Assembly: GCF_001713475.1 (NCBI RefSeq)
Contig: NZ_CP016499.1
Coordinates: 2,480,001 to 2,544,000, forward strand
Source: Agrobacterium sp. RAC06
Lineage (GTDB): Bacteria > Pseudomonadota > Alphaproteobacteria > Rhizobiales > Rhizobiaceae
DNA length: 64,000 bases
Direction: 5' to 3'
In this document: positions 1 through 64,000 of the stretch, piece after piece
Numbering within the stretch: position 1 is the first letter of the stretch
How the letters are laid out: every line of letters starts with the position of its first letter
The notes under the pieces: generated by a model
Seen by the model: the letters and a program-made list of their open reading frames with translations, nothing else
Databases searched by the model: none
What the model was told of the DNA's origin: nothing
Translations under genes and position numbers: made by a program

Positions 1-993
1 GCGGCCGACAAGCGGGTGGCGCACCACATCCGTATCCTTGAAGCGGACCACCGATACGCCCTCCACGCCCTTCAGCACCTGCAAGGCCTCGACGAGACCT
101 GACGTCACGCCGCGCGGCAGATCGACCTGGCTCGGGTCGCCGGTGATGATCATGCGGCCGTTCTCGCCGAGACGGGTGAGGAACATCTTCATCTGCATCG
201 AGGTGGTGTTCTGCGCCTCGTCGAGGATGATCGCGGCATTGGCCAGCGTCCGTCCGCGCATGAAGGCGAGCGGGGCAATTTCAATGACGCCAGCGGTGAT
301 GGCGCGCTCGACCTTGTCGCCGGGGATCATGTCGTAGAGCGCGTCATAGAGCGGGCGAAGATACGGATCGACCTTTTCCTTCATGTCGCCGGGCAGGAAG
401 CCGAGACGCTCGCCAGCTTCGACGGCCGGACGGGTCAGGACAATGCGATCGACAACGCCGCGCTCCAGCAACTGGGCCGCATGGGCAACGGCGAGATAGG
501 TCTTGCCGGTGCCGGCAGGACCAACGCCGAAGACCATTTCCGATCGTTCGAGCGCGCGCATGTAGGCGTCCTGGGTCGGGGTGCGGGCGGCAATCGTCTT
601 CTTGCGCGTGGAGATCTGCGCCATCGAGAGCTTGGCTTTGCGCTCCATCGTCGGAAGAGAAAGCTGATCGTCGGCGGCCACCGCCATGCGGATTGCCCCT
701 TCGACATCCGAAGCGTCGACCGAGACGCCGCTCTGCAGGCGGGCATAGAGGAAATCGAGTGCGCGTCGGGCCTGGTTGGTGGCCTGCAACTCACCCGTGA
801 TGGCGACAGAATTGCCACGGGCGCGGGCTTCGATCTGAAGGCGCTGCTCGAGAAGCTTCAGATGTTGGTCGAATTGACCGAAGAGCTCGCTCGCAAGCCG
901 GTTGTTCTCGAACGTCAAGATGAAGTGATTGGCGTCGGTCGCAGTTGTGCGGACATTGCGCGAGGGTGAAGAAACCACTTCTGTTGCGTTCAA
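1..993 (-). CDS. phoH: PhoH family ATPase, 3' end beyond the window
   Basis: Cytoplasmic P-loop ATPase of the PhoH/YbeZ family, linked in bacteria to ribosome and RNA maturation together with YbeY. About 331 codons are visible and the C-terminus lies outside the window. A Walker A motif (GPAGTGKT, residues about 158-165) and a Walker B region reading ILDEAQN are present. The start is a TTG at 993 with a CAGGAG ribosome-binding site 9 nt upstream (1003-1008). No ATG fits better: the reading frame runs back in-frame only to the miaB stop codon. The gene lies 39 nt downstream of miaB on the same strand, the usual rhizobial order. Family assignment is firm; the TTG start is inferred from the ribosome-binding site. 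Confidence 0.93.
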   Translation of the reverse strand, partial: MNATEVVSSPSRNVRTTATDANHFILTFENNRLASELFGQFDQHLKLLEQRLQIEARARGNSVAITGELQATNQARRALDFLYARLQSGVSVDASDVEGAIRMAVAADDQLSLPTMERKAKLSMAQISTRKKTIAARTPTQDAYMRALERSEMVFGVGPAGTGKTYLAVAHAAQLLERGVVDRIVLTRPAVEAGERLGFLPGDMKEKVDPYLRPLYDALYDMIPGDKVERAITAGVIEIAPLAFMRGRTLANAAIILDEAQNTTSMQMKMFLTRLGENGRMIITGDPSQVDLPRGVTSGLVEALQVLKGVEGVSVVRFKDTDVVRHPLVGR

Positions 994-1032
994 GCGATCA
1001 GGCTCCTGTTCGATCAGGTTCAGGCCCTCACT

Positions 1033-2427
1033 CTAACCCTCTGCCACCTCGGCAAACAAGCTGTTTGGGCCGGCTGCGGTGATTCGTACCTGTATAATGT
1101 CACCGATTTGCGATGACTTTGCATCAACATTCACAGACTGCAGCCAGGGCGAACGGCCGATGAGCTGTCCCGGCATACGGCCCGGCTTCTCCAGAAGCAG
1201 ATCGATGGTCTTGCCGATCATCGACTGCATGAAGGCTTGCTGCTGGTCGAGCAGCAACGCCTGCAGCCGTGCCAGGCGTTCCGTCTTCACATCCTCGGCC
1301 ACGTGATCGGGCAGGTCGGCGCCGGGTGTGCCGGGACGTGTCGAATACTTGAACGAATAAGCCTGCGCGTAGTTCACTTCGCGAACGAGATTCATTGTGT
1401 CCTCAAAGTCCTGATCCGTCTCGCCCGGGAAACCGACGATGAAATCGCCCGAAAGCGCGATGTCTGGACGGACAGAGCGGATGCGCTCAATCAGGGCGAC
1501 GTATTCGGAGGCCTTGTGGCGCCGGTTCATGGCCTTGAGGATCCGGTCGGAGCCGGACTGCACCGGCAGATGCAGATACGGCATCAGCATGCGCAGGTCA
1601 CGGTGCGCCTCGATCAGACGGTCATCCATGTCGCGCGGGTGGCTGGTGGTGTAGCGCAACCGGGCGAGCCCCGGGATCTCCGCAAGCTTGTAGAGGAGGT
1701 CACCGAGGCCGATCGCCCTGCCCTCTCCATCCTCGCCGTGCCAGGCGTTGACGTTCTGGCCGAGCAAAGTGAGTTCGCGCACGCCACTGTCGACCAACCG
1801 ACGGGCTTCCGCCAAAAGCTGGGAGAGCGGGCGGGAGACTTCCGAGCCACGGGTATAGGGCACCACACAGAAGGTGCAGAACTTGTCGCAGCCTTCCTGA
1901 ACGGTGAGGAATGCCGTGACCGAGCGCGGCTTGCCAACGACCTTGGTCGGGTCCGGCAGATGCTCGAACTTGTCTTCCAGCGCATATTCGGTATCGACCA
2001 CGCGCTCGCCGGCGCGGGCCTTGTGCAGCGCCTGCGGCAGACGGTGATAGGTCTGCGGGCCAATGACGACGTCAACGGCCGGCTCTCGACGGGAAATCTC
2101 CTCGCCCTCGGCCTGTGCCACACAGCCGGCGACGCCGATCATGAATTCCTTGCCTTCCGCCGCACGTACCTTCTTGTGCTCTCGCAGGCGGCCGAGCGCC
2201 GAATAGACCTTTTCGGCGGCCTTTTCGCGGATGTGACAGGTGTTGAGCAGGACGAGATCGGCCTCTTCCATGACCTCGGTCGGGGCGTAGCCATCCGCCG
2301 CCAGGGCATCGGCCATGCGGCCGCTGTCATAGACGTTCATCTGGCAGCCATAGGTCTTGATGAAGACCTTGCGCGTGTTGGCGCCCGGCGCCGGGGTATC
2401 TGAGAGGCTCGCGGTTTCCTGGGTCAT
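1033..2427 (-). CDS. miaB: tRNA-2-methylthio-N6-dimethylallyladenosine synthase
   Basis: Radical-SAM methylthiotransferase that adds the 2-methylthio group to i6A37 in tRNAs reading UNN codons. At 464 aa it has normal length. The N-terminal UPF0004 domain carries the three cluster cysteines C28, C64 and C102. The radical-SAM triad CDKFCTFC lies at residues 180-187, and a TRAM-like RNA-binding tail ends the protein. The ATG start follows an N-terminal extension of about 20 residues before the conserved [12 protein letters not shown] block. It lies between olsA (57 nt upstream) and phoH (39 nt downstream), consistent with one transcript. Confidence 0.97.
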
Positions 2428-2484
2428 GCCGCGCTATTTAGTGGTTTTCGGTCCGCGATTAAACCGAAAAATTGTCTGTAGGGC

Positions 2485-3282
2485 TCAGCGACCGTGACGG
2501 CCGCGCAGATGGGCGAGCAGCATCGAGCGCAACTGCTCCTCAATGCGGGTGGCAAGTGTCTTGCGGCTGTCGCCCTTTTTGAACTCCACCGTCTCTCCAA
2601 AGGTGACATCGACATCGATGGCCCCTGCACGCAGGACGCCGAGCAGATGCTCCACCAGGCCGATGTCGCCTGGCCAGCCAGCGATCGGCCGGTGATAGCG
2701 GCCCATGGGCATGCCCTGAACGCGGGTATAGGCGATCGCGACCGGCTGGACATGTACCACCGCGTCGTCTTCGGGTGGCAGGGCGGCTGCGGCCGCCCCA
2801 AAGAGCGAGGACTTGATACCTAGAATACGATTGCCATCGGAGGTCGTACCTTCCGGGAAGAGCACGACGATTTCGCCATCGGCCATGCGGGCCGCGATCT
2901 CGTTGACCTGGTCACCGGTTCGGCGCTTTTCTTCCCGCACGACGAAGATAGTTTTCTGCAACCTTGCCAGGAAGCCGAAGACGGGCCAGGAAGCGACCTC
3001 GGTCTTGGCGATGAAGGTGACGTCGGCGAGGGAACCGAGGACGAGAATATCTTTCCAGGAGGCGTGATTGGCGGCGATCATCAGCGGACGGCGGGTGTCG
3101 AGCGCGCCGTGGACATGGACGCGGATGCCGAGGAACCAGAGGGCCAGACGATGCCAGTGGTGCGGCAAACGCCGGCGAAGCGGCCAGTCGAAGCGCAGTG
3201 CCAAAAGCTGGACCGGGATCAGCAGCCCAGAGACCACGAGCAGTACGATCAGATAGAGCCCGACCCTCAGCCAGTTGATCAC
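2485..3282 (-). CDS. olsA: lyso-ornithine lipid O-acyltransferase (PlsC-like)
   Basis: Membrane-bound PlsC-family acyltransferase. The acyltransferase motifs are visible: NHASWKD (H73 and D78 form the HxxxxD pair) and FPEGTTSDG at 142-150. A hydrophobic N-terminal segment spans about residues 6-30. The start is GTG at 3282 with a GAGG ribosome-binding site. In Sinorhizobium the PlsC homologue next to miaB and the Fur gene is OlsA, which converts lyso-ornithine lipid to ornithine lipid, so I prefer that call over general PlsC. An olsB gene lies about 16 kb away in this window (19445-20326). The substrate is inferred from synteny; the fold and catalytic motifs are seen directly. Confidence 0.78.
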   Translation of the reverse strand: MINWLRVGLYLIVLLVVSGLLIPVQLLALRFDWPLRRRLPHHWHRLALWFLGIRVHVHGALDTRRPLMIAANHASWKDILVLGSLADVTFIAKTEVASWPVFGFLARLQKTIFVVREEKRRTGDQVNEIAARMADGEIVVLFPEGTTSDGNRILGIKSSLFGAAAAALPPEDDAVVHVQPVAIAYTRVQGMPMGRYHRPIAGWPGDIGLVEHLLGVLRAGAIDVDVTFGETVEFKKGDSRKTLATRIEEQLRSMLLAHLRGRHGR

Positions 3283-3312
3283 GCGGGCCTCACTGGCATG
3301 GCGGGCATTGGC

Positions 3313-3741
3313 TCACTTTTCGTCTTTCGACAGCGGAATGCCATAGAGCTCAAGACGGTGACCGACGAGGCGGAAGCCGTGTTCGCGGGCGATGCGCTCC
3401 TGGAGCGCTTCGATTTCCGGAGAGTGGAATTCGACGACGGTCCCGGTCTTCAGGTCGATCAGGTGATCGTGGTGTTCTTCCGGCACAGTCTCGTAGCGCG
3501 AGCGTCCATCGCGGAAATCGTGGCGCTCGATGATGCCGGCGTCTTCGAAGAGTTTGACGGTGCGGTAGACCGTCGAGATCGAGATTTTGGCGTCGATCTT
3601 GGAGGAGCGACGATAGAGCTCCTCGACATCGGGATGATCGTCGGATTCTTCGAGGATGCGAGCGATGACGCGGCGCTGCTCGGTCATGCGCATGCCCCGC
3701 TCGGCACACAGCGCTTCCAACGATTTCAGGGCGTCATTCAT
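3313..3741 (-). CDS. fur: Fur-family regulator, probably the manganese regulator Mur
   Basis: Metal-dependent DNA-binding repressor of 142 aa. The winged-helix part (MTEQRRVIARIL through ISISTVYRTVKLFEDAG) and the His-rich metal region (HHDHLIDLKTG) are intact. The paired CxxC structural zinc site of enterobacterial Fur is absent; the only Cys lies near the N-terminus. This is typical of alphaproteobacterial Fur/Mur proteins, which in Rhizobium and Sinorhizobium respond mainly to Mn(II). The ATG at 3741 is preferred over one 36 nt upstream because it matches the usual N-terminus of the family. It lies 44 nt after rimI. Metal specificity is inferred from relatives. Confidence 0.88.
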   Translation of the reverse strand: MNDALKSLEALCAERGMRMTEQRRVIARILEESDDHPDVEELYRRSSKIDAKISISTVYRTVKLFEDAGIIERHDFRDGRSRYETVPEEHHDHLIDLKTGTVVEFHSPEIEALQERIAREHGFRLVGHRLELYGIPLSKDEK

Positions 3742-3785
3742 GGTGTCAGCATATCCGCAGAAGGTCGGTTCGTCCAACCGACCGG

Positions 3786-4283
3786 TTAGCGAAGATCACG
3801 GCGCATGACAAGCGCAGAGGACCGGCGGCCGTTTTCGTCAGTGTAATAGGCCGGACGCTCGCCCGCCTTCTCGAAGCCGAGCTTGCGGTAGAGGCCAAGG
3901 GCTGCGTGGTTGCCGTCATCGACCTCGAGGAACATGGATTCACCGCCCCTCGCCTTCGCCTCGCGCAGAGCCGCCTGCATGAGGCGCCAGCCGAGGCCGA
4001 AGCGGGCGACCTTGTCGCCGACGGCAATCGTCAGGATCTCCGCCTCGCCGGCCACTTCGCGGGAGAGGACAAAGCCGGCCAACGGCGCCTTGAAGACCAG
4101 CGTATTGGTCTGCCAGGCAGCAAAGCCGAAGCTGTTGGGCTGGAGGAGCAGGCTGAGGAACTCGCCATCGCCCCAGGCGCGGGGGAAGCGCTGGGCATGC
4201 AACTCGGCCACTGCACGGCAGTGTTCGGAGGTCATGGGCACGATTTCGAATTCGGGCTGGCGGTAGAACAGGCTGTCGCGCAT
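3786..4283 (-). CDS. rimI: ribosomal-protein-alanine N-acetyltransferase (RimI type)
   Basis: GNAT-fold acetyltransferase of 165 aa expected to acetylate the N-terminal alanine of ribosomal protein S18. The acetyl-CoA-binding stretch (RFGLGWRLMQAAL) and the family signature FLEVDDGNHAALGLYRKLGFEKAGERPAYY are split across motifs A and B, with the Tyr typical of RimI. The open frame runs further upstream, but the ATG at 4283 lies 1 nt after the tsaB stop and gives the normal RimI length. The tsaB-rimI pairing is conserved in many bacteria and supports both calls. Confidence 0.92.
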   Translation of the reverse strand: MRDSLFYRQPEFEIVPMTSEHCRAVAELHAQRFPRAWGDGEFLSLLLQPNSFGFAAWQTNTLVFKAPLAGFVLSREVAGEAEILTIAVGDKVARFGLGWRLMQAALREAKARGGESMFLEVDDGNHAALGLYRKLGFEKAGERPAYYTDENGRRSSALVMRRDLR

Positions 4284-4284
4284 G

Positions 4285-4932
4285 TCAGGCTCTCGATACG
4301 GCAAATCCCGTCTGCGGTTTCGCATCCGGTCCGCGCAGATAAAGCGGCTTCGGCTTGCCCTGAGCTTTCGCCGTTGCTGAAATGCGCGCGACGATCTCGA
4401 TCGGATAGTGATCGGGGGCGGTTTCAGCCTCGCGGTCGGCGACAAGGGCAGTAGCCGAGCCGACGAGCACTTTGCCAGGAATGGCAGCTCGGGCGAGATA
4501 GTCGTCGAGCTCCAGCAGTAGTGGGTCGCCCTGAGGCGCACCGTGTTCGAAGCTCTGGGCATATACCTGATCGCGATGGGCGTTGATCGCGGCCAGCACT
4601 GGCTTTTCCGGTTCGGATGCGGTCTGCGCCAGCACTTCGAGTGTCGAGACGCCGACGCATTCCACGCCGAGCGCGAGAGCCAGGCCACGGGCCGCGGCAA
4701 CACCGACACGGATGCCGGTGAAAGAGCCGGGTCCGACGGTCACGCCAATGCGCTCGATATCGCCGAGCGTCAGCCCGGCTTCGGCGAGCGCCTCGTCGAT
4801 CATCGCCATCAGCCGTTCGGCATGGCCACGGCCGATTGTTTCGCTAACGCGACCGAGAATGGTGCCGGCATCAGAATCAAAAACGGCGGCTGCGCAGTCC
4901 ACACCCGCCGTGTCGATCGCAAGAACGATCAT
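4285..4932 (-). CDS. tsaB: tRNA threonylcarbamoyladenosine biosynthesis protein TsaB
   Basis: Actin-like ATPase-fold partner of TsaD in the t6A37 tRNA-modification complex, 215 aa. The N-terminal MIVLAIDTA strand and the GPGSFTGIRVG loop at about residues 68-78 are diagnostic. Like other TsaB proteins it lacks the metal-binding histidines of TsaD. The ATG at 4932 follows nfu by 21 nt, and its stop is 1 nt from the rimI start, indicating tight translational coupling. Confidence 0.95.
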   Translation of the reverse strand: MIVLAIDTAGVDCAAAVFDSDAGTILGRVSETIGRGHAERLMAMIDEALAEAGLTLGDIERIGVTVGPGSFTGIRVGVAAARGLALALGVECVGVSTLEVLAQTASEPEKPVLAAINAHRDQVYAQSFEHGAPQGDPLLLELDDYLARAAIPGKVLVGSATALVADREAETAPDHYPIEIVARISATAKAQGKPKPLYLRGPDAKPQTGFAVSRA

Positions 4933-4953
4933 GTCGTCTCCAGTCCGGTCAAA

Positions 4954-5517
4954 TCAGACCGCTTCGACTTCCTGCACTTCCGGAACGAAGTGGCGCAGCA
5001 GGTTCTGCACGCCATGCTTCAGGGTTGCCGTCGAGGACGGGCAGCCAGCGCAGGAACCCTTCATGTTGAGGAAGACTTTGCCGTCCTTGAAACCGCGGAA
5101 GGTGATGTCGCCGCCATCCTGGGCGACGGCGGGGCGGACGCGGGTCTCGAGCAGTTCCTTGATGGTCGCCACGATCGTCTCGTCGCCGGCATCGAAGAAT
5201 TCCTCATCGCTGTCGTTCTGTGCTGAGGTCGAGGCCGTGCCCATGACCGGGGCACCGCTCATGAAATGCTCCATAATGGTGCCGAGGATCGCCGGCTTCA
5301 GGTGATGCCATTCGGGGCCGTCCTTGGAGACAGTGACGAAATCGTAGCCAAAGAAGACGCCGGTAACGCCCGGGATCGCGAAGATGCGTGCCGCAAGCGG
5401 AGAAGCGCTCGCGCTGGTGGCATCGCGGAACTCGGCGGTGCCGGTTTCCATGACCACCTTGCCGGGGAGGAATTTCAGGGTCGCCGGGTTCGGCGTGGCT
5501 TCGGTCTGGATGAACAT
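4954..5517 (-). CDS. nfuA: NfuA-like iron-sulfur cluster carrier/scaffold
   Basis: Fe-S cluster carrier of 187 aa with the alphaproteobacterial/mitochondrial NFU1 layout. The N-terminal Nfu_N domain (MFIQTEATPNPATLKFLPG) is followed by a C-terminal NifU-type domain with the cluster-binding CAGC motif (C156, C159) in GSCAGCPSS. It is 100 nt downstream of usp and 21 nt upstream of tsaB. It probably delivers 4Fe-4S clusters to client enzymes such as the radical-SAM protein MiaB encoded a few genes away; that partner link is an inference. Confidence 0.93.
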   Translation of the reverse strand: MFIQTEATPNPATLKFLPGKVVMETGTAEFRDATSASASPLAARIFAIPGVTGVFFGYDFVTVSKDGPEWHHLKPAILGTIMEHFMSGAPVMGTASTSAQNDSDEEFFDAGDETIVATIKELLETRVRPAVAQDGGDITFRGFKDGKVFLNMKGSCAGCPSSTATLKHGVQNLLRHFVPEVQEVEAV

Positions 5518-5617
5518 GTTGGCCTCCGGGCGGTGAGTGCACCGCTAAAGATTAGAATGTTTCAAAAATAGACCCTGCAGGCTCCATCTTCAAGACGTGA
5601 TCGGCAGGATGCTCAAA

Positions 5618-6109
5618 TTAGCAAAGCGCGTCGATTTCTTCATTGGTCAGCGTATCCGGCAGGACCGTGACCGGGATAGGGAAAGCGGCAGCCCGACCGG
5701 CGATCATCGAGACCAGAGGGCCCGGACCGTCCTTGGTCGAGCCTGCGGCCAGAACGAGGATCGCGATGTCGCGGTCTTCTTCGATCAGACTATTGATCTC
5801 GGGATAGGCGCTTCCCTCGCGGATGATCAGCTCAGGCTCGATGCCGATGGTTTCGCGTACCGTCTGGGCAGCCTTGGCCATGATGGCTTCGGCCTCTTCC
5901 CGGGCTTCTGCCCGCATGATCTCCTCGACACCCAGCCATTGCTGGAAATCACCTTCCGGGATCACATAGATCAGCACCAGTCCGCCATTGGAATTCTTGG
6001 CGCGGCGGCCGGCATAATGGACCGCACGCGAGCATTCCGGGGTGTTGTCGATCACCGCCATGAACTTGCGGCGGTGACCTTCAAGACGTGACAGACGCGT
6101 TGAAACCAT
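5618..6109 (-). CDS. universal stress protein (UspA family)
   Basis: Single Usp domain of 163 aa. It begins with a short basic leader (VSTRLSRLEGHRR), then the first beta strand KFMAVIDNTPECSRAV, and ends with the segment DIAILVLAAGSTKDGPGPLVS and a final strand FPIPVTVLP. The classical ATP-binding G-2x-G-9x-G(S/T) motif is at best partial, so nucleotide binding is uncertain. This Usp is found next to trpS and nfu in rhizobia. Its precise role is unknown. Confidence 0.85.
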   Translation of the reverse strand: MVSTRLSRLEGHRRKFMAVIDNTPECSRAVHYAGRRAKNSNGGLVLIYVIPEGDFQQWLGVEEIMRAEAREEAEAIMAKAAQTVRETIGIEPELIIREGSAYPEINSLIEEDRDIAILVLAAGSTKDGPGPLVSMIAGRAAAFPIPVTVLPDTLTNEEIDALC

Positions 6110-6182
6110 AGAGAACCCCGCCGCCGGACTGATAACATGTGACGCGGGCGGGCTCCGGGCGGACCCGCCAGCGACCGAGACC

Positions 6183-7247
6183 TTATCGCACGAAGCCGAT
6201 GATGTCGCGGACTTCGTTCATGGTCTTTTCGGCGCGGGTGCGGGCACGCTCGCCGCCGTCCCGGAGGACCGCATCAATGTGACCGGGGTCTTCCATGAGA
6301 CGACGCATCTCGGCATTGATCGGGCCCAGTGCCGCGACCGCCAAATCGATCAGTGCCGGCTTGAAGACGGAGAACTGCTGGCCGCCGAACTCCGAAAGAA
6401 CATCCGCTTTGGAGCGGTCCGCGAGCGCTGCGAAGATGCCGACGAGGTTGTCGGCCTCAGGGCGACCCTTGAGGCCATCGACTTCGCTCGGCAAGGCATC
6501 CGGGTCGGTCTTGGCCTTGCGGATCTTCTTCGAGATGGCGTCCTGGTCGTCCATCAGGTTGATGCGCGAAAGGTCTGATGGATCCGACTTCGACATCTTC
6601 TTGGTGCCGTCCTTGAGGCTCATGACACGGGGCGCCGGGCCATCGATCAACGGCTCCACCATCGGGAAGTAAGCATGTACCGGCTCTTCGCCAACCTTGA
6701 TGTCGATGCCGAGGCCCGTCGGCTTGATCTTGTCATGGAAGTCCAGGTTGAACTTCATGGCGATGTCGCGGGCGAGCTCCAGATGCTGCTTCTGGTCTTC
6801 ACCAACAGGCACATGGGTCGCGCGGTAGACGAGTATATCTGCGGCCATCAGGCTCGGATAGGCATAGAGGCCGAGCGAGGCCTGCTCGCGGTCCTTGCCC
6901 GCCTTGTCCTTGAACTGGGTCATCCGGTTCATCCAGCCGATCCGGGCGACGCAGTTGAAGATCCAGGCCAGTTCCGCGTGCTGCGGCACCTGGGACTGGT
7001 TGAAGACGATGTGCTTCTTCGGGTCGATGCCGGCGGCGAGGAAAGCCGCGGTGATCGAGCGGATCTGGGTCGCCATGTCCTCGTGGACGAGCTGGGCCGT
7101 CAGCGCATGCAGGTCGACGACGCAGTAGATGCAGTCGTTGTTTTCCTGGAGCGCGACGAACTTTCTGATGGCACCGAGGTAGTTTCCGAGATGGAGATTG
7201 CCGGTCGGCTGAACGCCGGAGAAAACCAGCGGCTTGAACTCAGTCAT
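6183..7247 (-). CDS. trpS: tryptophanyl-tRNA synthetase
   Basis: Class Ic aminoacyl-tRNA synthetase charging tRNA-Trp, 354 aa. The N-terminal [19 protein letters not shown] block contains the HIGH-like motif, and the KMSKS loop reads [10 protein letters not shown]. The open frame extends 28 codons further upstream, but the ATG at 7247 gives the standard [11 protein letters not shown] start. usp follows 73 nt downstream. Upstream, a VOC gene separates it from murJ. Confidence 0.97.
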
Positions 7248-7327
7248 AATAATCCTCAACAGGCTGGTGGAGGGCCCGATCATCTGATCGCGTCGGTCAG
7301 GGCTTATGCACGGCGAGCGGGGCGCAA

Positions 7328-7756
7328 TCAAGCGGTCACTTTGGCGGAGACCGAGGGGTCGGCTGGCGCCGGCTCGATCAGGTCCCAGAGATTGCCGTAG
7401 AGATCATGGAAGACGGCGACGGTTCCATAGACTTCTTGGCGCGGCGCCTCCTGGAAGACGACACCCGCCTTCACGAAGCGTGCCTGGTCGCGGGCGAAAT
7501 CATCCGTTTTCAGAAAGAAGCCGACGCAGCCACCGGCCTGGTTGCCGATCGCGGCACGCTGGGCATCGTTCGACGCCTCGGCGAGCAGAAGCGAGGCGCC
7601 TTCGGAACCGATTGGACGGACCACCAGCCAGCGTTTGCCGTCCGGCATTTGGGTGTCCTCCATGCACTCGAAGCCGAGGCCATCGCAATAGAAGGCCTTG
7701 GCCCGATCATAGGTGTCCACGACCAGACTGACGAGAAAGAGGCTGTTTCCGCTCAT
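7328..7756 (-). CDS. VOC (glyoxalase/bleomycin-resistance fold) protein
   Basis: A 142-aa protein with one vicinal-oxygen-chelate domain. The opening [24 protein letters not shown] and the closing [14 protein letters not shown] carry the usual metal-site Glu context. No substrate can be named; close types include lactoylglutathione-lyase-like proteins and small-molecule-binding resistance proteins. It lies 80 nt upstream of trpS on the same strand and is divergent from the M15-like gene at 8007, with 250 bp between them. It interrupts the expected murJ-trpS neighbourhood. Confidence 0.85.
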
Positions 7757-8006
7757 GAAATCGCACTTTCGGTTTGATGTGTGACGAAGACACCATCGAT
7801 GTCACGCATAGGGAAATTTCCTCCCAGAATCGAGGGGTTTAGGGAATAAATTCGCGACGTGCCAAGACCTCGATTCACGAGCTGATGCGGGCTCGAAACT
7901 CAGAAACGAGCAAAGCGCACCAAATTTGACACATTTCGGGGAATAAAAACCCGCCGCAAGCGATCTGGATCGCTCCAAAGAACAATCTCATTCCAGAAGG
8001 TCACTC
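7757..8006 (+). promoter_or_regulatory. divergent intergenic region with two GGGAATAAA boxes
   Basis: A 250-bp region between the VOC gene (minus) and the M15-like gene (plus). It contains two copies of GGGAATAAA on the plus strand (7842-7850 and 7939-7947), 97 bp apart. It also contains a perfect palindrome GGAAATTTCC at 7812-7821. The second box has CGATCT 16 nt after GGGAAT, an ECF-sigma-like spacing. Which sigma factor, if any, uses these boxes is unknown. Confidence 0.35.
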
Positions 8007-8426
8007 ATGCGCACTTTGTTTCGCGTCGCGCTCGGCTGCGTTCTTTCGCTCTGTCTCCTCTCCCCCGTCGAGGCCGTGGAGAAGAAGAAGCGACACTTTT
8101 TCATGAAGCACGATACTGCTGTCGCTTACACGCTGCAGCGGGTCAGCGTCAAAGCCAACTGCTTTCCCGACGAATTGAAGGCGATCCTGGCCCATATTGC
8201 CAAGAAGACCGGCAAGAAGCCGGTCGTAACCTCAGGACATCGCCCGCGCTCCGGCCGCTCGCAGCACAGCCACTGCTTTGCAGCGGACATTCGCGTGCCC
8301 GGCGTGCCCGAGAAGAAGATCGTGGCCGCCGCCCGCAGCGCGCCCGGCATCGGCGGCATCGGGCGCTACTGCAACGGCATCGTGCATGTCGATATCGGGC
8401 CGAAGCGGACCTGGACTTACTGCTGA
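8007..8426 (+). CDS. small secreted M15-type (YcbK-like) metallopeptidase-like protein
   Basis: A 139-aa protein with a likely signal peptide at residues 1-23 (basic start, hydrophobic core, cleavage near VEA). The mature part has the D-Ala-D-Ala metallohydrolase layout: SGHRPRSGRSQHSHCFAADIR supplies the HxxxxxxD pair, and GIVHVDIG supplies the second zinc histidine before a final Arg-Thr-Trp. Four cysteines in the mature region suggest disulfides. The start is supported by AGAAGG at 7995-8000. It probably acts on periplasmic peptidoglycan. It converges on murJ with a 10-bp overlap. Confidence 0.78.
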   Translation: MRTLFRVALGCVLSLCLLSPVEAVEKKKRHFFMKHDTAVAYTLQRVSVKANCFPDELKAILAHIAKKTGKKPVVTSGHRPRSGRSQHSHCFAADIRVPGVPEKKIVAAARSAPGIGGIGRYCNGIVHVDIGPKRTWTYC

Positions 8427-10027
8427 CCCGGGTCGGGTGAGGTCGTTGCGGCCTCGCCAGCCGTTTTCTTCCTGCGCTGGAGGCTGCGACGGACCAGGCG
8501 CCAGTCCGCACCGCCGATCAGTAAGGCGATGCCGAAATAGACCGGCATGGCGATTGCGATCAGCCCACCCAGCGCCAGCAACTGATCGAAGAGCGGGCTT
8601 GATGGTGAAAGCCAGGCAGCCCAACGATCGGAGAGGTAGACGAGCAGCCCGGCCATGATGGCGGAGGCGATGATCAGACGCAGGGTGCGCGTGAGCAGTG
8701 ACCACTCGAAAACGAGGTGGCCCCGCCATAGCAGCACCGAAAACAACAGGATGGTGTTGGTCCAGCCGGCGGCAGCCTCGGCCATGGCAATGCCGCTCTC
8801 CTCGAAGATCGGGAAGAGCGTGATGGCAAGCCCCGTGTTGAGCGCGACCGACACTATGGTGAAACGCATCGGCGTCTTGGTGTCTTCGCGGGCGTAGTAA
8901 CCCGGCTGAAGCGCCTTGATCAGCACGAAGCCCGGCAGGCCTATACCGTAGATCGCAAGGATCGAGGCGACGACGGCAGTGTTCTGTTCGGAGAAGGCGC
9001 CACGCTCGTAAAGCACCCGGATGATTTCATCGGACAGCACCCAGATTGCGGCAGCGGCCGGCAGCGTCAGGAAGAGAACGAACTCGATCGAGCGGTTCTG
9101 CAGCCCCTTCGCCTCGTTCATGTGACCGCCCTTCAACGCACGCGCGAGTTCCGGCAGGAGGACGACGCCGACGGCGACCCCTACGACGCCGAGCGGCAGC
9201 TGATAGATGCGGTCGGCATATTGCAGGGCGGAGATTGCCCCCTCTTTCGTCGAGGCAATCGCCTGGCCGATAAGCTGGTTGATCTGGGTGATGCCGCCGG
9301 TGATGGCAGCGGGAACGGCGAGCACCAGCAGGCGCTTGACGTTGGGGGTAAAACGCGGATGTTTGAAGCCGATGCGGATGCCGGCATGGCGCACGCCAAG
9401 ATAGACCACGGCCATCTGCAAGAGGCCTGCCCCCAGCACGGACCAGGACAATGCCCAGGCGGTCGCAGCGGGATCAGCGCCCGTCCACAGAGCCCAGCCA
9501 AGCGCACCGATCATCAGCACATTGAGAAATACGGGCGCGATGGCGGCTGCAAAGAAATGATGCAGCGAGTTGAGCATGCCGCTCAGCATGGCCGTCAATG
9601 ACATGCACATGAGATAGGGGAACATGACGATCGCGAGGCGGACCGTCAGGTTGAACTTTTCCGGATCGTCGGCAAAGCCCGGCGCGATGATCCACTGGAC
9701 CAGTAGCGGCATGGACAGCTGCATGCCGATGGTCAGGATCAACAGGACCGAAAAGAGAACTCCGAAAACCTCTTCGGAAAATCGCTTGGCGCCATCAATG
9801 CCATTCTCCTCGATCTCCTTGGCGAAGAGCGGCACGAAGGCAGCGTTGAAAGCGCCCTCGGCGAAGAGGCGGCGGAAGAGATTGGGGAAGCGAAAGGCGG
9901 CATAGAAGACGTCGGCAACCGGGCCTGTGCCGAGTGCCGCGGCCATCAGGGTTTCGCGGGCGAAGCCGAAGATGCGGCTGCCGAGCGTCGCCCCACCGAC
10001 CGTCATGAATTTCTTGACGAGGCTCAT
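8417..10027 (-). CDS. murJ: lipid II flippase MurJ
   Basis: MOP-superfamily flippase moving lipid II across the inner membrane, 536 aa with about 14 hydrophobic segments. The N-terminus SLVKKFMTVGGATLGSRIFGFARETLMAAALG is characteristic, with essential arginines in the first helices. It starts 3 nt after the glnD stop, so the two are co-transcribed as in other rhizobia. Its 3' end overlaps the convergent M15-like gene by 10 bp. Confidence 0.95.
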   Translation of the reverse strand: MSLVKKFMTVGGATLGSRIFGFARETLMAAALGTGPVADVFYAAFRFPNLFRRLFAEGAFNAAFVPLFAKEIEENGIDGAKRFSEEVFGVLFSVLLILTIGMQLSMPLLVQWIIAPGFADDPEKFNLTVRLAIVMFPYLMCMSLTAMLSGMLNSLHHFFAAAIAPVFLNVLMIGALGWALWTGADPAATAWALSWSVLGAGLLQMAVVYLGVRHAGIRIGFKHPRFTPNVKRLLVLAVPAAITGGITQINQLIGQAIASTKEGAISALQYADRIYQLPLGVVGVAVGVVLLPELARALKGGHMNEAKGLQNRSIEFVLFLTLPAAAAIWVLSDEIIRVLYERGAFSEQNTAVVASILAIYGIGLPGFVLIKALQPGYYAREDTKTPMRFTIVSVALNTGLAITLFPIFEESGIAMAEAAAGWTNTILLFSVLLWRGHLVFEWSLLTRTLRLIIASAIMAGLLVYLSDRWAAWLSPSSPLFDQLLALGGLIAIAMPVYFGIALLIGGADWRLVRRSLQRRKKTAGEAATTSPDPGQQ

Positions 10028-10030
10028 TCC

Positions 10031-12856
10031 TCAGGCCCGTGCCTTTTTCGGCGCCGGCGCTGCGCGGTGTGGCTGGGCGATGATGCCCGAGGGCATGTTG
10101 TCCTTGAGCTCGTCCGGCTGTTCGGTCATCACCGGCTTCAGGCGATTGGCAATATTGGCCTGCCGGTTCTCGTTGGTCACCTTCTGTCCGACGAGGTCGG
10201 TGACATAGAAGGTATCGATGACCTTTTCCCCGAAGGTGGTGATCCGTGCGGAATGAATGTCGAGCGACAGGTCCGACAGGACTGCGGTGATCTCGGCAAG
10301 GAGACCGATGCGGTCGAGGCATTCCACCTCGATAACCGTGAACTTGTTGGACAGCGCATTGGAGATGCGGACATCCGGCTGAACCGGAAAGGTCTTGTTG
10401 CGCTTCTTGCCCTTTGTGCGCGTGGCAATGACCTCTGGCAGGCGCTTACGGCCCGAGAGCACGTCCTCGATCATCTTGCCGATGGTGGCCGCGCGGCGGG
10501 TTTCGTCCTCGTCGATCGGGAACTCCCGGTTGATCAGGATCGTATCGAGGGCCCGGCCGTCCGAGGTCGTGAAGATCTGGGCATCGGCGATGTTGGCGCC
10601 GGCCGCCGCACAAGCGCCGGCGATGATCGACAGGAGACGTGGATGGTCAGGAGACAGCACCGTGATCTCGGTGATCGCGTGAAACTGGTGAGTGCGCACC
10701 ATGGTCGCCAGCGCCTGTCCCGATTTGTCGGTCTGGCGGATGAAATGGGCGTGGCGGACCTGGTCTTCGAGATCGACCGAGAGCAGGTAGGGCTCGTAAT
10801 GCAGCTTGGTATAGGTGCGCTGGTCCTTCTGGCTCCAGCCTTCGAGCGCCTGGCTGAGCTGCTCGGCGGCATGCTTGGCGCGTTCCTTGCGCGAGACCTG
10901 GGAGAAGCCGCCTGACAGCAGCAGTTCGGTCTCGTAATAGAGCGTGCGCAAAAGCTGGCCCTTCCAGCCATTCCAGACACCCGGGCCAACGGCCCTGATA
11001 TCGCAGATGGTCAGAACCAACATCATCTTCAGCCGGTCGAGAGACTGCACCTTTTCGGCGAAGTCGGTGATGGTCTTGCGGTCGTGCAGGTCGCGCGTCT
11101 GAGCCACCATCGACATCAGCAGATGCTGGTCGATCAGCCAGGCGACCATTTCGGTCTGCTTGGGCGAGAGGCCGAGACGCGGGCAGAGCTTGCGGGCGAC
11201 CTTGGCGCCGGCGACGGAGTGATCCTCCTGGCGGCCTTTGGCGATATCGTGCAGGAGGATCGCGACATAAAGCGTCTGGCGATCCTCGATTTCCGGCATG
11301 ATCTTGTTGGCGAGCGGATGGATCTCCTCCGCCTTGCCGTTGTCGATCTCGGAGAGCACCTCGACCGTGCGGATCAGATGCTCGTCGACGGTATAGTGAT
11401 GATACATGTTGAACTGCATCATCGAGACAATCTTGCCGAATTCCGGCATGAAACGACCGAGCACGCCGGCCTCGTTCATGCGCCGAAGGATGAAACCCGG
11501 ATCCTTGCGTGAGGTCAGGATCGAGAGAAACAGGCGGTTGGCCTCTTCGCTTTCGCGGAAATCATTGGTGATCAGCGACAGCGAGCGGGTGACGGCCTTC
11601 AAGGCATCAGGATGGAATTCGAGCCCGTTCAGATCCGCCACGTGGAAGAGGCGCATGATCGACATCGGGTCCTTCTTGAAGACGCCGGGATCGGCAAGCG
11701 CAATGCGGCCGCGATCATCGATGAATTCGCTGGCGCCGGGGATCTTGCGCGGGCGGTTGGCAAAACGGCCGATCATGCCACCGATACCGGGGGCGGCCTT
11801 GGCCTGCTGGTCTTCAAGTGCTGCCGCAAAGATGCGGGTGAGATCGCCGACGTCTTTTGCCACAAGGAAGTAGTGCTTCATGAAGCGCTCGACGGCGGAA
11901 AGACCCGGGCGCGCCTGATAGCCGAGGCTCTTGGCGATCTCCGGCTGGATATCGAAATACAGGCGCTCTTCCGGCTTGCCGGTCAGATAATGCATGTGGC
12001 AGCGAACCGCCCAGAGGAAATCGTCAGCCTTCTGGAAAAGGCGCCACTCGTGGCGGGAGAGCACGCCGAGACGCACCAATTCGCCGGTGTCGCGGACATG
12101 GTAATTGTATTTGGCGATCCAGAAGAGGGTCTGCAGATCGCGCAAGCCCCCTTTGCCTTCCTTGACATTGGGCTCGACGAGGTAGCGGCTGTCGCCAGCC
12201 TTGCGGTGCCGCTCGTCGCGTTCGGCAAGCTTGGCGGCGATGAATTCAGGCGCAGTACCGGTCGTTACCTCCTGGTCGAAGCGGCGCTGGAGCTCGGTGA
12301 CCAGAGCCTCGTCGCCGCAGATATGGCGGGTTTCGAGGATCGCGGTCCGAATGGTCATGTCCGTGGTTGACAGGCGGATGCACTCCTCCACCGTGCGGGT
12401 GGCGTGGCCGACCTTGAAGCCGACATCCCACAACAGATAGAGGACGAACTCGACCGCCTTGTGCATGGCGGGACCAGCCTTCGGCGGCAGCAGGAAGAGC
12501 AGGTCGATATCGGAGCCTGGCGCCAGGGTTCCGCGGCCGTAACCGCCGACGGCGGCGACGGCCAGACCGTTGGCGTCCTTCGGATAGACATGGGTGCGGG
12601 CGAAATCGAAGATGACCGAGATCAGCTGATCCTGGATCCAGGAAATCCGGTTGGCGCAGTTCATGCCGCTGCCGTCTTCGAAAAGCTTCAGCCGCGCCTG
12701 TTCGCGGGCCTCGGCAGAGGCCTTCTTCAGGATCGGCAGGAGCTTCGAGCGGGTCTCCAGCATATTGCCGCAGCCAGCCTCCGCGATGGTTTTGCAGGAC
12801 GCACGGAGCGCGTCGATGTCGAGGAGATCGTCGAAGGCAAGCTCTGCTGTGGCCAT
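10031..12856 (-). CDS. glnD: bifunctional PII uridylyltransferase/uridylyl-removing enzyme
   Basis: Glutamine sensor of 941 aa that uridylylates and deuridylylates PII proteins (GlnB/GlnK). The nucleotidyltransferase site GGYGRG (104-109) followed by GSDIDLL (114-120) carries the catalytic Asp pair. An HD domain is visible ([14 protein letters not shown]), followed by two C-terminal ACT domains ([18 protein letters not shown] and [20 protein letters not shown]). Domain order and length are normal. It is followed at once by murJ. It links to rpoN and ptsN at 26-29 kb, two further nitrogen-control genes in this window. Confidence 0.97.
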
Positions 12857-12946
12857 GGGTGCGGCATCATCTCTTGGGACCGGGGAATCAACCGGATCGG
12901 TGGCGCTATAGCGCTTTTCGGGCGCGATTGACAGGCACTCTACCGG

Positions 12947-15682
12947 TCAAGGCTTGCCAAGTTGTTTCTTCAGATCATAGAGCGCATCGAGCGCCTGGCG
13001 AGGCGTGAGGTCGTCAAGATCGAGTGAGCGCAGCGCCTCTTCGACCTTGGAGGGGCCGGATTTCTGGATCTCCTCGCGGCGCACGGCGACCTGAAAAAGC
13101 GGCAGGTCATCGATCAGCTGGGCGGCCGGGTTCTTTCGGTCGCTGTCTTCCAGGCGGGTCAGAACTTCCCGAGCACGGGCAACGACGGCAGCTGGCAGGC
13201 CGGCCAGACGGGCGACCTGGATACCATAGGAGCGATCGGCGGAACCGGGGCCGACCTCATGCAGGAAGATGACGTCGCCGTCCCATTCCTTGACCCGCAT
13301 GGTGACATTCGACATGCGGGCGAGTTTTTCGGACAGCGCCGTCAGTTCGTGGAAATGGGTGGCAAAGAGCGAGCGGCAGCGGTTTGCCTCATGCAGGTGC
13401 TCGACGGCGGCCCAGGCGATGGAGAGGCCATCGAAGGTGGCAGTGCCGCGTCCGATTTCATCCAAGATGACCAGCGAGCGGTCGGTGGCCTGGTTGAGAA
13501 TGGCGGCGGTCTCGACCATCTCGACCATGAAGGTGGAGCGACCACGGGCGAGATCGTCGGAGGCGCCGACGCGGGAGAAGAGCCGGTCGACGATCCCGAT
13601 ATGGGCGGCACCGGCGGGCACGAAGGAGCCCATCTGGGCGAGAATGGCGATCAGCGCGTTCTGGCGCAGGAAGGTCGATTTACCGCCCATATTGGGGCCG
13701 GTCAGCAGCCAGATGGCGCCGGGGCCTTTGGTATCGTTGGGCGAGAGATCGCAATCATTGGCGATGAAGGGGCTGGCGGCCTGGCGGCGCAGAGCCTGCT
13801 CGACCACCGGATGGCGGCCAGCGGTGATGGCGAACATTCTCGAGTCATCGACCAGCGGGCGGCAATAGCCCTGCTCTTCCGCCAAGGCCGCGAGGCCGGC
13901 TGCGACGTCGATCACCGCAAGCGCCCGGGCCGCGGCTTTGATAGGTTCTGCGGCGGAGACCACCTGGCTCACCATCTGATCGAAGGCTGCGAGTTCGAGC
14001 GAGAGTGCCTGCCCGGCGGCGTTCGCAATCCGGCTTTCGAGATCGGCGAGTTCGGTGGTGGTGAAGCGCATGGCGTTTGCCATGGTCTGGCGATGGATGA
14101 AGCGGGCCTTGGCTTCGTCGCCCTCGGTCATCGGACCGGCATTGCCGGCGGTTACCTCGATGAAATAGCCGAGCACATTGTTATGCTTGATCTTCAGCGA
14201 CTTGATGCCGGTTTCCTCGGCATATTGCAGCTGAAGGCCGGCGATCACACGTCGGGACTGGTCGCGCAGCGCGCGCAGCTCGTCCAATTCCTGGATCGCG
14301 CCATCGCGCAGGAAGCCGCCATCGCGCTTCAGAAGCGGCAGTTCCTCGGCGAGCATCGCGGCCAGGCTGGAGCCAAGATCGGCGGGCAAGGCTGCGAGGT
14401 CGGCAAGGGCTTCGGACAGTTCCGCTGGCAGGCTTGATGGGTGCAGAAGGCGGCCGACCTCAGCGGAGGCTGCGAGACCGGCGACGATGGCACCGAGGTC
14501 GCGCGGGCCACCGCGATCGAGCGCCAAACGGGAAAGGGCGCGCGGCATGTCGGGCACGCGCTTCAGGGCGTCGCGGAGGCGGTCGACGAGCAGGCCATCG
14601 GCCAAGAGATGGGCGATCGAGTCCTGGCGGTCGGCAATCGCTTCGGGGTCCGTCAGTGGCGACATGAGGCGTTCGGCAAGCAGGCGGGCGCCACCGCCTG
14701 TGACGGTGCGGTCGATCGCTTTCAACAGCGAACCGTTGCGATCGCCAGACAGCGTCTTCACCAGTTCGAGATTGGCGCGGGTCGCGGGATCAATGAAGAG
14801 GGTCGAGGCCGCATTCTGCCGTTCGGGCAGACCGAGCGGCGGGCGCTCGGAGATCTGGGTCTTTTCGACATAGGCGACGGCGGCGGCGGCCGCTGCGATT
14901 TCGGCGCGGGAGAAGGCGCCGAAGCCATCCAGCGTTCCGACGCCAAAGTAACGGACGATGCGGCCTTCAGCACTTGCACTGTCGAAGAGCACGCCGGGCT
15001 GGGGCACGACGACACGACCGAGCACGTCGAAGGCGGGCTTCAGTTCTTCGTCGTGGAACAGCGTATCGGGCACGATCAGCTCGCGCGGCTCGATGCGCAG
15101 GATGTCCGCGAGCAGGCGCGTCTCAGTCGTCTCCGCGAGGCGGAAGATGCCGGTGGAAATATCGATCCAGGCGAGCGCCAGTTGCGGGGCGGAACCGCCC
15201 CGGATCCGGGCGAGTGCCATCAGGTAGTTGGATTCGAAGGGCGAGAGGAGTTTATCCTCGGTGATCGTGCCCGGCGTAACGAGGCGGACGACGTCACGCT
15301 TCACCACGGATTTCGAGCCTCGCTTCTTGGCCTCTGCCGGATCCTCGATCTGCTCGCAGACCGCAACGCGGAAGCCGAGCGAGATCAGTTTCTGCAGGTA
15401 ATCATCGGCAGCATGCACCGGCACGCCGCACATGGGGATATCCTGGCCGAGATGCTGGCCGCGCTTGGTCAGCGTGATGCCGAGCGCGCGGGAGGCGTCG
15501 ACCGCATCCTCGAAGAACAGCTCGTAGAAATCGCCCATGCGATAGAAGAGCAGGCTACCCGGATTGGCGGCCTTGATCTCGATGAATTGCTCCATCATCG
15601 GAGTGGCCGTGGCGCGGCTCTCCTCCGAGGTCAGCTCGGCGACGTTCAGGACATCACTTTGGGTGGCTTGATATAGCGTCAC
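12947..15682 (-). CDS. mutS: DNA mismatch repair protein MutS
   Basis: Mismatch-recognition ATPase of 911 aa. The mismatch-reading Phe-x-Glu motif is in [10 protein letters not shown] near the N-terminus. The ABC-type ATPase has Walker [10 protein letters not shown] and signature STFMVEMVE, with DEIGRGT and a conserved THFHEL. The reported start is a GTG at 15682, giving a 30-residue leader before [11 protein letters not shown]; a later ATG at the MMEQ block is possible. The GTG start fits the usual rhizobial MutS length. The plus-strand maeB starts 114 bp away, divergently. Confidence 0.96.
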
Positions 15683-15796
15683 GGGCTCAATGTTTTCTTG
15701 AAAAGGAAGTCGTGCAACACTAACGACTTAAGGCGAGGAAAAACAACCAGGATGGGCCGGCGTTCGCCCGCTGCCCACAACAAGGTGAGGGGAAGC

Positions 15797-18082
15797 ATGG
15801 CAAATGAGAAGACGACCGGCCGGACGAAAGTCTCGGTGACGGAACAGGAAGCGCTGGACTTTCACTCCCAGGGGCGGCCGGGCAAGCTGGAGATTACCCC
15901 GACCAAGCCAATGGCGACGCAGCGCGATCTGTCGCTTGCCTATTCCCCCGGCGTTGCCGTTCCCGTGAAGGCGATCGCTGCCGATCCTGCCACCGCCTAT
16001 GACTATACGACCCGCGGCAACATGGTGGCAGTCATCTCCAACGGCACAGCGATCCTTGGCCTCGGCAATCTCGGGGCGCTGGCCTCGAAGCCCGTGATGG
16101 AAGGCAAGTCCGTTCTCTTCAAGCGCTTTGCCGATGTCGATTCGATCGATCTTGAGGTGGACACCGAGAATGTTGACGAGTTCATCAACTGCGTGCGTTA
16201 TCTCGGCCCGTCCTTCGGCGGGATCAATCTCGAAGACATCAAGGCGCCCGACTGTTTCATCATCGAAAGCCGGCTGCGCGAGCTGATGGACATCCCTGTT
16301 TTCCACGACGATCAGCATGGCACGGCGATCATCGCGGCTGCCGGCCTGATCAACGCGCTGGAACTGACCGGCCGCGACTTCAAGACGACCAAGCTTGTCT
16401 GCAACGGCGCGGGGGCTGCGGCGATTGCCTGTATCGAGCTGATCAAGGCCATGGGCTTCAACGGCGAGAACATCATTCTCTGCGACACCAAGGGCGTGAT
16501 CTACCAGGGTCGCACCGAGGGCATGAATCAGTGGAAGTCGGCCCATGCCGTCAAGACCGACCGGCGGTCGCTGAAGGAAGCCATGGTGGGTGCTGATGTC
16601 GTGTTCGGCCTCTCCCAGAAGGGTGCCTTCGCCGCCGACATGATCGCCTCGATGGCTGACAATCCGATCATCTTTGCCATGGCCAATCCGGACCCGGAAA
16701 TCACGCCTGAGGAAGTGGCCGAGATCCGCTCAGATGCGATCATGGCCACCGGGCGCTCGGACTATCCGAACCAAGTGAACAATGTTCTCGGCTTCCCTTA
16801 CATCTTCCGGGGTGCTCTCGACGTGCGGGCAAGCCAGATAAACGATGCGATGAAGATCGCTGCCGTCCGGGCGCTCGCCGATCTGGCGCGCGAGGACGTG
16901 CCTGACGATGTGGCCGCGGCCTATCAGGGCGAGCGGCCGCGCTTCGGGCCGCAATACATCATCCCCGTACCCTTCGACCCGCGCCTCATTTCGGCAATCC
17001 CGGTTGCCGTCGCCAAAGCAGCGATGGAAAGCGGCGTGGCACGCAAGGAAATCGAGGATCTCGGCGCCTATGCGCATGAGCTTTCCGCCCGCCGCGACCC
17101 GATCGCGGCCGCGACGCAGCGCATCTACGAGCATGTCCGCAGCCACCCCAAACGCGTCGTCTTTGCCGAAGGTGAAGAGGAGCAGGTCATGCGTGCGGCG
17201 ATCTCATTCGTCAATCTCGGCCTCGGCACCGCGATCCTGCTGGGCCGCGACGAGCCCTTGAAGGCGACCGCCGAACGGGCCGGCATTGATCTCGACCGTC
17301 CAGGCATCGAGGTGGTCAACGCCCGCATGTCCACCCGCGTCGAGGCCTATACCGAATATCTCTATGCCCGGCTGCAGCGGAAGGGCTACCTGCATCGCGA
17401 TGCGCAGCGGCTGATCAACACCGACCGCAACCACTTCGCCGCCTGCATGGTGGCGCTGGGCGATGCGGATGCCATGGTGACGGGCACGACGCGCAATTAT
17501 TCGACGGCACTCGAGGACGTGCGCCGCTGCATCGACACGGCGCCCGGCCACCGGGTAATCGGCGTGTCGCTGGCTCTGGCGCGTGGCCGCACGATCGTCG
17601 TGGCAGACACCGCCGTGCACGACATGCCGACGGCGGATGAGCTGGCCGATATCGCCGAAGAGGCGGCGGGTGTCGCCCATCGGCTGGGGCTTGTGCCACG
17701 CGTGGCGCTGCTGGCCTATTCCACCTTCGGCCATCCAACCGGCGAGCGCTCCGAGCGGGTGCGGGAAGCCGTGAAGATCCTCGACCGTCGCGGCGTCTCC
17801 TTCGAATATGATGGCGAGATGGGAGCTGATATCGCGCTCAACCAACACCGGATGGAGCAGTATCCGTTCTGCCGCCTCTCGGGCACAGCCAATGTGCTGG
17901 TCATGCCGGCGATCCATTCGGCGGCGATCTCGACGAAGATGCTGCAGGAGCTGGGCGGCTTGACCGTAATGGGGCCGCTCTTGATCGGGCTCGAAAAGTC
18001 GGTGCAGATTGCCCAGATGGGCGCGAAGGACAGCGACATCGTCAATATGGCAGCGATTGCGGCCTATAACGCGGCGGGTTAA
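15797..18082 (+). CDS. maeB: NADP-dependent malic enzyme with phosphotransacetylase-like C-terminus
   Basis: Decarboxylates malate to pyruvate with NADP reduction, 761 aa. Residues about 1-430 form the malic-enzyme and Rossmann part ([45 protein letters not shown]). Residues about 440-761 resemble phosphotransacetylase ([23 protein letters not shown]-like segment [13 protein letters not shown]), a fusion typical of rhizobial DME/TME that is thought to be regulatory. The ATG at 15797 follows GAGGGGAAGC. The stop codon overlaps the convergent LysR gene by 4 bp. TME and DME cannot be separated from sequence alone; next to mutS, the NADP form (Tme) is likelier. Confidence 0.92.
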
Positions 18083-18996
18083 GCGAAGACCGGAGCGGCT
18101 TTTGCAAGCCGCTCCATGTCGTCCTCGATCTCGCGCTTCAGCCAGCGCTTGAACTTTTCCACCTTCTCCGAGCGCCTCGCGTTCTCGGCGGTCACGAAGT
18201 AGTGGCCGAAGCCGGTTTTGACCGCCGGACCAAAGGGCGCGACGAGCTGGCCGTGCTGCAGCTGATGCGAGGCGATCGTTTGCCAGGCGAGCATCACCCC
18301 CTGCCCCGCGATGGTCGCGTCGAGGCAGAGCGAAGCCTCGCTGAAGGTGTGACGGGCCTTGATCTCAGCGCCTTCGAGACCGACGGCGGAGAGCCAGACA
18401 TCCCAGGTAAACATGGCCCTGCCATCGATGACCTTCGGCAGGTCGAGGATATCTGCGGGCTCGCGCAGCTTTTCGGCCATGGCCGGGGTGCAGAGCGGGG
18501 CCACCCGCTGTTCGAGAATGAGTTCGGCCTTGAAGCCCGGCCAGTGACCCCGTCCGACACGAATTCTGAGATCGACATCTGTCTGGCTGGCATCGGTCAG
18601 GCGGTCGTTGGCGTCGATGCGCAGGCTGATCTGCGGGAAACGTTCGGAAAAGTCTGCAATTCGATGCACGAGCCAGCGGGCGGCGAAGACCGGGGCGACC
18701 GAAATGGTCAGCAGGCTGTCATCGCTGCGTCTGGCGAGGGCCACGGCGCCCGAGAGGTGGCGGAAGCCATCCGAGAGGCGTGCCAGCATATCTGTCGCCG
18801 TTTCTACCGGGACCATGCCACGGCTCGTGCGCTCGAAAAGCATGCGACCGAGCTGCTGTTCGGTCTTGATGACCTGCTGGCTGACGGCGCCGATGGAGAC
18901 GCAAAGCTCTTCCGCCGCCGCCTGGAGTGAGCCGAGACGTCCCACGGCTTCGACGGCGCGCAGGCCGTTCAGATGCAACTGATTGAGGTTCTTCAT
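18079..18996 (-). CDS. LysR-type transcriptional regulator, GcvA-like
   Basis: A 305-aa LysR-family regulator. The N-terminal winged HTH (LRAVEAVGRLGSLQAAAEELCVSIGAVSQQVIKTEQQLGR, split at residues about 12-50) has the GcvA-type AVSQQI/V pattern. It is followed by a periplasmic-binding-fold effector domain. The effector is unknown. It overlaps the end of maeB by 4 bp tail to tail and is divergent from a small DUF1127-like ORF at 19114, a pairing often seen with GcvA-type regulators in rhizobia. Confidence 0.88.
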   Translation of the reverse strand: MKNLNQLHLNGLRAVEAVGRLGSLQAAAEELCVSIGAVSQQVIKTEQQLGRMLFERTSRGMVPVETATDMLARLSDGFRHLSGAVALARRSDDSLLTISVAPVFAARWLVHRIADFSERFPQISLRIDANDRLTDASQTDVDLRIRVGRGHWPGFKAELILEQRVAPLCTPAMAEKLREPADILDLPKVIDGRAMFTWDVWLSAVGLEGAEIKARHTFSEASLCLDATIAGQGVMLAWQTIASHQLQHGQLVAPFGPAVKTGFGHYFVTAENARRSEKVEKFKRWLKREIEDDMERLAKAAPVFA

Positions 18997-19113
18997 ATAG
19001 AAAAGCTATAATCACAAGGAGCAAAACTCAATTGAAATGTACAGGATTCAAGCAGAGTATCAGGCATCATTTCAACCGATTTCCCATCCATTAGGCGCGC
19101 GGAAGGCTAGGTC

Positions 19114-19341
19114 ATGCTCAAGATTTTCTGGAAGCAAGCGACAGCTAAGGCGAAAGCAAGGGCAGACTGGCGGCATGACCCCTTGGGGCATCCGGCTTTA
19201 CAGGAGATGAGCCTGCTAGAGCTTGCCGATCTTCCGATGGTGGCGGAAGTGCAGATGCGGCAAGGTCGAGCGGAGGTGGTCGAAGATTGTCGTCTAAGCG
19301 CCAGCCACGGGCATCGAGCCGGATGCAGTGTATCGCGCTGA
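19114..19341 (+). CDS. small DUF1127-like hypothetical protein
   Basis: A 75-aa ORF divergent from the LysR gene. The first half is basic and aromatic (FWKQATAKAKARADWRHD), followed by HPALQEMSLLELADLPM. That segment resembles the L-x-x-M-S/D-x-x-x-L-x-D-I/L core of YjiS/DUF1127 small proteins. The tail after residue 45 looks less protein-like and may reflect a late frameshift or drift. The position next to a GcvA-type LysR gene supports it being real. Not certain: no strong ribosome-binding site is seen, only GGAAGG about 10 nt upstream. Confidence 0.45.
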   Translation: MLKIFWKQATAKAKARADWRHDPLGHPALQEMSLLELADLPMVAEVQMRQGRAEVVEDCRLSASHGHRAGCSVSR

Positions 19342-19365
19342 TCCCAATAGTGAGGGCATTCGGCT

Positions 19366-19440
19366 TCGCCGCCCCCTCATCCCCGGTGCAACGAGTTGCA
19401 CCTGAGGGCTGCGCGCCACCTTCTCCCCGATGGCGAGAAG
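19366..19440. repeat. RIME-like intergenic repeat with inverted repeats
   Basis: The stretch carries the CCCCTCATCC ... CCACCTTCTCCCCG pattern of Rhizobium-specific intergenic mosaic elements (RIME), read here on the plus strand. It has an internal perfect inverted repeat GGTGCAAC-GA-GTTGCACC (19385-19402) and a CTTCTCCCC/GAGAAGAGG pair at the right end. RIME elements occur between genes at many places in rhizobial chromosomes. The match is by eye and the copy looks diverged or partial. Confidence 0.5.
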
Positions 19441-19444
19441 AGGA

Positions 19445-20326
19445 TCAGCTGGCGCTGGCGAAGCGGCCGGCGTCTGCGCCGTAATAGTTGACGTAACGAC
19501 CGGAAATGCTGGCGATCGGCAGGATGATCAGGACGTCTGTCGTGTTGAAGGCCTGGTCAACCACCGCGCCGTTGCCGACCATGGCGCCGAGGCGCAGATA
19601 ACCCTTGATCAGCGGCGGCATGGCGAAGAGGGCGCGTCGGGCATTCACGGCTTCCGACGGCATCAGGTCCATCTCGCGGTAGAGATGCGGCAGCGCGTCA
19701 ACGGCCCACTCGCCCCTGGCGACGGCGTTCTGGTGCAGGAAGGAAAGCGCCAGCGCATGCTCCTCCGGCTGCGTGCCGGGGAAGGAGCCGCAGCCGAACA
19801 TGGCGTCGATGCGGTTATGCAAGGCATAGGCCCAGCAGCCCTGCCAGAGCAGTTCGACCGTGCGCTTCGTGCGGTATTGCGGCAGGACGCAGGAGCGGCC
19901 GAGCTCCATGAAACGCTTTTCCGGATGGCGGGCGACGAGCGCGTTGACGCCGAATTCGGAGCCGGAATAAAAGCCGCCATGGGCGATCGCCACTTCATGG
20001 CGCAGCAGGCGGTAGGTGCCGACAATCTGGTCTTCGGCGTCGCCATCGATCGAGCGGTCGAGGACCAGAAGATGATCGCAAAGGCTATCCCAGCTGTCGA
20101 CTTCCCGGCCGCGGCGCGCATCTTCGACGCAGACCTGCGCCTTCATCTCCTCGACAAACACGCGATAACGTACGGCCTGGGCCGCGTCGATCTCGCGTTC
20201 GGTGCGGGCGATGCGCGTTTCGAGGCTACCGATTCGGCCCAGGATATCGCGCGAAGCGGGAAGTCCCAGCGGCATACCGGCCGGGTTTTCCAAGAGAAGG
20301 TCTCGTTCGATCAGTTCCACGCTCAT
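19445..20326 (-). CDS. olsB: L-ornithine N(alpha)-acyltransferase
   Basis: First enzyme of ornithine-lipid synthesis, forming lyso-ornithine lipid from ornithine and 3-hydroxyacyl-ACP. The 293-aa protein has the GNAT-related hemolysin-like acyltransferase fold. The conserved block AQAVRYRVFVEEM is followed by VGTYRLLR, SEFGVNALV, MELGRSCVLPQYR and ALHNRIDAMFGCGSF. Length and motifs match rhizobial OlsB. In Sinorhizobium olsB also lies beyond the glnD-mutS-malic enzyme block. OlsA, its partner, is encoded at 2485-3282. The product is membrane-associated. Confidence 0.9.
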   Translation of the reverse strand: MSVELIERDLLLENPAGMPLGLPASRDILGRIGSLETRIARTEREIDAAQAVRYRVFVEEMKAQVCVEDARRGREVDSWDSLCDHLLVLDRSIDGDAEDQIVGTYRLLRHEVAIAHGGFYSGSEFGVNALVARHPEKRFMELGRSCVLPQYRTKRTVELLWQGCWAYALHNRIDAMFGCGSFPGTQPEEHALALSFLHQNAVARGEWAVDALPHLYREMDLMPSEAVNARRALFAMPPLIKGYLRLGAMVGNGAVVDQAFNTTDVLIILPIASISGRYVNYYGADAGRFASAS

Positions 20327-20412
20327 GGGATCTATCCAGCGTTGAAGTCACGGCCTTTAAACACGAGACTGCTACAGGAAAGTGACAAAACTTCGGAAGC
20401 CTCAGCCGCCCC

Positions 20413-20904
20413 TCAGGCCTCCGGCGGCTTCGGCTTGCGGTGCTGGATGATCTCGTCGATGACGATGCAGATCGCCCCGATCGTGATGAAGCTGTCAGCC
20501 AGGTTGAAGACCGCGAAGGACCAGGTGTCCGTGTAGAACAGGATGTAATCGACCACATAGCCATAGGTGAAGCGGTCGATGATATTGCCGAGCGCGCCAG
20601 CGATGATCATCGCAAAACCGAGATGGGCGAAATGCTGCTCCGGACCGGTCTTGCGCCACAGCCACAGGACGAAACCGACAATGACGAGGCGCAGGCCGAT
20701 GATGAACCAGCTGTCGAGATGCGACAGCATGGAGAAGGCGACGCCGAGATTGTGGGTGCGGTAGAGCGCCCAGAACGGCAGAACCGGGATCAGCTCATGC
20801 ATCGGCAGATAGATTTCGACCGCGTATTTGATCGCCTGGTCGAGGATCAGGGCGATGGCGATGAAGGTCAGAACCGGACCGGGCCGGTTGAAGGCGGCAA
20901 GCAT
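20413..20904 (-). CDS. lspA: lipoprotein signal peptidase (signal peptidase II)
   Basis: Inner-membrane aspartyl peptidase that cleaves prolipoprotein signal peptides, about 163 aa with four hydrophobic segments. The two catalytic aspartates are visible in [10 protein letters not shown] and [11 protein letters not shown]. The start is either ATG at 20904 (GGAG 10 nt upstream, preferred) or GTG at 20910, which would overlap the trmH stop as GTGA. It is the last gene of the rRNA methyltransferase-trmH-lspA run. Confidence 0.95.
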
Positions 20905-20906
20905 GG

Positions 20907-21767
20907 TCACTTGGCTCCGTCGAGGGCGAGCAGGTGGCGGCGGACCTCGAAGAGCATCACGCCGGTGGCGACTGCCAGATTGAGGCTGTCGGCCATGCCG
21001 ACCTGGGGAATGCGGGCGAGCTTGTCAGCGGCCTCAGCCAACTCATCCGGAAGGCCGGATTGTTCGTTGCCCATCATCAGGATGACCGGCTTCGACTTGT
21101 AATCAATCGTGCGATAGTCGACGGCGCCGGCGAGATGCGTGGCGACGAGGCGGGCATCCACCGACTTCTTCCACTTGAGGAAATCAGCGGGCGTGGTCTT
21201 CACCAGCGGCAGGGCGAACATCGAGCCCATGGTGGCGCGCACGGTTTCCATCGAGAAGGGATCGGTGCAATCGCCAACAAGGATGACGCCTGCGGCACCG
21301 GCAGCATCAGCGGTGCGAATGATGGTACCGAGATTGCCGGGGTCGCGGACGCGGTCGAGAGCGATCCAGGTTTCCGAGCCCTTGGGATTTATATCCTTGA
21401 GCGGCGTCCAGCGCTGTTCGAAGACGGCGGCGACCATTTGCGGGTTATCGCGCCGCGTGATCGAGGACATGACTTTTTCGCTCACTTCCAGCACGAGGCC
21501 GCCTGATGCCACCGTGCGGGCAGCGACCTTTTCAACCAGCGGCTTGCCCTTGCCGGCCTTGGCATAGACGAGGGTGCGGATGGTCCAGCCGCGATCGAGC
21601 GCGTCGATCACGAGCTTCAGGCCTTCAGCAAGGAAGGTGCGGCTTTCGTCGCGGCTCTTCTTCTGGGAAAGCGCCTTGATGTCCTTGATGATGGGATTGG
21701 CGAGGCTGGTGACCTCCTTGACCTGACCGACGCGGCGCGGGCCGTCCTGGCGATAATCATCGGTCAT
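20907..21767 (-). CDS. TrmH/SpoU-family RNA 2'-O-methyltransferase
   Basis: SPOUT methyltransferase of 286 aa. An N-terminal substrate-binding domain ([32 protein letters not shown]) precedes the knotted domain. SAM-binding motifs 1-3 are visible as [29 protein letters not shown] and [22 protein letters not shown] in separate blocks. Rhizobial relatives are annotated as RNA methyltransferases with unknown target nucleotide. The frame opens earlier, but the ATG at 21767 overlaps the stop of the upstream methyltransferase gene as ATGA, showing translational coupling. Confidence 0.9.
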
Positions 21768-22951
21768 TTCGGCACCCAGCGGCTGAAGAGAGAGGTGGAG
21801 AGCGCACGCCCCGGCGTCTTGCCGTCGAGACCGGCCTCGCGGATGACGAGCTCGCCTGACTCGACCAGGCCGCCCTTGCCGCGCATGGTTTCCCGCATCA
21901 GCTCGTGGATCGAGTAGAAGCTGGCACGGATCGAATAGGCGGTCAGAACAAGCCCGACGGCCTTGGGCGCCAGCAGTTCGCGGCATATGTCGAGCATCAG
22001 CGGCAGATGATCGAAGAGCTGCCAGACTTCACCATTGGGACCACGGCCGAATTTCGGCGGGTCGGTGAGAATGATGTCGTAGCGATGACCGCGCCGTTCC
22101 TCGCGCAGGATGAACTTCATTGCGTCCTCGCAGATCCAACGGATCGGCGCCTTGTCGAGGCGGCTCAGCGACTGGTTCTCGCGGGCCCAGCCGATCGCCT
22201 TCTTGGAGGCGTCGACATGTGTGACTTCGGCGCCCGCAGCGGCGGCCACCAGCGAGGCGACGCCGGTGTAACCAAAGAGGTTCAGGACCTTCAGCGGCCT
22301 GTCGGCAGCCTCGATCTTCTCTTTCATCCAGCTCCAATGGGCGATCTGCTCCGGGAAAACGCCGACATGACGGAAGGCGGTGAAACGGCCGTGGAAATCG
22401 ACGCCGAGCAGGGAGAGCGGCCAGGTTTCGCCCAGCGCCTCACGCTGGAAGCGCCAGCGGCCCATGCCGTCTTCGTCGGTATCGCCGGTGAAGACAGCGT
22501 CGGCCTTGTCCCAGACATGGGTGGGTAAAGCCTTCGGCCACAGCGCCTGGGCTTCGGGGCGAACGATGCGATAAGGGCCGTATTGCTCAAGCTTCAAACC
22601 GTCGCCGCTGTCGATCAGGTGGAAATCGCCCGCGCCTGAGGATTCGAGGATCAGCGGCACGCGCTCGGCCGGGCGGTCACCGTTGCGGACCGTCAGGGCG
22701 CGGGCGGGTTCGGCCGTCACATCGGGCGATTGCGGCTGTGGCTTTGGCTTTGGTGCCTCGGCATCACGGCGCGGCGGGCGGGCCGGGCGATCGTCCCTGC
22801 CCTTCGACGGGTACGGCTTCGCTGATCCGGGCCGTGTGTCGCCACTGGCTTTCGCCTTCGCTCCCGGGAATGGCTTGGCGCCGGGGCGACGTTCCTTGTT
22901 CTTCACGTCAATGATCCGTGGGTCGTGTTCGTTTGCGCCAGCCCATAGCAT
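21764..22951 (-). CDS. class I SAM-dependent methyltransferase, RlmI/RlmK-like
   Basis: Probable 23S rRNA cytosine methyltransferase-type enzyme. After a disordered basic, Pro-rich N-terminal tail (about 90 residues), the SAM-binding motif VLNLFGYTGVASLVAAAAGA and DASKKAIGWARENQ appear, then ILTDPPKFGRGPNGEVW, the catalytic motif IV region. The start is uncertain: GTG 22960, ATG 22951 and a GTG further in all lack a clear ribosome-binding site; ATG 22951 is used here. The stop overlaps the trmH start by 4 nt. The RNA target is not established by sequence. Confidence 0.85.
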   Translation of the reverse strand: MLWAGANEHDPRIIDVKNKERRPGAKPFPGAKAKASGDTRPGSAKPYPSKGRDDRPARPPRRDAEAPKPKPQPQSPDVTAEPARALTVRNGDRPAERVPLILESSGAGDFHLIDSGDGLKLEQYGPYRIVRPEAQALWPKALPTHVWDKADAVFTGDTDEDGMGRWRFQREALGETWPLSLLGVDFHGRFTAFRHVGVFPEQIAHWSWMKEKIEAADRPLKVLNLFGYTGVASLVAAAAGAEVTHVDASKKAIGWARENQSLSRLDKAPIRWICEDAMKFILREERRGHRYDIILTDPPKFGRGPNGEVWQLFDHLPLMLDICRELLAPKAVGLVLTAYSIRASFYSIHELMRETMRGKGGLVESGELVIREAGLDGKTPGRALSTSLFSRWVPK

Positions 22952-23002
22952 TGCCGGCACGGCGCGGAAAGGAAATTTGCCGCGAGACCGAATGACCTGA
23001 TG

Positions 23003-23347
23003 TCACTTGGCGCCGAGTTGGGGCAGCGTCGAACCGGCAATCTGTTCGGCCCTTGTCTTCTGGCGATCGGCCTCGGCCTGCCATTGCTGCGCCTCACGCG
23101 ACTGGCTGCGCGCCTTCTTGCGATGTTTGCCCTGGGTGAACCAGGTCACAACGGAGCCAAGGAGCACACCGAGCATGACCGCAAGAATGAGGAAGACGAA
23201 GAAGGGTGCGGAGACAGACAGAGCCTGATCCGCGGGATTGAAGGGGTTGAGCGCGAGACTGACAACGCCGCGATTGGCCACAGCCAGAACGATGAGCAGC
23301 ACACCGAGGGGCAGAAACACCACGAGGCTCACGACTTTCCGGATCAT
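23003..23347 (-). CDS. LapA-domain (DUF1049) inner-membrane protein
   Basis: A 114-aa protein with two transmembrane segments (VSLVVFLPLGVLLIVLAVA and FFVFLILAVMLGVLLGSVV). Between them is the LapA_dom signature NRGVVSLALNPF, and a basic, Gln-rich cytoplasmic tail follows. LapA/YciS proteins assist LPS assembly in enterobacteria; the alphaproteobacterial role is untested. The ATG at 23347 is chosen because of a GGGAG ribosome-binding site. It lies 91 nt downstream of ihfB on the same strand, the usual rhizobial order. Confidence 0.88.
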   Translation of the reverse strand: MIRKVVSLVVFLPLGVLLIVLAVANRGVVSLALNPFNPADQALSVSAPFFVFLILAVMLGVLLGSVVTWFTQGKHRKKARSQSREAQQWQAEADRQKTRAEQIAGSTLPQLGAK

Positions 23348-23438
23348 CTGGACAACTCCCTGTTCACTCCGAGGTGAATGCATCACCTCTTTGGGCTCAA
23401 GTTAAGGACAGGGGCGGAATTTTCAACGCGAAAAGCGC

Positions 23439-23741
23439 TTATTCGTCGTCCTCGTCACCCATGCCCGGGTTGAGGCGCTCGCGCAGTTCCTTGCCCGTCT
23501 TGAAGAACGGAACCCATTTCTCCTCGACAAACACGGTTTCACCTGTACGCGGATTGCGCCCCGAGCGCGAAGGACGGTTCTTGACGGAAAAGGCACCAAA
23601 GCCGCGGAGCTCCACGCGATTGCCGGCGGCCAGCGCATCAGTGATTTCGTCCAGAACCGCATTGACGATATTCTCGACATCGCGATGATAGAGATGCGGA
23701 TTGCGGGCCGCGACGATCTGCACCAATTCCGACTTTATCAC
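23439..23741 (-). CDS. ihfB: integration host factor subunit beta
   Basis: DNA-bending HU/IHF-family protein of 100 aa. The beta-ribbon arm reads [21 protein letters not shown], with the Pro that kinks DNA in RNPRTG. The N-terminus [22 protein letters not shown] is typical of IhfB. The start is a GTG at 23741 preceded by a G-rich ribosome-binding site (AGGGGG). IHF assists sigma-54 promoters, which makes it a functional companion of rpoN 2.5 kb away. Confidence 0.96.
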
Positions 23742-24042
23742 GCGGACCCCCTGAAATTTCTATTGTGACGTTGAGCGGCGATAACGTTGCCAAAGCAAAA
23801 AAGCTCAGTCAAGGAACAACTTAACCATAAATTGCCGGCTTTGCGAGAGATATGACGAGCGTCACACGCAATATCGTGATCGCGAGGGTCACATTTTCAC
23901 CCTCCGCGTGCTGCATGGCTTGTGTGGCGCTTTCTTGTAACAAGTCTGCCATAATCCATATTGGCAAGGCCGAACGGACATGCGAAACGACGAACAGGCG
24001 GCTTGCTGACGGCCACCGCCACAATATTACGGATCCTAGGGA
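23742..24042. other. 301-bp ihfB-lptC divergent intergenic region
   Basis: No convincing gene. A 100-aa minus-strand frame crosses the lptC start and has no family features. A near-perfect hairpin GAGGGT/ACCCTC with a 9-nt loop lies at 23882-23902. Upstream of ihfB on the minus strand a TTGACT element is visible, but no good -10 sits at 17 bp. The region must hold the promoters of ihfB and of the lpt-rpoN run; I could not place them with confidence. Confidence 0.5.
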
Positions 24043-24726
24043 ATGCTGGAAGCGACACATGAAGGCCTGCCGCCGCTGGAGCGCCGATCCGAAGCCGATG
24101 CCTATCGGCGGGCGGTCAGCCATTCGCGTCGCGTCCGGCGTCTGCGCTTCCTTCTACCTGTCGTCGCACTGGCCATCACTCTGGCATTCGTTGCGGTCTC
24201 CTTCGTGCGCAGCCTGATGCCCGACGAATTGCAGATTGAGTCCGCCACTATAGAAGACGGTAAGGTCGTGATGGAAAAGCCTGCGATCGCGGGCCGCAAC
24301 GACGAGGGCGTGCGCTATTCGATGCGCGCTGAGCGAGCGCTGCAGGACATCAAGAATCCCAATATCATCGCGCTCGAGACCATTGCCGCTGCCGTGCCGG
24401 TCAACGACAAGATCATCGCCCGAGTTGTCGCCTCGAGCGGCATCTTTGACCGTGGCGCGAACACCCTCAACCTCGACAAGCCGTTCACTCTCAATCTCAG
24501 CAGCGGCATCGACGCGCAGTTCAATTCCGCCAATCTCGATATTGCCGGTGGCACGATGAAGACAAATGATCCTGTCGCCATCCAGACCAAAGGCGCGTCG
24601 ATTGTTGCGAACTCGCTCGAGATGAAGGATAAGGGGCGAACCATGATCTTCGCGGGCAGTGTCAAGTTGAACATCGAGCCGTCCGCCATTCAAAGCAATC
24701 GGTCCACGGAAGCCGCCCAGCCATGA
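24043..24726 (+). CDS. lptC: LPS export system protein LptC
   Basis: Bitopic inner-membrane protein (227 aa) that passes LPS from LptBFG to LptA. A single transmembrane helix at about residues 32-54 (LRFLLPVVALAITLAFVAV) follows a basic cytoplasmic start and precedes a periplasmic beta-jellyroll of the LptC/DUF1239 type. The lptC stop overlaps the lptA start as ATGA. It is the first gene of the run lptC-lptA-lptB-rpoN. Confidence 0.93.
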   Translation: MLEATHEGLPPLERRSEADAYRRAVSHSRRVRRLRFLLPVVALAITLAFVAVSFVRSLMPDELQIESATIEDGKVVMEKPAIAGRNDEGVRYSMRAERALQDIKNPNIIALETIAAAVPVNDKIIARVVASSGIFDRGANTLNLDKPFTLNLSSGIDAQFNSANLDIAGGTMKTNDPVAIQTKGASIVANSLEMKDKGRTMIFAGSVKLNIEPSAIQSNRSTEAAQP

Positions 24727-25274
24727 TTCACAGCACCTTCGCCAAGTTTTCCTTTGCTGGCTTCCTTCTGGTTTCGGCAGGTCTAATTGCCGGACCATCG
24801 CCGGCACAGACGACGAACAGCCAGATGAACGGTCTGAAGCTGTCCAACGATCAACCCATTCAGATTGAAAGCGATCAGCTGGAGATCCGCGAGCAGGAAA
24901 AGAAGGCCTTCTTCACCGGCAATGTGAAGGTTGTGCAGGGCACGACGACGCTGCAGGCCGGGACCATGGTCGTTCACTATCGCGGCGAGGGCCAGACGGT
25001 GACCCAGGGCAATGCCGATATCGAGAAGATCGACGTGGCCCAGAAGGTATTCCTGTCATCCGGCACGCAGCAGGCGACTGCCGATACGGGGTATTTCGAC
25101 ATGGCGCAGCAGGTCTTCGTACTCGAAGGCGAGCGCGTCGTGCTTTCCGAAGGGCAGAACGTCTTTGTCGGCTGCAAACTCACCGTCCAGATGAATTCCG
25201 GTCAGGCCAAGCTCGACAGCTGTGGCCGGCGCGTTCAGATTCAGCTCGACCCCAAGTCCCAGCAGAGCAACTGA
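24723..25274 (+). CDS. lptA: periplasmic LPS transport protein LptA
   Basis: Periplasmic LPS bridge protein of 183 aa. A signal peptide spans residues 1-28 (ending PSPAQT). The mature part shows the OstA/LptA fold with the hallmark sequence QPIQIESDQLEIREQEKKAFFTGNV and repeats of VVQGTTTLQAG. The N-terminus overlaps lptC by 4 nt, and lptB follows 9 nt after the stop. It is longer than E. coli LptA only at the C-terminus (CGRRVQIQL). Confidence 0.95.
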   Translation: MIHSTFAKFSFAGFLLVSAGLIAGPSPAQTTNSQMNGLKLSNDQPIQIESDQLEIREQEKKAFFTGNVKVVQGTTTLQAGTMVVHYRGEGQTVTQGNADIEKIDVAQKVFLSSGTQQATADTGYFDMAQQVFVLEGERVVLSEGQNVFVGCKLTVQMNSGQAKLDSCGRRVQIQLDPKSQQSN

Positions 25275-25283
25275 CGGGTTCGC

Positions 25284-26096
25284 GTGAACGTGCACATTCC
25301 ATTTTTCTCCAGGACGAAGCAGCCCAAAAAGGCGGCGAACCCGACCGGCCTGCCGGGCGACAAGTCGCGCTATGAAGGCACACTGATCGCGCATGGACTG
25401 ACGAAGACCTACAATTCGCGCCGCGTCGTCAACGGTGCTTCGCTGGTGGTCCGCCGCGGCGAAGCCGTCGGGCTGCTCGGGCCCAATGGGGCGGGCAAGA
25501 CGACCTGTTTCTACATGATCACGGGCCTCGTTCCGGTCGATGCCGGTACCATCTCGATCAACGGCAACGACGTCACCTCCATGCCGATGTATCGGCGCGC
25601 CCGTCTCGGCGTCGGCTATCTGCCGCAGGAAGCGTCGATCTTTCGCGGCCTGACGGTGGAAGAGAACATTCGCGCAGTGCTTGAGGTCCATGTCTCCGAG
25701 AAGCGCAAGCGCGAAGAGAAGCTCGACGAACTGCTCGCCGAATTCCACATCGAGAAACTGAGGAAGTCGCCGGCTGTCGCGCTTTCCGGCGGTGAACGCC
25801 GACGTCTGGAAATCGCACGTGCCCTTGCGACCGATCCGACATTCATGCTGCTGGACGAACCCTTTGCGGGCGTCGATCCGATCTCGGTCTCCGACATCCA
25901 GAACCTCGTGCGACATCTGACGGCACGCGGCATCGGCGTTCTCATCACCGACCACAATGTGCGTGAAACGCTCGGCCTGATCGACCGCGCCTATATCATC
26001 CATGCCGGTGAAGTGCTCACCCATGGCCGGGCCAACGACATCGTCAACAATGCCGATGTGCGTCGCCTCTATCTTGGCGAACAGTTCAGCCTCTGA
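25284..26096 (+). CDS. lptB: LPS export ABC transporter ATP-binding protein LptB
   Basis: ABC ATPase that powers LPS extraction with LptFG, 270 aa. Walker A GPNGAGKTT, Q-loop LPQEASIF, signature LSGGERRR, Walker B FMLLDEPFAGVD and the switch His in ITDHNVRETL are all intact. The start is a GTG at 25284. An N-terminal extension of about 30 residues precedes the ABC core, as in other rhizobia. rpoN follows 139 nt later, a linkage conserved widely in proteobacteria. Confidence 0.97.
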   Translation: MNVHIPFFSRTKQPKKAANPTGLPGDKSRYEGTLIAHGLTKTYNSRRVVNGASLVVRRGEAVGLLGPNGAGKTTCFYMITGLVPVDAGTISINGNDVTSMPMYRRARLGVGYLPQEASIFRGLTVEENIRAVLEVHVSEKRKREEKLDELLAEFHIEKLRKSPAVALSGGERRRLEIARALATDPTFMLLDEPFAGVDPISVSDIQNLVRHLTARGIGVLITDHNVRETLGLIDRAYIIHAGEVLTHGRANDIVNNADVRRLYLGEQFSL

Positions 26097-26182
26097 CGGA
26101 TCTTTGAAGAAAAGACCGCCTCACCATTCCCACGGCTTGACCAAAACAAAATAAAAAGCAATTTTTGGGCCAAGTGGAATTT

Positions 26183-26200
26183 CCCGCCATAAATGGCGGG
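26183..26200. promoter_or_regulatory. perfect 8-bp inverted repeat in the lptB-rpoN gap
   Basis: CCCGCCAT-AA-ATGGCGGG is a perfect inverted repeat centred 44 bp before the rpoN start codon. It is not followed by a T-run, so it is unlikely to be a terminator. It could be an operator, or an RNA hairpin in the rpoN leader. No regulator can be assigned from the sequence. Confidence 0.45.
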
Positions 26201-26235
26201 ATTGCGGGGAAATGTAGGGGAGTCGAACGTCCGCC

Positions 26236-27804
26236 ATGGCCTTATCCGCCAATCTGTTCCTGCGACAAAGCCAGTCCCTGGTGATGACTCCCCAGCTGAT
26301 GCAGTCGATTCAGCTGTTGCAGATGACTCACCTCGAGCTGATGCAGTTCATTGCGCAGGAAGTGGAGCGGAATCCGCTGCTCGAAATGGCGGCAGATGAT
26401 GGTGATTTAGGCGGCGAAATGCCTGACAATGCCGATCGCCACGGCAATACGACGCAGGAAAACCAGGCCGCTGCAGACGAGGCTGGCGCCTCCCCATCGC
26501 TCGACAGCGATTGGTATGAGAACGGTGCGAGCGAGCGGCTGAACGACAGGCTCGATACGAATTACGATACCGCCTTTGCCGACGAAGGCTCCACGCAGCG
26601 GCCCGATGCGCCGGAGCTGCTTGGGCAATGGAAATCCATGCCCGGTCAGTCCGGTGACGGAAGCGAGGGCTATGACCTCGACGATTTCGTTGCCGGTCAG
26701 GTCAGCCTCAGGGACCACCTGAACCAGCAAGTCCCCTTCGCACTCTCTTCGGCCTCGGATCAGTTGCTAGCCTCCGTGCTGATCGACCATCTGGATGAAG
26801 CGGGCTATCTGCGCGCAGATCTCGACGAGGTGGCGTCTCGCCTCGGTCTGAGCGGCGCGGATGTCGAAGCGGTTCTTGCGACCCTGCAGACGCTCGAGCC
26901 CGCCGGGGTCTTTGCGCGCAGCCTCAGCGAATGCCTGGCGATCCAGCTGCGTCAACGTGATCGGTATGATCCGGCGATGGCAGGTCTCATCAACAATCTC
27001 GAATTGCTTGCAAAGCGCGACTTCGCCACGCTGAAGAAGATCTGCGGCGTCGACGAGGAAGATCTCGTCGACATGCTGTCGGAGATCCGCAAGCTCAATC
27101 CGAAGCCGGGCAGCAGCTTTGAGCATGCGGTCAGCGAATCCGTGACGCCCGATATCGTCGTACGTCCCGACGGGCTTGGAGGCTGGCAGGTCGAACTCAA
27201 TCCGGATGCGCTTCCGCGCGTGCTTGTGAACCATAGCTACATGGCCGCCGTTGGGCGCCCGAAGGCGTCCAAGGACGCCCCCGACCAGGCCTTCATGTCG
27301 GAATGCCTGCAGAACGCCAACTGGCTCACGCGCAGCCTCGACCAGCGCGCGCGAACGATCACCAAGGTCGCAGCCGAGATCGTGCGCCAGCAGTCCGCCT
27401 TCCTCGACCACGGCGTCGACCACCTGCGGCCGCTGAACCTGAAAACGGTCGCCGATGCCATCAAGATGCACGAATCGACCGTCAGCCGCGTGACGACGAA
27501 CAAATACATGCTCACGCCCCGCGGGCTGTTCGAACTCAAATACTTCTTCAGCGTGTCGATCGCCTCGGCGGAAGGCGGCGACAGCCATTCGGCGGAAGCC
27601 GTGCGCCACAGGATCCGCGCATTGATCGAGAAGGAAAGCCCTGAAGCGGTTCTCTCCGACGACGATATCGTCGACCAGCTGAAATCATCAGGCGTCGATC
27701 TCGCCCGGCGCACCGTCGCCAAATATCGCGAGTCGATGAACATCGCTTCTTCCGTCCAGAGACGTCGCGAGAAGCGCGCCATGGCCAAGGTTTCGGCCGG
27801 CTGA
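26236..27804 (+). CDS. rpoN: RNA polymerase sigma-54 factor
   Basis: Alternative sigma factor for enhancer-dependent promoters (nitrogen assimilation, dicarboxylate transport, nitrogen fixation in rhizobia), 522 aa. The Gln-rich region I (LRQSQSLVMTPQLMQSIQLLQ) is followed by an acidic region II, the core-binding and HTH domains (HESTVSRVTTNKYM), and the C-terminal RpoN box ARRTVAKYRESM. Length is typical. hpf and ptsN follow, the standard PTS-Ntr neighbourhood. Confidence 0.98.
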   Translation: MALSANLFLRQSQSLVMTPQLMQSIQLLQMTHLELMQFIAQEVERNPLLEMAADDGDLGGEMPDNADRHGNTTQENQAAADEAGASPSLDSDWYENGASERLNDRLDTNYDTAFADEGSTQRPDAPELLGQWKSMPGQSGDGSEGYDLDDFVAGQVSLRDHLNQQVPFALSSASDQLLASVLIDHLDEAGYLRADLDEVASRLGLSGADVEAVLATLQTLEPAGVFARSLSECLAIQLRQRDRYDPAMAGLINNLELLAKRDFATLKKICGVDEEDLVDMLSEIRKLNPKPGSSFEHAVSESVTPDIVVRPDGLGGWQVELNPDALPRVLVNHSYMAAVGRPKASKDAPDQAFMSECLQNANWLTRSLDQRARTITKVAAEIVRQQSAFLDHGVDHLRPLNLKTVADAIKMHESTVSRVTTNKYMLTPRGLFELKYFFSVSIASAEGGDSHSAEAVRHRIRALIEKESPEAVLSDDDIVDQLKSSGVDLARRTVAKYRESMNIASSVQRRREKRAMAKVSAG

Positions 27805-27965
27805 CGGCCCCCTTCCCGCCTTAAAGATTAACAGGAGATTGACTCTTTCCCCGTGGGCGGCTAGAAGCGCGCCGCAATCGACAGCGCACACTGTCAACCG
27901 AAGGACAGATCCTTCGACGACGCCCGACAAACGAAGGCACAGACTAACCTAACCGTTCGAAAAGC

Positions 27966-27994
27966 TTGGACGCGGCCGTCGCTTGGCGTAAAAT
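27966..27994 (+). promoter_or_regulatory. sigma-70-type promoter for hpf
   Basis: A -35 element TTGGAC (27966-27971) and a -10 element TAAAAT (27989-27994) are separated by exactly 17 bp. They end 33 bp before the hpf start codon. The match is good for a rhizobial vegetative promoter and would let hpf-ptsN be transcribed apart from rpoN. Confidence 0.6.
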
Positions 27995-28027
27995 GGATAC
28001 GCAACCAATCATAAGAAGGGAAACTCC

Positions 28028-28603
28028 ATGAGTGTGCGTGTATCCGGCAAGCAGATGGAAATCGGCGAAACGTTCCGGCAGCGGATCGAAGATCGAATCC
28101 AGGATGCGGTTACCAAATACTTCGACGGAGGGTATTCCGGGCAAGTGGTCGTCTCGAAGTCGCAGTCGCGCTTCGCGGCAGATTGCCTGGTGCATCTCGA
28201 TACCGGCGCAAACCTGCATGCAGCAGGTGAGGCCAATGATCCGCAAGTGGCCTTTGACACCGCCTTCGAGCGCGTCGAGAAGCGCCTGCGCCGCTACAAG
28301 CGCAAGCTGAAGGATCATCACGCGGGAGAAGCACAGAACCCGTCGATCGAGGTCGCCTACACGGTTATGGATTCCGTCGACGAGGATCACGAGGAACTTC
28401 CCGAGGACTATGCGCCGACGATCGTTGCCGAGAGCACCAAGAAACTTCGGACCATGTCCGTCGCTTCCGCAGTTATGGCTCTCGACATGACTGACGACCC
28501 GGTTCTTCTGTTCAGAAACCCGGGAAGTGAACAATTGAATATCGTTTATCGTCGGAATGACGGTAATATCGGGTGGATCGATTCCGCCAACATCAAAGGC
28601 TGA
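28028..28603 (+). CDS. hpf: long ribosome hibernation-promoting factor
   Basis: Stress protein of 191 aa that binds the 30S decoding site and drives 100S dimer formation. Residues 1-105 form the YfiA-type domain (VSGKQMEIGETFRQRIEDRI, VEKRLRRYKRKLKDHH). After an acidic linker, the C-terminal S30AE dimerisation domain (TMSVASAVMALDMTDDPVLLF, VYRRNDGNIGWID) makes it the long form. The 223-bp gap after rpoN carries its own promoter. Confidence 0.95.
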   Translation: MSVRVSGKQMEIGETFRQRIEDRIQDAVTKYFDGGYSGQVVVSKSQSRFAADCLVHLDTGANLHAAGEANDPQVAFDTAFERVEKRLRRYKRKLKDHHAGEAQNPSIEVAYTVMDSVDEDHEELPEDYAPTIVAESTKKLRTMSVASAVMALDMTDDPVLLFRNPGSEQLNIVYRRNDGNIGWIDSANIKG

Positions 28604-28670
28604 AGATCGGCTTGGGCGGCTGCGCGAGGCAGCCGCCCGTTCCTCGATCCGAGGCATGAAGGACATTGAT

Positions 28671-29135
28671 ATGGCATTGGCAGATTTGCTGCAGCAGGAT
28701 GCTGTCGTACCGGCTCTCCGGGTGAACTCCAAGAAGCAACTGCTTCAGGAACTTGCGGCCAAAGCCTCCAAGCTTACCGACATTCCGGAACGGGAAATCT
28801 TCGACGTGATCCTGCAGCGCGAGCGCCTCGGCTCGACGGGCGTGGGTAACGGCATCGCCATCCCGCATGGAAAGCTGAACAAGATCAGCAAGATCACGGG
28901 CGTCTTCGCAAGGCTCGAAACGCCGGTCGATTTCGAAGCGCTCGACGATCAGCCGGTCGATCTGGTTTTCCTGCTGCTCGCGCCCGAGGGTGCCGGGGCA
29001 GATCATCTCAAGGCGCTGTCGCGCATTGCGCGCGTGCTGCGCGACCAGGACCTGGTGGCCAAGCTCAGGGCGACTGAATCGGCCTCCGCGATCTACACCT
29101 TCCTCAACGAGGAACAGGCGTCGAACGCCGCCTGA
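28671..29135 (+). CDS. ptsN: nitrogen-PTS EIIA component (EIIA-Ntr)
   Basis: Phosphoacceptor of the regulatory PTS-Ntr chain (PtsP-PtsO-PtsN), which links nitrogen and carbon state to potassium uptake and other outputs; 154 aa. The phosphorylated His66 is in NGIAIPHGKL. The open frame runs back over the hpf end, but the ATG at 28671 gives the standard MALADLLQQD start and length. It ends at a strong terminator. Confidence 0.95.
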   Translation: MALADLLQQDAVVPALRVNSKKQLLQELAAKASKLTDIPEREIFDVILQRERLGSTGVGNGIAIPHGKLNKISKITGVFARLETPVDFEALDDQPVDLVFLLLAPEGAGADHLKALSRIARVLRDQDLVAKLRATESASAIYTFLNEEQASNAA

Positions 29136-29160
29136 GCGACTGCCTTTAGGTCCAGACAGC

Positions 29161-29191
29161 AAAAAAGCGCCCGAATGGGGCGCTTTTTTTT
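29161..29191. terminator. bidirectional rho-independent terminator ptsN/grpE
   Basis: A GCGCCC/GGGCGC stem with a GAATG loop is flanked by six A on the left and eight T on the right, so it can terminate transcription from both directions. It sits between the end of ptsN (plus) and the end of grpE (minus). Confidence 0.93.
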
Positions 29192-29214
29192 CATTCACGC
29201 GATATCACGTCTGC

Positions 29215-29841
29215 TCACGCCTTGGCGGCATCCTCGGCTGCGGCTTCCTTCGGGCCGCCCTTGGCAACACCGACCATGGCCGGGCGCAGCACACGCTCGC
29301 CGATGGCGTAGCCGGCCTGAACGACCTGCACGACCGTGTTGTTGGGGACGTTCGGATTGGGCACCTCGAACATCGCCTGATGGAAGTTCGGATCGAACTT
29401 CTGGCCTTCCGCCTCGATCTTGCGCACGCCATGGCGCTCGAGCGTTGCCAGCATGCCGCGCTCGGTCATCTCGACGCCTTCGATCAGAGCGGTGACGGTC
29501 GCGTCTGCGGCGGCGCGAGCCTCGTCCGGCAGCGTCTCGATAGCGCGGCGCAGGTTGTCGGAAACGGAGAGCATGTCGCGGGCGAAGCCGGTTACCGCAT
29601 AGGACTTCGCGTCCTTGATTTCGCGGTCGGTGCGGCGGCGCAGATTGTCCATTTCAGCGGCCAGGCGCAGGAAACGGTCGCGCAGATCGGCGTTTTCTGC
29701 CTTCAAAGCGTCGATCGGATCATTCTCCTGCGCGGACCCGGCCTCGCTTTCGTTCGCAACCTGTCCTTCTTCGGTGGCCGCGGTTGCTTCTGCCTCGGTA
29801 GCTGCCGCGTCAGGTCCGTTCTTGTTGGTTTCTTCGGTCAT
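29215..29841 (-). CDS. grpE: nucleotide exchange factor GrpE
   Basis: DnaK co-chaperone that releases ADP, 208 aa. An acidic, Ala/Thr-rich leader is followed by a long coiled coil ([33 protein letters not shown]) and the beta-domain with [37 protein letters not shown], the GrpE signature. It lies 105 nt downstream of hrcA in the same orientation. Confidence 0.96.
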
Positions 29842-29898
29842 GACGTTCTCCGGATGATGTCTCGTTTTCGAAGCTCAAAGCTTTCGAATGCGTGCCCG

Positions 29899-29927
29899 AT
29901 ATCAGGGTTTGACGAGAAAAAATCAAG
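29899..29927 (-). promoter_or_regulatory. candidate heat-shock (RpoH) promoter of grpE
   Basis: On the minus strand CTTGAT (29922-29927) is followed after 17 bp by TGATAT (29899-29904). The -35 fits the rhizobial RpoH consensus CTTGAA at 5 of 6 positions; the -10 is a weaker fit. It lies 58 bp upstream of grpE, a gene expected to be heat inducible. No CIRCE element is present here. Confidence 0.35.
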
Positions 29928-29946
29928 GGTTTGTCGGGAAATTGGC

Positions 29947-31050
29947 TCAGCGCGCGCCGCGCGAGAGCCTCGCCATCAGCTGAGCGGTGTAATCGACCAT
30001 CGGCACTATGCGCGAATAGTTGAGGCGGGTCGGACCAATCACGCCGACGGCGCCGACGATGCGGTCTTCGCCATCACGATAGGGCGCGACGATCAACGAG
30101 GAACCGGAAAGCGAGAAAAGCTTGTTTTCCGATCCGATGAAGATCCGGACCCCCGGGCCGCTTTCGGCCAGATCGAGGATTTCGATCAAGCTTTCCTTGC
30201 GCTCCAGATCGTCGAAGAGCAGGCGCAGGCGATCAATGTCCTCGGAGCCGGCCAGACCTTCGAGCAGATTGGCGCGACCGCGGACGATCAGGCGGGCGGG
30301 CTGCTTTTCGGCCACTTCGCCCGACCAGACGGCGAGGCCGCGCTCGACCAGATCCTGGGACAGGGTGTCGAGCTCGGTCGCCACCTGGGACTTCAGGCTT
30401 TCAATCTGGCCACGCAGTTCGCGCAGCGTCTGACCTGCCAGGTTGGCGTTCAGGAAATTGGCCGCCTCGGTCAACTGCGAGGCCGTGATGCCTGCCGGCA
30501 GTTCGATGATGCGGTTCTCGACCTGATTGTGCTCGCCGACGAGAACGGCGAGCGCCTTGGTCGGTTCGAGCCGAATGAATTCGACATGCTTGAGAACGGG
30601 ATCGTTCTTTGCCGAGATGACGAGACCGGCGCCACGCGACAGGCCGGACAGCATGCGGCTTGCCTCGGTCAGCATGGCCTCCATCGGCTGATCGGCACTG
30701 GAAGGCCTGATCTGACGCTCGATTTCGTCGCGCTCGCCTTCGGAAAGATCCCCGATCTGCATGAAGGCGTCGACGAAGAAGCGCAGGCCGGCCTGCGTGG
30801 GCAGGCGTCCAGCGCTGATATGCGGCGCGTAGATGAGGCCGAGTTCTTCGAGATCACTCATGACGTTGCGCACGGAGGCCGGCGACAGCGACATGGGCAA
30901 TAAGCGCGAAAGATTACGCGAACCGAGCGGATCGCCGCTGTCGAGATAGGTCTCGACGATACGGCGAAAGACCTCCCGGGAGCGGTCGTCCAAGGAGGCG
31001 GACACGTCTGCGACGGTCGTCTTCGGTGATGCCATTATCGGAGCGAACAT
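29947..31050 (-). CDS. hrcA: heat-inducible transcription repressor HrcA
   Basis: Repressor that binds CIRCE operators, usually upstream of groESL in alphaproteobacteria. The winged HTH near the N-terminus ([38 protein letters not shown]) and the C-terminal GAF-like part ([21 protein letters not shown]) are intact. The start is unclear: a TTG at 31071, ATG at 31050 (used, 367 aa) or ATG at 31035. It diverges from rph with about 155 bp between them. No CIRCE inverted repeat is visible in that gap, so it is probably not autoregulated from there. Confidence 0.94.
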
Positions 31051-31206
31051 GATCTCAGAGGTTTCATGCAAGAAATATAGTCACTGCTTACGGGATGACC
31101 AAGGGGTATTTCGCCGCGCGCAAGGCTCTCTGCGCTGCGGCATGGTTTTTCTTTGCAAATAAGCTGCTCCGTCCTTAGAAGGCAACTAACAACCCAGGAG
31201 ATTGCA

Positions 31207-31923
31207 ATGCGGCCATCCGGCAGAAAGACCGATCAAATGCGCAAGGTTTCATTCGAGCGCAACTTTTCCAAGCATGCAGAAGGCTCCTGCCTGGTGAAGT
31301 TCGGCGACACGCATGTGCTGTGCACTGCGAGCCTGGAAGAGAAGACCCCGCCGTGGCTGCGCAATTCCGGCAAAGGCTGGGTGACGGCGGAATACGGCAT
31401 GCTGCCACGCGCCACCGGTGACCGCATGAAACGCGAGGCCGCCTCGGGCAAGCAAAGCGGTCGTACCCAGGAAATCCAGCGCCTCATCGGCCGGTCGCTG
31501 CGGGCGATCGTCGATCTCGAGGCTCTCGGCGAACGCCAGATCTCGATCGACTGCGACGTTATCCAGGCGGATGGCGGCACGCGCACGGCGGCGATCACCG
31601 GCGCCTTCATTGCCCTGCATGACTGCCTGAAGTGGATGGAAGCCCGCAGCATGATCAAGGTCGAGAAGGTCCTCAAGGATCATATCGCGGCCGTTTCGTG
31701 CGGCATCTTCGCAAGCCAGCCTGTGATCGACCTCGATTATCTGGAAGACTCGGCTGCCGAGACGGACGCCAACTTCGTCATGACTGGCTCTGGCGGCATC
31801 GTCGAGATCCAGGGCACGGCAGAAGGCAAGCCGTTCAGCCAGGACGAGTTCCTGACGTTGCTTGGTCTGGCGCGGAACGGCATCGACGAACTGGTGGCGC
31901 TGCAGAAGCAGACAATCGCCTGA
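31207..31923 (+). CDS. rph: ribonuclease PH
   Basis: Phosphorolytic 3' exoribonuclease that trims tRNA precursors, 238 aa. The N-terminus [17 protein letters not shown] and the phosphate-binding and catalytic segments ([49 protein letters not shown]) are complete. The ATG at 31207 has a CAGGAG ribosome-binding site and is preferred over an in-frame start 54 nt upstream. The rph-rdgB-hemW order is conserved in rhizobia, here with a VOC gene inserted. Confidence 0.97.
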
Positions 31924-31936
31924 GAAGAAGGGCCGC

Positions 31937-32341
31937 ATGATCGAAGGGATCCTCGAAACCGCACTCTATGCGGACGATCTGGACAAGGCAGAGGCGTTTT
32001 ATGACGGCGTCCTCGGCCTCGAAAAGATCCGCCGTGGCGGCAACCGGCATATCTTCTATCGGTGCGGGTCCGGCGTCCTTCTGATCTTCAATCCGGCAGA
32101 AACGGAGACACCCATCGCCGACGACCCCTTCCCTGTCCCGACCCACGGGACGAGGGGCCCTGGCCATGTCTGTTTCATCGTCCGTCACGACGATCTCGAT
32201 GCCATGCGCAGTCGGCTGCAGCAGGCCGATATACCGGTCGAGTCCGAACTGACATGGCCGAACGGCGCATGCTCGATCTACTTCCGCGATCCGGCCGGAA
32301 ACAGCCTGGAATGCGCGTCCCGCACCCTTTGGACTTCTTGA
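31937..32341 (+). CDS. VOC-family protein (glyoxalase/fosfomycin-resistance type)
   Basis: A 134-aa single-domain VOC protein. It opens with [25 protein letters not shown], contains the metal His in GPGHVCFIV, and closes with [15 protein letters not shown] carrying the metal Glu. It lies 13 nt after rph and 13 nt before rdgB, within the rph-rdgB-hemW run. Substrate unknown. It is distinct in sequence from the VOC protein at 7328-7756. Confidence 0.9.
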
Positions 32342-32354
32342 ACGGACCTATCGC

Positions 32355-32999
32355 ATGCGCAAACTCGACACCCGCACCATCGTCGTTGCCAGCCACAATG
32401 CCGGCAAGATCGCTGAAATCGCCGACCTGATCGGCCCCTTCGGCTTTTCTGCCAAATCGGCCAAGGACCTTGCCTTCGTCGAGCCAGATGAAACCGGTAC
32501 GACTTTCGAGGAAAATGCCGCGATCAAGGCGCTCGCCTCTGCCAAGGCTTCGGGGCTGCCTGCGCTCTCGGACGACAGCGGCCTTGTCATCGATGCACTC
32601 GACGGCGCCCCAGGCGTCTATACGGCGAACTGGGCCGAGCGCGAGGATGGCAGCCGCGATTTTCAGATGGCGATGGAGAAGGTCGAGAAGGCTCTCCAGG
32701 AGCGCGGCGCAACGGATGCGGCTCAGAGAACCTGTCGCTTCGTCAGCGTGCTCTGCCTCGCCTGGCCGGACGGTCATACCGAATTCTTCCGGGGCGAGGT
32801 CGAGGGCGTGGTTGCCTGGCCGCCGCGCGGCACCGCCGGTTTCGGCTATGACCCCGTCTTCCAGCCCGAGGGGCATCAGCGCACCTTCGGAGAGATGACC
32901 GCGGACGAAAAACATGGCTGGAAGCCCGGCAATCCAGAGGCTCTGTCGCACCGTGCCCGAGCCTTCAAGCTTTTCGTCGAAACCTGCCTGGAGGCATGA
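32355..32999 (+). CDS. rdgB: RdgB/HAM1 non-canonical purine NTP pyrophosphatase
   Basis: House-cleaning enzyme hydrolysing (d)ITP and XTP to monophosphates to protect DNA and RNA, 214 aa. The phosphate-binding SHNAGKI motif at the N-terminus, the metal-binding [12 protein letters not shown] segment and the C-terminal [11 protein letters not shown] are all present. hemW starts 4 nt after its stop. Confidence 0.96.
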
Positions 33000-33003
33000 C
33001 GCC

Positions 33004-34185
33004 TTGACCGATCGGTCCTTCACGCTCCTGCCCGACACTGGCGAGCCTGGTTTCGGGGTCTACGTGCATTGGCCCTTCTGCGCGGCCAAGTGTCCGTATT
33101 GCGACTTCAACAGCCATGTGCGGCACCAGCCGGTCGATCAGGCGCGCTTCGTCGCCGCCTTTCTTGCCGAGCTGAAGGCTGTGCGGGCCATGTCCGGGCC
33201 GAAGACCGTCACCAGTGTCTTCATGGGCGGTGGTACGCCGTCGCTGATGGATCCCTCGACGGTCGGCGCGATCCTCGACGGCATTGCGGCCAACTGGCAT
33301 ATGCCAGACGGCATCGAGATCACCATGGAGGCGAACCCGTCCAGCGTCGAGGCGACCCGCTTCCACGGCTATCGGGCAGCGGGCGTCAATCGTGTTTCGC
33401 TCGGGGTGCAGGCGCTGAACGATCCAGACCTCAAGTTCCTCGGACGCCTGCATGATGTCGCCGATGCACTCAAGGCGATCCGACTGGCGCGCGAGATCTT
33501 CCCGCGCATGTCCTTCGACCTGATTTACGCCCGACCCAACCAGACGGTGGAAGCATGGGAGCGTGAGCTGAAGGAGGCGATGTCGTATGCCGTCGATCAT
33601 CTTTCGCTCTACCAGTTGACGATCGAAGAAGGCACAGCCTTCTATGGCCTGCACAAGGCCGGCAAGCTGATTGTCCCCGATGACGAGCATGCCGCCACAC
33701 TCTACGAGGCGACGCAGGAAATCACCGCGTGTGAAGGACTGCCGGCCTATGAGGTTTCCAACCACGCCCGCCCGGGCGCGGAGAGCCGCCATAACCTGAC
33801 CTACTGGCGTTATGGCGATTACGCCGGCATCGGTCCAGGCGCGCATGGGCGCCTCACCCAGGGTCGCACGAAGATTGCAACGGTCGCCGAACGGCATCCG
33901 GAAACCTGGCTTTCGGCCGTCGAGCAGAATGGTCACGGCATTATCGAACGCGAAGAGCTCGATCACGAGGCGCAGGCCGACGAGCTTCTCCTGATGGGCT
34001 TGCGGCTTCGCGAGGGCGTAGATCTCGCCCGGTGGCAGCAGCTGTCCGGCCGCGACCCCGATCCGGACAAGGAGCAGTTTCTGCTGGATCAGGGCTTCAT
34101 CGAGCGGCTCGGCAATTCGCGGCTGCGCTGCACACCGCCGGGCATGCTGATCCTCGACGCCGTGGTCGCGGATCTCGCCTGCTGA
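33004..34185 (+). CDS. hemW: radical-SAM heme chaperone HemW
   Basis: HemN-like radical-SAM protein, now understood as a heme chaperone rather than a coproporphyrinogen oxidase, 393 aa. The 4Fe-4S motif is CAAKCPYC in VYVHWPFCAAKCPYCDF. It lacks the N-terminal extension and extra Cys of true HemN. The start is TTG at 33004, with GGAGG at 32990-32994 giving a 9-nt spacing; the frame is open further upstream, but only inside rdgB. A SAM-dependent methyltransferase gene follows 13 nt later. Confidence 0.93.
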   Translation: MTDRSFTLLPDTGEPGFGVYVHWPFCAAKCPYCDFNSHVRHQPVDQARFVAAFLAELKAVRAMSGPKTVTSVFMGGGTPSLMDPSTVGAILDGIAANWHMPDGIEITMEANPSSVEATRFHGYRAAGVNRVSLGVQALNDPDLKFLGRLHDVADALKAIRLAREIFPRMSFDLIYARPNQTVEAWERELKEAMSYAVDHLSLYQLTIEEGTAFYGLHKAGKLIVPDDEHAATLYEATQEITACEGLPAYEVSNHARPGAESRHNLTYWRYGDYAGIGPGAHGRLTQGRTKIATVAERHPETWLSAVEQNGHGIIEREELDHEAQADELLLMGLRLREGVDLARWQQLSGRDPDPDKEQFLLDQGFIERLGNSRLRCTPPGMLILDAVVADLAC

Positions 34186-34198
34186 GGAGGAAGAGACA

Positions 34199-34936
34199 AT
34201 GCCGGTCGATCCAGCCTTTGCCCGCTTCGACATGGCCCGCCTCTATGACGCCTTCAACCATCATGGCGAAGACGGTGATTTCTACGAGAATTTCACTAAG
34301 ACTCCCTGCCGCGTGCTCGACATCGGATGCGGCACAGGATCGGTGACGCTGCGTCTGGCAGACTGCGGTCACAAGGTCACCGGCGTCGATCCGGCAGACG
34401 GCATGCTGCAGGTCGCGCGGATGAAGGACAGGGAAAGCAAGGTCGAGTGGGTTCAGGCACCCGCTGCCGAGTTTACGCTTCCCTATCGTTTCGACCTTGC
34501 CATCATGACGGGGCATGTCTTCCAGGTCTTTCTCGACGACGCCGAAACCCTGGCTGCCCTGCACAATACTCACCGGCATATGGCGCCGGGCGGCAGGCTG
34601 CTCCTCGAAAGCCGCAACCCGCTGGCCAAAACCTGGGAAGACTGGACGCGGGGGAAGACACGCGAACAGCGGGTCATCCACGGCATCGGGCCAGTGGACG
34701 TCCATTACCAGATCAAGGATGTCGAGGGCGAACATGTAACCTTCGATGCGGTCTTCACCATCGGAGCAACGGGCGAAACCCTGGTCAGCGAGAGCCGGCT
34801 GAGGTTTGCGAAGGCGGAAACTATCCAGAGCCTGCTGTCTGCCGCGGGGTTTGGCGAAGTCGAGCTCCTCGGCTGGTGGGATGGGGCGCCCTATACGGAA
34901 ACCAGCCTCGAGATCATCGCGATCGCCCGCGCCTGA
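34199..34936 (+). CDS. class I SAM-dependent methyltransferase of unknown substrate
   Basis: A 245-aa Rossmann-fold methyltransferase. Motif I is VLDIGCGTGSVTLRLADCG, followed by an acidic end of beta2 (VTGVDPADGML) and the loop LAIMTGHVFQVF. The family resembles UbiE/Trm-type small-molecule methyltransferases, but no substrate can be assigned. It is the last gene of the rph-VOC-rdgB-hemW run and is convergent with dnaA. Confidence 0.85.
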   Translation: MPVDPAFARFDMARLYDAFNHHGEDGDFYENFTKTPCRVLDIGCGTGSVTLRLADCGHKVTGVDPADGMLQVARMKDRESKVEWVQAPAAEFTLPYRFDLAIMTGHVFQVFLDDAETLAALHNTHRHMAPGGRLLLESRNPLAKTWEDWTRGKTREQRVIHGIGPVDVHYQIKDVEGEHVTFDAVFTIGATGETLVSESRLRFAKAETIQSLLSAAGFGEVELLGWWDGAPYTETSLEIIAIARA

Positions 34937-34952
34937 GCCACTTTCCGGATAC

Positions 34953-34992
34953 AAAAAGGCCACCGCGAACCCGTTTGAGGATCGCGGCGGCC
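34953..34992 (-). terminator. rho-independent terminator of dnaA
   Basis: Read on the minus strand, a GGCC-G-CCGCGA / TCGCGG-T-GGCC stem with one mismatch and a 13-nt loop is followed by five T. It lies 21 nt after the dnaA stop and may slow plus-strand transcription as well. Confidence 0.8.
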
Positions 34993-35013
34993 AATATCAG
35001 TCCGGTCTTGCGC

Positions 35014-36564
35014 TTACTCGTTTATCAGACGGCGCAGAAGTTCGATCTCCTGCGACAGCTTCTGGTCTGCCGAGATCAGCTCTTCGATCTTGCGGACGGC
35101 ATGCAGTACGGTCGTGTGATCACGTCCACCGAAGCGACGACCGATCTCCGGGAAGGAGCGCGGGGTGAGCGTCTTCGACAGATACATGGCAATCTGGCGC
35201 GGCTTGACGATCACGCGGGTGCGGCGGTTCGATACAAGTTCCTGGCGCGAGACGTTGTAATGACGGGCCACGACGCGCTGAATGTCCTCGATGCGCACGC
35301 GCTTCTGATCACCGGCGCCGACGAGGTGAGCGAGCAGTTCGTCAACGCGCTCGATCGACAGGTTCGGCTCGAAGGAGCGGCGGAAGAGCAACTGGTTGAA
35401 GGCGCCTTCCAGATCGCGGCCGCTGCTGGTGATGTTGCGGGCCACATGCTCCAGGATCTCGGCGGGGATGTCGATCGACGGATCGTCCTTGCGGGCGACG
35501 TCGAGGCGCGACTTCATCATGTCGAGGCGCATGTCGTAATCGGGCGCTTCCATCTCGATGGCGACGCCACCCTGCAGGCGCGAACGAACGCGCGGATCGA
35601 GCGATTCCAGTTCCCAGGGCGCACGGTCGGCGGCGACGACGACCTGCTTGGCACTGTCGAGCAGCATGTTCAAGAGATGGCAGAACTCATGCTGGATCAT
35701 CTTACCCTGCAGGAACTGCATGTCGTCGATGATCAGAAGGTCGATATTGCGCAGCGAGTCCTTCAGCGTCAGGGCATCATTGTCGCGGATCGCGGTTGCG
35801 AAACGCCACATGAAGTATTCTGCCGTGAGATAGACGACGCGCGGCTGCCGCGGGCTCTGGATTGCGGCATTGGCGATGGCCTGCAACAGGTGCGTCTTGC
35901 CGAGGCCGACGGACGAATGGATGAAGAGCGGGTTGAAGCGCACGGCGCCGGCGCCGGCTTCAGCGATCGTCTTGGCAGCTGCGAGCGCCACGCGGTTCGA
36001 GGACCCTTCCACGAAACCATCGAAGGTATAGCGGCTGTCGAGTGGCGAGCCGAACAGCGGACCTGCCTGTGTGGTACGGGCGTTCGACGGTGCCTGGGTC
36101 TGGGCCGAGGCGATCTGGCCTACGGTCTGCGGTCCGGTCTTGCGCGGCGAAGTCGGCTGGCTGACGTCCGATCCGACCGAACGCTCCTCGACGACAGGAC
36201 CACGGGTGCTGCGGCTAGCGCTGCGCACCATGATTTCAACCTTCAGGATCGACGGATCTTCAGCCTGGAAGATCGACGTGATCAGGTCGAGGTAACGGTT
36301 GTTGATCCACGACTTCAGAAATGTCGTCGGTACGGTCAGGCGCACCACGCTTTTCGATGCTGAGTGCAGCTTCAGACGCCCAAACCAGCTCTGGTATACG
36401 TCCACACCCACCTGAGCCTTGAGCCGCTTGCTGAAACGATCAAACAGAGCATCATGCTTCATCTCGGCATTGTCTCCTGCCCCTTCGGAGCATGCGGCGC
36501 CGAGCGCCGAATGTGCATTGTCCCCGTTCGCCAACGCACCGGCCGTCATAGAGTTCATATGCAT
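35014..36564 (-). CDS. dnaA: chromosomal replication initiator protein DnaA
   Basis: AAA+ initiator that binds DnaA boxes at oriC, 516 aa. Domain I ([26 protein letters not shown]) is followed by a variable linker, the AAA+ domain with Walker [10 protein letters not shown] and Walker [11 protein letters not shown], and domain IV with the DNA-binding signature [15 protein letters not shown]. The ATG at 36564 is chosen because of a GGAAGGCGG ribosome-binding site; earlier in-frame starts (36585, 36669) exist. The 813-bp gap to rpsT is its probable promoter region. Confidence 0.96.
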
Positions 36565-37036
36565 TTTGCCGCCTTCCAAATTCATTCCAGGTGCCGGGCG
36601 TATCCATTTGCGCCCGACAGCCGCTTCATCTCTAATCGATCCCTTGAGGGATCGATGGTCCCCGAACACATCGCGCCGACTTCAGCCAAAAGTCAGCTCA
36701 ACGCGCCATCGCCCCCTCACGACAATGGCAGTGCTCATACGTGCGACATCCTCGTCATCCCGCACATCCTTGTCCTTGTCGTGGCCATCAGCCACCATCA
36801 AGGCGCAAAACCGCCATCACGCGGAAACAGCTAAGTTTCCGATGCAACGTCGATCACTTTATGAGAAAACGGAATGGAAACACTCCGTCCCGGCAAGAGC
36901 GACCTGTCACGATGACATTGCTGTCGTCCGGACCGTCGTTTTCGGCCATTGGCTGGCCTCTTGCTGAGAAACATTAAGGCAGGATCAAAAGCCAAGATCA
37001 ACACCGATTTTTAGGCTATCGGGCGCCTGGACCATT

Positions 37037-37162
37037 GACTCTTCGTACTTCATTTTCGCGTCACATTCGGGCGAAAAAGAATCGCTTTTGAATCAAGGAG
37101 ATTCCCAAACAGACACAAGACAGGGCGCTGGCAATGCGAAAAAATAAAATTTCTCTTGACTC
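37037..37162. promoter_or_regulatory. cluster of five GANTC (CcrM) methylation sites
   Basis: GACTC at 37037, GAATC at 37079 and 37090, GATTC at 37100 and GACTC at 37158 fall within 126 bp; random expectation is about 0.5 site. GANTC is the target of the alphaproteobacterial cell-cycle methyltransferase CcrM, and methylation state affects the dnaA promoter in Caulobacter. Their place upstream of dnaA suggests a similar control here, which is inference. Confidence 0.55.
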
Positions 37163-37321
37163 ATGAGGGGGCCAATCTGCCCCAGCGTGAAGGCAGCCCG
37201 CCCACAAGCACCTCCCGGAACCATATGAAATCATTGCGTTTTTCATGTCATCAGACTGACAATATGCAGTGCAGCAGAAAACTCTAAAACAACAATTTTC
37301 GATAACCGAGAGCAACAACGA

Positions 37322-37348
37322 CAAAAAGCCCGGCGCAACGCCAGGCTC
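37322..37348 (-). terminator. rho-independent terminator of rpsT
   Basis: On the minus strand AGCCTGGCG-TTG-CGCCGGGCT forms a stem with one mismatch and a 3-nt loop, followed by TTTTT. It lies about 30 nt after the rpsT stop codon. It separates rpsT from the dnaA leader. Confidence 0.85.
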
Positions 37349-37377
37349 TTCGAAAAATGTCAGAAAGGTGTCTAAAA

Positions 37378-37644
37378 TTAGACAGCCAGGGCCTTCACAC
37401 GAGCGGCCAGACGCGAGATCTTCCGCGATGCGGTGTTGGCGTGAACCACACCCTTGGTGGCAGCGCGCTGGATCTCAGGCTGAGCAGCCTGCAGGGCGTC
37501 CTTGGCAACAGCTGCGTCGCCGGAAGCGATGGCTTCTTCGACCTTGCGGATGAAACCACGGACCCGCGAACGACGAGCCTTGTTGACTGCAGTACGGGCA
37601 GCGATCTTGCGGGTCGCCTTCTTCGCCGAAGTTGTGTTGGCCAT
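37378..37644 (-). CDS. rpsT: 30S ribosomal protein S20
   Basis: Small basic 16S rRNA-binding protein of 88 aa, starting [22 protein letters not shown] and ending [11 protein letters not shown]. The frame opens 38 codons earlier, but the ATG at 37644 gives the exact S20 N-terminus. It is transcribed from a strong sigma-70 promoter at 37770-37798 and ends at its own terminator. It lies upstream of dnaA on the same strand, the conserved rhizobial order. Confidence 0.97.
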
Positions 37645-37769
37645 GATGCCTCTCTCGAATTCAAACCAAAGCCCACCATCGCCGCGTCGGGTCGTTGCGA
37701 CCTGCCATACCAGCACTTGGGGAGCTGTTTCATGGGAAAAGCGCATCGGCTTTCCCAACCGTGGGCGGG

Positions 37770-37798
37770 CATATAGCGGGAAAGCGCGAATGCGTCAA
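37770..37798 (-). promoter_or_regulatory. strong sigma-70 promoter of rpsT
   Basis: On the minus strand TTGACG (37793-37798) is followed after exactly 17 bp by TATATG (37770-37775), within the rhizobial CTATAT-type -10 context. Transcription would start near 37763, giving a leader of about 118 nt. The leader contains a GGGAAA...TTTTCCC hairpin that could serve S20 autoregulation. Confidence 0.75.
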
Positions 37799-37833
37799 CG
37801 CGGATTCTGCAGATAACGCGCCTTCCCTTGCGC

Positions 37834-38607
37834 TTATCTATGCTTGAAGGCGGGCTTCCGCTTCTCAACGAAGGCCGCCATGCCCTCCTTCTGGTCTTCC
37901 GTCGCAAACAGCGAATGAAACAGCCGGCGTTCGAAGCGCAAGCCTTCGCCCAGGGTCTGCTCGAAGGCGCGGTTCACGGCCTCCTTCGCCATCATCACTG
38001 AAGGCAGCGAGAAGGAGGCAATCTTGGCTGCCGCTTCCAGCGCCTCGTCCAGCAGGCGCTCGGGCTCGACGACGCGCGCCACCAGGCCGGCACTTTCCGC
38101 TTCCGCGGCATCCATCATGCGGCCGGTCAGACAGAGATCCATGGCCTTGGCCTTGCCGACGGCGCGGGTCAGGCGCTGGGAGCCGCCCATGCCGGGAATG
38201 ATGCCAAGGGTGATCTCGGGCTGGCCGAACTTTGCAGTCTTCGAGGCGATGATGAAGTCGCACATCATGGCGAGCTCACAGCCGCCGCCGAGTGCGAAAC
38301 CGGAGACCGCGGCGATGAAGGGCTTGCGGAAGCCGGCGATGTGATCCCATCCGCCGATGAAGTCACCGGTATACGTGTCGACGAAACCAAGCGACTGCAT
38401 TTCCTTGATGTCAGCACCGGCAGCGAAGGCCTTTTCCGAGCCCGTGAGCACCACAGCACCGACGGTCGCGTCGGCCTGCAGCTCGGCGAGAAGCTGGCTT
38501 AGCTCACGCATGACCGTCGAGTTCAGGGCATTCAGTGCCTGGGGCCGGTTGAGCGTCACCAGCGCAACACGGTCGCGCCGTTCGATCAGCAGGGTTTCAA
38601 ATGACAT
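37834..38607 (-). CDS. enoyl-CoA hydratase
   Basis: Crotonase-fold enzyme of 257 aa hydrating trans-2-enoyl-CoA in beta-oxidation. The oxyanion-hole segments AAGADIKEM and [16 protein letters not shown] are present. The two catalytic glutamates are in GGGCELA and in the region following [22 protein letters not shown]. The ATG at 38607 has a GGAGGAAG ribosome-binding site. It lies 27 nt downstream of mutM on the same strand, as in other Rhizobiaceae. Substrate chain length is not known. Confidence 0.93.
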
Positions 38608-38634
38608 GGCTTCCTCCTCCACGACCCGAAGGCC

Positions 38635-39525
38635 TCATTTCTGGCAGGTGCGACAATAGAATGTCGAGCGGCCGGATTGAACTATCCTTTCGACGGTACC
38701 CCTGCAACCATTCGTGAGGCAGGGCTCGCCCTCTCGATCATAGGCGCGGAAGGAATGCTGGAAGTACCCCAAGGTGCCATCCGCCTGGATATGGTCGCGC
38801 AGCGACGAACCACCTGCCTCGATCGCATCGGCAATGACCTCGCGGATCGACTGGGTGAGCAGCTCAAGTTCCGCCTTCGGTTTTCCCTTCGCCGTGACCA
38901 GGGTGGAGACCTTGCGCGTCGGCGACAGATGCGATCGCCAGAGCGCTTCACAGACGTAGATGTTGCCGAGGCCGGCAATCACCTTCTGATCGAGCAGAGC
39001 CCCCTTCAGCGGCTGGCTGCGGCCTGCAAAACGGGTCGCCAGATAGTCCGGGGAAAGGATATTGCCGACCGGCTCGGGGCCGAGATCGCGAAATGCCGGA
39101 TAGGTATCGAGTTCAGAACGCGCCATCAGCTCCATGAAGCCGAACCGACGCGGGTCATTATAGACGACGCGGACAGGGCCCTCCGGACGCTGCAGATGAA
39201 AGACGACGTGGTCGTGCTTCTCATCCTTGCTGCGCTCGTGGTGGAAGACGCCGGGGATGTTTGCCTCGGCTGCCGCTTCGATACGGAACGAGCCGGACAT
39301 GCCGAGATGCGCGATGACGGTCAGATCCTCCTCAAGGTCGACGAGCAGGTATTTCGCCCGACGGGACAGCGCGAGAATACGCCGACCTTCGACCCTTGCG
39401 GCAAAATCGCGCGGGAGAGGAAAGCGCAGATCCGGTCTGCGCAGCTCCAGGCGCTGCAGATTGGCGCCTTCCATGGCGGGCGCAAGGCCGCGTCTGACTG
39501 TCTCAACCTCTGGCAATTCCGGCAT
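38635..39525 (-). CDS. mutM: formamidopyrimidine-DNA glycosylase
   Basis: Base-excision repair enzyme removing 8-oxoguanine and FaPy with AP-lyase activity, 296 aa. The catalytic N-terminus [13 protein letters not shown] (Pro2 and Glu3) is intact. The helix-two-turn-helix region ([18 protein letters not shown]) and the C-terminal zinc finger (CLTNGCRG ... FYCRTCQK) are complete. Confidence 0.97.
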
Positions 39526-39543
39526 TTCCGCCCATCTTTCTGT

Positions 39544-39573
39544 TTGAACCGCTTCTTTAAAGGTCTATAGACC
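39544..39573 (+). promoter_or_regulatory. candidate ubiE promoter with palindrome GGTCTATAGACC
   Basis: In the mutM-ubiE divergent gap, TTGAAC (39544-39549) and TATAGA (39566-39571) are 16 bp apart on the plus strand. The -10 lies inside a perfect 12-bp palindrome GGTCTATAGACC (39562-39573), so a regulator binding there would block the promoter. Confidence 0.45.
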
Positions 39574-39662
39574 AGCGAAGCCAAGGCTTCTCCCACGCAG
39601 ATAGCGCGAGACAGGCCTTTTCGCTATGGTCCGCCGACCGTTCCGATATGTGGAGTGAACCG

Positions 39663-40439
39663 ATGACTGCAAGCCGCATTTCCGCCGATGGCGGCATGGA
39701 AACCTCCTACGGGTTCCGCCAGGTCGACGAGCAGGAAAAGCAGGACCTGGTCAACGATGTCTTCCACAAGGTGGCCAAACGCTACGACATCATGAACGAC
39801 GTCATGTCAGCCGGCCTGCACCGTGTCTGGAAGGATGCGCTGGTGGCGGCTCTCAATCCGCGCAAGGATCAGAACTATAAGGTGCTCGACGTCGCCGGCG
39901 GCACGGGCGACATCGCCTTCCGTATCGTCGAAGCCTCCAACCGGATGGCGCATGCGACCGTGCTCGACATCAACGGCTCCATGCTGGGCGTCGGTGCCGA
40001 GCGGGCGGAGAAGAAGGGGCTTTCCCCCAACCTCACCTTTGTCGAGGCCAATGCCGAAAGCCTGCCCTTCGAGGACAACAGCTTCGACGCCTATACGATC
40101 GCGTTTGGCATCCGCAACGTGCCGCATATCGACGTGGCACTGTCGGAAGCCTTCCGGGTCCTGAAGCGGGGCGGACGGCTGCTCGTGCTGGAATTCTCGG
40201 AGGTTGAGCTGCCTTTGCTCGACAAGGTCTATGACGTCTGGTCGTTCAATGCGATCCCGCGCTTCGGCAAGATGATCACCGGCGATGCCGAGCCCTACCA
40301 GTATCTCGTCGAGTCGATCCGCAAATTCCCCAATCAGCCGGATTTTGCCCGGATGATCGAGCGCGCCGGTTTCTCCAACGTCCGCTTCACCAATTACACC
40401 GGCGGCATCGCGGCGCTCCATTCCGGCTGGAAGATCTGA
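39663..40439 (+). CDS. ubiE: ubiquinone/menaquinone C-methyltransferase UbiE
   Basis: SAM-dependent C-methyltransferase of ubiquinone synthesis, 258 aa. SAM motif I is [15 protein letters not shown], and the UbiE signatures [17 protein letters not shown] and [33 protein letters not shown] are present in separate blocks. The ATG at 39663 gives the standard rhizobial start. ubiB follows 5 nt later. Confidence 0.97.
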
Positions 40440-40444
40440 GGCGC

Positions 40445-42019
40445 ATGAGCACGATCGGGGCATATTTCCGCCTGGCGCGGGTTGGGTGGGTGCTGGTGCG
40501 CGAAGGGGTGGTCGCGGCCCTTCCGTCGGAAGGACTGCCGCCGCTCGTCGGCATCGCCAAGGCGGCCGTCGCGCCGCTCGCGCGTGGCCGGGCGAAATCG
40601 GTCGAGCGGTCGGATCGTCTCGCCAGGGCCGTTGCACGCCTCGGCCCGTCCTATGTGAAGATCGGCCAGTTTCTCGCCACACGTCCGGATGTCGTCGGCG
40701 CTGAATTTGCAGAGGATCTCGCCGGGCTGCAGGACCGGATGGATTTCTTCCCGACGCAAGCCTCGAAGACGACCATTCAGGAATCGCTCGGCCGCTCCAT
40801 CGAAGAGCTTTACACGCATTTCGGTGAACCGATCGCCGCCGCCTCGATCGCCCAGGTGCACCCGGCCCAGGTCGCAACGCCAGAGGGCTCGCGAAAGGTT
40901 GCCGTCAAGGTGATCCGCCCGGGCGTGCGCAAGCGGTTTGCGGCCGATCTCGAGGCCATGTATCTCGTCTCGCATCTCCAGGAACGTTTCCTGCCGCATG
41001 CGCGGCGCCTGCGGCCCGTCGAGGTGACGAAGACGCTGGAGCAGACCACCAAGGTCGAGATGGATCTGCGCCTTGAGGCTGCGGCCCTGTCCGAGATTGC
41101 GGAAAACACCAAGGACGACCCGGGCTTTCGCGTGCCCGAAGTCGACTGGGAACGCACGGGCCGCGACGTCGTCACCATGGAATGGATCGACGGCGTCAAG
41201 ATGTCCGATGTCGAGGGCTTGAGGGCCGCCGGTCATGACCTCAACGCGCTCGCCGACACGCTGATCCAGTCCTTCCTGCGCCATACGCTTCGCGACGGCT
41301 TCTTCCATGCCGACATGCATCCGGGCAATCTCTTCGTCGATCCCGCCGGCATGATCGTCGCCGTCGACATGGGCATTGCCGGACGCCTTGGAAAGAAGGA
41401 ACGCCGCTTCCTCGCAGAGATCCTCTACGGCTTCATCACGCGCGACTACATGCGCGTGGCAGAAGTGCATTTCGAAGCCGGCTACGTTCCGTCGCACCAC
41501 AATGTCGCGAGCTTCGCCCAGGCGATCCGCGCGATCGGCGAGCCGATTCACGGGCAGCCGGCCGAGACCATCTCGATGGGTAAGCTGCTGACGCTATTGT
41601 TCGAAGTCACCGAGATCTTCGACATGCAGACACGCCCTGAACTGGTGATGCTGCAAAAGACCATGGTCGTCGTCGAGGGCGTCTCGCGCATTCTCAATCC
41701 GCGCTTCAACATGTGGAAAGCCGCAGAGCCGGTCGTCTCAAATTGGATCCGCGACAATCTGGGTCCGAAGCGGATTGCGACCGATCTCAAGGACGGCGCC
41801 AAGGCAGCACTCAGGCTGGCCGAAGCTCTGCCAGAAATCGCCAGCAAGACCGAGAAGCTTCATGGCGAGATCGTGCGGATGAGCGAGGAAGGTCTGCGTT
41901 TCGATGCGGACACGGCCGAGCGCATCGGACAGGCAGAAGCGCGACATACACGGTCTGGTCGGATCGCGCTCTGGGTGATCGCGGTCGCAGCTGTGGTGAC
42001 CGCTTTCCAGGTGTCCTGA
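40445..42019 (+). CDS. ubiB: UbiB atypical kinase/ATPase for ubiquinone biosynthesis
   Basis: Protein-kinase-like (ADCK/ABC1 family) ATPase of 524 aa that supports the membrane ubiquinone-synthesis complex. The KxGQ inhibitory motif is YVKIGQFLATRPDVVG. The A-rich loop region is AAASIAQVHPAQV, the catalytic segment FHADMHPGNLFVD and the metal site VDMGIAGRLG. A C-terminal hydrophobic segment (IALWVIAVAAVVTAFQV) anchors it to the membrane. Its transcript ends at a strong terminator at 42040. Confidence 0.95.
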   Translation: MSTIGAYFRLARVGWVLVREGVVAALPSEGLPPLVGIAKAAVAPLARGRAKSVERSDRLARAVARLGPSYVKIGQFLATRPDVVGAEFAEDLAGLQDRMDFFPTQASKTTIQESLGRSIEELYTHFGEPIAAASIAQVHPAQVATPEGSRKVAVKVIRPGVRKRFAADLEAMYLVSHLQERFLPHARRLRPVEVTKTLEQTTKVEMDLRLEAAALSEIAENTKDDPGFRVPEVDWERTGRDVVTMEWIDGVKMSDVEGLRAAGHDLNALADTLIQSFLRHTLRDGFFHADMHPGNLFVDPAGMIVAVDMGIAGRLGKKERRFLAEILYGFITRDYMRVAEVHFEAGYVPSHHNVASFAQAIRAIGEPIHGQPAETISMGKLLTLLFEVTEIFDMQTRPELVMLQKTMVVVEGVSRILNPRFNMWKAAEPVVSNWIRDNLGPKRIATDLKDGAKAALRLAEALPEIASKTEKLHGEIVRMSEEGLRFDADTAERIGQAEARHTRSGRIALWVIAVAAVVTAFQVS

Positions 42020-42039
42020 CGGCAACGACGGACAAAGAT

Positions 42040-42062
42040 AAATCGCGAGTCCGCGATTTTTT
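42040..42062 (+). terminator. rho-independent terminator after ubiE-ubiB
   Basis: A perfect 8-bp stem AAATCGCG/CGCGATTT with loop AGTC is continued by T residues to 42062. It lies 20 nt after the ubiB stop and insulates the stress module that begins 4 nt later with its first promoter element. Confidence 0.9.
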
Positions 42063-42065
42063 GAT

Positions 42066-42115
42066 GGAACAAACATATCGATCGTGCGTTGGAACCACCT
42101 AACGCGCTTTATGTT
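42066..42115 (+). promoter_or_regulatory. tandem EcfG/RpoE2-type general stress promoters
   Basis: GGAAC (42066-42070), 16 bp, CGTT (42087-42090) is an exact match to the alphaproteobacterial general-stress promoter consensus. A second GGAAC (42091-42095), 16 bp, TGTT (42112-42115) follows directly, with one mismatch. Both read towards the histidine kinase that starts at 42130. No other exact copy was seen in intergenic DNA of this window. Confidence 0.72.
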
Positions 42116-42129
42116 CCGTCGGGAGTGAC

Positions 42130-43617
42130 ATGTCTGCCACCCAAACCGGCTTCGTTCGGTCCACGCTGCTCTTTCTCCTGATTGGCACCGCAATCCTCAT
42201 CGGCATTATCGTCGCGACCTTTGGTCTCGTCGAGCGCACCCAGGCGACCTTCGAATACATCCTGCAGGAGCGTAACATCCGGCGCATGGCCGCCGACCTC
42301 ATGCAGAAGCTGACCGACGCCGAGACCGGCCAACGTGGTTTTGTTATCACGCAGGACGAGCTATTTCTTGAACCTTACGAGTCCGCCGTCGGCGCGATCC
42401 GGGAAGAGGTCGACCGGCTGGCGACAGCGGTTGCCGATCGCCCGGTCAAGGCAGCCCAGATGGACCGGTTGCGCGACCGGATCCGGGGAAAGCTCGCCGA
42501 GATGGGGCAGGCCATCAATCTCATGCGCAGCGGCGAGCAGGCTCAGGCCGTCGAATTGATCCAGAGCGATGTCGGTCGTGAGCTTATGGACGACATCCGC
42601 TCCATGCTCGATCAGTTCAAGGAACTTTCGGACGCGAATGTCGACCGGGGAACCGAGGCGCAGATCAGTGCGACCCAGCAGCTTCAGTGGATCACGGTCG
42701 GCGGCGGCATCGCCATCATAGCCGTGATGGGTGGTGCGATCCTGGTCGTTGCGCAGCATGTGCGTGCGCTTGCAGCTTCCAGGCGGGAGGTCGAGGTGTT
42801 GAACGAGGGCCTGGAAGCCCGTGTTGCGGAGCGCACCGAGGACCTCATGCAGGCAAACCAGGAGATCCAGCGCTTCGCCTATATCGTCACCCATGACCTG
42901 AGGGCACCGCTCGTGAACATCATGGGCTTTACCGCAGAGCTCGACGCCTCGCTGAAATCCTTGCAGGCCTATGTCCTGAACGACGGCAAGCCGGTGTCCG
43001 AAGAGGAGATCCGCGAGGCCAGACTGGCTGCGTCGGAAGACCTGCCCGAAGCCATCGGCTTCATCCGCTCGTCGACAAAGAAAATGGATGGACTGATCAA
43101 CGCGATCCTGAAGATCTCGCGCGACGGGCGACGCCAGCTGAAGCCCGAAATCGTCGAACTGCAGCCCCTGCTGGAGACCATCACCAACAGCGTCTATCAC
43201 CAGATCAGCGAAAGCGACGGCAGCATCGATATCGACATCAAGGCCACCCGCCTGAACACCGATCGATTGTCGGTCGAACAAATTCTTGGTAACCTTTTTG
43301 ACAATGCTATCAAATACAAGCATCCCCAACGGCCCCTGACGCTCGCCGTCCGAACCGCGCCCGAAGGGCGTCACATGGTAAGGATCGAGGTGGAGGACAA
43401 TGGCCGTGGAGTTGCAGAGCAGGACCACGAACGCATTTTCGAACTTTTTCGCCGCGCCGGTCAGCAGGACCAATCGGGTGAAGGCATCGGCCTTGCCCAT
43501 GTCCGCTCACTGGCACGGAACCTTGGGGGGGAGATCACCGTTCAATCCCGTTTAGGAGAAGGGTCAACCTTCGTACTGCGACTGCCATCTGATCTGTCAC
43601 GCTTGGTACGGAGTTGA
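42130..43617 (+). CDS. CHASE3-domain sensor histidine kinase
   Basis: Membrane sensor kinase of 495 aa. TM1 (about 13-34) and TM2 (about 188-210) bracket a periplasmic CHASE3 domain with the signature LTDAETGQRGFVITQDE. After a coiled coil (VEVLNEGLEARVAERTEDL) comes the phosphoacceptor His255 in YIVTHDLRAPL. About 35 extra residues (roughly 275-308) enlarge the dimerisation hairpin. The ATPase has the N-box DNAIKYK (391-397), VEDNGRG and GEGIGLAHV. The ligand is unknown. The ribosome-binding site is GGGAG at 42121. The receiver gene starts 3 nt after the stop. Confidence 0.92.
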   Translation: MSATQTGFVRSTLLFLLIGTAILIGIIVATFGLVERTQATFEYILQERNIRRMAADLMQKLTDAETGQRGFVITQDELFLEPYESAVGAIREEVDRLATAVADRPVKAAQMDRLRDRIRGKLAEMGQAINLMRSGEQAQAVELIQSDVGRELMDDIRSMLDQFKELSDANVDRGTEAQISATQQLQWITVGGGIAIIAVMGGAILVVAQHVRALAASRREVEVLNEGLEARVAERTEDLMQANQEIQRFAYIVTHDLRAPLVNIMGFTAELDASLKSLQAYVLNDGKPVSEEEIREARLAASEDLPEAIGFIRSSTKKMDGLINAILKISRDGRRQLKPEIVELQPLLETITNSVYHQISESDGSIDIDIKATRLNTDRLSVEQILGNLFDNAIKYKHPQRPLTLAVRTAPEGRHMVRIEVEDNGRGVAEQDHERIFELFRRAGQQDQSGEGIGLAHVRSLARNLGGEITVQSRLGEGSTFVLRLPSDLSRLVRS

Positions 43618-43619
43618 TA

Positions 43620-44057
43620 ATGAAAGCCGTGGGTAAAGAAGTCACCATTGTCATGGTCGAAGACGACGAGGGTCACGCCCGTCTGATCGAAAAGAACGTG
43701 CGTCGGGCCGGCGTCAACAACGAGATCGTGCCCTTCACCAACGGCACCGATGCGCTGGACTATGTGCTGGGCAAGGATCGTAGCGGCAAGATTTCAGAAG
43801 ACCGCTACCTGTTGATCCTGCTCGACCTCAATCTGCCCGACATGTCGGGTACCGATATTCTCGACCAGATTAAATCCAATCCGCACACGCGACGGCTCCC
43901 GGTCGTCATCCTCACGACGACGGATGACGAACGCGAAATCCAGCGCTGCTACGATCTCGGGGCCAATGTCTATATTACCAAACCTGTCGATTACGACAAT
44001 TTCGCCAACGCCATTCGCCAGCTCGGACTGTTCTTCTCCGTCATGCAAATCCCCTGA
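43620..44057 (+). CDS. single-domain response regulator (Rcp1-like)
   Basis: Stand-alone receiver of 145 aa with no output domain. The acidic pocket is VEDDEGHA, the phospho-acceptor Asp69 is in LLDLNLPDMSG, and Thr and Lys switch residues are in VILTTTDDE and ITKPVDY. The C-terminal extension NFANAIRQLGLFFSVMQIP resembles the tail of cyanobacterial Rcp1-type regulators paired with phytochrome kinases. The ATG at 43620 (3 nt after the kinase stop) is preferred over TTG 43614. It probably takes phosphate from the kinase and shuttles it to another protein. Confidence 0.92.
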   Translation: MKAVGKEVTIVMVEDDEGHARLIEKNVRRAGVNNEIVPFTNGTDALDYVLGKDRSGKISEDRYLLILLDLNLPDMSGTDILDQIKSNPHTRRLPVVILTTTDDEREIQRCYDLGANVYITKPVDYDNFANAIRQLGLFFSVMQIP

Positions 44058-44070
44058 TGGCGGTCAGGCG

Positions 44071-45111
44071 ATGAGCTTCAGCGTTCTCTATATCGATGAC
44101 GATGCTGCCATTGCCCGGCTGGTCCAGAGGCATATGGGACGGCTTGGTCATGAGGTGTCGCATGCCGAGAACGCCGAAGACGCGCTTGAACTCCTGAAGA
44201 CGGCAGCATTCGACGTCGTCGTGCTCGATCATTACCTGCGCCAGACGACCGGCCACGACGTGCTCGGCCGCATGCGCGATGCCGAGATCGATGTGCCGGT
44301 GGTCTATGTCACCGGGTCCAACGAGGCGCAGGTCGCGATTGAGGCGATCAAGGCGGGTGCTGCGGACTACGTGATCAAGACAGTCAGCGACGACTTCCTG
44401 TCACTCTTGTCGAGCGCGATCGAGCAGACGGTCGCCAACGCCCAGCTGCGTGCAGCGAAGGCCCGCGCCGATGAAGAGATCAGACTTGGTAAGGAACGTG
44501 CCGAGGCGCTGCTGGCCGAGGTCAACCATCGCGTCGCCAACTCGCTGGCGCTGGTCGCCAGCCTGCTCAGGCTGCAGATCTCGGCGGCCCGCAGCGATGA
44601 AGTGAAGGCGGAACTGGCAGAAACCCAGGCGCGCATCACGGCAATCGCCGGCATGCACCGCAGTCTCTACACCTCCGACGACGTCAGCCGGGTGGAGCTT
44701 GATCGTTACCTCAACCGTCTCACCGTTGAGCTCTACAATTCCCTGCACAGCGCCGAAAAGCCGGTGCGCCTGCTGCTCGATGCCGATCCCATATCTCTCA
44801 GCGCCGACAAGGCGGTTTCGGTCGGCATGATCGTCACCGAACTCGTGACCAACGCCTTCAAATACGCCTATGCGACCGGCCAGCCGGGTGACATCAGGGT
44901 GCATCTGAAAACGATGGGCAACGGCGAGGCGCTGCTCCGGGTCGAGGACGACGGGGTCGGCATTGATCCTCAGAGCGCGCCCAAGGGAACCGGCCTCGGG
45001 AGCCGGATCGTCAAATCCATGGCCTCGACGCTGGGAGACGGTCTGCGTTATCTCGAAGGCACCCGAGGCACCGTTGCGGAAGTCCCGCTCAAGCTCGACA
45101 GCGGAGCTTGA
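44071..45111 (+). CDS. receiver-HRxxN (HWE/HisKA_2) hybrid histidine kinase
   Basis: Soluble 346-aa protein with an N-terminal receiver (acidic VLYIDDD, phospho-Asp53 in VVVLDHYLRQTTG) followed by a HisKA_2-type kinase. The phospho-His motif HRVAN is at 153-157 (EVNHRVANSLALVASLLRLQ), the N-box is ELVTNAFKYAY, and VEDDGVGI is the G-box. HRxxN kinases are the family that phosphorylates PhyR in the general stress response. No sensor domain or membrane segment is seen, so the receiver is the likely input. The start at 44071 is 13 nt after the receiver gene. Confidence 0.93.
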   Translation: MSFSVLYIDDDAAIARLVQRHMGRLGHEVSHAENAEDALELLKTAAFDVVVLDHYLRQTTGHDVLGRMRDAEIDVPVVYVTGSNEAQVAIEAIKAGAADYVIKTVSDDFLSLLSSAIEQTVANAQLRAAKARADEEIRLGKERAEALLAEVNHRVANSLALVASLLRLQISAARSDEVKAELAETQARITAIAGMHRSLYTSDDVSRVELDRYLNRLTVELYNSLHSAEKPVRLLLDADPISLSADKAVSVGMIVTELVTNAFKYAYATGQPGDIRVHLKTMGNGEALLRVEDDGVGIDPQSAPKGTGLGSRIVKSMASTLGDGLRYLEGTRGTVAEVPLKLDSGA

Positions 45112-45198
45112 GCCGCGTTTACCACTCCGGCGTCCAGTGATTTGCCAGCGACCCGATTTGCGTTAGGGTCGCGCGGCAAAGATTAGGGGTTCTTCTTC

Positions 45199-46413
45199 AT
45201 GAGCTTGGTCGGAAAGCGGATTTTGCTTGTTATCGCGGGCGGCATAGCCGCCTACAAGAGCCTCGACCTCATCAGGAGGCTCAGGGAGCGCGGTGCGAGC
45301 GTGCGGCCCATCATGACGCGTGGGGCACAGGAATTCGTGACGCCGCTTGCTGTTGGCGCGCTGTCGGCCTCCCATGTCTATACCGAACTCTTCTCCCGCG
45401 AAGACGAGCAGGATGTCGGCCATATCCGGCTGGCGCGCGAATGCGATCTCGTGCTCGTCGCACCCGCGACCGCCGACCTGATGGCGAAGATGGCGAACGG
45501 GCTGGCGGATGATCTTGCATCCACAGTGCTGCTTGCGACCGACCGTCCCGTGCTGATTGTCCCTGCCATGAACCCGAAGATGTGGGCGCATCCGGCAACA
45601 CAGCGGAACCACGCCACACTGCAACGTGACGGCATCAAGGCCATCGGCCCGATGGAAGGCGAGATGGCGGAAAGCGGCGAGCGCGGACGCGGGCGCATGG
45701 CCGAGCCGATCGACATCGCGGACCGTGTCGAAGACATGCTCTCCGGGCCGAAACCGCTTGCGGGCATGACAGCCGTCGTGACCTCGGGCCCGACGCATGA
45801 ACCGATCGATCCCGTACGCTACATCGCCAATCGCTCCTCGGGCAAGCAGGGCCACGCGATTGCGGCAGCCCTTACCCGCCTGGGCGCCGAGGTTACCCTG
45901 GTCTCCGGCCCCGTGACCATTGCCGATCCCGCGGGCGTTCGCACCCAGCATGTGGAGCGGGCCGAGGAGATGCGCGATGCCGTGCTCTTGGCACTTCCGG
46001 CCGACATCGCGGTCATGGTTGCCGCCGTCGCCGACTGGCGCGTTGCGTCCTCGGCGGAGCAGAAGATCAAGAAGCAGCCCGGCGAGGCGCCGCCGCCGCT
46101 CGAACTCACGGAAAACCCTGACATCCTCAAGACCGTCGGCCATCATCCTCAGCGCCCACGGCTCGTTGTCGGCTTTGCCGCAGAGACCCAGAATGTCGAG
46201 GAAAACGGCCGCTCCAAGCTTGAGCGCAAGGGTGCCGACCTGATCGTCGCCAATGATGTCTCGCCCGAGACCGGCATCATGGGGGGCGATCGCAACCGGG
46301 TGAAGCTGATTTCCCGCGACGGGGTCGAAGCCTGGCCTGATCTCTCGAAAGACGAAGTGGCCGAACGGCTGGCACTCTGGATCGCGACCCAGATCGGCGG
46401 GACAGGCGCATGA
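45199..46413 (+). CDS. coaBC: bifunctional phosphopantothenoylcysteine decarboxylase/synthetase
   Basis: Coenzyme A biosynthesis enzyme of 404 aa. The N-terminal flavoprotein CoaC domain has the GGIAAYKSLDLIRRL start and the substrate-recognition clamp PAMNPKMWAHPATQRN. The C-terminal CoaB domain has SGPTHEPIDPVRYIANRSSGKQG. The stop overlaps the next gene as ATGA, so the two are translationally coupled. Confidence 0.97.
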   Translation: MSLVGKRILLVIAGGIAAYKSLDLIRRLRERGASVRPIMTRGAQEFVTPLAVGALSASHVYTELFSREDEQDVGHIRLARECDLVLVAPATADLMAKMANGLADDLASTVLLATDRPVLIVPAMNPKMWAHPATQRNHATLQRDGIKAIGPMEGEMAESGERGRGRMAEPIDIADRVEDMLSGPKPLAGMTAVVTSGPTHEPIDPVRYIANRSSGKQGHAIAAALTRLGAEVTLVSGPVTIADPAGVRTQHVERAEEMRDAVLLALPADIAVMVAAVADWRVASSAEQKIKKQPGEAPPPLELTENPDILKTVGHHPQRPRLVVGFAAETQNVEENGRSKLERKGADLIVANDVSPETGIMGGDRNRVKLISRDGVEAWPDLSKDEVAERLALWIATQIGGTGA

Positions 46414-46763
46414 GCCTCTTTACGCGCGCCGGCTTCGAGGCCTTTGTCCAAGGGTTTGCCGGCACAACACAGGTCGACCAATGGGACAGCCGTGTCGCCA
46501 AGGTCGGAGACAAGGTCTTTGCGCTGCTCACCAACAGTGAAAGCCGGTTGACGTTCAAGGTCAGCGAAGAAAGCTTCGAGATCCTGACATCGCTCAGAGG
46601 CGTGTCACAGGCGCCCTATTTCGCCAAGCGCAAATGGGTCAGCGTCGAACCGGACAGCGAGCTCGGCGAAGCCGACCTTATGGAATATCTCACCCGCTCC
46701 TATCGCACGGTCAGTGCGTCGCTGACCCGCAAGCTGCGCGCCGAACTCGGCATCGTCGAGTAA
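46410..46763 (+). CDS. MmcQ/YjbR-family protein
   Basis: A 117-aa single-domain YjbR/DUF419 protein with a CyaY-like fold. The conserved blocks VAKVGDKVFALL, LTFKVSEESFEIL, QAPYFAKRKWVSVE and the final YLTRSYRTVSASLTRKLR match the family pattern. It is coupled to coaBC by a 4-nt overlap. Its function is not known. Confidence 0.85.
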   Translation: MSLFTRAGFEAFVQGFAGTTQVDQWDSRVAKVGDKVFALLTNSESRLTFKVSEESFEILTSLRGVSQAPYFAKRKWVSVEPDSELGEADLMEYLTRSYRTVSASLTRKLRAELGIVE

Positions 46764-46771
46764 AGCTGTGA

Positions 46772-47599
46772 TCAGACCGCAGCCATCGCCGGCTGACGGA
46801 TCTGCTCGACCCGTGTGCGCTCGACGTCAGGCTTGAACTCGGCGGCATCCAGACCGTTTTCGCTGAGGATCACGGCACTGCCTGCGGGAATTTCCACCCA
46901 GGTATCCGTCTCGTCGTTCAGCGGCTCCGACACGAGACAGAAGCTGCCCTTCGGCCCCATGGGCGCTGCAAACAACGTTGGAGCATATTCGTCCGTCGAG
47001 TAGCGCACGGCATAGAGCGTCTTGCCATCGGAAAAGGCAGCCGTCATGCGGATGCGGGCGGTGCCGGTCAGATGCAAGCTGATCTGCTCGACGAAGCCGA
47101 CGGCCTCGCTCATGGCCGCGATAGGGCGCTCACGCAATCCGAACTGAAGGGCCAGCAGGAAGAGCAGTTCGCTGTCGGTCGTGCCAACACGGGCATGGAA
47201 ATGCTCATCGTCCAGCATGCCTTCCATCGGCCGGCGGATGCGATCGAAATTGTCGATCTGGCCGTTGTGCATGAAGGACCAGTTCCCCTGGACGAAGGGA
47301 TGGCAGTTGTCGCGGCGGGTGGCGCCATGGGTTGCAGCGCGGACATGCGCGAGAAACAGCGGCGAGCGAATCTGGCTTGCGAGGCTCTTCAGATTGCAGT
47401 CGGACCAGGCCGGCAGCACATCCCGGAAGCGGCCCGGCTCGGGGCGGTCACCATACCAGGCGAGACCGAAGCCATCGCCGTTGGTGGCGGTCTTGGCGCG
47501 GGTTGCGCAATGCGATTGCTCGATAAGGGAATGCGCAGGCGAGGTCACCAGCTCCTCGAGGAAGATCGGAACACCACGGTAAGCTGCCCAACGACACAT
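46772..47599 (-). CDS. class II glutamine amidotransferase (EgtC/YafJ-like)
   Basis: N-terminal nucleophile amidotransferase of 275 aa. The start MCRWAAYRG exposes Cys2 as catalytic nucleophile after Met removal, which also fixes the start at 47599 over an in-frame codon 84 nt upstream. NGDGFGLAWYG and HVRAATHG, plus FMHNGQI, form the glutaminase site. Proteins of this type include EgtC of ergothioneine synthesis and YafJ, but no egtB or egtD lies nearby, so the role is open. It ends 8 nt from the convergent yjbR-family gene. Confidence 0.87.
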   Translation of the reverse strand: MCRWAAYRGVPIFLEELVTSPAHSLIEQSHCATRAKTATNGDGFGLAWYGDRPEPGRFRDVLPAWSDCNLKSLASQIRSPLFLAHVRAATHGATRRDNCHPFVQGNWSFMHNGQIDNFDRIRRPMEGMLDDEHFHARVGTTDSELLFLLALQFGLRERPIAAMSEAVGFVEQISLHLTGTARIRMTAAFSDGKTLYAVRYSTDEYAPTLFAAPMGPKGSFCLVSEPLNDETDTWVEIPAGSAVILSENGLDAAEFKPDVERTRVEQIRQPAMAAV

Positions 47600-47690
47600 A
47601 TGAATTCTGCCCCAGGTCCATCGACCGACTGCGAATCTTCGGTAGTCTTCGCCCGATAGACTAATGATTTGCAAACATCGCATCCTTCAT

Positions 47691-47704
47691 GACAAAATTT
47701 TGTC
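47691..47704. promoter_or_regulatory. perfect 14-bp palindrome in the amidotransferase-pirin gap
   Basis: GACAAAATTTTGTC is a perfect palindrome in the 242-bp divergent gap, 92 bp from the amidotransferase start and 138 bp from the pirin start. It has the form of an operator for a dimeric regulator; none can be named. Confidence 0.45.
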
Positions 47705-47841
47705 GGGCAGTGCAACATTCTTCCTGCTGTCGACTGGCACAAAAGTGAACACTGCGTTCTGCCCGGCGGGCCTGCGTGCCATGGTTCTCTCGCCTATATT
47801 GCTTCCCAAGCAACGAGCCCGTTCCCCGAGGAGGTCCGCCA

Positions 47842-48753
47842 ATGTCCATTCGCCCTGTCAAGCATGAGAGCCGCGCCACGCCGACCATGGAAGGCGCCGG
47901 CGTCAAGCTGCACCGCGTCTTCGGGTTCGGCGATCCCTCGATGACCGACCCCTTCCTGATGATGGACGACTTCCGCAACGACGAGCCGATGGACTACGTC
48001 CGCGGGTTCCCCTGGCATCCGCATCGCGGCATCGAGACGATCACCTATGTGCTGGCCGGCACCGTCGAGCATGGCGACAGCCTGGGCAACCAGGGCATGC
48101 TGGGCGCTGGCGACCTGCAATGGATGACCGCGGGCAGCGGCATCCTGCACCAGGAAATGCCAAAGGGCGATTTCGCGGGGCGCATGCATGGCTTTCAGCT
48201 CTGGGCCAACCTGCCCTCCTCACTGAAGATGACCAAACCGCGCTACCAGGACATCAAGTCGCCCGAGATCCCCGTCGTCATCGATGACGACGGCACGGCG
48301 GTGCGCGTGATCTGCGGCGACTTCTGGGGCAAGAATGGCCCGGTAGACGGCATCGCCGCTGAACCCGTCTATCTCGACATCTCCGTGCCGCCGGGCAAGC
48401 GCAAGACCTTCCCGGTCGACACCTATCGCTCGGCGTTTGCCTATATTTTTGCAGGCTCCGGCTCGTTCCGGGACGCGTCCAAGCCCTTCGGCGTCAAGGT
48501 CGAGAAGGAATATATGGGCGAAGAGCTGAATATCCGCGACCTCTCCGGCAACCGGACGCTTGTCGTTTTCGACACCGGCGACGAGATCACCGTTCAGGCC
48601 GGCGAACAGGGCATCCGCTTCCTGCTGGTCACCGGCAAGCCGATCAAGGAGCCGGTCGCCTGGCATGGTCCGATCGTCATGAACACGCGGGAAGAACTTA
48701 TGCAGGCGATGAAGGAGCTGCAGAACGGAACCTTTATCAAGGCCGATCATTAA
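47842..48753 (+). CDS. pirin-family protein
   Basis: Bicupin protein of 303 aa. The N-terminal cupin has FPWHPHRGIETITYVLAGTVEHGDSLGN with the metal-binding histidines, then the DLQWMTAGSGILHQEMP segment; the second cupin lies near residues 180-280. Some pirins act as quercetin 2,3-dioxygenases or redox-sensitive regulators; which applies here is unknown. The ATG at 47842 has a GAGGAGG ribosome-binding site. It is followed by a clear terminator. Confidence 0.93.
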   Translation: MSIRPVKHESRATPTMEGAGVKLHRVFGFGDPSMTDPFLMMDDFRNDEPMDYVRGFPWHPHRGIETITYVLAGTVEHGDSLGNQGMLGAGDLQWMTAGSGILHQEMPKGDFAGRMHGFQLWANLPSSLKMTKPRYQDIKSPEIPVVIDDDGTAVRVICGDFWGKNGPVDGIAAEPVYLDISVPPGKRKTFPVDTYRSAFAYIFAGSGSFRDASKPFGVKVEKEYMGEELNIRDLSGNRTLVVFDTGDEITVQAGEQGIRFLLVTGKPIKEPVAWHGPIVMNTREELMQAMKELQNGTFIKADH

Positions 48754-48777
48754 CCCCACGCAGTCAAGTTCACTTCA

Positions 48778-48811
48778 ACCCGGCGTCTCCAGCGCCGGGT
48801 TTTCTTTTTTG
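48778..48811 (+). terminator. rho-independent terminator after pirin
   Basis: ACCCGGCG/CGCCGGGT with a TCTCCAG loop is followed by TTTTCTTTTTT. It lies between the pirin gene and the end of the convergent thiD. Confidence 0.92.
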
Positions 48812-48833
48812 TCTGCATACACCGCCTCAGAGA

Positions 48834-49661
48834 TCAAGTCTGTGCAGGCGCCGGCCAGAGCGCGTGGAAATGATGCACCGGCCCATGTCCTGAACCAACG
48901 GTCAGCGCATCGGAACGCCGAACAGCCTCCGCCAGCCAGGCCTTGGCAACATGCACGGCCTCCTGTGGCTCCAGCCCCTTTGCCAATTCGGCAGCGAGCG
49001 CGCTCGACAGAGAACAGCCAGTGCCATGCGTATTGCGCGTTAGGATCCGTTCCGCCTCGAACCAGGTCACCTGGCCATCCGCAACCAGCACATCCGGGCT
49101 TTCCGGACCTGCCAGATGGCCACCCTTTAGCAACACCGCCCGGGGTCCGAGTGCTGTCAGCCTGATGGCCTGGGATTCCATGATGCGGCGGTCGAAAGCC
49201 TCGGGATCACCGAGCAGGGCTGCAGCCTCCGGCAGGTTCGGCGTCAGGAGCGTCGCGAGCGGCAACAAGTCCTCCGTCAAGGCCGCGACCGCATCCGGAT
49301 CAAGCAGCGATGCACCGCCCTTAGCGATCATGACGGGATCGAGAACAACAGGGATGCCGCGATAGGCTTTCAGTGCTTCGGCGACGGCCGAGGCAATGCC
49401 AGCATTGGCGATCATGCCGATCTTCACCGCATCGACCCTGACATCGGCAAAGACCATGCGGATCTGCTCGGCGACAAAACCGGGATCGAGCGGCACGACG
49501 GCCGAGACGCCCGTCGTGTTCTGCGCCGTCAGCGCCGTGATAGCAGCCATTCCGTAGCAACCGCGGGCCGAAAAGGCCTTGAGATCGGCCTGGATGCCCG
49601 CCCCACCGGAAGGGTCGGAGCCGGCGATGGTCAGCACGTTGCGGATGATGGATGATCTCAT
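48834..49661 (-). CDS. thiD: hydroxymethylpyrimidine/phosphomethylpyrimidine kinase
   Basis: Thiamine pathway kinase phosphorylating HMP to HMP-PP, 275 aa. The ribokinase-like fold is clear: TIAGSDPSGGAGIQADLKAF, GCYGMAAITALTAQNT, MIAKGGASLLDPDA, and the C-terminal anion hole THGTGCSLSSALAAELA. The ATG at 49661 is chosen over the TTG five codons upstream because of a GGGAG ribosome-binding site. That site is buried in a 10-bp hairpin, and a TPP riboswitch lies just upstream, so thiamine repression is expected. Confidence 0.96.
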   Translation of the reverse strand: MRSSIIRNVLTIAGSDPSGGAGIQADLKAFSARGCYGMAAITALTAQNTTGVSAVVPLDPGFVAEQIRMVFADVRVDAVKIGMIANAGIASAVAEALKAYRGIPVVLDPVMIAKGGASLLDPDAVAALTEDLLPLATLLTPNLPEAAALLGDPEAFDRRIMESQAIRLTALGPRAVLLKGGHLAGPESPDVLVADGQVTWFEAERILTRNTHGTGCSLSSALAAELAKGLEPQEAVHVAKAWLAEAVRRSDALTVGSGHGPVHHFHALWPAPAQT

Positions 49662-49663
49662 GT

Positions 49664-49692
49664 CTGCGTCTCCCAAGGCGGCGGAGACGCAG
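49664..49692 (-). promoter_or_regulatory. thiD RBS-sequestering hairpin (riboswitch expression platform)
   Basis: On the minus strand CTGCGTCTCC, a 9-nt loop, GGAGACGCAG form a perfect 10-bp hairpin. Its 3' arm contains the GGAG ribosome-binding site of thiD. This is what a translation-control platform of a TPP riboswitch would look like; the alternative pairing that frees the site is not worked out here. Confidence 0.75.
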
Positions 49693-49729
49693 CGGGCACA
49701 GCGCGGATTATCTTGCGCGACACCCGAGC

Positions 49730-49808
49730 GACTCCCTCCGCCAGCATGATCTGGTTCAGGTTCAAAGGGTGCTTCTCAGCCCGGCTTGCGCCAGACGCCC
49801 CTGTCTCT
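49730..49808 (-). promoter_or_regulatory. TPP (thi-box) riboswitch
   Basis: The minus strand carries the conserved core of the thiamine pyrophosphate aptamer: GGGCTGAGAAGCACCC, then TGAACCTGAACCAGATC, then ATGCTGGCGGAGGGA. The CTGAGA and GAACCTGA..TGCTGGCG blocks are in the right order and spacing. It precedes thiD by about 70 nt. Confidence 0.95.
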
Positions 49809-49939
49809 CAGGCGCCAGACTATGCCACAGCATCGTTCCTGTCACCTGGGTCTCTCGTCATTCCCATTCAGCGTTTGCAGCCGAGGAGCAGAGCCGCTAG
49901 GGAGGCCGGGATATCCAACCGACCCGAGGAGAGATTGCC

Positions 49940-50614
49940 TTGCATCACGCGCCAGACCGCCTTTTCGATCGCTCCTATGATGGCTTTCTCTTTGACATGG
50001 ACGGAACGCTGCTCAATTCGATCGCCGCTGCCGAGCGCGTCTGGAGCCTCTGGGCACTGAAGCACGGTCTGGATCTCGAAACCTTCCTGCCGACCATGCA
50101 TGGCAAGCGCGGGATCGACACCATCAGCGCCCTGAACCTGCCCGGCATCGATGTGGTGAAGGAAGCGCTCGAGGTGGAGCGCGGCGAGATCGAGGATCTC
50201 GACGGTATCGTGCCGATCCCCGGCGCCATCGACTTTCTGAAAAGCTTGCCCGCCGAACGCTGGGCGATCGTGACCTCGGCTCCATCAGCCCTTGCCCGCG
50301 CCCGCATCGGGGCCGCCGGCCTGCCACAGCCGCTGCAGATCGTGACGGCGGAAGACGTGAAGATCGGCAAGCCTGATCCGGCCGGCTACCGGCTCGGTGC
50401 AGAGCGGCTCGGTTTCGCTGCATCGCGCTGCCTGGTGTTTGAGGATGTGCTGGCAGGCGTCAGAGCCGGAGAAGCGGCAGGGGCAGATGTCGCCGTGATC
50501 ACGGCGACGCACGCGCATCCGCTGGAGACGTCCCATCCGACGATTGCGAGTTATGAGCAGCTGAGGGTGGAGTTCGACGCGTCCCGGGGACTGCGGATCA
50601 AGGCGGCAGAATAA
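49940..50614 (+). CDS. HAD-superfamily sugar-phosphatase-like protein
   Basis: HAD-IA phosphatase of 224 aa. The catalytic motif DMDGTLLNS (Asp19 nucleophile, Asp21), the Thr/Ser motif II IVTSAPS, Lys motif III KIGKPDPAGY and acidic motif IV VFEDVLAGV are all present. Similar proteins act on 2-deoxyglucose-6-phosphate or glycerol-phosphate-type substrates; no specific one is evident. The start is TTG at 49940 behind a GAGGAGAG ribosome-binding site. Confidence 0.87.
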   Translation: MHHAPDRLFDRSYDGFLFDMDGTLLNSIAAAERVWSLWALKHGLDLETFLPTMHGKRGIDTISALNLPGIDVVKEALEVERGEIEDLDGIVPIPGAIDFLKSLPAERWAIVTSAPSALARARIGAAGLPQPLQIVTAEDVKIGKPDPAGYRLGAERLGFAASRCLVFEDVLAGVRAGEAAGADVAVITATHAHPLETSHPTIASYEQLRVEFDASRGLRIKAAE

Positions 50615-50660
50615 GCCGACCCGGCGGCGACGGGAATTCCGTCACCGCCCTCGACCAAAC

Positions 50661-52244
50661 TCACGCCGCCTTGGCGACGTGATACTCCTTGATGGCGACC
50701 ATCTTGATCGCGGGGTAACGTTCGGACTCGTAGCGCAGCGAGAACTGGTCCTGCGCCATGAAGACCGGGTCGCCGTCGAGATCCCGGCAGATATCGCCAC
50801 GGCGCTGGGTCATGAACTTTTCCAGATCGTCCTTGTTCTCGGCCGAGATCCAGCGGCAGACGGAGAAGCGGGACATTTCGAAGGACACCGGCAGGCCGTA
50901 TTCGCCCTGCAGTCGCTCCTTCAGGACGTCGAGCTGCAGTGCACCGACGACGCCGACGATGGCCGGCGAGCCGTCTTCCGGCGAAAAGAGCTGCACCACG
51001 CCCTCTTCCGCCATCTGCTGCAGCGCTTCCTTCAGCTTCTTCGCCTTCATTGCATCTTCCAGACGCACACGGCGCAGGATTTCCGGCGAGAAGTTCGGCA
51101 CGCCCTGGAAGACGAGGTTTTCGCCTTCGGTCAGCGTGTCGCCAATGCGCAGCGTCCCGTGGTTCGGGATGCCGACGACGTCACCGGCATAGGCCGTATC
51201 CGCCAGCTGACGCTGCGAGGCGAAGAAGAACTGCGGCGCCGTCAGGCCCATCTGCTTGCCGGTGCGGGCCAGGCGCGCCTTCATGCCGCGCTCGAGCTTG
51301 CCGGAGCAGATGCGGGCAAAAGCGATGCGGTCGCGGTGGTTCGGGTCCATGTTGGCCTGGATCTTGAAGACGAAGGCGGTCATCTTGTCTTCGGCGGCAT
51401 GCACCGTGCGGGTGTCAGCCACCTGGTCGCGCGGCGGGGGCGCATAGGCACCCAGCGCATTAATGAGGTCGCGGACACCGAAGTTGCGCAGTGCCGAGCC
51501 GAAGAAGACAGGCGTCATGTGGCCTTCGAGGAAGCTCTGGCGATCGAAGGGCCGGCAGGCTTCGCGGGCAAGTTCGAGCTCGTCGATGAAGGTCTGGCGC
51601 TCGTTTTCGGGCAGGTTCTCCGCCACGCTCTGCGGACCGTTGACCTTGAGCGGCTCGACCTGGGCATCGCCGCCCCGATAGGTGTTGTTGGCCAGATTAT
51701 AGGAGCCGCAGAAGGTCTTGGAACGGCCGACGGGCCAGGTGATCGGTGCCGTGTCCAGCGCCAGCTTCTCTTCGACCTCGTCGAGGATCTCGAAGGGGTC
51801 GCGGCTTTCGCGGTCCATCTTGTTGATGAAGGTGATGATCGGAATGTCGCGCATGCGGCAGACCTCGAACAGCTTCAAGGTCCGCGGCTCGATACCCTTG
51901 GCGGCGTCGATGACCATGACGGCGGCGTCGACGGCGGTCAGCGTGCGATAGGTGTCGTCGGCGAAGTCTTCGTGGCCAGGCGTATCGAGAATGTTGAAGA
52001 CATGGCCTTCATATTCGAAGGTCATGACCGAGGTCACGACCGAAATGCCGCGCTCGCGTTCGATCTTCATCCAGTCCGACCGGGTCTGGATGCGATCCTT
52101 CTTCGCCTTGACTTCACCGGCAAGCTGAATGGCACCGCCGAACAACAGCAGCTTTTCGGTCAGCGTCGTCTTACCCGCATCCGGGTGCGCGATAATAGCA
52201 AAGGTGCGGCGGCGGGAGACCGCCTCGGCGAGCGTTTCAGCCAT
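50661..52244 (-). CDS. prfC: peptide chain release factor 3
   Basis: Translational GTPase of 527 aa that ejects RF1/RF2 after termination. G1 AHPDAGKTTLTE, G3 DTPGHEDF, G4 NKMDRE and the RF3-specific insertions (VGRSKTFCGSYNLANNTYRGGD, QLDVLKERLQGEYGLPVSFE) are complete. It is divergent from dut with an 86-bp gap. Confidence 0.97.
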   Translation of the reverse strand: MAETLAEAVSRRRTFAIIAHPDAGKTTLTEKLLLFGGAIQLAGEVKAKKDRIQTRSDWMKIERERGISVVTSVMTFEYEGHVFNILDTPGHEDFADDTYRTLTAVDAAVMVIDAAKGIEPRTLKLFEVCRMRDIPIITFINKMDRESRDPFEILDEVEEKLALDTAPITWPVGRSKTFCGSYNLANNTYRGGDAQVEPLKVNGPQSVAENLPENERQTFIDELELAREACRPFDRQSFLEGHMTPVFFGSALRNFGVRDLINALGAYAPPPRDQVADTRTVHAAEDKMTAFVFKIQANMDPNHRDRIAFARICSGKLERGMKARLARTGKQMGLTAPQFFFASQRQLADTAYAGDVVGIPNHGTLRIGDTLTEGENLVFQGVPNFSPEILRRVRLEDAMKAKKLKEALQQMAEEGVVQLFSPEDGSPAIVGVVGALQLDVLKERLQGEYGLPVSFEMSRFSVCRWISAENKDDLEKFMTQRRGDICRDLDGDPVFMAQDQFSLRYESERYPAIKMVAIKEYHVAKAA

Positions 52245-52330
52245 ATCTCAGGAGTCCTTCTGGTCGGGCGGTTATCTAGCGTTTCGACGGCCAATATGCA
52301 ATTGAGCGCGACAAACAAAGGAATCTCGCC

Positions 52331-52807
52331 ATGGCTGCCATCCGCACCGACATCCTCGGCCCCGTGCTCAACCTCAAGCGTCTGCCGCATGGGCAAGGGC
52401 TTGATCTGCCCGCCTATGAAACGGCAGGAGCGGCGGGAATGGATCTGAGGGCAGCGGTGTCCGATGCGGAGCCGCTGGCGCTTGCCCCGGGCGCGCGGGC
52501 GCTGGTGCCGACCGGCTTCATCATGGAGATCCCTGAAGGCTTCGAAGCCCAGATCCGCCCACGCTCGGGTCTCGCCTTCAAGAACGGCGTGACATGCCTC
52601 AACACACCCGGCACGATCGACAGCGACTATCGCGGCGAGGTGAAGGTACTGCTCATCAACCTCGGCCAGGAGGATTTCGTCATCACCCGCGGCATGCGCA
52701 TCGCCCAGATGGTGATCGCACCGGTGACGCAGGTGCGCGTGACCGAAGTGACCGAGACGAGCGACACGGCGCGCGGTGCCGGCGGCTTTGGGTCGACGGG
52801 GGTATGA
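52331..52807 (+). CDS. dut: deoxyuridine 5'-triphosphate nucleotidohydrolase
   Basis: Trimeric dUTPase of 158 aa preventing uracil incorporation. The five motifs are visible: [39 protein letters not shown] and the C-terminal [11 protein letters not shown] that closes over the active site. The GNAT gene begins 7 nt after the stop. Confidence 0.97.
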
Positions 52808-52814
52808 AGATCCA

Positions 52815-53696
52815 ATGCGGGAAACGCTGACGCTGCGAGAAGGCTATTTCGAAGATCCGAACGCCTTCCGAGCGCTCGCGGACCTGCTGCAGGACGTGTT
52901 CGGCATTGACATCGGGCTGCAGAGCCGCTTCGGCGGGCCAGATCCGTCCTCGATGCCCTTTGGCTATTTCGACGGCGCTGGCCGTTGCGTTGCCAATTTC
53001 TCAGTGTTTTCCATACCGCTTTTCATAAAAGGGCGTGTCGTCAAGGCGGCTGGGTTTCAATCGGGTGCCGTTCGCCCTGCGTTTCGTGGACAAGGGCTCT
53101 ATCGCGATCTGATGCAGCGCGCCTTTGCCTGGGTCGACAAACAGGGTTTCGAGGCCGGCTTTCTTCTAACCGGCAAGCCGGAACTCTATCACGACTATGG
53201 TTTTCGAGTTGTGCCGCAATTCTGCTTCTGCGGCGAGGTCACACAAGCGGTGCCTGCGGACGCCGAGGCGCGGGAAATCGACTTGGAAAACCAGGACGAC
53301 GTTGCGCTTGTCTTGAGGATCCTCGCCGATCGGGAGCCTGTCTCTCGTCAGCTTTCCGTTGTGCGCCAGTCCGAAATGTTTCTGCTCAATGCCGCGCTCG
53401 ATCCGGAGATCAGGCTGAGTTACTTGCCCGGCTTCGACGCCATCCTTGCCTGGAAGCTCCGTCGCGGCACATTGCAAATGCTCGATATCGTCGCCCGCCA
53501 GATACCGTCGATGTCAGAGATCCGCGGCGCATTGAGTGTTCCGCACGACCGCATCGAGGTATTCTTCCCGACCGACCGTCTCGAATGGAGCGGGAACACC
53601 AGACCGTATGATGGGTCGTGCGCCCTGATGGTCAGCGGGCTTCAGCCATCCGACATCCCGACTCCCAGCATGTTGTCGCCGATGGCTGATTTCTAG
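52815..53696 (+). CDS. GNAT-family N-acetyltransferase with extra C-terminal domain
   Basis: A 293-aa protein. The first half is a GNAT domain with acetyl-CoA segment SGAVRPAFRGQGLYRDLMQRA and LLTGKPELYHDYGFRVV. The second half (about 160-293) lacks clear motifs and may be an SCP2-like or second degenerate GNAT fold, as in Eis-type proteins. Substrate unknown. The ATG at 52815 is preferred over an in-frame start inside dut. It ends 6 nt from the convergent Lrp gene. Confidence 0.82.
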   Translation: MRETLTLREGYFEDPNAFRALADLLQDVFGIDIGLQSRFGGPDPSSMPFGYFDGAGRCVANFSVFSIPLFIKGRVVKAAGFQSGAVRPAFRGQGLYRDLMQRAFAWVDKQGFEAGFLLTGKPELYHDYGFRVVPQFCFCGEVTQAVPADAEAREIDLENQDDVALVLRILADREPVSRQLSVVRQSEMFLLNAALDPEIRLSYLPGFDAILAWKLRRGTLQMLDIVARQIPSMSEIRGALSVPHDRIEVFFPTDRLEWSGNTRPYDGSCALMVSGLQPSDIPTPSMLSPMADF

Positions 53697-53702
53697 TGCT
53701 TG

Positions 53703-54161
53703 TCACAGGACCGGCGGCAGGCGCCGCTTGAGGGGCGTGGACTTGACCATTGCGGTATTGGTCTGCGCCTTCTCGGTGATCCGGTCGTGGACCCGGTCGA
53801 GATCGGCCATGTTGCGCACGGCCACGCGGCACACAAAGCAGTCGTCACCGGTAATCTTGTCACACTCGATGATCTCTGGCGTTTCCAGAATGATCTTCTC
53901 GACGATATGCAGCATGCCCGGCAGCGGACGCACGCGCATGATGGCCTGCAACGGATAGCCGAGAGCATCGAGAGACACGTCTGCGGCATAGCCTAAGAGA
54001 ACGCCACGCTCTTCCAGACGGCGCAGACGCTCGGAACAGGCGGGTGACGAAAGACCGGCGCGTGCTGCCAGTTCTTTCAGCGACAGCCGAGCATCGTGCG
54101 CGAGGGCGTCAACGATTTTGCGGTCTGCCGTATCCAACACTTGAGGAAAATTAGGATTCAT
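53703..54161 (-). CDS. Lrp/AsnC-family transcriptional regulator
   Basis: A 152-aa Lrp-type regulator. The N-terminal HTH (LDTADRKIVDALAHDARLSLKELAARAGLSSPACSERLRRLEERG, seen in blocks) is followed by the RAM/AsnC ligand domain with TGDDCFVCRVAVRNMADLDRV. The ATG at 54161 is set by an AGGAG ribosome-binding site. It is divergent from the EamA exporter gene, its likely target, with a 106-bp gap holding inverted repeats. Confidence 0.93.
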   Translation of the reverse strand: MNPNFPQVLDTADRKIVDALAHDARLSLKELAARAGLSSPACSERLRRLEERGVLLGYAADVSLDALGYPLQAIMRVRPLPGMLHIVEKIILETPEIIECDKITGDDCFVCRVAVRNMADLDRVHDRITEKAQTNTAMVKSTPLKRRLPPVL

Positions 54162-54172
54162 CGCCGATCTCC

Positions 54173-54217
54173 TGCGCATAATTCCGCAGATGCGAGACTA
54201 CACCTAATTTGCGCAAA
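54173..54217. promoter_or_regulatory. candidate Lrp operators in the Lrp-EamA gap
   Basis: TTTGCGCAAA at 54208-54217 is a perfect 10-bp palindrome. TGCG-N8-CGCA at 54173-54188 is a second inverted repeat. Both lie between the divergent Lrp and EamA genes and share a TGCGC/GCGCA core, fitting Lrp-type sites; binding is inferred. Confidence 0.45.
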
Positions 54218-54267
54218 GGAAATCCCGACTTTCCAGGCATAGACTGCGGAAAACTCGGAGATCGACC

Positions 54268-55170
54268 ATGAACCATGTTACGAAGCGCGGAATCTTAGAC
54301 ATGACCTTTGCGATGGTCATGTCCGGCACGATCGGCTGGTTCGTGCTGCAATCGGGCCAAAGCCCCTACAACGTGGTCTTCTTCCGCTGCCTGATCGGCG
54401 CTCCGGTTCTCGCCTTGCTCTGCTTTCACCTGAGGGCCTTTTCCAGTTCGGGCCTCGATGCGAGGCGTATCCTGATCGCGGCCGGTGGCGGTGTGGCGCT
54501 GGTGATGAACTGGCTGCTGTTGTTTTCGGCCTATCCGCTGGCCTCGATCTCGGTGACCACGATCGTCTACAATTTTCAGCCCTTCATGCTCGTCGGGCTT
54601 GGTGCGCTGTTCCTCGGGGAGCGCGTGGGCGCCGCCAAACTCGGCTGGATGGGTCTGGCCTTTGCCGGAATGCTGGCGATGACAGTGAGCGGAACATCCC
54701 TCAGCGGTCATGCGGGCCAGGGATATCTCACAGGCATCCTGCTCGCGCTTGCGGCCGCCTTCTGCTATGCGGTGGCCGCCTTTGTCACCCGGCGGCTGCG
54801 CAGCACGTCGCCTTATGTCATCGCCCTTGTCCAGGTTCTTACCGGTATCGTCATCCTTGCGCCCCTCGCCGATTTCAATGCACTGCCGAGCTCGCCGCAG
54901 AGCTGGGCCATGGTGGCGACCATCGGGGTTGTGCACACCGGGGTGATGTATGCCTTCCTCTATTCGGCGATCCAGAAGCTCCCGGTCGTGCTGACGGGCA
55001 CGCTCTCCTTCCTCTACCCTGTCGTCGCCATCCTGGTGGATATCCTGGCCTATGGCCATGTGCTGACGCCCGGACAGGCGCTGGGCGGCGCGGCGATCCT
55101 GCTTGCCGCCGTGGGCACAACCCTCAACCTCACGCCACGACATCTTCTACCCGGAACCCGAAAGGCCTGA
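54268..55170 (+). CDS. EamA/DMT-family transporter
   Basis: Inner-membrane drug/metabolite-type exporter of 300 aa with about ten transmembrane segments in two EamA repeats (first around LDMTFAMVMSGTIGWFVLQ, second around LTGILLALAAAFCYAVAAFVTRRL). Exporters of this family next to an Lrp regulator often efflux amino acids; the substrate here is unknown. The NIPSNAP gene follows after 1 nt. Confidence 0.9.
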   Translation: MNHVTKRGILDMTFAMVMSGTIGWFVLQSGQSPYNVVFFRCLIGAPVLALLCFHLRAFSSSGLDARRILIAAGGGVALVMNWLLLFSAYPLASISVTTIVYNFQPFMLVGLGALFLGERVGAAKLGWMGLAFAGMLAMTVSGTSLSGHAGQGYLTGILLALAAAFCYAVAAFVTRRLRSTSPYVIALVQVLTGIVILAPLADFNALPSSPQSWAMVATIGVVHTGVMYAFLYSAIQKLPVVLTGTLSFLYPVVAILVDILAYGHVLTPGQALGGAAILLAAVGTTLNLTPRHLLPGTRKA

Positions 55171-55171
55171 C

Positions 55172-55474
55172 ATGATCACCTGCAGCCTGCGTTATGAGAT
55201 CGATCCCTACAAGCTCAAGGAGTTCGAGCACTATGCGGCCCTCTGGATCCCGCTGGTCAATCGGCTCGGCGGCAACCATCACGGCTATTTCCTGCCGCAT
55301 GAAGGGGCAAACGACATCGCGCTTGCGCTGTTCAGCTTTCCGTCGCTCGCGGCCTATGAGGCCTACCGCGCGGCGATGGCGGCAGATGCCGAGTGCCAGG
55401 CGGCCTTCGCCTATGCCGAGGAGACCCGTTGCATCCTGCGTTACGCACGCAGCTTCATGCGGCCGCTGTTCTGA
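55172..55474 (+). CDS. NIPSNAP-family protein
   Basis: A 100-aa single NIPSNAP ferredoxin-like domain. MITCSLRYEIDPYKLKEFEHYA, LGGNHHGYFLPHEGANDIALALFSFPSLAAYEAYR and the closing CILRYARSFMRPLF are characteristic in separate blocks. The start is 2 nt after the EamA stop, indicating coupling. Molecular function unknown. It ends 3 nt from the convergent LysE gene. Confidence 0.9.
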   Translation: MITCSLRYEIDPYKLKEFEHYAALWIPLVNRLGGNHHGYFLPHEGANDIALALFSFPSLAAYEAYRAAMAADAECQAAFAYAEETRCILRYARSFMRPLF

Positions 55475-55477
55475 TCG

Positions 55478-56137
55478 TCAACGCTGCGCTTCCGTGACCA
55501 TGCGGATGGCGAGAGCCGCGAGCACCGTGCCCATGAGCCAGCGCTGGACGACCATCCAGAGGGGGCGACCGGCCAGGAAGAGGGCGATGGAACCGGCAGA
55601 GAGCGCGATCAAACCATTGACCGTGACGCTGATCACCACCTGGGTGAAGCCGAGCGCCAGGGACTGGATCAACACGCTGCCACCAGCGGGATCGATGAAT
55701 TGCGGCAGCAGCGAGAGATAGAGCACGGCGACTTTCGGGTTCAGCAGGCTAGTGACGAAGCCCATCAGGAAGAGCTTTCGATTGCTGTCGGCGGGCAGGT
55801 CGCGGACCTGGAAGGGCGAGCGGCCGCCGGGCTTCAGCGCCTGCCAGGCCAGCCAGGCCAGATAGAGAGCACCGGCAATTTTGAGCAGGTCATAGGCGAA
55901 GGGGACTGCGAACAGCAGGACCGTGAGCCCAAGCGCCGTCAGCAGCACATAAACGACGAAGCCGAGGGCCACTCCCGCCAGCGAAACGAGGCCCGCCATC
56001 GGCCCCTGACAGATCGAGCGCGAGACGAGATAGATCATGTTCGGCCCCGGTGTCAGCACCATGCCAAGGCAGATCAGGGCAAAGGCAAGCAGCATGGCGG
56101 CGCTGGGCACAGGGGCGTTCTCCGAGAGGTCCTTCAT
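55478..56137 (-). CDS. LysE-family amino-acid exporter (first copy)
   Basis: A 219-aa exporter of the LysE/RhtB type with about six transmembrane segments. The family motif GMVLTPGPNMIYLVSRSICQG, near the N-terminus, and LLNPKVAVLYLSLLPQF are present. An N-terminal extension of about 14 residues precedes the first helix. Divergent from a second LysE gene. Substrate (Lys, Thr, homoserine lactone or other) cannot be read from sequence. Confidence 0.92.
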   Translation of the reverse strand: MKDLSENAPVPSAAMLLAFALICLGMVLTPGPNMIYLVSRSICQGPMAGLVSLAGVALGFVVYVLLTALGLTVLLFAVPFAYDLLKIAGALYLAWLAWQALKPGGRSPFQVRDLPADSNRKLFLMGFVTSLLNPKVAVLYLSLLPQFIDPAGGSVLIQSLALGFTQVVISVTVNGLIALSAGSIALFLAGRPLWMVVQRWLMGTVLAALAIRMVTEAQR

Positions 56138-56245
56138 GACTATGCGTGTCCGCCAGCGACCGCAAACGAGATCGTGTCATCGAGACAAGTCCGCCGGAAC
56201 GCACGATCGCGACGACGGCGGACGTCATGGTACGGCCACGCCAAC

Positions 56246-56263
56246 GATGTCGCAGGCGACATC
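56246..56263. promoter_or_regulatory. inverted repeat between the divergent LysE genes
   Basis: GATGTCGC-AG-GCGACATC is a perfect 8-bp inverted repeat near the middle of the 241-bp gap between the two exporter genes, a position suited to a shared operator. No cognate regulator is adjacent apart from the Lrp gene 2 kb away. Confidence 0.4.
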
Positions 56264-56378
56264 CGGCGCCGGGGTTTGTGCCGCGTGTATCGCCGTGGAT
56301 CTTGCGCAAGAGCTGTAATCCAGGCGCTTTCCTATCCCTCTCAAATTTAATAGAACGGCTTGTGAGCGGAAGACCTCC

Positions 56379-56996
56379 ATGACACTGACGACCATCATCG
56401 CTTATTGCGGCGCGCTGTTCATTGCCGCCGCCATCCCGGGACCCGGCATGACCGCCATCGTCGCGCGGGCGCTGGGGTCCGGATTTCGCCCGACCTTCTT
56501 CATGGGGCTCGGGCTCATCCTCGGCGATCTCGTCTATCTGACCGCCGTCATCCTCGGGCTGTCCGTCTTGGCGAAAACCTTCGTGACGCCCTTCCTGATC
56601 CTGAAATTCCTGGGTGCCGCCTACCTCGTCTATGTCGCCTGGAAGCTCTGGACATCAGGTCTTTTGCCGCAGGACATCAAGGCAGAGCGCGCCATGCGCC
56701 CGTCCATGTCCTTCCTCTCAGGCCTTCTGGTGACGCTGGGCAATCCGAAGACCATGCTGTTCTACGTCGCTCTTGTCCCGACGCTGATCCCGCTCGAGGC
56801 GATCGGACTTGCCGACTACATCCTGCTCGTCGGCCTGACCTTCGTCGTGCTGATGGCGGTGCTTCTGCCCTATATCCTGCTCGCGGCTCAGGCGCGCGGG
56901 CTCATGAAGCGTCCGGAAGCGCTGAAAGTCCTGAACCGAAGTGCTGCCGGCATCCTTGCCGGCACCGCCGCCTATATCACGGCGCGCGCGGCCTGA
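56379..56996 (+). CDS. LysE-family amino-acid exporter (second copy)
   Basis: A 205-aa LysE/RhtB-type exporter with about six transmembrane segments. The signature AAAIPGPGMTAIVARALGSG and LLVTLGNPKTMLFYVALVPT are present. It shares little sequence with the minus-strand LysE gene beyond family motifs, so the pair is not a recent duplication. cysK follows 176 bp later. Confidence 0.92.
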   Translation: MTLTTIIAYCGALFIAAAIPGPGMTAIVARALGSGFRPTFFMGLGLILGDLVYLTAVILGLSVLAKTFVTPFLILKFLGAAYLVYVAWKLWTSGLLPQDIKAERAMRPSMSFLSGLLVTLGNPKTMLFYVALVPTLIPLEAIGLADYILLVGLTFVVLMAVLLPYILLAAQARGLMKRPEALKVLNRSAAGILAGTAAYITARAA

Positions 56997-57172
56997 TCGG
57001 CACGCGGCATGAAACAAACAGGCGGCAGGCGCTTTTCTCACCAGGAGACGAATGCGACCGGGCCCACGGAGCAGATTTTTCCACGGATCAAGCTCGCCGC
57101 GGCATGGCTATGCTGGCAAGGACCGGTCGGCGGGCGTAAGCTCGCGCCAACCAAATCATAAGGGAGACACCG

Positions 57173-58141
57173 ATGACTGAGCAGAAGAAACCCGGCCGCG
57201 GACGCGTCTATGGCTCGATCACCGAGACGATCGGCGACACCCCGATCGTCAGGCTCGACAAGCTCGCCAAGGAAAAGGGCGTGAAGGCGCATCTGCTCGC
57301 CAAGCTCGAATTCTTCAACCCGATCGCCTCCGTCAAGGATCGTATCGGCGTTGCCATGATCGAGAGCCTGGAAGCCCAGGGCAGGATCGTGCCCGGCAAG
57401 ACGGTTCTCATCGAGCCGACCTCCGGCAATACCGGCATTGCGCTCGCCTTTGCGGCAGCGGCAAAGGGTTATCGCCTGATCCTCACCATGCCGGAGACCA
57501 TGTCGATCGAGCGCCGCAAGATGCTGGCCCTGCTCGGCGCCGAACTCGTCCTGACCGAGGGCGCAAAGGGCATGAAGGGCGCCATTGCCAAGGCACAGGA
57601 ACTGGCCGAGACGACGCAGGACTCGATTATCCCGCAGCAGTTCGAGAACCCCGCCAATCCGGAAATCCATCGCAAGACGACAGCCGAGGAAATCTGGAAC
57701 GACACCGACGGCCAGATCGACTTCCTCGTCTCCGGCATCGGCACAGGCGGCACCATTACCGGCACCGGCCAGGTGCTGAAGAGCCGCAAGCCCGAGATCA
57801 AGGTCGTCGCCGTCGAGCCGGCCGACAGCCCGGTTCTCTCGGGTGGCAATCCCGGCCCGCACAAGATCCAAGGGATCGGCGCGGGCTTTGCGCCCGCCAT
57901 CCTCGACACCCATGTCTATGACGAGGTCGTCACCGTGACCAATGACGAAGCCTTCGAGCATGCACGTCTCGTTGCTCGCCTCGAGGGCGTACCGGTTGGC
58001 ATCTCTTCGGGCGCCGCGCTGACGGCAGCGATCAAGCTTGGCCAGCGTGAAGAAAATGCCGGCAAGACGATCGTCGTCATCATTCCGTCCTTTGCCGAGC
58101 GCTATCTGTCGACTGCGCTCTTTGCCGGTCTCGGCGAGTAA
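57173..58141 (+). CDS. cysK: cysteine synthase A
   Basis: PLP-dependent O-acetylserine sulfhydrylase of 322 aa forming cysteine from O-acetylserine and sulfide. The PLP Lys is in [11 protein letters not shown]. The substrate loop is [12 protein letters not shown], and the phosphate-binding loop is [12 protein letters not shown]. It is downstream of LysE-type exporters and could be coordinated with amino-acid efflux, which is inference. A stem-loop lies after the stop. Confidence 0.96.
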
Positions 58142-58152
58142 GCCACCGAAGG

Positions 58153-58175
58153 GGCGCCGGGCAACCGCCGGCGCC
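58153..58175. terminator. stem-loop after cysK
   Basis: GGCGCCGG, a 7-nt loop, CCGGCGCC form a perfect 8-bp stem 11 nt after the cysK stop. There is no T-run, so intrinsic termination is uncertain; it may stabilise the transcript end. Confidence 0.5.
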
Positions 58176-58256
58176 TCCTCACCCCTCGATTGCAGCCGCC
58201 CCATTCCCCGGCTAGAGTAGCTCACAACAGGTCGACTGCAGTCCTGAAGGGCCCCC

Positions 58257-59300
58257 ATGCGTGCATTACTTCACCGCCTGCCTGCGTTTGCCTCCGTTCA
58301 AGAGCGACTGTCGACAAGCAGCTTGATCGCGACCTATGTCGCGAGCCTCATCGTCTTCGCAATGGCACTGGCGATCCGCGCCTGGTTCGACCCCGTGCTA
58401 CCCGCAGGCTTCCCGTTCCTCACCTTCTTTCCCGCAGTGATCATCTGCGGTTTTGTCTTCGGCGTCCGGCAGGGCCTGATCGTCGCCACGCTCTCCGGCC
58501 TTGCGGCCTGGTTCTTCTTCATCAGTCCAGGGCGCTTCGACTTCTCGCTTGGCACCTTGCTCGCCATGGGGCTCTACCTTTTCGTCGTCGCCACCGACCT
58601 GACGCTGATCTACATGATGAAACAGGCCTATCGTCAGGAGATCGGCACACGCGAGGAGGTTCAGCGGCTGGCCGAACAACAGGAGGTCATGGCCCAGGAA
58701 CTGGACCATCGCCTCAAGAACATCTTCGCCACCATCAATGCGATCATCAGCCTTTCCCTTAAGAATGCCTCAAGCGCCGACGAGCTGGCCGCACGGCTGC
58801 GCGACCGACTGACTGCGCTCGGCCGCTCCAACCTCCTGCTGCGGGGTCTTCGCGAAGGCGAGGACGCCTCGCTGCAAAGCGTCGTCTTCCAGGCGCTCGA
58901 ACCCTTCGCTATCGTCGGCACACCCCGCTTCACAGCGCATGGTCCGCGCGTCCCGATCGGCGGCCAGACCGTCGTCGTGCTCAGTCTGATCCTGCATGAG
59001 CTCGGCACCAATGCCGCAAAATACGGCGCCCTCAGTGTCGGCCATGGCCAGGTATCCCTGATCTGGGACATCGAGACCGACCAAGACGGAACCGAGCAAC
59101 TCGTGATGCGCTGGAGCGAAAGCGGCGGTCCGCCACCCCTTACGCCACAGCCGGGATCGGGCGGTTTCGGCTCGACCCTCATGAAACGCGTCATCGCTGG
59201 CGTGCGCGGCCACACGGAGATCGCCTATCCGGAGACCGGAGCCGAGGTGCGCCTCACGCTTCCCGTCGACATGCTCCGCCCGACGGCCGTGCCGGCCTGA
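58257..59300 (+). CDS. DUF4118 membrane sensor HRxxN (HWE) histidine kinase
   Basis: A 347-aa sensor kinase. A DUF4118-type membrane domain with about three to four helices (SSLIATYVASLIVFAMALAIRAWF, FPAVIICGFVFGVRQGLIVATLSG, LLAMGLYLFVVATDL) leads to a coiled coil and an HWE-type kinase. The phospho-His motif HRLKN is at 151-155, the N-box is HELGTNAAKYGALS and WSESGGP is the W-x-E motif. HWE kinases commonly feed the PhyR stress pathway. No partner regulator is adjacent. Confidence 0.92.
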   Translation: MRALLHRLPAFASVQERLSTSSLIATYVASLIVFAMALAIRAWFDPVLPAGFPFLTFFPAVIICGFVFGVRQGLIVATLSGLAAWFFFISPGRFDFSLGTLLAMGLYLFVVATDLTLIYMMKQAYRQEIGTREEVQRLAEQQEVMAQELDHRLKNIFATINAIISLSLKNASSADELAARLRDRLTALGRSNLLLRGLREGEDASLQSVVFQALEPFAIVGTPRFTAHGPRVPIGGQTVVVLSLILHELGTNAAKYGALSVGHGQVSLIWDIETDQDGTEQLVMRWSESGGPPPLTPQPGSGGFGSTLMKRVIAGVRGHTEIAYPETGAEVRLTLPVDMLRPTAVPA

Positions 59301-59357
59301 TCCACTCTTCCTCTTCCTGCCCCGTTCCTCCTATCCCTTCCTCCTACAGGCCGCCAG

Positions 59358-60887
59358 TCACGCGGCCGCTGCCAGCCGCTCGGAGGCGATGCGGTAAGAA
59401 ATCGCCTCGGCCAGGTGAATCCGCCCCAGGGTTTCCACCCCATCGAGATCGGCGAGGGTCCGCGCCACCTTCAGCACCCGGTGATAGCCGCGCGCCGAAA
59501 ACCGGAATTTTTCGGCAGCATCGCGCAACAATTGCAGCCCCGAGGCATCTGGCTCGGCCAGCGTCTCGATCAGGGCCGTCGAGCAGCGGGCATTGGTGCT
59601 GAACGGAAGGCCCAGACGCTCGAAACGATCTCGCTGACGGGCGCGGGCCGAGGCCACACGTTTTGCGACCTCCGCACTGCTTTCGGCCGCACGGGGCCGG
59701 ATCAGGTCCGTGGCCGAGACGGCGGGCACATCGATGCGGATGTCGATGCGGTCCATCAGCGGCCCCGAGATGCGGCCCTGATATTCGGTCTGGCAGCGGA
59801 TGCCGCGCGCGCAGACATGGCCAGGCTCGCCTGCCATGCCGCAACGGCAGGGATTCATGGCCGCCACCAGCTGAAAGTCGGAGGGGTAGGAGACCCGGTG
59901 GTTGGCGCGGGCGATGATGCATTCGCCGGTCTCGAGCGGCTGGCGGAGCGCATCGAGCACCGGCGGCGCGAATTCCGGCAGTTCGTCGAGGAAGAGAATG
60001 CCATGATGGGCAAGCGACGCCTCGCCGGGCTTGGCCTTCAAACCGCCGCCGACCAGAGCTGCCATGGTGGCGGAGTGATGCGGCGTGCGGAATGGCCGGC
60101 GATCGGAGAGCTTGCCGCCCGAAAGTTGCCCCGCGATCGAATGGATCATCGAGACTTCGAGCAGCTCAGTCGCCGAGAGTGGCGGCAGGATCGAGGGCAG
60201 GCGGGCAGCGAGCATCGACTTGCCCGAGCCGGGCGGGCCGACGAAAAGCAGATTATGCCCGCCGGCGGCGGCGACCTCCAGCGCGCGCTTGGCGCTTTCC
60301 TGGCCCTTGATGTCAGCCAGATCCGGCAGGTTGGCCGCGGGTGCCCGGATCGATGGTTCCGGCCGGGAGAGCACCTGCGTGCCCCTGAAATGATTGGCTA
60401 GCGCAATCAGGCTGCGCGGGGCGAGGATATCGATCTCGCTGCCGGCCCAGGCGGCCTCGGCACCGCTGTCGGCCGGGCAGATCAGGCCCTTGTCCATGGC
60501 ATTGGCGCTGATGGCCGCGGGCAAAGCCCCCGCGATCGAGGCGATCGTACCATCAAGATTGAGTTCTCCGATCACCAGAAAGCCCTGGAGCGCATCACCC
60601 GGGATGGCGCCGAGCGCCGCCATCAGGCCGAGGGCGATCGGTAAATCAAAGTGAGAGCCCTCTTTCGGCAAATCGGCTGGCGCGAGATTGACCGTCACCC
60701 GCTTGGCAGGAAGCGCCAGTCCCGACGCATGCAAGGCCGCCTGGACCCGTTCGCGGCTTTCGGCCACCGCCTTGTCCGGCAGACCGACGATCTGCATGCC
60801 CGTCTTGCCGGGCGCGACCATGACCTGAACTTCGACGGGCACACCCTCGATGCCCTGGAATGCAACCGTACTGACACGCGCTACCAT
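59358..60887 (-). CDS. comM: YifB/ComM-family Mg-chelatase-like AAA+ ATPase
   Basis: A 509-aa AAA+ protein related to ComM, the helicase that promotes branch migration in natural transformation. The N-terminal Lon-protease-like fold (VQVMVAPGKTGMQIVGLPDKAV) is followed by Walker A GPPGSGKSML and Walker B ILFLDELPEF, an arginine-finger region and a C-terminal Mg_chelatase_C domain. It is also found in non-competent species, so the name reflects family rather than proven function. Confidence 0.9.
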   Translation of the reverse strand: MVARVSTVAFQGIEGVPVEVQVMVAPGKTGMQIVGLPDKAVAESRERVQAALHASGLALPAKRVTVNLAPADLPKEGSHFDLPIALGLMAALGAIPGDALQGFLVIGELNLDGTIASIAGALPAAISANAMDKGLICPADSGAEAAWAGSEIDILAPRSLIALANHFRGTQVLSRPEPSIRAPAANLPDLADIKGQESAKRALEVAAAGGHNLLFVGPPGSGKSMLAARLPSILPPLSATELLEVSMIHSIAGQLSGGKLSDRRPFRTPHHSATMAALVGGGLKAKPGEASLAHHGILFLDELPEFAPPVLDALRQPLETGECIIARANHRVSYPSDFQLVAAMNPCRCGMAGEPGHVCARGIRCQTEYQGRISGPLMDRIDIRIDVPAVSATDLIRPRAAESSAEVAKRVASARARQRDRFERLGLPFSTNARCSTALIETLAEPDASGLQLLRDAAEKFRFSARGYHRVLKVARTLADLDGVETLGRIHLAEAISYRIASERLAAAA

Positions 60888-61080
60888 TGCCCGCCCTCGT
60901 CGATCGACCTGAAGTCACCGCTGCAACTTCATATTGCGTGTGGCGACGAGAACAATCTCGCATAAGACGAGGGGGTGCGCAAGAACATTTGCGGAACACC
61001 TGCATCTTCAGATAGGTTTCAGGTTGCATCCAGTTGAACAACTGGCACAAGCCTCGAACTTCCAAAGAGGATTCAGTCGG
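60888..61080. other. comM-gshB intergenic region
   Basis: A 193-bp gap downstream of gshB and upstream of comM on the same strand. I see no gene, terminator or clear promoter in it. In related rhizobia a small endonuclease-like gene (yraN) is often next to gshB; no such frame is present here. Confidence 0.4.
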
Positions 61081-62028
61081 TTAGGCCCGCTTGCGCTCGA
61101 TGGCATCCCAGAGAAGTGCTGCGATATCGGCGCCACCGAATTTCTTCACCTCGCGGATGCCAGTCGGTGACGTCACGTTGATCTCGGTCATGTAGTCGCC
61201 GATGACATCGATGCCGACAAGCAGGAAGCCACGCTCACGCAGAGCGGGGCCGATGCGGGCGCAGATTTCCCGCTCGCGCGCGGTCAGTTCGGTCGGTTCC
61301 GGTCTGCCGCCCGCATGCATGTTGGAGCGGGCATCATGTTCGGCAGGAACGCGATTGATTGCGCCGACGGGCTCGCCATCAACAAGGATGATGCGCTTGT
61401 CGCCCTTGCGCACCGCCGGCAGGTAGCCTTGCGCGATAAAGGGTTCGCGGAACATCTGGCCGAACATTTCCATCAGCGAGGAGAAGTTGCGATCGTCGCG
61501 GGTCGAGTGGAAGACGCCGGCGCCACCATTGCCGTAGAGCGGCTTCAGGATGATGTCGCCCTGCTCCTCACGGAACCGGGCAATCTCGGCCGGATCCTTG
61601 GTGATCAGGGTGGGCGGCATCAGGTCGGCGAATTCGGTAACGAAGATCTTTTCCGGCGAATTGCGCACCCAGGCCGGGTCGTTGACGACGAGCGTCTTCG
61701 GATGGATGCGCTCGAGCAGATGGGTCGAGGTGATATAGGCCATGTCGAAGGGCGGATCCTGCCGCAGCAGGATCACATCCATGGTCGAGAGGTCGACACG
61801 CTCAGGCGCGCCGAGGGTGTAGTGGTCGCCCTTGACGTCGCGCAGTTCCATGGGCTCGACGGTTGCAAAGACCTTGCCGTCGCGCATCGAGAGCCGGTCC
61901 GGCGTGTAATGGAAGAGCTTGTAGCCACGGTTCTGGGCCTCGATGCTCATCGCGAAAGTGCTATCGCCCGCGATGTTGATCGTGGATACGTGGTCCATCT
62001 GGACGGCGACGTTTCTGATATTGGCCAT
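61081..62028 (-). CDS. gshB: glutathione synthase
   Basis: ATP-grasp enzyme joining gamma-glutamylcysteine and glycine, 315 aa. The N-terminal block [21 protein letters not shown] and the ATP-grasp segments [31 protein letters not shown] and [19 protein letters not shown] are typical. It lies 96 nt downstream of ugpC on the same strand; separate transcription is likely given the unrelated function. Confidence 0.96.
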
Positions 62029-62124
62029 GAGCTATCCCCTGCGATTGCCCAGCAGATTTAGGCGGCGCGCCGCGCGAAGGCAACGCCGCCGACCTTGAAT
62101 TTTGCTGAAGCGATGGTGAAGCGC

Positions 62125-63237
62125 TCAGGCGAAGACCCGCTCGGCCTCCTGCGCGACCGGCTGCGCATCCGAAGGCGGCAGACCTGCGTCCAGCCGGCGC
62201 CCCGTATCGACGGAGAAGACATGCAGCTTGGACGGGGAAATGCGCAGCGGAAGCCGCTCGCTCAACTCGACATGCGAAGCGATGACCGCAGTCATCGGCT
62301 GACCTGCGACCAGACCATGGACCAGACGCTGGGCGCCGAGTTCCTCGACATAGTCGATGGCGAGCGAAAACTGAGCATCGTTCTCATGGGTCAGAACGAG
62401 ATCCTCGGCGCGCATCCCAAGACGGACCGGGCCTTCCGACCAGGCGCCGTCCACCGGGAGCGCGATATCCGCGAAGTGAAGCTGTCCGCCTTCGATGCGG
62501 GCATCGACGAGGTTCATGGCCGGCGAGCCGATGAAGCTTGCGACAAAGGTGGAGGCCGGGCGATTGTAGACCTCAAGCGGCGTGCCGATCTGCTCGATGC
62601 GACCGCCGTTCAGGACCACCAGGCGATCAGCGAGCGTCATGGCTTCCAGCTGGTCGTGGGTGACGTAGATCGCGGTGGTCTTCAGCCGCTTCTGCAGCTT
62701 GCGGATTTCGCCGCGCATGGTGACGCGCAGCTTGGCGTCGAGGTTCGACAGCGGCTCGTCGAAGAGGAAGACAGCCGGCTTGCGGACGATGGCGCGGCCC
62801 ATGGCGACGCGCTGGCGCTGGCCACCAGAGAGCGCCCTCGGCTTGCGGTCGAGATATTTCTCGATCTCCAGCATCTTGGCGGCTTCTGCGACGCGGGCGG
62901 CGATTTCCGTTTTCGGCGTGCCGCGGTTCTTCAGGCCGTAAGCGAGATTATCGTAGACGGTCATATGCGGATAGAGCGCATAGTTCTGGAAGACCATTGC
63001 GATGTCACGGTCTGCCGGCTCGACTTCGTTGACCACGCGGTCGCCGATCGAGATCGTGCCTTGCGAGATTTCCTCAAGCCCTGCCACCATGCGCAGCAGC
63101 GTGGACTTGCCGCAGCCCGAGGGGCCGACGAGCACGATGAACTCGCCGTCCTCGATCTGGATATCGACGGTATCGACAGCCTTGGCACCGCCCTTGTCGT
63201 AGATCTTGCAGACTTCGTTGATGTCGATGGACGCCAT
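62125..63237 (-). CDS. ugpC: sn-glycerol-3-phosphate ABC transporter ATP-binding protein
   Basis: ABC ATPase of the MalK/UgpC type, 370 aa. Walker [11 protein letters not shown]-loop [13 protein letters not shown], signature [17 protein letters not shown] and Walker [16 protein letters not shown] are intact, with a C-terminal OB-type regulatory domain. The ATG at 63237 is set by GGGAG; a GTG 9 nt upstream is less likely. Glycerol-3-phosphate specificity is inferred from ugpE-like neighbours. It starts 14 nt after ugpE. Confidence 0.9.
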
Positions 63238-63251
63238 GATCGGCACTCCCT

Positions 63252-64000
63252 TTACTTGTCGGTTTCGGTGAGGCCCTTGATGAACCAGCTCTGGAACACC
63301 ACCACCACGATCACGGGCGGCAGCATGGCAAGCACGGCCATGGCAAAGGCTTCGTTATAGTCGGGGATCTGCGAGCCGATCCACACCTGGAGGATCTGCT
63401 TGATGCCGCGCATCAGGGTGTAGAAGCCCTCTTCCGTCGTCATCAGCATTGGCCAGAGATACTGGTTCCAGCCGTAGACAAACATGATGATGAAGACCGC
63501 CGCGATCATGGTGCGCGACAACGGCAAGAGCACGTCGATGAAGAACTTGAACGGACCCGCGCCGTCGATGCGCGCAGCCTCCAGGAGTTCGTCGGGCACG
63601 GACTTGAAGAACTGGCGGAAAAAGAAGGTCCCCGTTGCGGATGCCAGGAGCGGCAGGATCAGGCCCTGGTAGCTGTTCAGGAGGTTGAGATCGCTCATCA
63701 CCTTGTAGGTCGGCAGGATACGCACTTCGAGCGGCAGGAGCAGCGTCGTGAAGATCAGCCAGAAGGCGAGCGTTGCAAAGCGAAAGCGGAAATAGACGAT
63801 GGCATAGGCGGCCAGCATCGAGAGTATGATCTTGCCGATGGCGAAGCCCAGCCCCAGGATCAGCGAGTTCATCGCCATGGTCAGGCCGGTGACCTGGCCG
63901 GTGAAACCACCACTCTCAAACAGGACCTTTTCATAGGTCTCGGTGAAATGATCACCGACGGAGAGCATCAGGCCGTTCGAGTGGATCTCGGCCGCGGAAT
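63252..64000 (-). CDS. ugpE: sn-glycerol-3-phosphate ABC transporter permease, 5' part beyond the window
   Basis: MalG-type inner-membrane permease. About 248 residues are visible, with five to six hydrophobic segments; roughly the first 35 residues lie beyond the right edge. The EAA loop that docks the ATPase is seen as [26 protein letters not shown]. The C-terminus [17 protein letters not shown] is complete. It is followed by ugpC after 14 nt; ugpB and ugpA are expected further to the right. Confidence 0.87.

Follow-up and report, generated by a model that had tools for sequence, protein, structure and literature searches.

Two facing EcfG-type promoter sequences before a TcsA-TcrA-FsrR-like signalling trio in a Rhizobiaceae clade

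Known systems and the gene trio

Among the closest described systems is TcsA-TcrA-FsrR of Sinorhizobium medicae, which is reported to be needed for acid induction of lpiA-acvB (PMC4674904, PMC5613336) and is said in another account to be absent from species other than E. medicae (PMC9048898). Agrobacterium carries BphP1-AgR-ExsG, described as an operon for a sensor kinase, a receiver, and a REC-HWE kinase (PMC3899027, PMC1552090). For ExsG, a hexamer, and for ExsG only, the phosphorylated receiver is reported to inhibit the kinase (autokinase activity) (PMC3899027). SMa0113/114 and exsFG of S. meliloti are described as rpoE2-dependent regulator-kinase pairs whose sigma-E2 starts have been mapped (PMC3616915). 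S. meliloti ExsG was also considered as the closest known protein and rejected: HWE matches on pSymB lie at 540634 and 1159845, and reading the latter by eye showed sensor domains but, within the stretch read, no N-terminal receiver.

The window, which is the whole 64,000-nucleotide stretch of Agrobacterium sp. RAC06 DNA that was analysed, holds a kinase trio with ubiB and coaBC as neighbours. The features of the locus are as follows.

42040..42059, 8-bp hairpin (AAATCGCG/CGCGATTT), followed on the + strand by T residues up to 42062
42066..42090, + strand, P1, predicted EcfG-type promoter, -35 GGAACAA at 42066-42072 and -10 CGTT at 42087-42090
42091..42115, + strand, GGAAC-N16-TGTT, the tandem reading of box 2, intact in this species
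42093..42117, - strand, P2, predicted inverted EcfG-type promoter facing P1, -35 GGAAC at 42117-42113, N16, -10 GGTT at 42096-42093
42130..43617, + strand, CHASE3-HisKA-HATPase sensor kinase, TcsA-like (36% identity to TcsA)
43620..44057, + strand, single-domain receiver of the Rcp1/phytochrome-regulator type, TcrA-like (65% identity to TcrA)
44071..45111, + strand, receiver + HisKA_2 (HRVAN) + HATPase kinase, FsrR/ExsG-like (46% identity to FsrR; 25-30% to genes behind phytochromes)

The predicted composition of the operon, three genes separated by 2 and 13 nt, agreed with our domain assignments and coordinates, and GGGAG at 42121-42125 is likely the ribosome site of the CHASE3 kinase gene. 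The trio is a known kind of module, with the same three domain layouts in the same order and on one strand as TcsA-TcrA-FsrR. We compared 83 loci, comprising the best 80 of at least 350 confirmed stretches and three plasmid loci, of which 77 carry the three genes in order. The checked active-site residues are kept in these 77 with few exceptions, which makes a phosphotransfer module plausible. Trios of such layout are therefore widespread, which contrasts with the reported restriction of the system to E. medicae (PMC9048898).

The genomic context differs between the two systems. TcsA-TcrA-FsrR is flanked by lpiA and a REC-sigma54-HTH regulator rather than by ubiB and coaBC, and among the 83 loci LpiA matched its own locus only, so that the window trio does not stand beside lpiA. 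A route to lpiA through PhyR and EcfG in S. medicae was considered and rejected, since no EcfG box was found before lpiA or tcsA at that locus; the region upstream of lpiA holds a GG-N10-GC element instead. FsrR lacks a DNA-binding domain by Pfam and should thus act on lpiA indirectly.

The third protein also has the ExsG-type build, an N-terminal receiver joined to an HWE/HisKA_2 kinase and encoded downstream of the genes for a sensor kinase and an Rcp1-type receiver, whereas the sensor of the Agrobacterium system is a phytochrome and that of the window trio is a CHASE3 protein. Of 12 phytochrome loci selected by a short open frame, 5 showed the order of sensor kinase, receiver, and receiver-kinase, although in one of these (L202) the match to the third protein was confined to its receiver part. 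The window trio is 25 to 35% identical to the genes behind phytochromes, a comparison made with those loci and not with ExsG itself, and the sign of the ExsG brake may therefore not carry over.

Conservation and symmetry of the promoter region

The original prediction read two stress-sigma promoters in tandem, GGAAC-N16-CGTT at 42066-42090 and GGAAC-N16-TGTT at 42091-42115. Both are exact on the + strand, and the boxes begin 64 and end 15 nt before the ATG at 42130, as predicted. The first has the form of an EcfG (RpoE2) promoter, GGAAC and CGTT separated by 16 to 17 nt upstream of a gene, and matches the EcfG1 motif reported for R. etli, GGAAC-N16-CGTT (PMC3892343). The motif alone is weak evidence. 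Two matches fall in the window where 0.60 would be expected, 15 of 100 shuffles give two or more, and GGAAC-N16/17-CGTT occurs 74 times genome-wide against 112 for the backwards control.

Conservation was examined in 19 upstream sequences, namely all distinct ones with kinase identity of at least 74% (the next lower value is 68.7%); identical sequences were counted once, and the 74% threshold was chosen with the limit of the box's occurrence already known. All 19 matched the search patterns GGAACA[AT] for P1 and TGTTT?CC for box 2, one of them (L017) matching the latter solely through the extra T. Box 1 is convincing because GGAACAA is kept in 19/19 while pairwise identity of its spacer is only 0.35; CGTT is kept in 17/19. 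The P1 transcript would start near 42097. The genome also encodes PhyR, an EcfG-type sigma factor (identified from its sigma domains and from being encoded next to NepR), and two NepR proteins, which together with the clade-wide conservation of box 1 supports the predicted control of the trio operon by EcfG.

The second box is a different matter. Its conserved half reads TGTTCC, the inverse of GGAACA, in 18/19 sequences; AAC, the inverse of GTT, is present in 17/19, and AAC and GTTCC stand 17 nt apart in 17/19, an exact spacing across a spacer with identity of 0.43. The gap between P1 and P2 is 1 or 2 nt across the upstream sequences. When the box 1 matrix was applied to box 2, at the box positions only, the reverse orientation scored higher than the forward in 18/19, with means of 16.4 and 2.4, respectively. 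The exception is this window (forward 11.8, reverse 10.3), where the inverted -35 is GGAACAT rather than GGAACAA and the inverted -10 is GGTT; among the upstream sequences the inverted -10 is CGTT in 8/19 and is lost in 2. As far as can be read from these sequences, then, the clade carries two EcfG-type promoters face to face, opposed elements sharing one predicted polymerase site. This suggests that the stress polymerase could start in either direction at the dyad, with the P2 transcript beginning near 42086 and running leftward. No gene for this leftward RNA to serve was found.

The arrangement resembles bidirectional sigma-70 promoters of E. coli, in which pseudo-symmetric DNA with opposed -10 elements is described to give exclusive binding and lower noise, commonly with a start spacing of 10 bp (PMC12825309). 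The calculated start spacing of the dyad, about 10 to 11 bp, is near that common class. The dyad differs in having EcfG-type boxes, in also keeping its -35 elements, and in a predicted leftward product that is antisense to ubiB. An EcfG1-type promoter in R. etli is reported to drive the non-coding RNA ReC64 (PMC3892343). In our narrow literature search, none of the matches listed combined EcfG with a bidirectional or divergent promoter.

The hairpin preceding the boxes had been taken as a perfect terminator. An 8-bp hairpin followed by T residues is present, folds at -10.4 kcal/mol (z -2.45), is listed by the terminator scanner on the - strand only, and likely marks the end of the ubiB transcript. 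It is not a kept part, since a hairpin of -9 kcal/mol or lower occurs in only 2/19 of the upstream sequences, and we discarded the terminator as a component of the module.

Distribution of the dyad among relatives

Of 60 genomes, 12 carry the full dyad pattern, each a single time and, by coordinates, at the trio locus only. The 13 rows with the dyad promoter type group as one clade (100/100) in the third-protein tree; the label was given to the whole clade, including L017, whose second box is broken. As judged from these sequences, the dyad is limited to this clade. Sister loci at the same ubiB-coaBC site have no box at the dyad position, and 3 of 14 (L015, L023, and L024) have a match further upstream. 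An EcfG promoter as a general companion of the trio was not supported, with a box within 400 nt in 7/64 other trio loci against 1/64 in the backwards control.

Separately from the dyad, an EcfG box in a different placement precedes 22 of the 30 distinct orphan homologues examined in Rhizobium; these 30 derive from 32 upstream regions told apart by their last 120 nt, after two trios without a box (L064 and L067) were left out. For the other eight HisKA_2 genes of the genome, exact EcfG matches in the stretches examined lie on the wrong strand or in the wrong place, bar one, which is about 105 nt before a phytochrome gene and inside another frame.

Alternative readings and the proposed mechanism

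The tandem reading would give two starts into the trio and a stronger stress response. It draws on the two exact forward elements in the window, on the TGTT present in 19/19 sequences, and on a forward box 2 score that matches the maximum among 20,000 random 26-mers, where 99.9% score below 4.8. Across the clade, however, GGAAC of box 2 is kept in only 5/19 sequences, the mean scores favor the reverse orientation, and the CC kept after TGTT fits an inverted -35 and not a forward -10. We therefore consider tandem promoters decidedly improbable and, on the relatives' sequences, reject them for the clade, though they may apply in this species. It is also quite unlikely that P1 is the sole promoter and that AAC/TGTTCC has been conserved for RNA or repressor binding, as part of the 5' leader or as the target of a dimeric regulator. 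The P1 transcript would carry these letters in its leader, immediately ahead of the ribosome site, and we know of no leftward gene, but the box letters, 16-nt spacing, and orientation copy an EcfG promoter, and the AAC-GTTCC distance is exact across a poorly conserved spacer.

The output of the trio can be read in opposite ways. Under positive feedback, the HRxxN kinase would phosphorylate PhyR, and EcfG would raise its own activator. HWE/HisKA2 kinases are described as the usual inputs of the general stress response (PMC12148442, PMC6599016), PhyK is the best NCBIfam match of the third protein, and the Rhizobium orphan homologues often carry EcfG boxes; the PhyK score is nevertheless 108.9 bits against an equivalog cut-off of 750, an EcfG box within 400 nt is missing from most trios, and FsrR works on lpiA, which lacks one. 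We regard this loop as doubtful, and the same holds for its inverse, a phosphate sink as proposed for Caulobacter LovK-LovR, in which EcfG-made proteins would drain or block phosphate flow to PhyR. That lovKR is reported to be SigT-controlled and to drain MrrA (PMC5964349), and that ExsG is inhibited by receiver phosphorylation, speak for a sink, while the resemblance of the single receiver to Rcp1-type regulators speaks against it.

Our preferred reading, to which we assign a probability of roughly 0.55, is a branched two-component relay with a brake-type receiver, supplied by the general stress response through a two-way promoter. Polymerase carrying sigma-EcfG would bind the 52-bp near-symmetric site and, in the P1 orientation, transcribe the trio or, in the P2 orientation, start leftward, antisense to ubiB. 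As the two orientations would be mutually exclusive, output from a consensus promoter would stay limited and less noisy. The CHASE3 kinase would sense a signal located at the membrane or outside it, and would phosphorylate two targets, the single receiver and the receiver domain of the third protein. The original prediction had the single receiver relaying the signal to the receiver-gated kinase, and we set this aside, as in the distantly related BphP1/AgR/ExsG system the sensor kinase is reported to phosphorylate both receivers in parallel (PMC3899027). By analogy with ExsG, the phosphorylated receiver of the third protein may brake the HRxxN kinase, whose phosphate would pass to another regulator, either PhyR or a different receiver.

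The stress-sigma promoter of the clade thus appears as two facing copies, not one after the other. We propose tentatively, at somewhat less than even odds, that selection has kept one dyad-symmetric site in a single Rhizobiaceae clade and that this site fires both ways under the general-stress sigma factor, rightward into a signalling trio and leftward into a transcript antisense to ubiB, a ubiquinone gene, each orientation limiting the other. As either half can be broken independently of the other, such a promoter lends itself to clean testing. If true, a bidirectional EcfG promoter would mean that stress-sigma control can be self-limiting at the promoter.

The gene trio and its two promoter matches

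The source genome (4,964,647 bases in two contigs, with the window at G000:C1:2480001-2544000) carries three genes between ubiB and coaBC: a CHASE3-HisKA-HATPase kinase, a single receiver, and a receiver-HisKA_2-HATPase kinase, separated by intergenic gaps of 2 and 13 nt. These genes, domains, and gaps are those of the original prediction, and both promoter matches were also found where it had placed them.

40445-42019, ubiB, left neighbour of the trio
42066-42090, plus strand, box 1 (P1), EcfG-type promoter
42091-42115, plus strand, box 2, second match (GGAAC-N16-TGTT)
42093-42117, minus strand, P2, the box 2 region read inverted and facing P1
42130-45111, the gene trio
42868-43122, HisKA match of the CHASE3 kinase
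45199-46413, coaBC, right neighbour of the trio

As motifs, the two matches are not beyond chance within the window, nor is the motif genome-wide (74 matches versus 112 for the reversed motif used as control). The continuation GGAACAA occurs in 16 of the 74 genome matches, against about 5 that our arithmetic predicts for an even base distribution at the two following positions.

Orientation of the promoters in relatives

We compared all 19 distinct kinase-upstream sequences with a kinase identity of at least 74%. GGAACAA of box 1 is present in every one, and the box ends in CGTT in 17, TGTT in 1, and CATT in 1. Box 1 has probably been kept by selection, because the pairwise identity of its spacer is just 0.35. 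The supposed −35 of box 2, GGAAC, is found in only 5/19 sequences. What is conserved there is TGTTCC (18/19), which reads GGAACA on the opposite strand, and AAC (17/19), which reads GTT; the distance between them is 17 nt wherever both are present, whereas the gap from box 1 to AAC is 1 or 2 nt. The longer TTGTTCC occurs in 17/19, and the window has ATGTTCC instead, so that its own inverted box is GGAACAT.

With a scoring matrix built from box 1, omitting the scored row each time, box 2 averaged 2.4 bits forward and 16.4 bits in reverse, and the reverse reading won in 18 of the 19 sequences. The sole exception is the window itself (11.8 forward, 10.3 reverse), where the sequence makes either reading possible; its nearest relative in the set, L096, scores 11.8 forward and 15.5 reverse. 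The inverted promoter has both halves broken in L017 and a broken −10 in L105. The tandem promoters originally proposed are thus present as matches in the window but do not hold for the clade: the observation is real, with one part misread for the clade.

Distribution of the trio and of EcfG boxes

The three genes stand in order in 77 of 83 loci (the best 80 of 350 confirmed stretches plus three plasmid loci), 26 of them with ubiB within the locus. A search of relatives for promoter plus trio, as had been suggested, recovered the trio broadly but the dyad (P1 with P2) in one clade: the 13 rows with the face-to-face type group together with 100/100 support in a tree of 84 third proteins. Among 60 genomes the dyad pattern occurs in 12, one copy each and always at the trio locus as judged by coordinates, versus 2/60 for the reversed control. 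Outside the clade, GGAAC-N16/17-CGTT lies within 400 nt in 7/64 trio loci (control, 1/64), and the sister loci at the ubiB site (L010-L016, L018-L024) have no box in the last 100 nt. Three of these loci have matches further upstream, between ubiB and the kinase gene: L015 (−227), L023 (−339), and L024 (−334 and −117). They could be separate promoters or have arisen by chance. In the A. vitis group, about 20 nt separate the end of ubiB from the start of the kinase gene. True tandem boxes occur in a more distant trio, L066, where two copies of GGAAC-N16-CGTT (positions 3876 and 3903) stand about 151 and 124 nt before the kinase. In Pleomorphomonas, the trios L065 and L070 each carry an EcfG box some 350 nt ahead of the kinase gene, which may represent a further independent recruitment.

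The third protein's nearest named relatives among the matches listed are from Agrobacterium albertimagni AOL15 (96%) and Rhizobium sp. RU33A (95%). A close homologue of its gene occurs in 80/148 genomes of one Rhizobium genus, and no partner receiver or kinase was found in the 4-kb stretch of the 31 loci examined (L137-L167). Among 30 distinct sequences upstream of this gene, with L080 counted, 22 contain GGAAC-N16-CGTT beginning 254 to 270 nt before the gene and 8 lack the box. By sequence, these orphans form a second, separate EcfG link; the interval between box and gene may hold a leader or small RNA, and the box may serve either the kinase or an element of the leader.

The active-site residues checked show few deviations among the 77 trio loci: an acidic position in the receiver of the third protein carries Glu in 7, and at four other sites a single locus each deviates or could not be aligned. 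The best solved relative of the single receiver is 3heb (E 2e-71), followed by 5ic5, 5brj, 5te9, RcpA, and Rcp1. The HisKA match spans 85 residues against 60 profile positions; measured between two motifs, the stretch has identical length in 63/77 loci. The long inter-helix stretch is conserved in trio kinases and also seen in TcsA.

Known relatives and proposed regulation

The locus resembles tcsA-tcrA-fsrR of S. medicae (L081). Pfam finds no DNA-binding domain in FsrR, which should therefore need an intermediary protein to act. A gene for a REC-sigma54-HTH regulator close by (L081:2876-4273) and a GG-N10-GC element upstream of lpiA (L081:9133-9146) offer a tentative lead on a possible route from FsrR to lpiA. 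Behind 5 of 12 selected phytochrome loci, the genes likewise run sensor kinase, receiver, receiver-kinase, at 25 to 35% identity; one further locus has just the kinase and the receiver, and the remaining six showed no such trio. The window's own genome additionally encodes a bacteriophytochrome, an HWE kinase with a C-terminal receiver (G000:C1:4312750-4315305). In one study (PMC3899027), Agrobacterium BphP1 phosphorylates both AgR and the ExsG receiver. ExsG hands phosphate on to ExsF but to neither AgR nor its own receiver, and it is inhibited when that receiver is phosphorylated.

In the best-supported step of our model, EcfG would drive the trio through P1, and P2 would compete with P1 for the same DNA. 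Taking 7 nt from −10 to start, we calculate a spacing of about 11 bp between the predicted starts, close to the 10-bp class of E. coli bidirectional promoters. According to work on those promoters (PMC12825309), polymerases are mutually exclusive on such sites, their competition becomes important when transcription is strong, and the constraint reduces noise. The membrane kinase would most likely feed both receivers in a branched relay, the receiver of the third protein acting as a brake. The third kinase may pass its output to PhyR (PMC12148442, PMC6599016), or the module may act as a phosphate sink as for LovK-LovR (PMC5964349); the sequence does not reveal the sign of any feedback on the stress response. 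The trio itself belongs to a known kind of module; the unusual part of the locus is its face-to-face EcfG promoter.
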